Assembly: GCA_024451685.1 (NCBI GenBank)
Contig: JAMXCW010000018.1
Location: 1-36,720, forward strand
Length of the DNA: 36,720 bases
Direction: 5' to 3'
Origin: Candidatus Bathyanammoxibius amoris
GTDB taxonomy: Bacteria > Planctomycetota > Brocadiia > Brocadiales > Bathyanammoxibiaceae
Made by a program: the position numbers and the translations under genes. How positions within the stretch are numbered: the stretch's first letter is position 1; every line of letters starts with the position of its first letter. Of this stretch, positions 1 to 36,720 are shown in pieces. The notes beneath the pieces are model-generated. The model saw only the letters and a program-made list of their open reading frames with translations. It did not search any database and was not told the DNA's origin.

Positions 1-2
1 CC

Positions 3-329
3 GGCGTCCTTTCAGGTCTGCTCGGAACGGGCGGCGCCGTCCGTGTTACCTTCCTTCAGGTCTTTGGTCTCGACAGGGACTCTTTCATAGCCACCAATGC
101 CAGTCTGGCGCTGATGGCCGACCTGGTACGTATACCGGTCTATCTTTCCACCGGGATAGTTAACCCGCACCGCGAGGATTTTTTGCTGATACCGCTTCTT
201 GTGGTCATTGCCTACGCTGGCACACTGCTGGGCAGGCGGATAGCGGCGGGCATTCCTCAGGACAGGTTCCGCCACGTGGTGCTGGGCGCCCTCTTACTGG
301 CCGGATTCAGCTTCATCTTCAGGGGCTGA
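3..329 (+). CDS. TauE/SafE-type sulfite/anion exporter family permease, C-terminal part
   Basis: Only the last ~108 residues are in the window; the frame is open from the left edge, so the start lies outside. The sequence contains GLLGTGGAVRVTFLQVFGLD and later FIATNASLALMADLVRIPVY, then two hydrophobic stretches (LLIPLLVVIAYAGTLLG and VVLGALLLAGFSFIF). A glycine-rich re-entrant stretch followed by an ATNA-type motif and terminal membrane helices is typical of the C-terminal half of TauE/SafE (DUF81) inner-membrane permeases, which are linked to export of sulfite, sulfonates or other small anions. The substrate cannot be told from this fragment. A strong hairpin terminator follows about 85 bases after the stop. 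Confidence 0.75.
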   Translation, partial: GVLSGLLGTGGAVRVTFLQVFGLDRDSFIATNASLALMADLVRIPVYLSTGIVNPHREDFLLIPLLVVIAYAGTLLGRRIAAGIPQDRFRHVVLGALLLAGFSFIFRG

Positions 330-411
330 AGGGTCTTGTGGGGGTTTAGTTATTTTCCCTCAAGGGGGGAAGTTCATCAAGAGATAGTGAATATGAGGCG
401 GGGCGGTAAAT

Positions 412-440
412 ACAAACGGCCCGGCTGGGCCGTTTTTGTT
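412..440. terminator. Bidirectional hairpin terminator
   Basis: AAACGGCCC (414-422), a four-base loop, and GGGCCGTTT (427-435) form a perfect 9-bp stem followed by T residues on the plus strand; the A residues before it give a T-rich tail on the minus strand. It lies between the convergent permease fragment and the minus-strand zinc-ribbon gene, so it probably ends transcription from both sides. Confidence 0.8.
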
Positions 441-465
441 TCGGGGGTGTAATAAAATAGGGCCA

Positions 466-789
466 TTATTTCTTGCCGGATTTGTCCTTTATCATCTTGG
501 TAAGTCGGTCGGCAAATTCGAGATCGGCCCCCTCGGCCTTAGCGCGCTTCTTAGCCTCTGCCTTGACCTTCTTTACGTCTATGACGTCTCCAAGACACTC
601 TTCGGCGGCAGAACACCACTCCACACAGGTAGGCACTTTATTTTTGAATACGGTGTTACCGCATTTGCAGTCGGTCTTCTCCTCGTCGGCGAACATCTCT
701 ACGGTGCGCCCGCACTTCGGGCAGGGCCGCTCGATTATCTCCGGCGCGGTTGACTTCATACTGCCCGGGCATCTTACCTTTCCAGCCAT
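466..789 (-). CDS. Small cysteine-rich zinc-ribbon protein of unknown function
   Basis: A 107-residue protein with eight cysteines (7, 23, 26, 41, 43, 55, 59, 65). The core CPKCGRTVEMFADEEKTDCK (residues 23-42), continuing CG, resembles a zinc ribbon of form CPxCG-x14-CKCG; a second group (C55, C59, C65) could bind another metal. The C-terminal third is lysine/alanine-rich and helical, KKVKAEAKKRAKAEGADLEF. It starts at ATG 789 with GGAG about nine bases upstream. It follows the shorter paralogue at 808-975 by 18 bases, so the two are probably one transcript. No enzyme motif is visible; a metal-binding or redox-sensing role is possible but is inference. Confidence 0.7.
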   Translation of the reverse strand: MAGKVRCPGSMKSTAPEIIERPCPKCGRTVEMFADEEKTDCKCGNTVFKNKVPTCVEWCSAAEECLGDVIDVKKVKAEAKKRAKAEGADLEFADRLTKMIKDKSGKK

Positions 790-807
790 TGTATCGTCTC
801 CATACCT

Positions 808-975
808 TTATGAAGGGGTCTGTTTCTTTATCTGTTTATAGGAAAAAGCCCTGCCACACTTGCAGCGGGTCTCGTCCTCGTTGCTCCAGACCTCTACTAT
901 CTCGCCGCAGTCCGGACACTTTTCCTCGTGAAACCTTGGTACATCCGGATTGCTCATACAGTCGTGCTTTGACAT
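808..975 (-). CDS. Very small zinc-ribbon protein (55 aa), paralogue of its neighbour
   Basis: The 55-residue product starts MSKHDCMSNPDV and contains KCPDCGEIVEVWSNEDETRC followed by KCG. Cysteines are at 6, 20, 23, 38 and 40. The core matches the downstream protein nearly position by position (CP-x-CG-xx-VE-x-x-x-x-E-x-x-T-x-CKCG), so the two arose from one ribbon. The start is well supported: the strong ribosome-binding site GGAAGGAGAG lies seven bases upstream of ATG 975, behind a good promoter (996-1024). It is likely the first gene of a two-gene operon. Function unknown. Confidence 0.75.
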   Translation of the reverse strand: MSKHDCMSNPDVPRFHEEKCPDCGEIVEVWSNEDETRCKCGRAFSYKQIKKQTPS

Positions 976-995
976 ACAAACTCTCCTTCCTTCAT

Positions 996-1024
996 ATTTT
1001 ATTTAAAAACGCCTTTATCGTCAA
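996..1024 (-). promoter_or_regulatory. Sigma-70 type promoter for the zinc-ribbon pair
   Basis: On the minus strand, TTGACG (1019-1024), a 17-base spacer and TAAAAT (996-1001). Transcription would start near 989, just before the ribosome-binding site of the 55-aa gene. Confidence 0.65.
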
Positions 1025-1129
1025 GGGGATTACGGCGGCTGGATAAGGGGAATTAAAACGTGTGAGCAAGTCGTGCCATAGGCAGATCCACCTTCGGCGT
1101 CACTTCCATGCTACACCATCCTTTTGTGG

Positions 1130-1151
1130 CGTCGGGTCTCCGTACCCGACG
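1130..1151. repeat. REP-like palindromic hairpin
   Basis: CGTCGGGT (1130-1137), loop CTCCGT, ACCCGACG (1144-1151) form a perfect 8-bp stem without a T-tail. It sits in the 242-base gap between the zinc-ribbon genes and nnrE. The rest of that gap holds the two flanking promoters and no coding sequence that I can see. Confidence 0.55.
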
Positions 1152-1180
1152 TCCGGCTACAGGGTGACGTACATTTGGCA

Positions 1181-1209
1181 TTGAATCACCGATGAATGAC
1201 GGTTAATAT
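1181..1209 (+). promoter_or_regulatory. Promoter for nnrE, probably leaderless
   Basis: TTGAAT (1181-1186), a 17-base spacer and TAATAT (1204-1209). The expected start of transcription (about 1215-1217) coincides with the ATG at 1218, and no Shine-Dalgarno sequence precedes that ATG, so the mRNA may have no leader. Confidence 0.55.
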
Positions 1210-1217
1210 ATCACCTT

Positions 1218-1919
1218 ATGGAGAATGATGATAAGAACATATCACGGGCCGTTACCAGGGAAGAGATAGGGGAAATAGACCGGAAGGCCATTGAGGAGTA
1301 CGGCATACCGGGAGTGGTATTGATGGAGAACGCCGGCCGCGGGGTGGCCGTTGAGGCGCTTGAGATGCTGGAAGAGGCCCTTGAGCCCCGCGTGGCCATA
1401 TTGTGCGGCAAGGGTAATAACGGCGGCGACGGTTTTGTTGCGGCAAGACACCTGCATAACCGGGGTGTCGCGGTCGACGTTTATCTGTTTGCCCGTGTGG
1501 CTGACGTGGCCTTCACACACGACCCGTGGACACACCTTAATACGCTCATCAAGATGGGACTTGAGATTAAGGAGGTAACGACGGCCCCTGACGCCAGGAG
1601 GATTATGTTGGATATGGAGGACACGGACCTCATTATAGACGGCCTCCTGGGAACGGGACTTCGGGGAGAGGTGAAAGAGCCTTATCGTACAGCGATAGAG
1701 GACACAAACAATTGCGGTGTTCCCGTACTGTCAATAGATATACCGTCGGGACTTGACTGTAACGATGGCCGCGTACTGGGCGTGGCGGTAAGGGCGGCCC
1801 GGACCGTGACGTTTGTACTGCCGAAGGCGGGTTTTGCGCTTGCCGAAGGCCCTGCGCACGTCGGCGAGGTGGTGACTGCCGACATCGGCATACCCAGGGA
1901 ACTGGTGCAGGGTTTGTAG
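1218..1919 (+). CDS. nnrE: NAD(P)H-hydrate epimerase (YjeF_N domain)
   Basis: This enzyme interconverts the R and S forms of damaged NAD(P)H hydrate so that the partner dehydratase can repair it. The 233-residue product is a stand-alone YjeF_N domain: the start of the fold reads RAVTREEIGEIDRKAIEEYG, followed by the phosphate-binding loop GKGNNGGDG (64-72), the active-site stretch DGLLGTGLRG (141-150) and SIDIPSGLD (172-180). It lacks the C-terminal ADP/ATP-dependent dehydratase domain found in many bacterial fusions, so NnrD must be encoded elsewhere. No Shine-Dalgarno site precedes the ATG, which fits the promoter placed just upstream. It is convergent with the moaD-thrC unit and separated from it by a hairpin. 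Confidence 0.92.
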   Translation: MENDDKNISRAVTREEIGEIDRKAIEEYGIPGVVLMENAGRGVAVEALEMLEEALEPRVAILCGKGNNGGDGFVAARHLHNRGVAVDVYLFARVADVAFTHDPWTHLNTLIKMGLEIKEVTTAPDARRIMLDMEDTDLIIDGLLGTGLRGEVKEPYRTAIEDTNNCGVPVLSIDIPSGLDCNDGRVLGVAVRAARTVTFVLPKAGFALAEGPAHVGEVVTADIGIPRELVQGL

Positions 1920-1922
1920 TAA

Positions 1923-1943
1923 TGGCGACCCGCCGGGTCGCCA
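1923..1943. terminator. Hairpin between convergent genes
   Basis: TGGCGACCC (1923-1931), loop GCC, GGGTCGCCA (1935-1943) form a perfect 9-bp stem immediately after the nnrE stop and before the end of the minus-strand moaD-like gene. There is no T-run, so it may act by stalling or as an mRNA end stabiliser rather than as a classical terminator. Confidence 0.5.
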
Positions 1944-1951
1944 CTGCAGGA

Positions 1952-2227
1952 CTAGCCGCCTGCTATGGCGGGGACGACTGAGATGATGTCGCCGTCCTTA
2001 ACGGGTGTGTCCTGGTTCTTCTGGAACCGGATGTCCTCGTCGTTGACGTAGAAATTTATGAACCTGCGTATCTCACCCTTTTCGTCGCAGAGTCTACCTT
2101 TTATACCCGGATATTTTGACTCCAGGTCGTCTATTACCTCTCTAACGGAACTGCCGGAGGCCTCTACCTGATCGGTGTTGCCGGTCAAGGGTCTCAGCGG
2201 GGTAGGAACTCTTACGGTAACTGGCAT
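1952..2227 (-). CDS. MoaD/ThiS-family sulfur-carrier protein
   Basis: A 91-residue ubiquitin-fold protein that ends in AIAGG. The C-terminal Gly-Gly is the site adenylated and converted to a thiocarboxylate in MoaD, ThiS and CysO-type carriers. The pattern VRVPTPLRPLTG, the central VREVIDDLESKYPGIK and INFYVNDEDIRF, then DTPVKDGDIISVVPAIAGG fit the MoaD-like branch. It lies 81 bases after thrC, behind the same SAM-I riboswitch, with GGGAG about nine bases before its ATG. The context suggests sulfur delivery for cysteine or homocysteine synthesis rather than molybdopterin synthesis, because no moa gene is nearby; that is inference. The name moaD alone would be unsafe. Confidence 0.85.
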   Translation of the reverse strand: MPVTVRVPTPLRPLTGNTDQVEASGSSVREVIDDLESKYPGIKGRLCDEKGEIRRFINFYVNDEDIRFQKNQDTPVKDGDIISVVPAIAGG

Positions 2228-2308
2228 CTTTGTGTCTCCCTCAAGACGTTTTATTATCTATAGTGGAAAACGGAGTAACCGTGGTGGTTAATCCAGGGGC
2301 ATATATTA

Positions 2309-3601
2309 CTATTTATCCTTTGCGGCGGCAAGCATTCCTGTCTTCGCGTCCCGATGGCCGGCGGGAGCGGCGTCTTTTTCCATGAAGGCGTCGAAATCCT
2401 CAAGACTCGCCTTTATAAGCAGGTGGGGTTTCGCCAGTTTACCTATTACGGCCTCCTGTGTCTTGAGCCCGTTACCCGTTATGCTTATCACGATCGATTC
2501 GTTCCTGGGTATGCGGCCCTGTTCTATCAGTTTTTTTGCCACTGCCACCGTTACACCACCGGCCGTCTCGGTAAAGATACCCTCCGTTGAGGCCAGTAAC
2601 TTTATACCCTCTACCAGTTCGTCGTCGGTCACGTCCTCGGCCCAGCCGCCACTCTCGTTTATGGCCTTGATGGCGTGATAGCCGTCCGCGGGGTTGCCTA
2701 TCGCGATGGACTGGGCGATGGTGTCGGGTTTTACGGGTTTTATGGTGTCCCAGCCGTTCTTTACCGCGGTTGATATGGGTGCGGAGCCGGAGGCCTGGGC
2801 CCCGTAGAGCTTTGTCCCGGCATCAGGTATAAAACCGAGCATCTTAAATTCCTTAATGGCCTTAAATATCTTCAGTATGAGTGACCCGCCTGCCATGGGT
2901 ACTACTATGTGTCGCGGGGCCTTCCAGCCGAGCTGTTCGACTATCTCGTGTCCGTACGTCTTGGAACCCTCGGCATAGTACGGGCGGATGTTTATGTTGG
3001 CGAACGCCCAGCCGTATTTCCCGGCTATCTCGGAGCACAGCCGGTTAACGCCGTCATAGTTGCCGTCGATACCGATAACCTTGGGCCCGTAGACGAGCGT
3101 GCCCACTACCTTCCCCTGCTCCAGGTCTGCGGGCATGAATATATAGCTCTCAAATCCCGCCTGTACCGCCTGCGCGGCCACCGAGTTTCCCAGATTACCT
3201 GTGGTCGCGCAGGCCACCGTCTTGAAGCCGAACTCCTTCGCCTTCGAGAGCGCGGCGGATACGACCCTGTCTTTGAAACTCCATGTCGGGTAGTTTACCG
3301 AATCGTTTTTTACGTACAGTTCCTCGACACCCAGGGCCTTCGCCAGATTATGCGCCCTGAGGAGCGGGGTGAATCCGACGTCGATTCCAACCGTGGGCTC
3401 TCCGTCCAGGGGCATAAGCTCCTTATACCGCCACATATTCTCGCTTCTGGAGGTGATTACGTCTCTGGTGAGACACTTCTTTATGCCGTCATAATCGTAT
3501 TCTACTTCCAGGGGCCCGAAACAGAAACTGCAGACGTGGATGGGCTCCTTGGGGTATGTGCGGTCGCATTCTCTACACTTCAGGCTTTTGACAAACCCCA
3601 T
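2309..3601 (-). CDS. thrC: Threonine synthase, zinc-ribbon type, PLP-dependent
   Basis: Threonine synthase converts O-phosphohomoserine to threonine. The 430-residue product starts with a four-cysteine ribbon (C9, C12, C24, C27) and then a fold-type II PLP domain. The PLP lysine is K110 in PTWSFKDR (a Trp replaces the more usual Gly), and the PLP phosphate loop is likely TTGNLGNS, with AGGSLILKIFKAIKEF further on. The start ATG has AGGAG about ten bases upstream. The gene is preceded by a SAM-I riboswitch and a terminator and followed by a MoaD/ThiS-like gene. SAM control is unusual for plain threonine synthesis. The enzyme may protect the homoserine branch for methionine, or may be a related beta/gamma-replacement enzyme using carrier-bound sulfur. 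The family assignment is firm; the substrate is less so. Confidence 0.88.
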   Translation of the reverse strand: MGFVKSLKCRECDRTYPKEPIHVCSFCFGPLEVEYDYDGIKKCLTRDVITSRSENMWRYKELMPLDGEPTVGIDVGFTPLLRAHNLAKALGVEELYVKNDSVNYPTWSFKDRVVSAALSKAKEFGFKTVACATTGNLGNSVAAQAVQAGFESYIFMPADLEQGKVVGTLVYGPKVIGIDGNYDGVNRLCSEIAGKYGWAFANINIRPYYAEGSKTYGHEIVEQLGWKAPRHIVVPMAGGSLILKIFKAIKEFKMLGFIPDAGTKLYGAQASGSAPISTAVKNGWDTIKPVKPDTIAQSIAIGNPADGYHAIKAINESGGWAEDVTDDELVEGIKLLASTEGIFTETAGGVTVAVAKKLIEQGRIPRNESIVISITGNGLKTQEAVIGKLAKPHLLIKASLEDFDAFMEKDAAPAGHRDAKTGMLAAAKDK

Positions 3602-3656
3602 TATATCGATACTCCTATTTTAGAGACTCGAGTGGTGAGATAAGCGCGGGGAGGAC

Positions 3657-3692
3657 AAAAAATAAGCCTCTTCCCGGGATATAAGAAGAGGC
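3657..3692 (-). terminator. Attenuator terminator of the SAM riboswitch
   Basis: On the minus strand GCCTCTTC (3685-3692) pairs with GAAGAGGC (3666-3673), followed by TTATTTTTT (3657-3665). It sits between the SAM-I aptamer and the thrC start, as expected for a transcriptional OFF switch when SAM is bound. Confidence 0.85.
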
Positions 3693-3708
3693 GTTTTCTC
3701 GGCTCCTG

Positions 3709-3827
3709 TCTTATCTCCCAAGGCTCTTACCTTACCTTGCAGGACTTAGCACCAGCATCCACCTTTTCTCCGGTGGACCGGTTGCTGTGGCTTCCGAGGG
3801 CCGGTCCCTCCACCACTCTCGATAAGA
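3709..3827 (-). promoter_or_regulatory. SAM-I (S-box) riboswitch aptamer
   Basis: The minus strand reads CTTATCGAGAGTGGTGGAG and then GGACCGGCCC, the classical S-box 5' side, followed by GCAACC, a variable hairpin (GGTCCACC to GGTGG), GGTGCTAAGTCCTGC and a closing GGGAGATAAGA. P1 is TCTTATC (3821-3827) paired with GATAAGA (3709-3715). The consensus promoter lies about 10 bases upstream and a terminator follows. It should turn thrC and the sulfur-carrier gene off when S-adenosylmethionine is plentiful. The S-box family is normally attached to methionine, cysteine and SAM genes, which bears on what thrC-moaD does here. Confidence 0.95.
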
Positions 3828-3837
3828 TTACAGAACG

Positions 3838-3865
3838 ATTATAACCTGGACAGGGTTGTTGTCAA
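3838..3865 (-). promoter_or_regulatory. Perfect-consensus sigma-70 promoter of the SAM-regulated unit
   Basis: On the minus strand, TTGACA (3860-3865), a 16-base spacer and TATAAT (3838-3843). The predicted start of transcription, near 3831, is four bases before the P1 stem of the riboswitch. Both hexamers match the consensus exactly, fitting a strong promoter whose output is set by the riboswitch. Confidence 0.9.
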
Positions 3866-3897
3866 TCGAATTTTCCTGTCGCAAAAGGCTTAACGTG

Positions 3898-5181
3898 TTA
3901 ATCCATACAGTTTACGACCAGTCCTGTCAGGAGTTTTGGATGGAAGAAGGTGGTTTTGGGGGGCATCTTTAACCTCTCGGAGGCGATGCCTTTCACCTCT
4001 TCGATCCTGGTGGGGTTCAGGAAGAACGCCAGGTCGTACTCTTCGTCATTTACTGATTCAATGGCCTCATTTTCGTCGTGTACGTATTTGATGTACTTCT
4101 CGTCCGTAACGTGCTCTCCAAGTATCCTGTCCAGTGCCAGACCGTGCAGGATCCTGGTGTCCAGCTGGCGAATGCATTCCGGTTCTTCCGCAAATTTACT
4201 CTGAGGGGTCTTGTCACTGGCCAGAGAAAGCAGATAGTATTTCCTGTTGCTGCCAACGTATAGTCCGAACGTATGTTCGGGGCTTTCCTCCAATTTTTCT
4301 TTTAAGGAGGCGTAGTCGTTGATTTTTTCTTGAGGTTCTATGTAGAAATATTGTTCCAGGATGTCGACTACGCTGATGTCCGGACGTTCTTCGGGGACCT
4401 TTACCAGCCGGTGGATAGGCAGGATTAAGAGTCCCGGGTCGTTCATGGATATCAGCATCATCATTACGTAATCCGCCCGTCCGCCGAGACTGCCCTTGAC
4501 CTCTTTACTGAAGGTGGAGGCCACTTCGTAGCGGTGGTGGCCGTCTGCAATGAACAGGGGCCTGTTTTCCATGAGCCCGGAGACCGTCTCAATGGTTGAC
4601 CAGTCACTTATACCCCACAGGCGGTGTCTCGTGCCGTCTATCCCTTCCAGGTCTACCTCCGGTGGGTTAGACGTTGCGGGCCTAAGCGCGTCGTACACCC
4701 TGGTCTTCTCCTCTGGATACAGTGTAAAGATGGGGCTCAGGTTGGCGCGGCACGCCCTCATCAGGCGAAGCCTGTCCTCTCTTTTTGCCGCGAGCGTGTT
4801 TTCGTGGGGAAATATTGACCCGGTTTTTGAGTCCTCAATCTTCACAAGGGCCAGAAATCCCCTGCGGGCGAGTTTCTTGCCCGCGAAGGAGAACTCCTGT
4901 TCGTAGGCGTAGATGGACGCCTGCGGGTCTCTTATCAATATCTTTTCGTCTCGCCACGACTTCAGATACTCTGTCGCGCGCGTATATTTATTGCGGAATT
5001 CGGTGTCGCCGGGCAGGTCCTTGCCCAGGATTATGCGGATAATGTTGTAGGTGTTCCGTTCGTAAAACTCTTCTCTGGCCCTGGGTGTAATGACGTCATA
5101 GGGGGGGCAGATAACCTCTGAGAGGTCTTTTATCTCTCCGGGGTTGTATCTGTACCCCCTAAATGGTGCAATAGTAGCCAG
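3898..5181 (-). CDS. DUF1015 family protein, probable CTG start
   Basis: The frame has no ATG, GTG or TTG until residue ~82, yet the sequence upstream is clearly part of the protein: ATIAPFRGYRYNPGEIKDLS, then EVICPPYDVITPRAREEFY. DUF1015 proteins normally begin MAxIxPFRxxRYN, so the best start is the CTG at 5179-5181, giving LATIAPFRGYRYN and 427 residues, the usual family length. The same frame runs back without interruption to the stop of ahcY, only 48 bases upstream, so translation may be coupled. Later motifs include LFIADGHHRYEVAST and ILPIHRLVKV. The family has no assured function that I can name; here it is the last gene of the secA-waaA-metK-ahcY operon, which hints at a link with the methyl cycle (inference). 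Confidence 0.85.
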   Translation of the reverse strand: MATIAPFRGYRYNPGEIKDLSEVICPPYDVITPRAREEFYERNTYNIIRIILGKDLPGDTEFRNKYTRATEYLKSWRDEKILIRDPQASIYAYEQEFSFAGKKLARRGFLALVKIEDSKTGSIFPHENTLAAKREDRLRLMRACRANLSPIFTLYPEEKTRVYDALRPATSNPPEVDLEGIDGTRHRLWGISDWSTIETVSGLMENRPLFIADGHHRYEVASTFSKEVKGSLGGRADYVMMMLISMNDPGLLILPIHRLVKVPEERPDISVVDILEQYFYIEPQEKINDYASLKEKLEESPEHTFGLYVGSNRKYYLLSLASDKTPQSKFAEEPECIRQLDTRILHGLALDRILGEHVTDEKYIKYVHDENEAIESVNDEEYDLAFFLNPTRIEEVKGIASERLKMPPKTTFFHPKLLTGLVVNCMD

Positions 5182-5229
5182 CTTTCGAACCCTGCGTGGA
5201 TTGGGCTGTTGTGTTAGTGAATTGTGGGA

Positions 5230-7673
<2,444 letters not shown>

Positions 7674-8985
7674 CTAACAACTTTCTCCTTGCTAAATTGC
7701 CTCTTAATGCCTCCAGATTGCGAGACGTGGCGCCCATTTGTTTGAGAACCGTCTCTCGTGCCCTCTGGCCCATTTCCTTTGCCTCCCCGGCGTTGCTAAG
7801 TATAGACTTTACCGTGCCCAGAAGGTCTTTTTCGTCGCGCGCCATCTTAGCAGCATCCGCCTTCAACAGCAAGTGCATCTCTTCCTCAAAATTAGCCATG
7901 TTAGGACCAAAGACCGTAGGTCTCGCCAGGGCCGCGGGTTCCATGACGTTCTGGCCGCCCCGGCCCATGAGGCTCTTTCCCACAAATACACAGTCTGCCA
8001 GGGAATATACGTTGTTTAAATCTCCTATTGTGTCGACTAACACCACAGTATCGCCGGGCTCCGAGCCAAAGTCTTTACCCTTGTCAAGCATAGATTTCCT
8101 TGCGCAGGAGAACCCGAGGGCCGTTACAGACCTTTCGACCTCTTCGGCCCGTTCTATGTGGCGCGGGACAAGGATGAGCCTGAGTCTGGGGACCGTGGCC
8201 TTAAGGGTCATAAGGCACCTGAGCAATATCTCTTCCTCCCCGGCGTGGGTGCTGCCGCCTACAAGCACAGGGTCTTTGGGTCCTATCTTAAAGGCCTGTC
8301 TTAACGCCTCTTTTATGTTCTCTGGGACGTCCACGGCCAGATTATCGTATTTCATGTTACCGGTGGTTATTACCTTTTCCTCCGGTATGCCGAGTTCGAG
8401 GAATCGGGAGGCGTCCGGCCCGGTGCGCACACAGTAGACGTTTCCCGGGGCAGACAGGCTCTCTGAGAACGTCCTGGACAGGAAACTCATGACGTTAAAG
8501 AATTTTTTGGATTTTTTCGATATCCTTCCGTTGACCAGGACCACGGGGATTTCTCTCTCAACGGCCTCGACCAGAAAATTGGGCCATATCTCCAGTTCAA
8601 CCAGCACTATGCAGGTGGGCCGGAGCAGCTCAAAGGCCTTCCGGTCTATCCAGCTGAAGTCGAGGGGGAAGTAGACGACGGGCCTGTTCTCAAATCTTTT
8701 CCGGGCGATGGAAAAACCCGTGTTGGTGTTGGTGGATATGATTATGTCCCAGCCCGGGTATTCTTTTCCCATGGCGTTTATGAGCGCCTCGGCGGTCTTT
8801 ACCTCTCCAACGGATGCGGCATGGACCCAGAAACAGGGCCTATCGCCCTCCCTTGCGGGGAGCCAGCCCAGCCTCTGGGACAGGCCCGCGCGAAAGCGTT
8901 CGCTTGTAAACATCTTGGCCAGAATATACGGCGTTCCCAGGATGCCGGCAGTCAGATATAAGGAGTCGAAGATGATGGGCATAAG

Positions 8986-11589
8986 CTATTTACCGCAACA
9001 TTGTTTATATTTCTTCCCGCTGCCGCAGGGACATGGCTGGTTCCTTCCCACCTTGGTGCCCACGCGGATGGGTTCTGTTGTCCGCTTCTCCTGTTCCGCG
9101 GTCGCGGTCGCAGCCTGCGGTTGCGGCTTTCTCTCCATGAGTGCCGCGTCTTGATAGACAAAGTTGTCGACATTCCACACCCTGTGTGCCATATGCGTGG
9201 GTTCTTTCTCAAGCTTTATCTTGAAGAGCAGGTCTGTCAACTCTTCCCTTATGGAGGCCATCATGCTCTGGAACATGCCCAGGGCCTCACGTTTGTATTC
9301 TATTTTGGGGTCTATCTGAGCGTAACCCCTGAGACCGATACCGCTCTTCAGGCTATCCATCGCGTAAAGATGGTCTTTCCACTTCGAGTCGACCTTTTCC
9401 AGGATGATGAACTGTTCGAGCTTTCTGATGTTGTCTTCCCCTATATCAAGCTCCCGCTGGTGATAAAGCTCAGTGGCTTTTCCCATGAGATGTTCTTCTA
9501 TGTCTTCCACCGACTTTCCGGCAAGTTCTTCGGGGGCGGGCTTTACGCCGAACTTCTGCTCAAACCATTTGGTCAGCTCCTCGGTGTCCCACTCGTCTTC
9601 ATTCTGTCCCGGCATATAGCGGTCCATCGAATCCAGCACATTGTCTTCGATCATTTTCAGGACGCTATCCCTCAGGTCCTTCCCCTCGAGGCAGTTCTGC
9701 CGCCACGTGTAGATGGTCTTACGCTGTTCGTCCATGACCTCGTCGTATTCCAGGAGGTGTTTTCGGATCTCGAAGTTGTGTTCCTCAACCTTCTTTTGGG
9801 CGCGCGCTATGGCGTTGGTGACCATGCCGTGTTCGATGGCCATCCCTTCCTCCAGGCCGAATTTCTGCAGGATTGAGCTTACCCTTTCTGAGGCGAAGAT
9901 GCGCATGAGGTCGTCATCAAGCGCGACGTAAAACCTCGAAGAGCCGGGGTCGCCCTGCCTGCCCGAACGTCCGCGCAGCTGGTTGTCAATACGTCTGGCC
10001 TCGTGCCTCTCCGTGCCCAGGACGTGGAGCCCGCCCCGCTCGGCCACTCCTTCGCCCAGGACGATGTCTGTGCCCCTGCCGGCCATGTTTGTGGATACGG
10101 TAACGTGACCCTCCTGGCCGGCCTTTGCTACGATGTGGGCCTCTCGCTCATGGTGTTTTGCGTTTAGAATCTCGTGCTCGATACCGCAGCGGTTCAGCTT
10201 TTCACTCAACATTTCAGATTTCTCTATGGAAGCGGTACCTACAAGGATGGGCCTGCCGGCCTTGTGTATCTCTGTTATCTCGTCCACAATGGCCGTCCAT
10301 TTTTCCTTCTGAGTTCGGTAGACCCGGTCAGGGGCATTATCACGCTTGAGGGGCTTGTTGGTGGGAACGGATACTACCTGCAGTCCGTATATTTTATCAA
10401 ATTCCATCGCCTCCGTGGTGGCGGTACCCGTCATACCCGCGAGTTTCTCGTACAGTCTGAAGTTGTTCTGGAGGGTGATGGTGGCGAGGGTCTGGTTTTC
10501 TTCTTTTATCTTCTGGTGTTCCTTGGCCTCTACTGCCTGATGCAGGCCGTCGCTCCATACCCTTCCTTCCATGAGCCGTCCGGTGAATTCGTCGACAATG
10601 ACCACCTGACCGTTTTTTATGATGTAGTCCGTGTCTCTTTTAAACAGGTGGTGGGCGCGCAGGGACTGCTCGATATGGTGTGGCCATTCCATGTTCTTCT
10701 CTGTGTATATACTCCCCACACCAAGCTGGTTCTCTACCGCCTCTATTCCCGCGTCGATGAGGTGGACCGTTTTTTCCTTCTCTTTTATATCAAAATGTTT
10801 ACCTTTCTTCAGCCGGCGTGCGATACGGTCGGCAATGTAGTACTGCTCGGTAGACTCCTCCGTGGGACCGGAGATTATGAGGGGGGTTCGGGCTTCGTCT
10901 ATGAGGATGCTGTCCACCTCGTCGATTATGGCGTAGTTGAGTTGTTTTTGCACCTGCTCTGCCGTGCTTGTGCGCATATTGTCTCTTAAATAATCAAAGC
11001 CGAACTCGTTATTTGTGCCATACGTGATATCACACTGGTAGGCGACCTTCTTTTCCGCATAGTCCTGGTCGTTCTGAATCGTGCCCGCTGACATGCCCAG
11101 GAACTCGAACACCGGGCCCATCCAGTCGCGGTCCCTCTTGGCCAGGTAATCGTTTACCGTTACTATGTGCACGCCCTTACCGGTGAGGGCGTTAAGGTAT
11201 GCGGGTAATATGGCGACCAGCGTCTTACCCTCGCCAGTGGCCATCTCTGAGATCTTGCCCTGATGGAGTACTATCCCGCCCAGGAGCTGTACGTCGAAGG
11301 GGCGCATGGTAAACGGCTCAATGTCGGGGTTCGGGGAGCGCGACACGCGGGCCGAGGCCTCTCTGGCCACGGCGAAGGCCTCCGGCAATAGGTCGTCCAG
11401 GGTCTCTCCATTGGCCAGCCTGTCCCTGAATTCACTGGTCTTTGCCCTGAGCTGGTCGTCTGAGAGGGCCTTTATCTTCGGCTCGAAAGAGTTTATCTGT
11501 TCCACTATGGGCCAGAGCTCCGCCAGGGCACGCTCGTTGGCCGAGCCGAAGACCTTATCTAGCCCCTTTGTTATGTAATCAAGTATCAT
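8986..11589 (-). CDS. secA: Preprotein translocase ATPase SecA
   Basis: SecA drives post-translational export through SecYEG. The 867-residue protein has the Walker A loop GEGKT (119-123), IIDEVDSILIDEARTPLIIS (the DEVD box), TNMAGRGTDIVLG and RGRSGRQGDPGSSRFY in the second helicase lobe, and the C-terminal zinc motif CPCGSGKKYKQCC (from residue 853) that binds SecB or ribosomes in other bacteria. The ATG at 11589 has GAGG about eight bases upstream and a good promoter (11607-11635). It is the first gene of the secA-waaA-metK-ahcY-DUF1015 operon, an uncommon grouping of export, lipopolysaccharide and methyl-cycle genes. Confidence 0.97.
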   Translation of the reverse strand: MILDYITKGLDKVFGSANERALAELWPIVEQINSFEPKIKALSDDQLRAKTSEFRDRLANGETLDDLLPEAFAVAREASARVSRSPNPDIEPFTMRPFDVQLLGGIVLHQGKISEMATGEGKTLVAILPAYLNALTGKGVHIVTVNDYLAKRDRDWMGPVFEFLGMSAGTIQNDQDYAEKKVAYQCDITYGTNNEFGFDYLRDNMRTSTAEQVQKQLNYAIIDEVDSILIDEARTPLIISGPTEESTEQYYIADRIARRLKKGKHFDIKEKEKTVHLIDAGIEAVENQLGVGSIYTEKNMEWPHHIEQSLRAHHLFKRDTDYIIKNGQVVIVDEFTGRLMEGRVWSDGLHQAVEAKEHQKIKEENQTLATITLQNNFRLYEKLAGMTGTATTEAMEFDKIYGLQVVSVPTNKPLKRDNAPDRVYRTQKEKWTAIVDEITEIHKAGRPILVGTASIEKSEMLSEKLNRCGIEHEILNAKHHEREAHIVAKAGQEGHVTVSTNMAGRGTDIVLGEGVAERGGLHVLGTERHEARRIDNQLRGRSGRQGDPGSSRFYVALDDDLMRIFASERVSSILQKFGLEEGMAIEHGMVTNAIARAQKKVEEHNFEIRKHLLEYDEVMDEQRKTIYTWRQNCLEGKDLRDSVLKMIEDNVLDSMDRYMPGQNEDEWDTEELTKWFEQKFGVKPAPEELAGKSVEDIEEHLMGKATELYHQRELDIGEDNIRKLEQFIILEKVDSKWKDHLYAMDSLKSGIGLRGYAQIDPKIEYKREALGMFQSMMASIREELTDLLFKIKLEKEPTHMAHRVWNVDNFVYQDAALMERKPQPQAATATAEQEKRTTEPIRVGTKVGRNQPCPCGSGKKYKQCCGK

Positions 11590-11606
11590 AATACTGCCTC
11601 AATGCT

Positions 11607-11635
11607 ATTATAATGCACCTTTTCGAAAATATCAA
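11607..11635 (-). promoter_or_regulatory. Sigma-70 promoter of the secA operon
   Basis: On the minus strand TTGATA (11630-11635), a 17-base spacer and TATAAT (11607-11612). Predicted transcription start near 11600, giving a leader of only about ten bases before the secA ATG at 11589. Confidence 0.75.
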
Positions 11636-11715
11636 AATGGAAGGTGAAGAAGCTACCGCACCTTTTTGCCGGCACGGATAGCGTGGCTGGTACGAAAAGC
11701 CGAGCGTATGGGGTG

Positions 11716-11733
11716 AAAAGGTGCCCTTGCACC
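11716..11733 (-). terminator. Possible terminator downstream of carB
   Basis: On the minus strand GGTGC (11729-11733), loop AAGG, GCACC (11720-11724), then TTTT (11716-11719). The stem is only five base pairs and the element lies about 160 bases after the carB stop, so the call is tentative. The 306-base gap 11590-11895 also holds the secA promoter and a 6-bp stem at 11869-11887, but no gene that I can support. Confidence 0.35.
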
Positions 11734-11895
11734 CTGCTTATAACCCGGTTCTTGTGTACTTATTTTCTCTTTTTAACAACATAAAGGTATAGCAAATTTT
11801 ATCCATTTAATCAGATTAGATTACAGGTGTCAAGGTGTTCTGTTTGTAGTGGTGTATGTAACGGGTATGTCAAGGCCACGTCTTGACCTACGGCT

Positions 11896-14800
11896 CTAGA
11901 CCGGGTTCGCCGTCAGAATTTCTCCAAACCCGGCATAATATTCCTGTAGAGATTTTACTTCAAGCGGTCCTTTGAGCATGGCCTCTATGCCTTTTGTAGC
12001 GGCGGAAGCACCGGAGAGGGTGGTAAAGTATGGTATGTGATGTACCAGTGCCGTCCGGCGGATGGAGTAAGAGTCTTTTTCGGCGACGTTCCCCTCTGTA
12101 GTGTTTATGACCAGTTGTATTTCACCCTTTTCCAGATAATCTACCACGTTGGGGCTGCCTTCGATGACTTTAAGGACGTCCTTGACGGGTAGGTTTGCCT
12201 GTGCGATTGCCCCGGCAGTGCCCCTGGTGGCCATTATCCGGAAGCCCAGCCTGTGTAGCGTCCTGGCAACCTCCACGGCCTGCGGCTTGTCTCTGTTCTT
12301 AACACTTACGAAGACCGTCCCCTTTGTGGGGAGGCAGCCGTCCTGTCCCATCTGGCTCTTCGCGTAGGCCCTGCCGAAGTCCTTGTCCAGCCCCATTACC
12401 TCGCCCGTTGACTTCATCTCAGGCCCCAGGACTGTGTCTGCACCGGGGAATTTTATGAAAGGCAGAATCGCTTCTTTAACGGCGGTGTAAGGGAACTTCT
12501 GCCGTGGCTGCAGGTCCATCTCGCTTAGGGTTACGCCCATGGCGGCCTTGGTTGCCACCTTAGCGAGCGGTATACCGATGGCCTTGCTCACAAAGGGCAC
12601 GGTCCGGGATGCCCTCGGATTTACCTCCAGCACAAAGACCTCGTCGTCCTTGACGGCGTACTGTATGTTAATCAAACCCCTCACGTCCAGTTCGAGTGCG
12701 AGGAGCCTGGTCTGCCTCTCCAGCTCTTCCAGTATGCTGTCTTTGAGTGAATGAGGCGGTATGACGCAGGAGCTGTCTCCCGAGTGAATGCCCGCCGCCT
12801 CTATATGTTCCATGATCCCGCCGATGAGTATGTCTTTCCCGTCGGCCACGGCGTCAACGTCAATCTCCACCGCGTCTTCAAGAAACTTGTCTACCAGGAC
12901 GGGATGGCTTGGCGAGGCCTCTGTCGCCCGATGGATGTATTTCTCAAGAGATTCCCTGTCAAACACCACCTGCATTGAGCGGCCGCCGAGTACATAGGAC
13001 GGCCTCAGCAGGATCGGATACCCGAGGGTCTCGGTTATCTCAATGGCCTCTTCCAGCGAGCGGGCGCACCCGTTGTCGGGCTGCTTCAGATCCAGCTTTC
13101 TAAGGAGTTGGGTAAACCGCTCCCTGTCCTCCGCGCGGTCGATGCTGTCGGGGGACGTCCCCAATATCTTGATGCCTTCTCTTTCTAGTGGGATTGCGAG
13201 CTTAAGGGGCGTCTGTCCACCGAACTGTACAATCACGCCCAGGGGCCTTTCCTTTGCTGCTATCTCCAGGAAATCTTCCAGGGTCAGGGGCTCGAAGTAA
13301 AGCCTGTCGGAGGTGTCGTAGTCGGTGCTTACCGTCTCCGGGTTACAGTTAACCATGATAGTTTCGTAACCAAGCTCCTTAAGCGCCATCACCGAGTGTA
13401 CACAGCAGTAGTCGAACTCTATGCCCTGCCCTATACGGTTTGGACCGCTGCCGAGGATTATAACCTTCTTTTTATCGGTAGGTTCCGCCTCGCACTCTGT
13501 CTCATAGGTGGAGTAGAGGTACGGGGTGTAGGCCCTGAACTCTGCGGCGCAGGTGTCAACACGCTTGAAGACGGGTCTTATACCGTGTTTTTGCCGCAGG
13601 GTCCTGACGGCGTCCTCCGTCGAGCCTGTAAGCCGGGCAAGGCGGCAGTCCGATATGCCGGCGCCCTTCGCCGCCAGCAGGGCCTCAGGGTCAGAAATCC
13701 CCCCGGCCTTCACGTTTTCTTCTATGCTTATTACCTCTTTTATGTTGTTTAGGAACCACGGGTCTATCTTTGTCAGGGCGTACAGCTCGTCTACGCCGAT
13801 GCCCGTCCTGAGACCCTCTGCCACGTACCAGAGCCTGTCCCATGTAGGCGCTGCCAGGTGCTCTCTGATGGCGGTCTTTTTCCGGTCGTCCGTCATGCCC
13901 TCGAAAAGTTCCAGCGTTAACCCGTAAATGTCTATCTCCAAAGACCTTATGGCCTTACCCAGCGATTCCTTAAACGTGCGCCCGATGGCCATCACCTCAC
14001 CCACCGACTTCATCTGTGTGGTGAGTGTTTCATCGGTCTCCGGGAACTTCTCGAAGTTGAACCGCGGGTATTTCACCACACAGTAGTCTATCGTAGGCTC
14101 GAAAGCGGCCGGGGTGTAGCGTGTGATGTCGTTGGGTATCTCGTCCAGGGTGTATCCGACCGCGAGTTTTGCCGCTATCTTCGCAATGGGGAAGCCGGTG
14201 GCCTTGGACGCAAGCGCGGAACTGCGCGACACCCTGGGGTTCATCTCGATGGCCAGCATCTCGCCGGTATCCGGATTGACGGCAAACTGTATGTTGGACC
14301 CTCCCGTGTCTACTCCTATCTCCCTGATAATCTTTATCGCGGCGTCCCGCATGTGCTGATACTCACTGTCAGTGAGGGTCTGGGCGGGGGCTACCGTGAT
14401 GCTGTCGCCGGTATGGACGCCCATCGGGTCAAGGTTTTCGATAGAGCAGATGATTACCACGTTGTCCCGTACGTCCCTCATCACCTCCAGCTCGTATTCC
14501 TTCCATCCCAGGACGGAGCGTTCTATAAGGACCTCATGGACGGGGCTGAGGTCGAGCGCGTGCTTGATAAGTTCTTTATACTCTTTCATGTTTCTGGCGA
14601 TGTTACTACCCGCGCCGCCCAGGGTGAAGGACGGGCGTATTATGGCGGGGAAACCTATTTGCCCGACGGCATCTACCGCTTCTTCTATAGACTTTACGTA
14701 TATACTTTCCGGCACGCCGACGCCTACCCGCCTCATGGCCTCCTTGAAGAGGCCGCGGTCCTCTGCCTTCTTTATGGCGTCGAGCCCCGCGCCAATCAGT

Positions 14801-15141
14801 TCCACGTTGTGCTTCTTTAGCGCTCCCGATTCTGCCAGTGTTACCGCGAGGTTAAGGGCCGTCTGCCCGCCAATCGTGGGCAGGAGTGCCTGAGGCCGCT
14901 CTTTTTTGATAATCCGTTCCAGTATGTCCGGCACAAGCGGTTCTACATATGTGGCGTCCGCCAGCTCCGGGTCTGTCATGATGGTGGCCGGGTTGGAGTT
15001 GACCAGCACTATATGGAAGCCCTCTTCCTTCAGGGCCTTACATGCCTGTGTGCCGGAGTAGTCGAACTCGCACGCCTGCCCGATAACGATAGGCCCGGAA
15101 CCTATTATCAGTATTTTCTCTATGTCAGTTCGTTTCGGCAT
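11896..15141 (-). CDS. carB: Carbamoyl-phosphate synthase large chain
   Basis: CarB makes carbamoyl phosphate from bicarbonate, two ATP and ammonia channelled from CarA, for pyrimidines and arginine. At 1081 residues it has the full length. Two ATP-grasp halves are visible: the first opens with [20 protein letters not shown] (residues 10-29), the second with [20 protein letters not shown] near residue 557, followed by [20 protein letters not shown]. The C-terminal allosteric (MGS-like) domain is present ([20 protein letters not shown]). The ATG at 15141 has only a weak A-rich ribosome-binding site. It follows carA after a 137-base gap that contains a large inverted repeat. Confidence 0.97.
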
Positions 15142-15160
15142 TTCTTTTTTAATTTATGCT

Positions 15161-15209
15161 GTAGTGGCAGAGCTTGCTCTGCATAGTGTCGAGCAAGCTT
15201 GACCACTAC
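15161..15209. repeat. Nested inverted repeat between carA and carB
   Basis: Outer arms GTAGTGG (15161-15167) and CCACTAC (15203-15209) enclose a perfect palindrome GCAGAGC-TT-GCTCTGC (15167-15182) and a copy of the AGCAAGCTTG motif (15192-15201). This looks like a REP or miniature inverted-repeat element. It would form a strong hairpin in the carA-carB mRNA. Confidence 0.6.
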
Positions 15210-15278
15210 AAAAAATTTATTGGGTACCCTAGGGTCATACCCAGGGCATGATTTATCTGGCACGCTATATTTCGTGTC

Positions 15279-16409
15279 TTATTGTTTCTTTACCATCTCC
15301 ATAAACTTCTCGAACATATACCCCGCGTCGTGGGGGCCGGGGGAGGCCTCGGGGTGGTGCTGGACGGAGAACGCGGGCACGTCCAGACACCGCAGCCCCT
15401 CGACGGATTTATCGTTTAGGTTTGTGTGGCTTACCTCCACCCTCCCGAACGGCGTGTCAGACGCGCCGCCGTCAGCCTCAACCGCGAATGAATGGTTCTG
15501 CGTGGTGATTTCAACCTTCCGCGTGGAGAGGTCCATGACGGGGTGGTTGCCGCCGTGGTGGCCGAATTTGAGCTTATACGTCTTGAGTCCCAGCGCAAGC
15601 GCCATGAGCTGGTGTCCCAGGCATATGCCCATGACGGGTTTTTTGCCGAGCAGCCCCCTGACGTTTTCTATCATGTACGGGACGGCTCCCGGGTCGCCGG
15701 GACCGTTTGATATGAGGATGCCGTCGGGTTCCATAGAAAGTACGGCTCCGGGACCGGTTGTGGCGGGGACGACCGTGACCCTCGCCCCAAGCCGTTCCAG
15801 GCTCCGGGGGATATTGTATTTTACGCCGCAGTCGTAGACGACTATGTGATATACGGGAGCGACCCGCCGGGCCGCCCCCGCAGATGTCTTTGAGACGGAA
15901 TCCCAGCCGTAGACCCCTGAGGTGGTGACCTCTTTAACCAGGTCACGTCCCGGAAGCCCGGGTGTTTCTTTCGCCTTGGCATGCAGACTCTCAGGGTCGA
16001 GGTCTTTGGTGGATATGACGCCGACCTGTTCGCCGTGGTCCCGTATATGCCGGGTGAGAGAGCGTGTGTCGAGGCCCTGGATACCCACGATACGGTGGGC
16101 CTTCAGTAATTCGGCAAGGTTTGTCCTGGAGCGCCAGTTGCTCGGGTAAGGGCAGTACTCCTTGACTATAAAACCGCTGAGGTATAGCCGGGAGGATTCG
16201 TTATCTTCGAGGTTAACGCCGTAGTTTCCTATGAGCGGGTAGGTAAGGGTGACGATCTGGCCCTTGTAGGAGGGGTCGGTCAGGACCTCTTGGTACCCCG
16301 TGATGCCGGTATTAAAAATAACTTCCCCGCTGGTCTCTCCCTCGGCTCCAAAAGGCCATCCTTTATAAAGGGCGCCATCGGCGAGTACTAGTAGGGCCCT
16401 TTTTTTCAT
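15279..16409 (-). CDS. carA: Carbamoyl-phosphate synthase small chain (glutaminase)
   Basis: CarA hydrolyses glutamine and passes ammonia to CarB. The 376-residue protein has the CPSase N-terminal domain (GEVIFNTGITGYQEVLTDPS, residues 28-47) and a class I glutamine amidotransferase domain with SNGPGDP (234-240), the nucleophile C263 in GICLGHQ, and the His/Glu pair in QHHPEASPGPHD (350-361). The length is normal. The ATG at 16409 has no clear Shine-Dalgarno sequence. It is transcribed divergently from pgsA and precedes carB on the same strand. Confidence 0.96.
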   Translation of the reverse strand: MKKRALLVLADGALYKGWPFGAEGETSGEVIFNTGITGYQEVLTDPSYKGQIVTLTYPLIGNYGVNLEDNESSRLYLSGFIVKEYCPYPSNWRSRTNLAELLKAHRIVGIQGLDTRSLTRHIRDHGEQVGVISTKDLDPESLHAKAKETPGLPGRDLVKEVTTSGVYGWDSVSKTSAGAARRVAPVYHIVVYDCGVKYNIPRSLERLGARVTVVPATTGPGAVLSMEPDGILISNGPGDPGAVPYMIENVRGLLGKKPVMGICLGHQLMALALGLKTYKLKFGHHGGNHPVMDLSTRKVEITTQNHSFAVEADGGASDTPFGRVEVSHTNLNDKSVEGLRCLDVPAFSVQHHPEASPGPHDAGYMFEKFMEMVKKQ

Positions 16410-16450
16410 ACCGTTATACTATGGGGGCTTATCATATCCGAATTTCGTTC

Positions 16451-16479
16451 ATACTATCTCTGGCGGGCGTTTCTGTCAA
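16451..16479 (-). promoter_or_regulatory. Probable carA promoter
   Basis: On the minus strand TTGACA (16474-16479), a 17-base spacer and TAGTAT (16451-16456). The start would be near 16445, about 36 bases before the carA ATG. Its -35 box is only 14 bases from that of the divergent pgsA promoter. Confidence 0.55.
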
Positions 16480-16493
16480 GAACAGGTTTTCCC

Positions 16494-16523
16494 TTGACAG
16501 CTTGTGCCGTCTTGATGTTTAAT
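16494..16523 (+). promoter_or_regulatory. Promoter of the pgsA-ribBA unit
   Basis: TTGACA (16494-16499), an 18-base spacer and TTTAAT (16518-16523). The same arrangement (CCCTTGACA, 18 bases, TTTAAT) recurs upstream of the ricT gene at 33192-33221. Confidence 0.65.
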
Positions 16524-16580
16524 TACAAGTGTGTATCGTGATAAGAATTAAGGCTTTAGGACCTTTCTTGCGAGTACTTC

Positions 16581-17177
16581 ATGACATTAGCCAACAAGGT
16601 TACAATAGGTCGGATTCTTCTCACGCCGATTCTCATTATAGCCCTCTTTGAGGCCACGAACGCCGAGTGGTGGCGTTATCTGGCGGCCAGCCTCCTCTTT
16701 GTGGTCGGGATAGGGGACGCCGTCGACGGTTACCTGGCGAAGAAGAGAAATGAGGAAACGGAGCTAGGCAAGTTCCTTGACCCGATAGCGGACAAGTTTG
16801 TAGTAATAAGTCTGTGTCTAATATTGTATTCTCATTTCTGGGTGGGGCCGCACCTCCCGTTCTGGTTGTTTGCCGTTATACTGTTCAGAGAAATCTTTGT
16901 CGTCGGCGGATTCTTGTCGCTGTCTTTTGCCAACATTAAGCCGAATCCCTGGCCGTGTTTGATGGGTCGCGTAAATAACAACGTGCAGCATGTAATGTAT
17001 GGTTTTGTTATTGTGGGAAACGTTATGCCCGATATCGCAACTAAGCTGATTCAATTTAGTGTGGGGATTACCTGTATTGTCTCTCTTCTTGCGTATATGT
17101 GGCTCTTTTTTGATATTCTTAAACAGCGTCAGAGTGTTAAGGCGGGCGTGAACCAGAGCGTCCAGGAAGTGACTTGA
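16581..17177 (+). CDS. pgsA: CDP-alcohol phosphatidyltransferase, probably phosphatidylglycerophosphate synthase
   Basis: The 198-residue membrane protein carries the family signature DAVDGYLAKKRNEETELGKF (residues ~46-65) followed by LDPIAD, fitting D-x2-DG-x2-A-x9-G-x3-D-x3-D with Lys after the Ala. It has about five hydrophobic helices and begins MTLANKVTIGRILLTP, as PgsA proteins do. The usual reaction joins CDP-diacylglycerol and glycerol 3-phosphate at the inner membrane. Another CDP-alcohol transferase (for example cardiolipin or phosphatidylinositol-phosphate synthase) cannot be excluded on sequence alone. ribBA follows 14 bases later, so the two are probably one transcript. Confidence 0.82.
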   Translation: MTLANKVTIGRILLTPILIIALFEATNAEWWRYLAASLLFVVGIGDAVDGYLAKKRNEETELGKFLDPIADKFVVISLCLILYSHFWVGPHLPFWLFAVILFREIFVVGGFLSLSFANIKPNPWPCLMGRVNNNVQHVMYGFVIVGNVMPDIATKLIQFSVGITCIVSLLAYMWLFFDILKQRQSVKAGVNQSVQEVT

Positions 17178-17191
17178 GAGGAGTTTTGTAA

Positions 17192-18424
17192 ATGACGTAC
17201 AGTTCTATCCCATCGATTTTAAAGGACCTCAAGCATGGTAAGATGGTTGTCGTTGTGGATGATGCCAACAGGGAGGACGAAGGCGACCTTACAATGGCAG
17301 CCGAAAAGGTCACTCCTGACGCGGTAAACTTTATGCTTAACCATGCCCGCGGTATTATTTGTCTTGCCATGTCAGAAGAGATGGCCGAGTCGCTGGACCT
17401 TCCGCCGATGGTTACCAATAACAACGCGAAGTTTAAGACGCCGTTTACGGTGTCGATAGATGCCAGGAAGGGCATAACGACGGGTGTCTCCGTTGAAGAC
17501 CGGGCCACGACGATAAAGATGGCGGTGAGTAAAGATTGCAAGCCCGAAGACCTGGTAAGGCCCGGGCACGTATTTCCACTCAGGGGCCGGCGTGGAGGCG
17601 TGCTGGTAAGGACGGGGCATACCGAGGGCGCCGTAGACCTGGTCAGGCTGGCCGGTCTTCGTCACTCCGCGGTTATCTGTGAGATTATGGCCCCGGACGG
17701 AAAGATGGCCAAACTCACAGGGCTGAAGAAGTTTGCCGAAGAACACAAAATAAAAATATGTACAATCGCCGATATAATCAAGTACCGCCATGAGAAGGAG
17801 CGTCTTATCAAGAAAAAGGTTTCGGTGAAGCTGCCTACCGTCTACGGTGATTTTACGGTGCATCTCTACCGTTCGCAGGTTGACGAGTACCTGCACCTGG
17901 CTTTCTGTAAGGGTGATATCGGAATGGAGGGCGATAGCCCCGCGCCCCAGCACGACGAGCCCGTATTGGTGCGAGTGCATGATGAGTGTCTCACGGGCGA
18001 CATATTCGGGTCTCTGAAGTGTGACTGCGGTGAGCAGCTGCATAACGCCCTGAAGATAATCCAGAAGGAGGGCAAGGGCGTTTTACTGTACATGCGGCAG
18101 GAAGGCAGGGGTATCGGCCTGGAGAACAAGTTGCAGGCATACGCCCTGCAGGAAAAAGAGGACCTGGATACCGTAGAGGCGAATGAAAAACTGGGCTTCC
18201 TTGCAGACAAAAGGGACTATGGCATTGGCGCTCAGATACTCAGAGACCTGGGGATAACCAAGATGAGACTTTTATCCAACAACCCCAGGAAGTTCAAGGG
18301 GCTTGCGGGTTACGGGCTGGAGATTGTAGAGAGGGTGCCCATCGTCGTTGCCCCGACGAAAGATAACATACGGTATCTGCAGACAAAGAAGAATAAACTG
18401 GGTCATTTAATAGACGTGGTCTAG
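17192..18424 (+). CDS. ribBA: Bifunctional 3,4-dihydroxy-2-butanone-4-phosphate synthase / GTP cyclohydrolase II
   Basis: RibBA supplies both precursors of riboflavin. The N-terminal DHBP synthase half (1-~205) has the acidic loop DDANREDEGDLTMAAEKV (23-40) and RTGHTEGAVDL (140-150). The GTP cyclohydrolase II half (~206-410) has the zinc cysteines C266, C277 and C279 in CLTGDIFGSLKCDCG, then YMRQEGRGIGLENKLQAYAL. Length 410 is normal, and both active sites look intact. GAGGAG lies nine bases before the ATG. No FMN riboswitch is visible upstream, so control of riboflavin synthesis is not obvious here. It is followed by a ferritin-like gene 16 bases later. Confidence 0.96.
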   Translation: MTYSSIPSILKDLKHGKMVVVVDDANREDEGDLTMAAEKVTPDAVNFMLNHARGIICLAMSEEMAESLDLPPMVTNNNAKFKTPFTVSIDARKGITTGVSVEDRATTIKMAVSKDCKPEDLVRPGHVFPLRGRRGGVLVRTGHTEGAVDLVRLAGLRHSAVICEIMAPDGKMAKLTGLKKFAEEHKIKICTIADIIKYRHEKERLIKKKVSVKLPTVYGDFTVHLYRSQVDEYLHLAFCKGDIGMEGDSPAPQHDEPVLVRVHDECLTGDIFGSLKCDCGEQLHNALKIIQKEGKGVLLYMRQEGRGIGLENKLQAYALQEKEDLDTVEANEKLGFLADKRDYGIGAQILRDLGITKMRLLSNNPRKFKGLAGYGLEIVERVPIVVAPTKDNIRYLQTKKNKLGHLIDVV

Positions 18425-18440
18425 GGGGGAGGAGGGAAAC

Positions 18441-18974
18441 GTGCCTACAATCCTTAAATATATTAATGATGACGAGGCTCTGAGGATTGCCGCTAATATA
18501 GAGAAAAAAGGATACAATCTTTACATTGAGGCGTCCAGGCGGGCAAAGGGTGACAAAGCGAAGCTAATGTTCAGGCAGCTGGCAGAGGCTGAACAGAAAC
18601 ATTTAGTGCACTTCAATGACCTTCGGGCAAACCTGCATGAAAGGAAAGGGCAGATACCCTGGGGTGAAGACGATGAGCTGGTAAGTGCTTACATAAATAA
18701 CCTGGTTCACACGGGGGTTTTCAGCGGTACAGGAAAGAAACGTGGAACAACAAATAAGGACATTACCGAGATTGAGGCGTGTGAAGTGGGTATTCAGACA
18801 GAGAAGGATTCTATACTGTTCTTTGGCGAGGCCGCCAGATTGTGCAAGAACCGTCAAGGCAGAAAGATGTTCAAGGCCCTTATTGAGGAAGAGAAACAAC
18901 ATCTGACGGACCTTGCCCAACATCTCGGGCACTTAAGGCAAAAAAAGCCGAGCAGTGGGGGGAAGCGCAAATGA
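18441..18974 (+). CDS. Ferritin-like (rubrerythrin-type) diiron protein
   Basis: The 177-residue protein is a four-helix diiron fold without its own rubredoxin domain. Probable iron ligands are E21 (NIEKKGYNLY), E51-x-x-H54 (EAEQKHL), a Glu in IQTEKDSILFFGEA and a second E-x-x-H in EEEKQHL. Rubrerythrins reduce peroxide or store iron in anaerobes. The start is GTG 18441 with a strong GGAGG six bases upstream. Its stop overlaps the start of a desulforedoxin-like gene (ATGA), so the electron-donating iron centre seems to be supplied as a separate chain. It is lysine-rich at the C-terminus (RQKKPSSGGKRK). Confidence 0.85.
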   Translation: MPTILKYINDDEALRIAANIEKKGYNLYIEASRRAKGDKAKLMFRQLAEAEQKHLVHFNDLRANLHERKGQIPWGEDDELVSAYINNLVHTGVFSGTGKKRGTTNKDITEIEACEVGIQTEKDSILFFGEAARLCKNRQGRKMFKALIEEEKQHLTDLAQHLGHLRQKKPSSGGKRK

Positions 18975-19090
18975 CAGAAGCAGGTGAAGTATATTACTGT
19001 GAGGTCTGCGGGGCCGAGGTAAAGGTCGTGACTGGTGGTGCGGGCACGCTCGAGTGCTGCGACCAGCCGATGACACCGAAGTCGAATTAA
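18971..19090 (+). CDS. Desulforedoxin-like small iron protein (39 aa)
   Basis: The product reads YYCEVCGAEVKVV, then LECCDQPMTPKSN: a CxxC pair (C10, C13) and an adjacent CC pair (C29, C30) followed by QPM. This is the FeS4 domain of desulforedoxin and the N-terminus of desulfoferrodoxin. At 39 residues it is a complete stand-alone domain; there is no superoxide reductase domain downstream before the stop. The ATG overlaps the stop of the diiron gene, so the two should be made together, most simply as a split rubrerythrin-like peroxidase (inference). Confidence 0.85.
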   Translation: MTEAGEVYYCEVCGAEVKVVTGGAGTLECCDQPMTPKSN

Positions 19091-19140
19091 TCGGTAGAGA
19101 CCTCTCAAAGATCTCCTGAGCACAGCTACAAATTTCCCTT

Positions 19141-19282
19141 CAACGAAGTAGAACTTCGTTGTCTACCGTTCGCCTTCAAACGTTTTTGGTAGACGTAGAC
19201 AATGAGCTTTACGGTCGTTGATGTCTTCGACGAAGGAGTACATCTATCTCGCACGTGCGACATCCGCCTCAGGCGGATCGCA
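19141..19282. repeat. Cluster of palindromic hairpins
   Basis: Three structures lie in the 239-base gap between convergent transcripts: CAACGAAGT-AGA-ACTTCGTTG (19141-19161); GTCTACC (19161-19167) with GGTAGAC (19188-19194); and ATCCGCC-TCA-GGCGGAT (19262-19278), extended by TGCGA and CGCA on its flanks. None has a clear T-tail. They resemble REP elements or the remains of a small mobile element, and could stop transcription from both sides. I see no gene in the gap. Confidence 0.55.
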
Positions 19283-19329
19283 CGCTACACCCTCGATGCA
19301 ATAATGTAGTACCTTACCAGCCACAATAT

Positions 19330-20718
19330 CTACAACCCCTTCAGCTCCACCTTGCCCAGCGTCAGGGCGTCTTTCAGGGTGTCTTCCGCCCTGCTCACCA
19401 GGACGATTATCAGATTGTCCGGGTCGAGGAACCGCCTGGCCGCACGGTTGACGTCTTGCCTTGATACGGCGCTGACATTGTCCAGATATTCCTCAAGATA
19501 ATTTTCCGGCAGGCCGTAAAACTCCTGGTCTATAATCTTTGATGCTATCTGGGTGGGCGTCTCAAGTCCCAGGGGGAAATGACCTATGTAATAAGACTTG
19601 GCGGCATCCAGTTCCTCTGCGGTCACGCCGCCGGACTTGAGCTTTCTCAACTCGTCTAGCACCAGCCACATGGCCTCAAGGGCGGTCTCGTTCTTACTGT
19701 ATGTCCGTATGTAAAAAGGCCCCTGCAGCATCCTTGCGTCAAAGCGGCTCGAGACACCGTAGCTCAGGCCCCTCTCCGCCCTTATCTGTGTGTAGAGTCT
19801 GGAGGTAGGCCCCCTGCCGAGGATGCTGTTCAGTAGCAGGAGGGGGAAGTAATCGGGGTCTGCGCGCCTGATGCCCAGATGGCCGATGCGTATCTCTGTC
19901 TGTGTGAGGTCGGGCTTGTCCACCATGCGTATCCTGTGGCCTGTAATTCCGGGTATGGGGGGTGGTGTGGCCTCTTCTACTTTTCCTGCATCCTCCCAGT
20001 CGCCGAAGGTTTCTTCTATAGCGGTGAGTGTGCCTGCGGGGTCTATGTCGCCGACCACCGTTAGGATAGAGTTGCCCGGCTGATAGTAGCGTTTGTGAAA
20101 CCGTGTGATTTCTTCTCCGGTGACGGCCTTGAGGCCCTCTGTCGTGCCGACAGGCGGGTGGTTATACGGGTGTGTGCCGTAAAGCATCTCGCCAAAATGC
20201 CTGTCGGCGATGTTTCGTTTGTTGTCTCTCTCCCTTTGTATGGACGTTACGGCCTTGTCACGCTGAAATTCTATTTCCTGCGGTTTAAACGACGGGTATC
20301 TTGCTACCTCGGAGAGCATGTCGAGCATGGTCCTGAAATGTCTGACGAGGGCCGTAGAGCCGATGGAAGTGGAGTCATAGTCGCAGTCCACGTCAAGGGT
20401 GGCACCGATGAAATCTATCTCCTCTGATATCTCAAGAGAACTTTTTGAGCGCGTTCCCTCACGCAGTAGTTGTGCCGTCAGGTTGGCGAGTCCGGGCCTC
20501 TCCTGCGGGTCATTTGCGGAGCCGGCCTTCACCAGTAATTCTATCGCCACGACGGGCAGCTCGTGGTGTTCTACCATGATTATTCTGAGGCCGTTATCCA
20601 GCGTGGCTTTCTGGTACTTTATGGACGGCAGGTCCTCGCCCGCCTGCACACACCTGCTTGTAGCGAGAGGCAGGAAAGAAATTATAAGTATTATGAACAG
20701 GCGGTGGTATATGATCAC
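19330..20718 (-). CDS. M16 family peptidase-like protein, catalytic motif lost, exported
   Basis: A 462-residue protein with a cleavable signal sequence (LFIILIISFLPLATSRC, residues ~7-23) and the M16 pattern DNGLRIIMVEHHELPVVAIE. Where active members have HxxEH, this one has LTAQL (residues 80-84 in PGLANLTAQLLREGT), so it should not bind the catalytic zinc. The second M16 domain is present (PGNSILTVVGDID and later). It starts at GTG 20718, four bases after the stop of the active M16 gene, implying coupled translation. The pair resembles the active/inactive subunits of the mitochondrial processing peptidase and related bacterial pairs, probably a periplasmic heterodimer (inference). Confidence 0.9.
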   Translation of the reverse strand: MIIYHRLFIILIISFLPLATSRCVQAGEDLPSIKYQKATLDNGLRIIMVEHHELPVVAIELLVKAGSANDPQERPGLANLTAQLLREGTRSKSSLEISEEIDFIGATLDVDCDYDSTSIGSTALVRHFRTMLDMLSEVARYPSFKPQEIEFQRDKAVTSIQRERDNKRNIADRHFGEMLYGTHPYNHPPVGTTEGLKAVTGEEITRFHKRYYQPGNSILTVVGDIDPAGTLTAIEETFGDWEDAGKVEEATPPPIPGITGHRIRMVDKPDLTQTEIRIGHLGIRRADPDYFPLLLLNSILGRGPTSRLYTQIRAERGLSYGVSSRFDARMLQGPFYIRTYSKNETALEAMWLVLDELRKLKSGGVTAEELDAAKSYYIGHFPLGLETPTQIASKIIDQEFYGLPENYLEEYLDNVSAVSRQDVNRAARRFLDPDNLIIVLVSRAEDTLKDALTLGKVELKGL

Positions 20719-20722
20719 TTCG

Positions 20723-22072
20723 TTATTCTTTCTTCTGTTGTTTTTCCTTGGGCAGGAGCCTTACTACGGTCCTGTTCCCGGGGGCGAAATATTTCACCGC
20801 TACTCTCTGTATGTCGTCTGCCGTTGCGCCGCGGTATTTCTCCAGGTCCTTTATGAACCCCAGCGGGTCACCTGTCTTCGCCAGGCTGAAACCCATCTGC
20901 AGGCCCCTGACGAAGTTGGTCTGGAGGCTGAAAATCAGTCCCGTCTCGATCTGGTTTCTTGCCTTTTCGAGTTCGTGTTCTGTCACCGTTTCAGTCTGGA
21001 GTCGTTCCAGGTTGCCGTAGATTACCGAGGCCACTTCGTCCGGCGAATGGCCCTGTTTTATGCCCCGGGCCGTGACGATGAACAGTCCCGGGTCTTTATA
21101 GGCCTCGACCGAGGCAGAGATATAAAGCGCCGCCTTGTCCTCGTAAACGACCTTCCTGTAGAGTCTGGAACTGTGTCCGTCCGTAAGTATACTCCCTATC
21201 AGTTCCAGTACGGGTATGTCGTCGTGGGTGGCCTCGGGGATGTGATAGGCGACGGCCAGCCAGGGCGACTGCGTATCAACGTGCAGGTCCCTGTGTCTTT
21301 CCTCCTTCTGCGGAGGTTCCCGGGGTATTACCGTATCGGGCCGCTCCGCGGGCTGCAGGTGTCCAAAATATTTCTCCACCGTGGAGATGACGTCCTGCGG
21401 GTCTATGTCGCCCAGTATTATAATAGTCATGTTGTTCGGGGCGTAGTGGGTGCGGTAATATTCCTTGCAATCCTCGAGGGTTATGGCGTCAAGGTCGGGC
21501 ATCCAGCCGTTCACGGGCCAGCGGTACGGGTGTACGGTGAAGGCGGTGGAAAAGATGGCCTCGCCCATGGTTCCGTAGAGCGAATTGTCTATGCGCAGCC
21601 TTCTTTCCTCTTTTACCACCTCTCTTTCGGAGGCCAGTGTACCGGCGGTAAGCCTGAGGTGTGCCATCCTGTCAGCCTCCAGTTCTGCGGCCAGTGCGAG
21701 TTTAGAGCTGGGCAGGTTCTCGAAGTATGCGGTGGCGTCCTCGGTGGTAAAGGCGTTGTCTGTGCCGCCGTTCGCGCGTACGATGCGGCTGTGTTCCTCC
21801 GGTTCCACGTTCTTTGAGCCCTTGAACATCATGTGTTCAAACAGGTGGGAGATGCCCGTTATCCCCGGCCTCTCGTTTATCGAGCCAACGTGGCACCAGA
21901 CCTGAAAACTTATAATGGGGGCTGAGTGGTCCTCGTGCATAAGGAGGGTGAGGCCGTTTTCGAGCCGGTGTTCCTTCAGGTCTATCTCAATCGGCGCGGC
22001 GGACGGGCTTTGCAAGAATACAACTAACCATAAGGTACTAAGCAGGCATACTGTATACAACCTCACCAGCAT
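20723..22072 (-). CDS. M16 family zinc metallopeptidase, active subunit, exported
   Basis: A 449-residue protein with a signal sequence (VCLLSTLWLVVFLQSPSAA, residues ~8-26), the M16 start HRLENGLTLLMHEDHSAPII and the inverted zinc motif HLFEH (76-80), with a likely third ligand in EREVVKEERR (~155). The C-terminal M16 domain is complete. It follows the DUF362 gene by 12 bases, with AAGGTG about six bases upstream of the ATG, and precedes the inactive partner. M16 peptidases cut peptides and small proteins inside a closed chamber; the substrate here is unknown. Confidence 0.93.
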   Translation of the reverse strand: MLVRLYTVCLLSTLWLVVFLQSPSAAPIEIDLKEHRLENGLTLLMHEDHSAPIISFQVWCHVGSINERPGITGISHLFEHMMFKGSKNVEPEEHSRIVRANGGTDNAFTTEDATAYFENLPSSKLALAAELEADRMAHLRLTAGTLASEREVVKEERRLRIDNSLYGTMGEAIFSTAFTVHPYRWPVNGWMPDLDAITLEDCKEYYRTHYAPNNMTIIILGDIDPQDVISTVEKYFGHLQPAERPDTVIPREPPQKEERHRDLHVDTQSPWLAVAYHIPEATHDDIPVLELIGSILTDGHSSRLYRKVVYEDKAALYISASVEAYKDPGLFIVTARGIKQGHSPDEVASVIYGNLERLQTETVTEHELEKARNQIETGLIFSLQTNFVRGLQMGFSLAKTGDPLGFIKDLEKYRGATADDIQRVAVKYFAPGNRTVVRLLPKEKQQKKE

Positions 22073-22084
22073 ATTACACCTTGT

Positions 22085-23077
22085 TTATATGATAATTTCT
22101 TCAAAGCCCCGGCGTTTGTAGTCTATCTCGCCGATGCCGGCCTCGTGCGCTTCTCTGATAAAGCGTATGTCTTTGCCACTGAACCCGAATAGCGTCGCGC
22201 CGTATGAGTCCACGGCCACGGGGTCGGTGCTTACCACTATCCTTCTTGCACCCTCGACGGAGTTGTCCACGTCATCGAGTCTCCCGCCGGTAGGGCCGTG
22301 GCGCTTGAGCACCCTGTAGGCGTCCAGCACGGTCAGGTCTACCTTCACCACCCTGTTGAGGTCTGCTATCTTGGGGTGTATGTCCTTGTGAAGCCTGCCC
22401 CGGTCCCATCCCACCATTCCGAAGACGTTTTTGAGGGCCATGGTAAGGCGTGACGTGCTGTGGTGTTTCGCTATGGGGACGTTTATCAGGACGTCCACCT
22501 CCTCCTCGAGCACGAAGGCGTCATTGAATGCCCATGACTTCAGGACCTTGCCGCCGGGGATGAGGAGTTCCCGGAAGCGGGATTTGTCCACGTAGGCCGC
22601 CTCCGCTCCCGCGCGCCTTGCCGCCTCCTCGATACGGCTGATCTTGTATGAGGGTTTGGGGTTGCTGGAGCAGGGGTGGTCCATCACCCTGACCCTTGAG
22701 GCGCCGGCATCCAGGCACAGGCCCGCCAGCGCCGCTACCAGATGGGGGTTGGTGTTTGCGGCGAACTCAGGCGCCCTGTTCCAGGAAATGTTGGGCTTGA
22801 TTACCACGCGGTCACCCCTGGACACCAGCTTTTCCATACCTCCCAGGGCCGCCAGGGCCCTGGTGGTCATCTCACGGACGGTCTCCGCCTCATCCTTACC
22901 GCCTGTATTATTTGCGGCGTGGACTACGACCGTGTCTTTTGCCAGCCCACTCTCCTTGAATTTCTTGAGGGTCTTCTGCCTCTTGCGGGATGTCCGCAGG
23001 TAGGATAGGCCATAGAGACCGGCTCCGGTCCCGATGACTGTTTTAAGAAATGTTCTTCGAGAGATGTCTTTGCTCAT
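22085..23077 (-). CDS. DUF362 protein with a Tat signal
   Basis: A 330-residue protein beginning with a twin-arginine signal, S6-R7-R8-T9-F10-L11-K12, followed by the hydrophobic TVIGTGAGLYGLSYL. The DUF362 domain follows: VVIKPNISW, then CLDAGASRVRVMDHP, DVLINVPIAKHHSTSRLTMA and LKNVFGMVGW. The family often carries 4Fe-4S ferredoxin motifs, but this copy has few cysteines and none in a CxxCxxC pattern. A Tat signal suggests that a folded, cofactor-bearing protein is exported; a tatC fusion gene is 3.4 kb away. It is the first of three genes with the M16 pair. Function unknown. Confidence 0.85.
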   Translation of the reverse strand: MSKDISRRTFLKTVIGTGAGLYGLSYLRTSRKRQKTLKKFKESGLAKDTVVVHAANNTGGKDEAETVREMTTRALAALGGMEKLVSRGDRVVIKPNISWNRAPEFAANTNPHLVAALAGLCLDAGASRVRVMDHPCSSNPKPSYKISRIEEAARRAGAEAAYVDKSRFRELLIPGGKVLKSWAFNDAFVLEEEVDVLINVPIAKHHSTSRLTMALKNVFGMVGWDRGRLHKDIHPKIADLNRVVKVDLTVLDAYRVLKRHGPTGGRLDDVDNSVEGARRIVVSTDPVAVDSYGATLFGFSGKDIRFIREAHEAGIGEIDYKRRGFEEIII

Positions 23078-23125
23078 GGCATAGGCCCACTAATAGGGCG
23101 GCTACATGTAATTGCTTAAGCGTAG

Positions 23126-23147
23126 GGACAGACCTTCAGGTCTGTCC
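23126..23147. repeat. REP-like palindrome upstream of the DUF362 gene
   Basis: GGACAGACCT (23126-23135), a two-base loop and AGGTCTGTCC (23138-23147) form a perfect 10-bp stem. Flanks AGCGTA/CGTAAGC could lengthen it. It lies in the 185-base gap between ftsY and the DUF362 gene, which I find otherwise non-coding. Confidence 0.55.
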
Positions 23148-23162
23148 GTCCGTAAGCAGGAT

Positions 23163-23218
23163 GACAGGTCTAAAGATCATGCCCAAGGCAGCCCCCCCAT
23201 TATTTGGGCGGGCCTGTC
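23163..23218. repeat. Second inverted repeat in the ftsY-DUF362 gap
   Basis: GACAGG (23163-23168) pairs with CCTGTC (23213-23218) and encloses GCCCCCCC (23191-23198) facing GGGCGGGC (23206-23213), one mismatch. The GACAGG arm resembles the neighbouring palindrome, suggesting a composite or degraded repeat. Confidence 0.4.
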
Positions 23219-23262
23219 CGTACATTTTTGCAGGGAAGAATCTATTGTCTTGCCCCTGCGAA

Positions 23263-24459
23263 TCAGTCAAAAAGTGCGTTTATAAAACTGTCCGGGTCGA
23301 ACTTCTGTATGTCATCGGCCCCTTCTCCCAGGCCCAGGAACATTACGGGTATCTTTATCTCGTCCTGCATTGCGATAACTATGCCGCCCTTGGCGGTGCC
23401 GTCGAGTTTCGCGAGAAAGAGGCCCGTGATGTCGATGGTTTTTCCAAAAAGTTTCGCCTGTGAGATGGCGTTCTGGCCCGTCGTTGCGTCTAAGACCAGC
23501 AATACTTCGTGCGGCGCGCCTTCTATTCTCTTTGAGATGACCCTCTTTATCTTGCTGAGTTCCTGCATGAGGTTCTGTTTTGTATGAAGCCTTCCGGCGG
23601 TATCTACTATTACTACGTCGATGTCCCTTGCGATGGCCGCCTCAACGCTGTCGTAGGCCACGGCTGCTGGGTCCGCCCCCTCACCGTGTTTTACTATCTG
23701 CGCGCCGATTCGGTCGGACCATATCTCCAGTTGCTCTGTGGCGGCTGCCCTGAAGGTGTCTCCAGCGGCAAGCAGCACCTTCTTGCCGTCCTTAATAAAC
23801 ATGTTGGCCAGCTTGGCGATTGACGTCGTCTTGCCGCTGCCGTTTACTCCGGCGACCATGATGACCGTGGGCGGTTCGGCGGCCGCATGCAGGTCGCGCC
23901 GTGCGTCCCTGAAGCGTTCTTTAAGCCTTTTTTTGAGGAACTCCTTCATCCCGGCGGTATCCGTAAACTCTCTTAGCTCCCAGGCGTTTCGTATGTCTGC
24001 GACAAGCTTTGTCACGAACCTGACGCCCATGTCCGCTTCTATGAGGGCCGCCTCCAACTCTTCCAGCACCTCGTCATTTATCTCTTGCTGTGAAGAAAGC
24101 AGGCCGTGCAGATTGCTTTCGAGACGGGTGCGGGTCTTTTTGAGACCGTTCTTGAGTCCTTCAACGTCAACCCACGTGTCCAGGGAAAGCCAGTATGCGG
24201 CGGCTGATTTGGGTGATGGTTTGGCCTTTTTGCCCCCTTCTTTCTCCTCCGGGGCGTCTGGCGCCGTCTGCTCCGGGGTCTCGGTGGCAGCCTTTTTCTC
24301 TTCAGACACTGCTTCCGTTTCCTTCGCAGTTGTTGCGGCAGTCTCTTTTTCTTTGATGTTTTTGTCGCCGTCGTCGTCCGGGTCGGAGCCGGGTCGTCTC
24401 CCGGCCTTTTTTTTATCCTCTCCGAGGCCCGTAACTTCTTTTAAATAATCAAATACCAT
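23263..24459 (-). CDS. ftsY: Signal recognition particle receptor FtsY
   Basis: FtsY docks SRP-ribosome complexes at the inner membrane. The 398-residue protein has a long acidic, low-complexity A domain (residues ~12-85), an N domain with LESNLHGLLSSQQEINDEVL, and the G domain: GVNGSGKTT (204-212), DTAGRLHTKQNLMQELSK and KLDGTAKGG. AAGG lies about eight bases before the ATG. It is the last gene of ribH-(nusB-PHP)-ftsY, 25 bases after the fusion gene. Together with secA and tatC it makes this window rich in export functions, although the three are in separate operons. Confidence 0.96.
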   Translation of the reverse strand: MVFDYLKEVTGLGEDKKKAGRRPGSDPDDDGDKNIKEKETAATTAKETEAVSEEKKAATETPEQTAPDAPEEKEGGKKAKPSPKSAAAYWLSLDTWVDVEGLKNGLKKTRTRLESNLHGLLSSQQEINDEVLEELEAALIEADMGVRFVTKLVADIRNAWELREFTDTAGMKEFLKKRLKERFRDARRDLHAAAEPPTVIMVAGVNGSGKTTSIAKLANMFIKDGKKVLLAAGDTFRAAATEQLEIWSDRIGAQIVKHGEGADPAAVAYDSVEAAIARDIDVVIVDTAGRLHTKQNLMQELSKIKRVISKRIEGAPHEVLLVLDATTGQNAISQAKLFGKTIDITGLFLAKLDGTAKGGIVIAMQDEIKIPVMFLGLGEGADDIQKFDPDSFINALFD

Positions 24460-24484
24460 AGAACAACCTTCCCAAAACCCCTCG

Positions 24485-25783
24485 TCACGTAGCGGTCAAA
24501 ACGTCTCTCGGCTGCTTGCACCGTTCTCTGAGGGCCAGTACCGTTTCATTGGAGACCGTTATTTTTCCTAAAGGTACGCTGGGCTTCCTCAGTCCATGGA
24601 AGTCAGAACCGCCAACAGGTATCAGATTGTACTTCTTTGTGATGCCAAGATATTTTTCTACTATCTCCGGCGTGTGCGACGGGTAATATACCTCAATTGC
24701 CTGCAGGCCGCTATCCACGAGAAGCGGTATGATGTCATCTTTCCCTGAAAGACCCGGATGGGCATAAACAGATACCCCTCCCGCCTCATCGATGAGTTCT
24801 ATCGCCTGCCGTGGCGTAAGGATCTTTTTTGGTACATACGCGGGACCGTCATCTCCAATATACCTGGCAAAACACTCCGCAAGATTTTTGCAATACCCGT
24901 GTTTCACGAGCAGCTCCGCCATGTGCATCCTTCCGGGTGGACTGTTGCCGGCCAGATTGAAGACTTCTTCCTTATCGATGTTTACGCCAACGCGGCTTAA
25001 TTTCTCTACGATGGCCGATATCCTTGTGACCCTTTCCTCAATTATTTGAACGAATTTCTCTGTCAGGTTGCTGTTGTCTATGTCGATAAACAGGCCGAGT
25101 ATGTGTATCTCATATGGCTGGACATACCCTGACACCTCGACGCCGGGTATTATGTGGACGTTCCTCTTGAGGCCCTCTCTCTGGGCGGGCCGCACAGCGT
25201 CTATGGTGTCGTGGTCGGTTATAGCCATTGTCTTAAGACCTACGCGTACCGCTTCCTCAACCACTTCCTCGGGGGAAAACGTGCCGTCAGAACATATGGT
25301 ATGGACGTGCAGGTCCGCCTCACCGTAGTCCGCGACGAGAGACACTTTTGGCCCCATTTTGCCATACTTTTGGCTCTTGGCATAGTGGTTCGCGTAGACC
25401 TTGTCCAGTATGCCGTTTACAAACGTGCCGGAGTTCTCGGTGCTGTATTTTTTGGCGAGGTCTATTGCCTCGTTGACGGATACCTTGGGGGGGATGTCGT
25501 CTCTGAAGAGGAGTTCATAGACTGCCAGGCGCAGGATGCAGCGGTCAACGACGGCCATGCGGGGGAGTTCCCAGTTCTCCACGACAGAGGAGACCTCTTT
25601 ATCTATGTCACTTATACGGTCCCGGCAGCCTTTCACCAGTTCAGCGGCAAACCCGGCAACCTCATCGTCCTCGGCCCTGGAGATGCAAGAAGAAACGGCT
25701 TCGTCTAAAACGTCCTGCCCGCGTATGTCTATCTGGTAAAGGGCCTGTAACGCCAGCTCCCTGGCCCGCGTTCTCTTTCTCAT
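24485..25783 (-). CDS. Fusion of transcription antitermination factor NusB with a PHP phosphoesterase
   Basis: A single uninterrupted 432-residue frame. Residues 1-~135 are a complete NusB (MRKRTRARELALQALYQIDI at the start; NEAIDLAKKYSTENSGTFVN at 104-123). After a ~20-residue linker comes a full PHP domain of the YciV/RNase AM type: DLHVHTICSDGTFSPEEVVE (157-176), ITDHDTID (188-195), IIPGVEVSGY (211-220), H227, then VYAHPG and GGSDFHG, so all expected metal ligands look present. NusB joins the rRNA antitermination complex; E. coli YciV is a 5'-3' exonuclease that trims 5' ends of rRNAs. A fused protein could couple the two (inference). It is encoded between ribH and ftsY; ribH-nusB adjacency is common. 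Confidence 0.9.
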   Translation of the reverse strand: MRKRTRARELALQALYQIDIRGQDVLDEAVSSCISRAEDDEVAGFAAELVKGCRDRISDIDKEVSSVVENWELPRMAVVDRCILRLAVYELLFRDDIPPKVSVNEAIDLAKKYSTENSGTFVNGILDKVYANHYAKSQKYGKMGPKVSLVADYGEADLHVHTICSDGTFSPEEVVEEAVRVGLKTMAITDHDTIDAVRPAQREGLKRNVHIIPGVEVSGYVQPYEIHILGLFIDIDNSNLTEKFVQIIEERVTRISAIVEKLSRVGVNIDKEEVFNLAGNSPPGRMHMAELLVKHGYCKNLAECFARYIGDDGPAYVPKKILTPRQAIELIDEAGGVSVYAHPGLSGKDDIIPLLVDSGLQAIEVYYPSHTPEIVEKYLGITKKYNLIPVGGSDFHGLRKPSVPLGKITVSNETVLALRERCKQPRDVLTAT

Positions 25784-25794
25784 GCCGGCATAAC

Positions 25795-26277
25795 CTACTT
25801 CTTCCTTTTTGAGCCCAGGCGTTCAACCAGGTTTGCCATCTCTATGGCGTCCTTCGCTGCCTCCGCGCCCCGGTTGCCGCTGCGGGTGCCCGCGCGGTCA
25901 ATGGCATGTTCCAGGGTCTCTGCGGTGACCACACCGAGGATGGTGGGAACGCCGGTATCAAACCCCACCTGGGCTACACCCTTTGATACCTCGGCGGAAA
26001 CATATTCAAAGTGCGGCGTCTGACCGCGAAGTACGGCGCCAAGACAGACAACGGCGTTATACCGCTTACTCCGGGCAAGCCTTAAGGCCGTTGACGGTAT
26101 CTCAAAGGCGCCCGGGACCCAGCAGACGTCAATGTCCTTTTCCCTTACGCCATGCCTGAGAAGGCAGTCATGCGCGCCCTCCAGCAGTTTTCGGGTTATA
26201 AATTCATTAAACCGGCTTACAACCAGACAAAAGCTCTTTCCGGTGCCGATAAGGCCCCCTTCGAATGTCTCGCCCAT
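25795..26277 (-). CDS. ribH: 6,7-dimethyl-8-ribityllumazine synthase
   Basis: RibH condenses the ribityl-pyrimidine with dihydroxybutanone phosphate (made by RibBA) to give the riboflavin precursor. The 160-residue protein has SRFNEFIT (21-28), WVPGAFEIP (53-61), [15 protein letters not shown] (80-94; catalytic H89) and the [18 protein letters not shown] region. AAGGAG lies about eight bases before the ATG. The nusB-PHP gene follows 11 bases later. It is divergent from the tatC fusion. Confidence 0.96.
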
Positions 26278-26346
26278 GGGTTTACTCCTTCTATCTCATA
26301 ATCCTTGAGAGAACCGGGGAAGATTTACTTCATGTGTAAGTTATGA

Positions 26347-26375
26347 AAAATACCACAAAAAAGACGCTATTTCAA
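26347..26375 (-). promoter_or_regulatory. Probable promoter of ribH-nusB/PHP-ftsY
   Basis: On the minus strand TTGAAA (26370-26375), a 17-base spacer and TATTTT (26347-26352), about 70 bases before the ribH ATG. Confidence 0.45.
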
Positions 26376-26389
26376 GGCAATTCAAGTAC

Positions 26390-26418
26390 TTGTAAAAACC
26401 CGCCGACTTTATTATCAT
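26390..26418 (+). promoter_or_regulatory. Probable promoter of the tatC fusion gene
   Basis: TTGTAA (26390-26395), a 17-base spacer and TATCAT (26413-26418), about 40 bases before the ATG at 26458. Confidence 0.45.
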
Positions 26419-26457
26419 AGCCGGACCAAACCTTTTTTGGATGAAAGATAAATACAG

Positions 26458-27801
26458 ATGCCTGCAGAAAAAACCGGGACAGCGGCAAAAGAGCCGAGAT
26501 TTACACTTGGCGAACACCTCGAGGAGCTTCGCACGCGTGTCATATTGTGCGTAATCTGCCTGCTGGTCTGCTTCATCGTGTGCTGGATATTCAAGGCAGA
26601 CCTCCTCAAGCTGGCCGGGAGACCCCACAGCCTTACTATGGAGGGGCTGGGGCTTCCCACAAATCTCAACGTCATCAGCTATCAGGAGGGTTTCTTCGCC
26701 TATCTAAAACTCTGCCTGCTCAGCGCATTTTTTCTGGCCTACCCTTTTATGATTTATCAGGCCTGGCTGTTCGTGGGCGTGGGGTTATACACGCACGAGC
26801 GCAGATACGTTAAAATATTCCTCCCCATATCCTTCGTGGCATTTGTCACCGGGGCGCTGTTCGGCTACCTCTTCCTGATACCCATCTGCCTGTACTTTCT
26901 GATAACGATACTGGGCTCGGCGGTAGAGCCTATTATCACGATGTCTCAGTATATTTCCCTGATATTTCTTCTCACCGTGGTGCTGGGGATAGTATTTCAG
27001 ATACCGCTGGTCATGCTGCTCCTGGTGAAGATCGGGGTCTGCCGCGCGGAAGACTACATCACGCATCGAAGGTCTATCCTGCTGGGCGTCTTTGTTCTGG
27101 CGGCCATCGTTACCCCGCCCGACCCGTTCAGCCAGGTGTCCACGGCAGTACCGATGGTGGGGTTGTATGAGCTGGGTATCCTGCTTGTGAAACCCTCGCG
27201 GACGTCCATTATGTATGCCGTGGGGGTGGTGGCCGTAGTGTTACTGCTGGTGTTCGGCGTGTACTCGTACTTTACTAGGCTGGAGTTGGGCAGGGTCGGT
27301 CACAGCGACGGCACGGTTACCCTGTCCGGTCCGAGAGACGAATCCACCCGCGGCCTCCGCAGGGGCGCCGAGGTCCATACGGGCGGCAGCTCACGCACCA
27401 CCCTCTCGCTCACGGACGATACACGCGTCCACGTGAACCAGCAGTCTTGGCTGACCATATCAGGCAAGAGGACCTTGAATCTCCATGAGGGGGAAATCCT
27501 CCTGAACGTGCGGGAGGGCGGCGGCGCCTTTGTAGTGAGCACCCCGAGCGGACGTGTAAACGTGGAAGAGGATGTAAAAGGAGGCGGAGCGGGCAGAGGC
27601 ATAGCAGCGGATATTAAGGCCCGCAACGATACTCTGGTCGTTACTATGATAAGGGGCATCGCCACCGTCTTTGCGGAGGGGGAGCGGCACACCGTACGCG
27701 CAGGACGTCAGCTCACCCTCTCCCCCGGCGGCCAACCCGTCGACGTAGGTGAGATAACGGATTGGGCAAGGAAGCTAGAGACATCGAAAGAACAACGATA
27801 G
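26458..27801 (+). CDS. tatC: Tat translocase subunit TatC fused to a FecR-like periplasmic domain
   Basis: Residues 1-~245 are TatC: HLEELRTR (20-27), the signal-peptide-binding stretch SYQEGFFAYLK (74-84) and six hydrophobic segments. A typical TatC stops there (~250 residues). This frame continues through a seventh helix (IMYAVGVVAVVLLLVFGVYS, 251-270) into ~177 further residues resembling a FecR domain: GTVTLSGP, RGAEVHTGGSSRTTLSLTDD, TRVHVNQQSWLTI, LHEGEILLNV, FVVSTPSGRVNVEED, IRGIATVFAEGERHTVRAGR. With the N-terminus inside, seven helices put this domain in the periplasm, where FecR domains work. No frameshift or stop separates the parts. A sensing or cargo-linked role for the tail is inference. 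Clearly longer than the family norm. Confidence 0.88.
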   Translation: MPAEKTGTAAKEPRFTLGEHLEELRTRVILCVICLLVCFIVCWIFKADLLKLAGRPHSLTMEGLGLPTNLNVISYQEGFFAYLKLCLLSAFFLAYPFMIYQAWLFVGVGLYTHERRYVKIFLPISFVAFVTGALFGYLFLIPICLYFLITILGSAVEPIITMSQYISLIFLLTVVLGIVFQIPLVMLLLVKIGVCRAEDYITHRRSILLGVFVLAAIVTPPDPFSQVSTAVPMVGLYELGILLVKPSRTSIMYAVGVVAVVLLLVFGVYSYFTRLELGRVGHSDGTVTLSGPRDESTRGLRRGAEVHTGGSSRTTLSLTDDTRVHVNQQSWLTISGKRTLNLHEGEILLNVREGGGAFVVSTPSGRVNVEEDVKGGGAGRGIAADIKARNDTLVVTMIRGIATVFAEGERHTVRAGRQLTLSPGGQPVDVGEITDWARKLETSKEQR

Positions 27802-27809
27802 CAACCAGC

Positions 27810-27840
27810 TTGAAGCCACGCTGGCTACTAGTTCTATAAT
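27810..27840 (+). promoter_or_regulatory. Promoter of the AT-rich gene
   Basis: A perfect TATAAT (27835-27840) with a loose TTGAAG (27810-27815) 19 bases upstream. The ATG follows six bases after the -10 box. Confidence 0.55.
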
Positions 27841-27846
27841 ACTATT

Positions 27847-28533
27847 ATGAAGATTGAAATCATTATAGCGATAAGTGCTTTAGTTATTTCTGTTGCAGGG
27901 TGGATAGTTGCTCACTTTCTAACTATTAAAGCTCGCAAGAAGAGTTTTTTAAATGAAGTTACTGATAACGCACGACTTGAAATTACAAAGGCCATTAGGG
28001 ATTATCAAAACTGGCTTAATAAAATTAGCACTGAAATTAGTGGATTACGTTTTAGGATTACAGAGGAGGAAGATAACCGTCCAGTTGATTGGACAAGCGT
28101 AAGTAGTGAGTTTGGACAGCTACTCTATGAGGGAAACCATTCCTTACGATGGATATTTTGTTTAGAAGAATACGAGGTTTTATTTCCTAAAACAGCTGGT
28201 TTGCGGAGAGAATTAGTCGGTAAGGACCGTAAGATAGGAGAAGATTTAAGCTCTCTTTCAGCCGAACTAATTCATATTTCTTTACTGTCAACTCCGTTAG
28301 AAAAAAGAAAAGAGGTTGTGAAGAAGGCACAGAAGGAAAGCACCGCTATATGTGACCAGGTAACACTGATGGAGGACTTTCTAATTTATCTACAAAATTT
28401 CTGCTTGAGTTCCATTACAGGGAATAAGATACCAGAGAGAGAACCAAAAGATCCGTCAGTTCCACGAATTGTTCAAGATGAGAATGGAAATCTACGCATA
28501 GTTCCCGGTGAAACTTCAACTGGCAAGAAATGA
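27847..28533 (+). CDS. Membrane-anchored protein of unknown function, AT-rich
   Basis: I do not recognise this 228-residue protein. One N-terminal helix (IIIAISALVISVAGWIVAHF, residues ~4-23) is followed by a basic stretch (KARKKSF) and a mostly helical, charged cytoplasmic part with coiled-coil potential (EKRKEVVKKAQKESTAIC). The end is hydrophilic (REPKDPSVPRIVQDENGNLR). Codon use is much more AT-rich than any neighbour, as if recently acquired. A TATAAT at 27835-27840 places the transcription start at or next to the ATG and no Shine-Dalgarno site is present, so the mRNA is probably leaderless. It lies alone between tatC and the convergent rplT. Confidence 0.75.
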   Translation: MKIEIIIAISALVISVAGWIVAHFLTIKARKKSFLNEVTDNARLEITKAIRDYQNWLNKISTEISGLRFRITEEEDNRPVDWTSVSSEFGQLLYEGNHSLRWIFCLEEYEVLFPKTAGLRRELVGKDRKIGEDLSSLSAELIHISLLSTPLEKRKEVVKKAQKESTAICDQVTLMEDFLIYLQNFCLSSITGNKIPEREPKDPSVPRIVQDENGNLRIVPGETSTGKK

Positions 28534-28551
28534 TTCTTAGTTATGTACAGC

Positions 28552-28914
28552 TCACGCCGCCTGCAGTTGAGACTTGGCGGTCTCGAAGACCTTGTCGAAC
28601 GACTGGGGGTCGTTTACGGCCATCTCGGCGAGTTGTTTGCGGTCTATCTCTACGCCGGCCTTGATGAGGCCGCTCATGAACAGGCTGTAGGAGAGGCCGC
28701 GCTCCCTGGCGGCGGCGTTTATGCGGATTACCCAGAGCTTGCGGAACTGGCGCTTGCGGGCCTTCCTGTCGCGGTAGGCGTAGGCGCCCGCCCTGAGGAG
28801 GGTTTCTTTGGCTTTACCGTAAAGGTTCTTCCGCCCCCCCCAGAAGCCCTCGGCTTCTTTCAGGATTCTCTTCCTTCCGCGTTTCTTGGCCGCTCCTTTT
28901 TTGGCCCTTGGCAT
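28552..28914 (-). CDS. rplT: Ribosomal protein L20
   Basis: L20 is an early-assembling protein of the 50S subunit. The start was set at ATG 28914 because MPRAKKGAAKKRGRKRILKE is the normal L20 N-terminus and a GAGAAGG site lies five bases upstream; a longer frame to 28983 is rejected. The 120-residue product contains GFWGGRKNLYGKAKETLLRA and RKRQFRKLWVIRINAAARE, intact throughout. It ends the thrS-infC-rpmI-rplT order found in many bacteria. The 120-base gap after rpmI is longer than usual and holds no recognisable gene. Confidence 0.97.
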   Translation of the reverse strand: MPRAKKGAAKKRGRKRILKEAEGFWGGRKNLYGKAKETLLRAGAYAYRDRKARKRQFRKLWVIRINAAARERGLSYSLFMSGLIKAGVEIDRKQLAEMAVNDPQSFDKVFETAKSQLQAA

Positions 28915-29034
28915 TTGACCTTCTCTCCCTTCTAAAACAGGCCGGTTTGGTTTGAAGTGGTTACGTGTGTCACCAGCTTGCAACCCCTCCCGTGTTACCT
29001 GCCTGAGAAATCCTTTTTAGCGTTACACGGCCGG

Positions 29035-29229
29035 TTATTGACCTAAAAGCCGTCTTATCTTCCGGGCCACGGTGCCTTCGATAATGCCCTTTGTCCTCAG
29101 TTGACGGCCCCGTTTGCCGTTCTTTGTGGACATGAGGTGGCTTGTATAGGCCCTCCGGTGCTTTATCTTTCCGCTGGCGGTGACCTTTACTCTCTTCGCG
29201 AGTCCCCTGTGTGTTTTTGCTTTCGGCAT
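29035..29229 (-). CDS. rpmI: Ribosomal protein L35
   Basis: The 64-residue protein starts MPKAKTHRGLAKRVKVTASG and contains HRRAYTSHLMSTKNGKRGRQ, a textbook L35 of normal length, very basic. It lies 25 bases after infC and precedes rplT. In other bacteria L20 represses infC-rpmI-rplT translation; whether it does so here cannot be read from the sequence. Confidence 0.97.
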   Translation of the reverse strand: MPKAKTHRGLAKRVKVTASGKIKHRRAYTSHLMSTKNGKRGRQLRTKGIIEGTVARKIRRLLGQ

Positions 29230-29254
29230 CTGCCCAAAAAACCTTTCAGGATTG

Positions 29255-29758
29255 TTAGTGTTTTTCCTTGGGTGCCAGTATCATTCCCATGCGGCGCCCG
29301 TCCATGGTCGGCATCTTTTCAACCTTGGCTATGTCGTCAAGCTCATTCGCGAACTCCATCAACTTATCTCTTGCGCCTTCCATGTGCGCGCGCTCTCTGC
29401 CGCGAAACAACATATTTACCAAAACCTTGTGCCTCTTTTCAAGGAATTTCCTGGCCTTATTAATTTTTGTTGTTCTGTCGCCCAGGCCAGTCTTGGGTCT
29501 CAGCCTCATTTCCTTCAGATGTGTGGTGTGCGGTTTGTTGTGGGTTTTCTTTTGTTTATACTTAAATTTGCCGTAATTCATCAGCCGGCAGACGGGCGGG
29601 GTAGCCTCGCGGGCCACCTCTACAAGGTCCAGATCCCCCTCCTTCGCCTTTTCCAGCGCCTCCTTGAAGGGAACTATGCCCAGCTGTTCGCCGGACTCGC
29701 TGATAAGTCTCACCTCTCTTGCAGTAATCCGTTCGTTTATCCGTGATCTAAATGAAAT
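29255..29758 (-). CDS. infC: Translation initiation factor IF-3, AUU start
   Basis: IF-3 checks start-codon pairing on the 30S subunit. The conserved N-terminus INERITAREVRLISESGEQL extends upstream of every ATG/GTG/TTG start. The open frame begins after a TGA and its first usable codon is ATT (29756-29758), preceded by GAGGTG at seven bases. Starting there gives 167 residues, the family size. E. coli infC uses the same AUU codon, which lets IF-3 repress its own synthesis. The internal GTG at 29713 would remove the conserved first 15 residues. Remaining motifs: MNYGKFKYKQKKTHN, PKTGLGDRTTKINKARKFLE, RGRERAHMEGARDKL, all normal. Confidence 0.93.
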   Translation of the reverse strand: MSFRSRINERITAREVRLISESGEQLGIVPFKEALEKAKEGDLDLVEVAREATPPVCRLMNYGKFKYKQKKTHNKPHTTHLKEMRLRPKTGLGDRTTKINKARKFLEKRHKVLVNMLFRGRERAHMEGARDKLMEFANELDDIAKVEKMPTMDGRRMGMILAPKEKH

Positions 29759-29799
29759 AGAGAGTCACCTCGCTTTACTTAAAGGGTTATAGATGTTAA

Positions 29800-31725
29800 T
29801 TACGCCTTTTCTTTAATCTCTTTGTGCAGGCGTTCCAGGAGTTCTTCAATGGCACACTGTCCTTCGTCGCCGTTCTTGCGGCTCCTGACGGATACCAGTT
29901 TGCCGTCCATTTCCTTGCCGCCGACTATCAGGAGATAGGGGACCTTTTCGAGGATTCCCTGTCTTATCTTATAGCCGACCCGCTGGTTTGTGTTGTCACA
30001 TTCCGCCCTCAGGCCTTCCTGGTCGAGTTTTTTCTTTATAGCGCGGGCATAATCATTGACGGCGTCTGAGACGGGCAGCACCTTTACCTGCACGGGCGCG
30101 AGCCACAACGGGAAGGCCCCGCCGTAGTGCTCTATCAGGTTGCCCAGGAAGCGTTCCATGGCGCCCAGCACCGTGCGGTGTACCATTACCACCCTGTGTT
30201 CCTTGCCGTCGGGACCTACGTAATGGACGTCAAAGCGTTCCGGGAGGTTGAAATCCACCTGGATGGTCGGTCCCTGCCAGCCCCTGCCGAGGGCGTCTTT
30301 CACCTTGATGTCTATGGAAGGGCCGTAAAACTTGGCCTCTCCCTCACCCAGGTAGTAGGGCAGGTCTTTTATCTCAAGGGCCCTCTTTAGGGCCTGCTCG
30401 GCCATGCCCCAGGTCTCGTCAGAACCGATATATTTCCCCTTTTCTCCCTTACCCCTGACGGCCAGCTCTATCTCGTATTCCTTAAAACCAAAGGAGGTGA
30501 GCATGTGGTCGGCCAGCTCTATCACCCCGACGATCTCCTCCTCCAACTGCTCTGGCGTGCAGAATATGTGGGCGTCGTCCTGAGTGAACCCCCTGACACG
30601 GAGGAGTCCGTGGAGCACCCCGGAGCGTTCGTATCTGTAGACCGTGCCCATCTCCGCGAACCTCAACGGGAGGTCGCGGTAGCTCCTCATTTCGGACTTG
30701 AAGATGAGGATGTGGAAGGGGCAGTTCATGGGTTTTACCAGATACTCGGCGGCATCCATCTCAAAGGGACTGAACATGCTCTCGCTGTAGAAGTCCCAGT
30801 GGCCGCTGGTGTGCCATAGTCCGGACTTTGCGATGTGCGGGCTGTAGACAATCTCATAGCCCCTCTTGTAATGCTCCTCGCGCCAGAAGTCTTCTATTAC
30901 GTTGCGGATGCGTGCGCCCTTCGGGTGCCAGAGCACAAGACCGGGGCCGACGTCTTCCTGGATGCTGTAGAGGTCCAGGTCCTTTCCCAGGCGTCTGTGG
31001 TCGCGCTTCTTTACCTCCTCGAGCAATTTTAGATATTTATCAAGTTCCTTCTGCCGGAAGAACGCCGTGCCGTATATACGCTGGAGCATAGGGTTTGTTT
31101 CTTTGCCCCTCCAGTACGCCCCCGCCACACTGAGGAGCTTAAACGCGGAGACGCGGCCTGAACTGGGTATGTGCGGACCGCGACAGAGGTCCATGAACTC
31201 CCCCTGCGCGTAGAAGCTTACCTCTTCTCCCGGGTCAATGTTATTGATTAGCTCTAACTTGTAGGGCTGACGTTCCACGTCCATCTTTTTTATGGCCTCG
31301 TCCCTGGGCAGGGCCTCTCTGTGAAAGGTTAGGTTCTCGTTGATGATCTTTTTCATCTCCGCTTCTACGTTCTCCAGGTCTTTTTGGGTCAGCGGCCGCT
31401 CAAGGTGAAAGTCATAGTAAAAGCCGTTCTCTATGGTGGGGCCGATGCCCAGCTTTGCCCCGGAGAAGAGCCTGCATACGGCCTGTGCCATTATGTGAGC
31501 GGTACTGTGGCGGAGTATGTCCAAGGCCTCCGGTGAGTCCTCGGTGACTATGGAGAGCGATGTGTCGTGAGTGAGCGGGGCGTTTAGGTCGACCAGCGTG
31601 CCGTTGGTCTTCCCCGCGATAGCCCTCTTCTTGAAGGGGTCGCCCAGATCTTCAGCGACCTCACCAACAGTGGTTCTCTCTTGATAAGTCTTTTCTATAC
31701 CGTCCGGTAAAACTACCTTTATCAT
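29800..31725 (-). CDS. thrS: Threonyl-tRNA synthetase
   Basis: ThrS charges tRNA-Thr and edits mis-acylated serine. The start was set at ATG 31725 (GGGAG five bases upstream; MIKVVLPDGIEKTYQ is a normal TGS-domain start); an in-frame extension upstream runs into the tRNA gene and is rejected. The 641 residues hold the TGS domain (1-~62), editing domain with HSTAHIMAQAVCRLF, the class II catalytic core with KPMNCPFHILIFKSEMRSYR (zinc Cys), GTVYRYERSGVLHGLLRVRG and FTQDDAHIFC, and the anticodon-binding domain at the end. infC follows after 41 bases. No T-box precedes the gene. Confidence 0.97.
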   Translation of the reverse strand: MIKVVLPDGIEKTYQERTTVGEVAEDLGDPFKKRAIAGKTNGTLVDLNAPLTHDTSLSIVTEDSPEALDILRHSTAHIMAQAVCRLFSGAKLGIGPTIENGFYYDFHLERPLTQKDLENVEAEMKKIINENLTFHREALPRDEAIKKMDVERQPYKLELINNIDPGEEVSFYAQGEFMDLCRGPHIPSSGRVSAFKLLSVAGAYWRGKETNPMLQRIYGTAFFRQKELDKYLKLLEEVKKRDHRRLGKDLDLYSIQEDVGPGLVLWHPKGARIRNVIEDFWREEHYKRGYEIVYSPHIAKSGLWHTSGHWDFYSESMFSPFEMDAAEYLVKPMNCPFHILIFKSEMRSYRDLPLRFAEMGTVYRYERSGVLHGLLRVRGFTQDDAHIFCTPEQLEEEIVGVIELADHMLTSFGFKEYEIELAVRGKGEKGKYIGSDETWGMAEQALKRALEIKDLPYYLGEGEAKFYGPSIDIKVKDALGRGWQGPTIQVDFNLPERFDVHYVGPDGKEHRVVMVHRTVLGAMERFLGNLIEHYGGAFPLWLAPVQVKVLPVSDAVNDYARAIKKKLDQEGLRAECDNTNQRVGYKIRQGILEKVPYLLIVGGKEMDGKLVSVRSRKNGDEGQCAIEELLERLHKEIKEKA

Positions 31726-31749
31726 ACACTCCCGCAAGAATTTTCCGCG

Positions 31750-31826
31750 TGGTGGGCGATAGTGGACTCGAACCACCGACCTCTTGCTTGTCGAGCAAGC
31801 GCTCTAGCCAACTGAGCTAATCGCCC
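31750..31826 (-). tRNA. tRNA-Val (anticodon GAC), CCA encoded
   Basis: The minus strand folds as a complete cloverleaf: acceptor GGGCGAT (31820-31826) with ATCGCCC (31754-31760), D arm GCTC-AGTTGGCTA-GAGC, anticodon stem CTTGC/GCAAG with loop TCGACAA, variable AGGTC, T arm GGTGG-TTCGAGT-CCACT, discriminator A and an encoded CCA. The anticodon by position is GAC, reading GUC (valine). Position 33 is C, not the near-universal U. It lies 24 bases upstream of the thrS ATG and probably shares its transcript. Confidence 0.93.
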
Positions 31827-31849
31827 AATAGAACAGGACATAGTGAAAA

Positions 31850-31878
31850 ATGCTATCACAAAGGATTTTAGGTGTCAA
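31850..31878 (-). promoter_or_regulatory. Promoter of the tRNA-Val-thrS operon
   Basis: On the minus strand TTGACA (31873-31878), a 17-base spacer and TAGCAT (31850-31855). Transcription would start near 31843, 17 bases before the tRNA. Confidence 0.6.
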
Positions 31879-31943
31879 GTGGGAAAAACTTTCCAGGGTG
31901 ATGTGCCGGTAAGCCAATAACACTTGTTGTCACAAATACTTAG

Positions 31944-32978
31944 CTAGCGCAACGCCTGTCTCCCAAATGCCCTTCTCAGGGACATCAGCATCTCTCTCAG
32001 GACCAGGCGTTTGTCCTCAAGGCATTTGAGGTGAAACGGCAGCACACAGCCGCAGCGAGAGCAGTCGGCCATGGGGCCCATCATGCAGGGTTTTTTCTCA
32101 CGGCCCTGGGGGTCGAAACAGAAAGACACCTGACGGAAGAGACAATCACGGGTTATGTCCTGACACCTGTCGGACCTCATCATCTCGAACGCCTCGTTAG
32201 GAAGGAAGATGAAGTCGCCGTGCTTGTCCTTTAGCCTTATGAGGTCGTCTATAATCTTGTCTCTCAGCTCCCAGTGCGGCCACAGGTCATCGTTTTCGAG
32301 GCCCTTTACCGGGGTGTAAAACTGGAAGAGCACACCCTTTACACCACCCCTCTCGCGCCATTCATCCACGAAGGCCTCCACGCCGGTGTGGTTCTCCGCG
32401 GTTATTACCATAGAGAGTAATATCTTCAGGTCGGGCCGGTTAATGTTTTTTGTTATTCTGTCATACGTGCCTGCGCCGCGCATGGAATCGTGCATGTCGC
32501 GGGGTCCGTCCAGGGAAACGTAGAAATTTACGTCGGGCCAGCAGGGCAGTTCTATCGTCCCGTTGGTGGTGACCATGTTTGATCTGAAATACCCCATACC
32601 CCTTTCGATCAGGCTCTTCCTGAGGAGCGGTTCTCCGCCAATCCAGGAACACTGATAAAACGGAAAGCCCTCTTTTTTCAGCCCCTCGAATTTCTCTATC
32701 CATTCGTCGTCTGTCAGTTCGGGTTCTGACTCGTAGTCGTGGGCGTAGAAGTAGCAATGACGGCAACGGAGGTTGCAGCGGTTGGTTACGTCTATTGAGC
32801 CGATTGCCCCTTTGGGTTTGCCGAAGATGTCAAAACGTGCGAGGTCATAGACCTTAAACAGGAACTTCGCCTTCTCCCTGCCAATTATCCGGCTTGAGAT
32901 ATTAAAGAGGCTGTCCCGCATGTCTTTCGGCTCTTTTAAGGCCGTTTCCGGTATTCTTTTTTCTTTTATGCTTACCAT
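31944..32978 (-). CDS. Radical SAM protein with a cysteine-rich C-terminus, function unknown
   Basis: A 344-residue radical SAM enzyme from ATG 32978. The cluster motif is CNLRCRHC (C68, C72, C75), followed by SWIGGEPLLR (the GGE motif), MVTTNGTIELP, NFYVSLDGPRDMHDSMRG and ILLSMVITAENHTGVEAFVD. The end is cysteine-rich, with CQDITRDC, FCFDPQGREKKPCMMG and DCSRCGCVLP, as in SPASM-type members that hold one or more extra Fe-S clusters for peptide or small-molecule modification. A TTG at 33041 with AGGA seven bases upstream is an alternative start adding 21 residues. It stands alone between two operons, with no precursor peptide gene visible beside it, so its substrate is unknown. Confidence 0.85.
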   Translation of the reverse strand: MVSIKEKRIPETALKEPKDMRDSLFNISSRIIGREKAKFLFKVYDLARFDIFGKPKGAIGSIDVTNRCNLRCRHCYFYAHDYESEPELTDDEWIEKFEGLKKEGFPFYQCSWIGGEPLLRKSLIERGMGYFRSNMVTTNGTIELPCWPDVNFYVSLDGPRDMHDSMRGAGTYDRITKNINRPDLKILLSMVITAENHTGVEAFVDEWRERGGVKGVLFQFYTPVKGLENDDLWPHWELRDKIIDDLIRLKDKHGDFIFLPNEAFEMMRSDRCQDITRDCLFRQVSFCFDPQGREKKPCMMGPMADCSRCGCVLPFHLKCLEDKRLVLREMLMSLRRAFGRQALR

Positions 32979-33110
32979 AATCAGTCTGGTGCGCGCCTTC
33001 TGCTTTATTACAAATGAAACAGATTTAGGGCCAAAAAGCAACAGTATTTCCTGGTAGCAGCGATGTTCTGAAACCTCCGGGAAGGTCTCATAACACTATG
33101 TTGTCATTTT

Positions 33111-33127
33111 GTCCGTCTGAGGCGGAC
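33111..33127. repeat. REP-like hairpin
   Basis: GTCCGTC (33111-33117), TGA, GGCGGAC (33121-33127). It resembles the ATCCGCC-TCA-GGCGGAT hairpin at 19262-19278. The gap 33042-33274 otherwise contains the ricT promoter and nothing else that I recognise. Confidence 0.5.
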
Positions 33128-33191
33128 GGGCTGTTCTGCGGGGTCTTGTTCTTGACATAAGCCACGGCCTCAGTAGCCGGCATTTGTCCCC

Positions 33192-33221
33192 TTGACAATA
33201 CGTACTGCGATTAGGTTTAAT
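33192..33221 (+). promoter_or_regulatory. Promoter of ricT-metG
   Basis: TTGACA (33192-33197), an 18-base spacer and TTTAAT (33216-33221), about 47 bases of leader before the ATG at 33275. Another TTGACA occurs at 33152-33157 without a convincing -10 box. The layout matches the pgsA promoter at 16494-16523. Confidence 0.65.
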
Positions 33222-33274
33222 ACTAAAAGCATTGCTAATCTGGTGAAGCTGCTAACAGGGGGGATATATATAGC

Positions 33275-34099
33275 ATGACATACGTAGCGAAGGTACGTTA
33301 CGGTCTGATGAAGTTTGTAAAGGACTTTTACTCGGATTTACCGGGTTTGAGGGTAGGGGACAAGGTGGTTTTGGACACCGACAGGGGTCAGGAGGTCGGG
33401 GAGATTATGACGCACCCCGATGAGGCCCACGGATGTGACTGCAGTTCGTGTCCCAAACTGGTGCGTAAGTTCACGGGTGAAGATGAGCGGAAGCTTGAAG
33501 AGATAGAAGAGGAGCGAATACCCGAGGAATACAGGTTTTGTGCGGACAAGATTCATGAACGTAACATGCCCATGAAGCTTACCTCGGTGGAGCATCTCTA
33601 TGACGCGAAGAAGATTATTTTCTACTTTGTGTCCAAGGGCAGGGTTGACTTCAGGGAGCTGGTAAAAGATTTGGCGAGGCAGTACAGGAGCCGAATCGAG
33701 ATGAGGCAGATAGGGGTCAGAGACGAAGCAAGGCTCCTGGCCTCCTACCAGCGCTGCGGCAGGGAGCTCTGCTGCAGGACATGGCTGAAAGGCCTGGAAC
33801 CGGTTACAATGAAGATGGCGAAAAGCCAGAAGGCAACCCTTGACCCTTCAAAGATTTCCGGCAGGTGCGGAAGGCTTATGTGCTGCCTCCGTTACGAAAA
33901 CGACGTCTATGAAGAACTAAAACCATCTCTGCCGAAAAAGGGAAGCCAGGTGATGACGCCCCACGGTAAGGGAAAGGTCATAGACCATGAAATACTGAGA
34001 CAGAGGGTGACCATCAGAACAAAGGACGAACGGCTCCTGTCCGTCGAAGTGAAGGATATAACAAAATCAAACGAAGGAGACAAACAGGCTGTTGGGTAA
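33275..34099 (+). CDS. ricT: PSP1/RicT (YaaT) family iron-sulfur protein
   Basis: A 274-residue protein with the PSP1 C-terminal domain. Cysteine motifs are CDCSSCPK (54-61), QRCGRELCC (159-167) and GRCGRLMCCLRYE (197-209), which in Bacillus RicT take part in Fe-S cluster binding. The start MTYVAKVRYGLMKFVKDFYS and GDKVVLDTDRGQEVGEIM are typical of the family. In Bacillus, RicT works with RicA and RicF in RNase Y-dependent RNA processing and phosphorelay control; here no ricA or ricF is near, so the role is inference. The last 8 bases overlap metG, a frequent neighbour of this family. Confidence 0.87.
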   Translation: MTYVAKVRYGLMKFVKDFYSDLPGLRVGDKVVLDTDRGQEVGEIMTHPDEAHGCDCSSCPKLVRKFTGEDERKLEEIEEERIPEEYRFCADKIHERNMPMKLTSVEHLYDAKKIIFYFVSKGRVDFRELVKDLARQYRSRIEMRQIGVRDEARLLASYQRCGRELCCRTWLKGLEPVTMKMAKSQKATLDPSKISGRCGRLMCCLRYENDVYEELKPSLPKKGSQVMTPHGKGKVIDHEILRQRVTIRTKDERLLSVEVKDITKSNEGDKQAVG

Positions 34100-35630
34100 A
34101 GGAAGTTTTTACCTCACTACTCCCATCTATTATGTAAATGATGTGCCTCACATAGGACACTCGTATACGACTATTGCCGCCGATGCCCTGGCGCGATACG
34201 AACGTTTAAAGGGAAAGGACGTCTTCTTTCTGACAGGTACGGACGAACACGGGCAGAAAATCCACAGGGCCGCCCGCGACAGCAACGAAACTCCTGAGGC
34301 CCTGGTAAACAAAGTGGTGGAGAAATACAAACATTTGTGGAAAAGCATCTGCATCTCAAACGACGATTTTATCAGGACTACAGAGGCCAGGCATACCAGC
34401 CGCGTGCAGAAGATATTTCAGAAGTTGTATGATAAAGGCGACATCTACCTCGGGGAGTACGAGGGGTGGTACTGTGTCCCCTGCGAGAGTTTTTGGACTA
34501 CCGGACAACTGGTCGACGGCAACTGTCCTGAGTGCAGCCGTGCCGTAGAAAGGCTGAAGGAGGCAAACTATTTCTTCAAGCTGTCCGGTTACAGGGACCG
34601 GATCCTAAGACACATCGACACGAATCCGGGATTTATACAACCCGAGTCGAGGAAAAACGAGCTACGCAACCGTCTTATGGCCGGTGTTGATGACGTCAGT
34701 GTGAGCCGCCAGGCATTGCCCTGGGGTATATCCGTGCCAATGGACCCCGAACATACGATCTATGTATGGATCGATGCGCTCCTGAATTATATAACCGCAC
34801 TGGGGTACGACGATGAAATGGAAAGGTTCAACAGATACTGGCCGGCAGACGTCCACCTGATAGGGAAGGAGATACTGTGGTTTCACGGCGCCATCTGGCC
34901 TGCGGTGCTCATGGCCCTGGAAATACCGCTGCCGGGGAGGATTTTTGCCCATGGGTGGTGGACCATAGAGGGGCAAAAGATTTCAAAATCCCTGGGTAAT
35001 GTAATTGACCCCCTGAAAATTACGGAACAGTACGGGGTTGATGCCTACAGATATTTTGTGCTGCGAGAGGTGCCGTTCGGCACGGACGGCAATTTCTCCT
35101 ACACGATGCTTATTCACCGTATAAACGGCGACCTTGGGAATGATCTGGGCAACCTCCTCATGAGGAGTCTCACCATGATAGAGAAATATTTTAACGGGGA
35201 AATCCCGTCACCCCAGGGTAATAAGGAAGAGGATACAGGTCTGATAGAAGGCGCTGCGCGTCTGGAGAAAAAGGTAGATGAGGAGATGGAGGCGCTGCAG
35301 TTCAGCCTTGCGCTGGAGGCCATCTGGGGATTCGTAGCGCAGGCTAATAAATACATAGAAGACTCAAAACCGTGGGTGCTGGCAAAAAACGATAGACCTG
35401 CATTATCGGTAGTGCTGTATAATATCGGTGAGGCCTTGAGGCTTATATCCGTTTACATCTCTCCTTTTATGCCTCAGACCGCTCAGGATATATTCTCGCA
35501 GTTGGGTATACCCGAGGAAGATTGCTTTCAGAGGTCAGAAAGGCGTTGGGGCGTGCTCAAGCCTTCGACCAGGGTAAAAAAAGGCAGGGCTCTCTTCCCC
35601 AGGATAGAGGAATCCGCGCAACTGGTATGA
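34092..35630 (+). CDS. metG: Methionyl-tRNA synthetase, short form
   Basis: MetG charges initiator and elongator tRNA-Met. The start is TTG 34092 because FYLTTPIYYVNDVPHIGHSY is the normal N-terminus and the only upstream codon options are inside ricT. At 512 residues it carries the HIGH motif PHIGH (19-23), one four-cysteine zinc knuckle (C128, C131, C145, C148) and KISKS (296-300) in place of KMSKS, then the anticodon-binding helical domain. The C-terminal tRNA-binding (EMAP-like) domain seen in ~650-residue forms is absent. AAGGAG lies 12 bases before the start, inside ricT, implying coupled translation. Confidence 0.96.
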   Translation: MGKGSFYLTTPIYYVNDVPHIGHSYTTIAADALARYERLKGKDVFFLTGTDEHGQKIHRAARDSNETPEALVNKVVEKYKHLWKSICISNDDFIRTTEARHTSRVQKIFQKLYDKGDIYLGEYEGWYCVPCESFWTTGQLVDGNCPECSRAVERLKEANYFFKLSGYRDRILRHIDTNPGFIQPESRKNELRNRLMAGVDDVSVSRQALPWGISVPMDPEHTIYVWIDALLNYITALGYDDEMERFNRYWPADVHLIGKEILWFHGAIWPAVLMALEIPLPGRIFAHGWWTIEGQKISKSLGNVIDPLKITEQYGVDAYRYFVLREVPFGTDGNFSYTMLIHRINGDLGNDLGNLLMRSLTMIEKYFNGEIPSPQGNKEEDTGLIEGAARLEKKVDEEMEALQFSLALEAIWGFVAQANKYIEDSKPWVLAKNDRPALSVVLYNIGEALRLISVYISPFMPQTAQDIFSQLGIPEEDCFQRSERRWGVLKPSTRVKKGRALFPRIEESAQLV

Positions 35631-35648
35631 CGAAGGGACGGTAGTAAC

Positions 35649-36107
35649 TTGAGTAAGAAATCGACAATCGATACCTGGTGGGCGAAGCTCCACGACCTTA
35701 CACAAAAGGACCGGCGCTATCCCCTCCAGGCGTATCAGTTTGTATTTGAGGCCCTGGACTATACCGTGCACAGGCTCGAAAAGGACCCGGCCAGCTCCCT
35801 GGAACGGGAACGGCACGTTACCGGACGGGAACTCCTGGACGGAATAAACGAGTATGCCCTCGAACAGTTCGGTTATATGGCCAGGACGGTCTTTGAGCAG
35901 TGGGGCACGGTACGCGGTGAGGATTTCGGGGAGATTGTCTTTAACCTCGTTGAAAGTGGTTTGATGGGTAAGACAGAATCCGACACCAGGGACGATTTTG
36001 ACGTGGGTTACGATTTCCAAAAAACGTTGGAGGAGCAGTTCAAGTTTACCGGTAAGTTCGACGTGAGCCTGCGGCTGGATGATTTCCTTAAAGCGAGATA
36101 CGAATAG
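35649..36107 (+). CDS. Minf_1886-type protein of unknown function
   Basis: A 152-residue protein containing RRYPLQAYQFVFEALDYTVH, RHVTGRELLDGINEYALEQF and ARTVFEQWGTVRGEDFGEIV, characteristic of a small family found mainly in Planctomycetota, Verrucomicrobiota and relatives (Minf_1886 family, from memory). No catalytic motif is evident. The start is TTG 35649, with AGGG about 13 bases upstream; no ATG occurs before the conserved region. It follows metG by 18 bases and is probably its operon partner. The end (FDVSLRLDDFLKARYE) is complete. Confidence 0.8.
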   Translation: MSKKSTIDTWWAKLHDLTQKDRRYPLQAYQFVFEALDYTVHRLEKDPASSLERERHVTGRELLDGINEYALEQFGYMARTVFEQWGTVRGEDFGEIVFNLVESGLMGKTESDTRDDFDVGYDFQKTLEEQFKFTGKFDVSLRLDDFLKARYE

Positions 36108-36119
36108 CCTCCCGTAAAA

Positions 36120-36181
36120 AATCTTTCAACCCGGTTGGTGTCAGGGGGCACTGCTAATAAAGAATGAGGTCCTGAAAGATT
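36120..36181. repeat. Wide inverted repeat after the Minf_1886 gene
   Basis: AATCTTTCA (36120-36128) is exactly complementary to TGAAAGATT (36173-36181), with 44 bases between. It might be a transcript end or a small structured RNA. The rest of the gap to 36298 is AT-rich and contains only a weak promoter-like TTGACT (36209-36214) and TATTAT (36235-36240), 20 bases apart. Confidence 0.4.
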
Positions 36182-36298
36182 GATGCTTGCCTTTGGCTTC
36201 TTGTATATTTGACTTCCTCTGCACAGTAGTAAGATATTATATTATGCCGGTTGCCCTCTCCGAAGTCTTTTACAGAAGGTTGGGAATCTAAGGATATT

Positions 36299-36720
36299 AT
36301 GGTTATCTCCGGCAGCGGTCATCCAAACGTACCAAAAGGGAGCGGCTCCCTGGGTCCTCTGGGGGATGGTCAGACCGCAATCATTATCGGGGGCGGCCCT
36401 GCCGGCTCAAGTTGTGCCATCACCCTGAAGATGATGGGCAAGAAGCTGGGCAGGGACATAAACGTCATCATATATGAGGGGATGAAGTTCAACGAAGACT
36501 GTATTAAGAGGGTAGGAGTGTTGTCCCCGCCCCTCACGGAGACCCTGGAAGAGGTCTTGGGAGTAACCTTTCCCTGTGAGGTCATTCAGAGGAAGGTGGT
36601 CGGGTATTATCTCCACTCAGGCGATGCCAAGATCAAGCTTAACCTGGGAGGAAGACTCTCCTTTGTGGGACACAACGTGGCCATTGACCGCTACCTGTTG
36701 GGCAAGGCCAAGGAGCTGGG
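36299..36720 (+). CDS. FAD-dependent oxidoreductase (geranylgeranyl reductase-like), N-terminal part
   Basis: The frame runs off the right edge; 140 residues are visible. After a 26-residue leader it has the dinucleotide-binding motif TAIIIGGGPAGSSCAITLKM (GxGxxG), and later IYEGMKFNEDCIKRVGVLSP and a basic/polar region ending GHNVAIDRYLLGKAKELG, typical of flavin-dependent monooxygenase/geranylgeranyl reductase relatives (GxGxxG, then the R-x-x-F/L-D-type second site, here in IDRYLL). The ATG at 36299 has AAGGA about seven bases upstream. Substrate unknown; a role in lipid modification is one possibility for this superfamily. Confidence 0.8.
   Translation, partial: MVISGSGHPNVPKGSGSLGPLGDGQTAIIIGGGPAGSSCAITLKMMGKKLGRDINVIIYEGMKFNEDCIKRVGVLSPPLTETLEEVLGVTFPCEVIQRKVVGYYLHSGDAKIKLNLGGRLSFVGHNVAIDRYLLGKAKEL

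Follow-up and report, generated by a model that had tools for sequence, protein, structure and literature searches.

A FecR-type domain on the C-terminus of TatC in anammox bacteria and their relatives is probably older than anammox

The closest described counterpart of the protein considered here is TatC of Candidatus Kuenenia stuttgartiensis (kustc0286), which has a C-terminal PF04773 domain placed outside the cytoplasm by three topology predictors (Medema et al. 2010, PMC2881027). This domain was present in no other TatC known in 2010, and a role in anammoxosome sorting was suggested as possible (PMC2881027). In PupR, an anti-sigma domain is followed by a transmembrane helix (residues 86-104), a beta subdomain termed CJM (from residue 110) and an STN domain (PMC7186176, 6OVK), and binding of the transducer requires both CJM and STN (PMC7186176). 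Extra trans-side domains on TatC are known from Myxococcus xanthus and Nitratifractor salsuginis (9E03, 9E02; PMC13323110). The core complex is (TatBC)3, packed tightly on its periplasmic side; the M. xanthus insert forms an ordered homotrimer on this complex, and transport probably takes place at its periphery (PMC13323110).

The window, meaning the whole 36,720-nucleotide stretch of DNA analysed, encodes a protein that shares with kustc0286 its architecture, its single-copy status and its non-cytoplasmic C-terminal PF04773 domain, but comes from another family. It is thus a rediscovery of the 2010 finding. A preliminary description of the window had stated that no role for such a fusion was described, which does not hold, as both the fusion and speculation on its role were published in that year (PMC2881027); no later study of it was found in the open-access literature searched. 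The 2010 paper knew one organism and tied the fusion to the anammoxosome, whereas here it is found beyond Brocadiales. What is added to that account is the reach outside the order, a tree with a single gain, a tail with CJM only, and its standing as the one FecR domain of the genome, with no sigma-factor match on its contig. The reach outside the order and the missing signalling parts weaken the strong form of the sorting hypothesis. The features are as follows.

26458-27801, forward strand: tatC-fecR fusion gene, 447 aa (open frame; Pfam TatC and FecR; NCBIfam TIGR00945), the sole TatC of the genome
26512-27153, forward strand: TatC core, residues 19-232, six helices (Pfam; alignment to E. 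coli TatC, 9dzz)
27199-27276, forward strand: seventh transmembrane helix, residues 248-273 (hydropathy; AlphaFold2 helix)
27289-27720, forward strand: FecR-type (CJM) all-beta domain, predicted on the trans side, residues 278-421 (Pfam FecR; model; Foldseek to 4m0n and 6ovk)
27748-27795, forward strand: C-terminal helix, residues 431-446, bearing the invariant W436 (conservation; AlphaFold2 models)
25795-26277, reverse strand: ribH, the divergent neighbour (Pfam), adjacent to tatC at many loci of the order Brocadiales (families f1, f3 and f5)
24485-25783, reverse strand: nusB fused to a PHP (metallo-phosphoesterase) domain (Pfam), conserved with ribH and tatC in Brocadiales

The reading frame is unbroken from the ATG at 26458 to the stop codon ending at 27801, and both Pfam matches lie above the curated cut-offs: TatC (PF00902) at residues 19-232 (E 9.3e-59, 199.2 bits, model positions 1-208 of 208) and FecR (PF04773) at residues 305-371 (35.3 bits against a cut-off of 24, E 1.6e-8; E 2.8e-9 when the tail was scanned by itself). 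The NCBIfam tatC model (TIGR00945) is matched over positions 2-215 of 215 with 182.9 bits against a cut-off of 132.7. TatC, a seventh helix and a FecR-like region in one frame, as first described, are thereby confirmed. There is one TatC copy in the source genome (2.07 Mb, 95% complete). Residues E23, E114, T219 and Q226 align with E15, E103, T208 and Q215 of E. coli TatC (reference 9dzz), and are invariant or nearly so across Brocadiales TatCs. Since these signal-peptide and TatA/B-contact residues are retained, the window TatC should be a working translocase component.

The core is followed by a short basic cytoplasmic stretch (KPSR) and helix 7, whose hydropathy peak is centred on residue 259 (KD19 2.67). 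AlphaFold2 lays out the tail as a helix (248-273), an all-beta region (278-421) and a final helix (431-446); the seventh helix is therefore real, with limits nearer 248-273 than the 251-270 first proposed, and the FecR region given as about 280-440 stands for the Pfam match and the beta fold, while residues 431-446 form an additional helix. In the full-length model the TatC part is moderately confident, and a pTM of 0.43 leaves the placement of the domain relative to the core loose. Folded in isolation, the tail reached a pLDDT of 86 and a pTM of 0.79, and Foldseek against the PDB returned BDI_1681 (4m0n, E 4e-7; also 4m0h) and PupR (6ovk, E 2.8e-5) as the sole convincing neighbours, so that structure prediction bears out a FecR-type fold. 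The tail profile recovers the same two proteins by sequence.

Few tail residues are invariant (G285, G303, G345, T396, G400, G416, Q418, G424, G425 and W436); a GRQ...GG motif conserved in Brocadiales (G416, R417, Q418, G424, G425) lies just ahead of the C-terminal helix. With so few invariant positions and no catalytic-looking pattern of conservation, the tail sequence is more suggestive of structure or protein contact than of enzyme activity.

Both termini of TatC are cytoplasmic. Because the TatC core ends in the cytoplasm, helix 7 should put the FecR domain on the trans side, that is, in the periplasm/paryphoplasm or in the anammoxosome lumen. The periplasmic tail of the preliminary description follows from this topology, in agreement with the three predictors applied to the Kuenenia homologue (PMC2881027). 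The beta domain begins about four residues past helix 7, and so short a link should hold it on, or right next to, TatC's periplasmic face. As in FecR and PupR, a transmembrane helix is followed after some four to five residues by an all-beta CJM. Unlike in those proteins, TatC takes the place of the anti-sigma domain, for which there is no Pfam match; STN is missing, just 26 residues remaining past the beta domain; and no linked FecI-type sigma factor or TonB-dependent transducer was found on the window contig or among its scanned ORFs, respectively. Like the TatCs of M. xanthus and N. salsuginis, the window protein has an extra trans-side domain. Theirs, however, are mutually unrelated inserts in periplasmic loops, whereas this one has a FecR fold and is C-terminal, after helix 7.

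The source genome (G000) has one TatA-type PF02416 gene (contig C2, 120945-121088), and a minimal TatAC system is predicted for the window's family. At most one detectable TatA-type gene per genome is present in that family, and two are present in many Brocadiaceae and Scalinduaceae genomes. Three protein-targeting genes, secA (8986-11589), ftsY (23263-24459) and tatC (26458-27801), lie inside one 19-kb stretch of the window. A scan of the whole window for Tat-signal DNA patterns gave no match. Right after tatC is an A+T-rich ORF (27847-28533, 228 aa, about 38% GC) with an N-terminal hydrophobic stretch; it was rejected as a conserved operon partner, since neither Pfam nor NCBIfam recognises it and the compared flanks contain no relative. 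Elsewhere in the window, a SAM riboswitch (RF00162, 3708-3828, reverse strand, 78.9 bits) is located upstream of a gene for a PLP-dependent enzyme (2309-3601), and the thrS frame as called (29800-31776) runs at its 5' end into tRNA-Val (31750-31826, reverse strand), so that the true thrS start is probably further in.

The source genome encodes its own HzsA, which shares 64% identity with HzsA from a member of the Kuenenia hertensis genus; an HzsBC-like fragment (70%) adjoins it. On account of this hydrazine synthase, the host is an anammox bacterium. Its family appears to be Ca. Bathyanammoxibiaceae, to which RIFCSPLOWO2_12_FULL_50_35 belongs (PMC9723696), and family f2 (JACQHT01) appears to be Ca. 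Subterrananammoxibiaceae.

The distribution of the fusion within the order was surveyed in 62 Brocadiales genomes, including contigs of Candidatus Brocadia, Jettenia, Kuenenia, Scalindua and Anammoxibacter. TatC was detected in 58 and went undetected in four. TatC, helix 7 and FecR form one continuous frame in 53 of these 58, with one end of the gene running off the contig in three of the 53. Of the remaining five, one is split over two contigs, two have their frame broken close to the linker, and two reach the end of a contig ahead of the tail. No natural TatC terminus short of the tail was seen in any of the 58. All five anammox families carry the fusion, members of genus g11 (that of K. hertensis) among them, and the shared architecture expected of related genomes extends throughout Brocadiales: every anammox TatC readable to its end bears a FecR tail. 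The two frame breaks, a shift in a T-rich run relative to close relatives (probably a small indel) in genome G035 and a local duplication of about 30 bases in G053, look like sequence error. Two readings raised at the outset were rejected on this survey. An assembly join near position 27230 was discarded because the junction is identical in dozens of independent genomes, and separate tatC and fecR genes in relatives were discarded as there are just these two artefact-like breaks.

Tailed TatCs were also found in three families of the same class outside Brocadiales. The survey was centred on Planctomycetota and the strongest matches in the phylum, with one narrow pattern scan outside it. Families f7, f8 and f9 have open-frame TatCs of 443-597 aa with a profile match through the FecR part; the Pfam FecR model is passed by f7 (37.6 bits) and matched below threshold by one f9 protein, and gives no match in others. 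The f8 and f9 tails align with those of Brocadiales over 196 columns, helix 7 included (hhalign probability 99.8, E 8e-29), and the tail glycines and the final tryptophan position are retained outside the order. The genes next to tatC in f7-f9 are unrelated. TatCs of the ordinary kind, 282-311 aa long, are found in f6, another family of the class.

Whether these families are anammox bacteria was judged by hydrazine synthase. PF18582 (HZS alpha) has no match in 22 of the 62 Brocadiales genomes. As many of these are incomplete or fragmented, little can be read from its absence in a single draft; the weight of f9 comes from the agreement of nine genomes, with a match in none of the nine (completeness 67-96%). 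In f7 and f8, PF18582 was rejected as a marker of anammox, since many long proteins there match it, and the HzsA/HzsBC-like genes of these families are at best 29-33% identical; for both reasons f7 and f8 were dropped as non-anammox evidence, and f9 was used. Two loci of the same class outside Brocadiales, L107 (G064 C183:43500-51500) and L109 (G065 C35:172500-178500), have HzsA-like and HzsBC-like genes, the best pair of which is 29-33% identical to hydrazine synthase of Kuenenia; they are possible outgroup homologues of that enzyme. HZS-alpha domain matches number 11 in G064 and 16 in G065, mostly in long proteins.

When a tree was built from the TatC core, excluding the tail, the tailed proteins all fell into a single clade (bootstrap 87, SH-aLRT 95) with f6 outside it, and the tail trait costs one change of state; basal support is moderate and some branches are long. 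A tail-only tree places f8 and f9 apart from f7 plus Brocadiales, a split consistent with vertical descent. The simplest reading of these trees is that one fusion event preceded the separation of Brocadiales from its sister families and was followed by vertical descent. The FecR tail on TatC is thus probably older than anammox. A possible source is suggested by an f9 genome, which encodes a free-standing protein with a cysteine-containing N-terminal region, a transmembrane helix and a weak FecR match. It aligns to TatC helix 7 and the tail together, and its N-terminal region is anti-sigma-like by eye, without a Pfam match. We infer from this alignment that helix 7 and the FecR domain may have arrived as one cassette from a free-standing protein of this kind.

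To say that TatC hardly ever continues past its sixth helix, as the preliminary description did, overstates the case for Planctomycetota, which has several unrelated C-terminal extensions and loop inserts. Six TatCs (L084-L089; families f15, f43 and f74; 445-491 aa) also have a C-terminal helix and a further domain. Unlike the window tail, theirs is an independent extension, since they form a separate TatC clade (100/98); the two of these tails that were scanned, L084 and L089, gave no significant Pfam match. Inserts of about 60-200 residues occur in the first periplasmic loop of L094, L095 and L096 (families f87, f44 and f69), and L093 (f14) is extended at its C-terminus by a region that weakly matches HEAT repeats.

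Selection on the tail was estimated from 14 close pairs, two of which (L087/L088 and L084/L085) are from the differently tailed families. Tail dN/dS was 0.09-0.39 in 13 pairs, the fourteenth (L012/L018) having too few silent changes to judge, and core dN/dS was 0.02-0.18, lower than that of the tail in all pairs. These substitution patterns show a tail under purifying selection, though changing 1.3 to 10 times faster than the core.

We tentatively propose that the tail caps the TatC trimer on the trans side or acts there as a docking module, the role to which we give most credence while holding it short of probable. A cassette of transmembrane helix and FecR juxtamembrane (CJM) domain would have joined the cytoplasmic C-terminus of TatC once, before Brocadiales split; three tail copies would cap or brace the (TatBC)3 core and may offer a docking surface for trans-side partners, whether other tail copies, accessory proteins or envelope proteins; and the cap would stabilise or localise the translocase instead of signalling to transcription. 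A FecR cap at the periplasmic face is compatible with the known (TatBC)3 structure. The preliminary description suggested that the tail might report cargo passage, recruit partners or anchor an exported complex; recruitment, or stabilisation of the core, would fit best. Trimer capping is proposed by functional analogy with the trans-side insert of M. xanthus TatC, which trimerises on the core complex (PMC13323110). Against the proposal, that insert belongs to a periplasmic loop instead of the C-terminus, and it is missing from the listed fold matches of the tail. The fast evolution and few invariant residues of the tail would also fit a loose anchor.

The same fast evolution would suit a surface that tracks its partners, as expected if the tail were a trans-side cargo receptor or checkpoint that binds emerging Tat substrates or a chaperone and aids release or quality control. 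The placement of the tail beside the exit face agrees with such a function, as does the fact that FecR and PupR domains bind protein partners (PMC7186176). However, the CJM of PupR fails by itself to bind its partner and needs STN (PMC7186176), which this tail lacks, and we regard a receptor as unlikely.

A little less likely again is that the tail sends the Tat translocase to the anammoxosome membrane or retains it there, as suggested by Medema et al. (2010). The fusion is indeed in all five anammox families, and the 2010 classifier assigned the entire Tat system to the organelle (PMC2881027). That hypothesis implied a restriction of the fusion to anammox bacteria, but f7, f8 and f9 carry it, f9 with no HZS alpha match, and the core tree dates the gain before Brocadiales, which would leave at most a later use of an older domain. 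As the fusion probably predates the anammox order, the anammoxosome is probably not what the FecR domain arose for, but the domain may have been co-opted later.

Sensing of the FecI/FecR kind, with the tail as a signal transducer to an ECF sigma factor, is very improbable: domain name and fold speak for it, but TatC replaces the cytoplasmic anti-sigma domain and STN is missing. The tail is the sole FecR domain in a whole-genome search, none of the four sigma-70 region-2 matches of the genome is on the window contig (C18), where a FecI-type sigma factor had been thought worth seeking, and the scanned window ORFs include no sigma factor or TonB-dependent transducer. With a single FecR domain, no sigma factor on the contig and neither anti-sigma domain nor STN, such signalling is unlikely to be a function of this tail. 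Chimeric assembly or a functionless relic, for which the frame breaks near the linker in two genomes could be adduced, is hardly credible: dozens of genomes share exactly this architecture, the tail is under purifying selection, and those breaks are probably a small indel and a local duplication of 30-odd bases.

The tailed, differently tailed and untailed TatCs of planctomycetes are a natural set for comparing the effects of trans-side domains on (TatBC)3, for which core structures are now available. TatC-FecR is among the few physical oddities that have been proposed as part of the answer to how anammox bacteria target proteins to the anammoxosome as opposed to the cell surface (PMC2881027). 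A more speculative scenario, which we consider quite doubtful, is that the FecR cap is an ancient trans-side regulatory or docking module belonging to one class of Planctomycetota, which predates anammox and was later used to place the sole Tat translocase in the anammoxosome membrane. If true, a gene fusion would have helped a bacterium to direct the export of folded proteins to an internal organelle.
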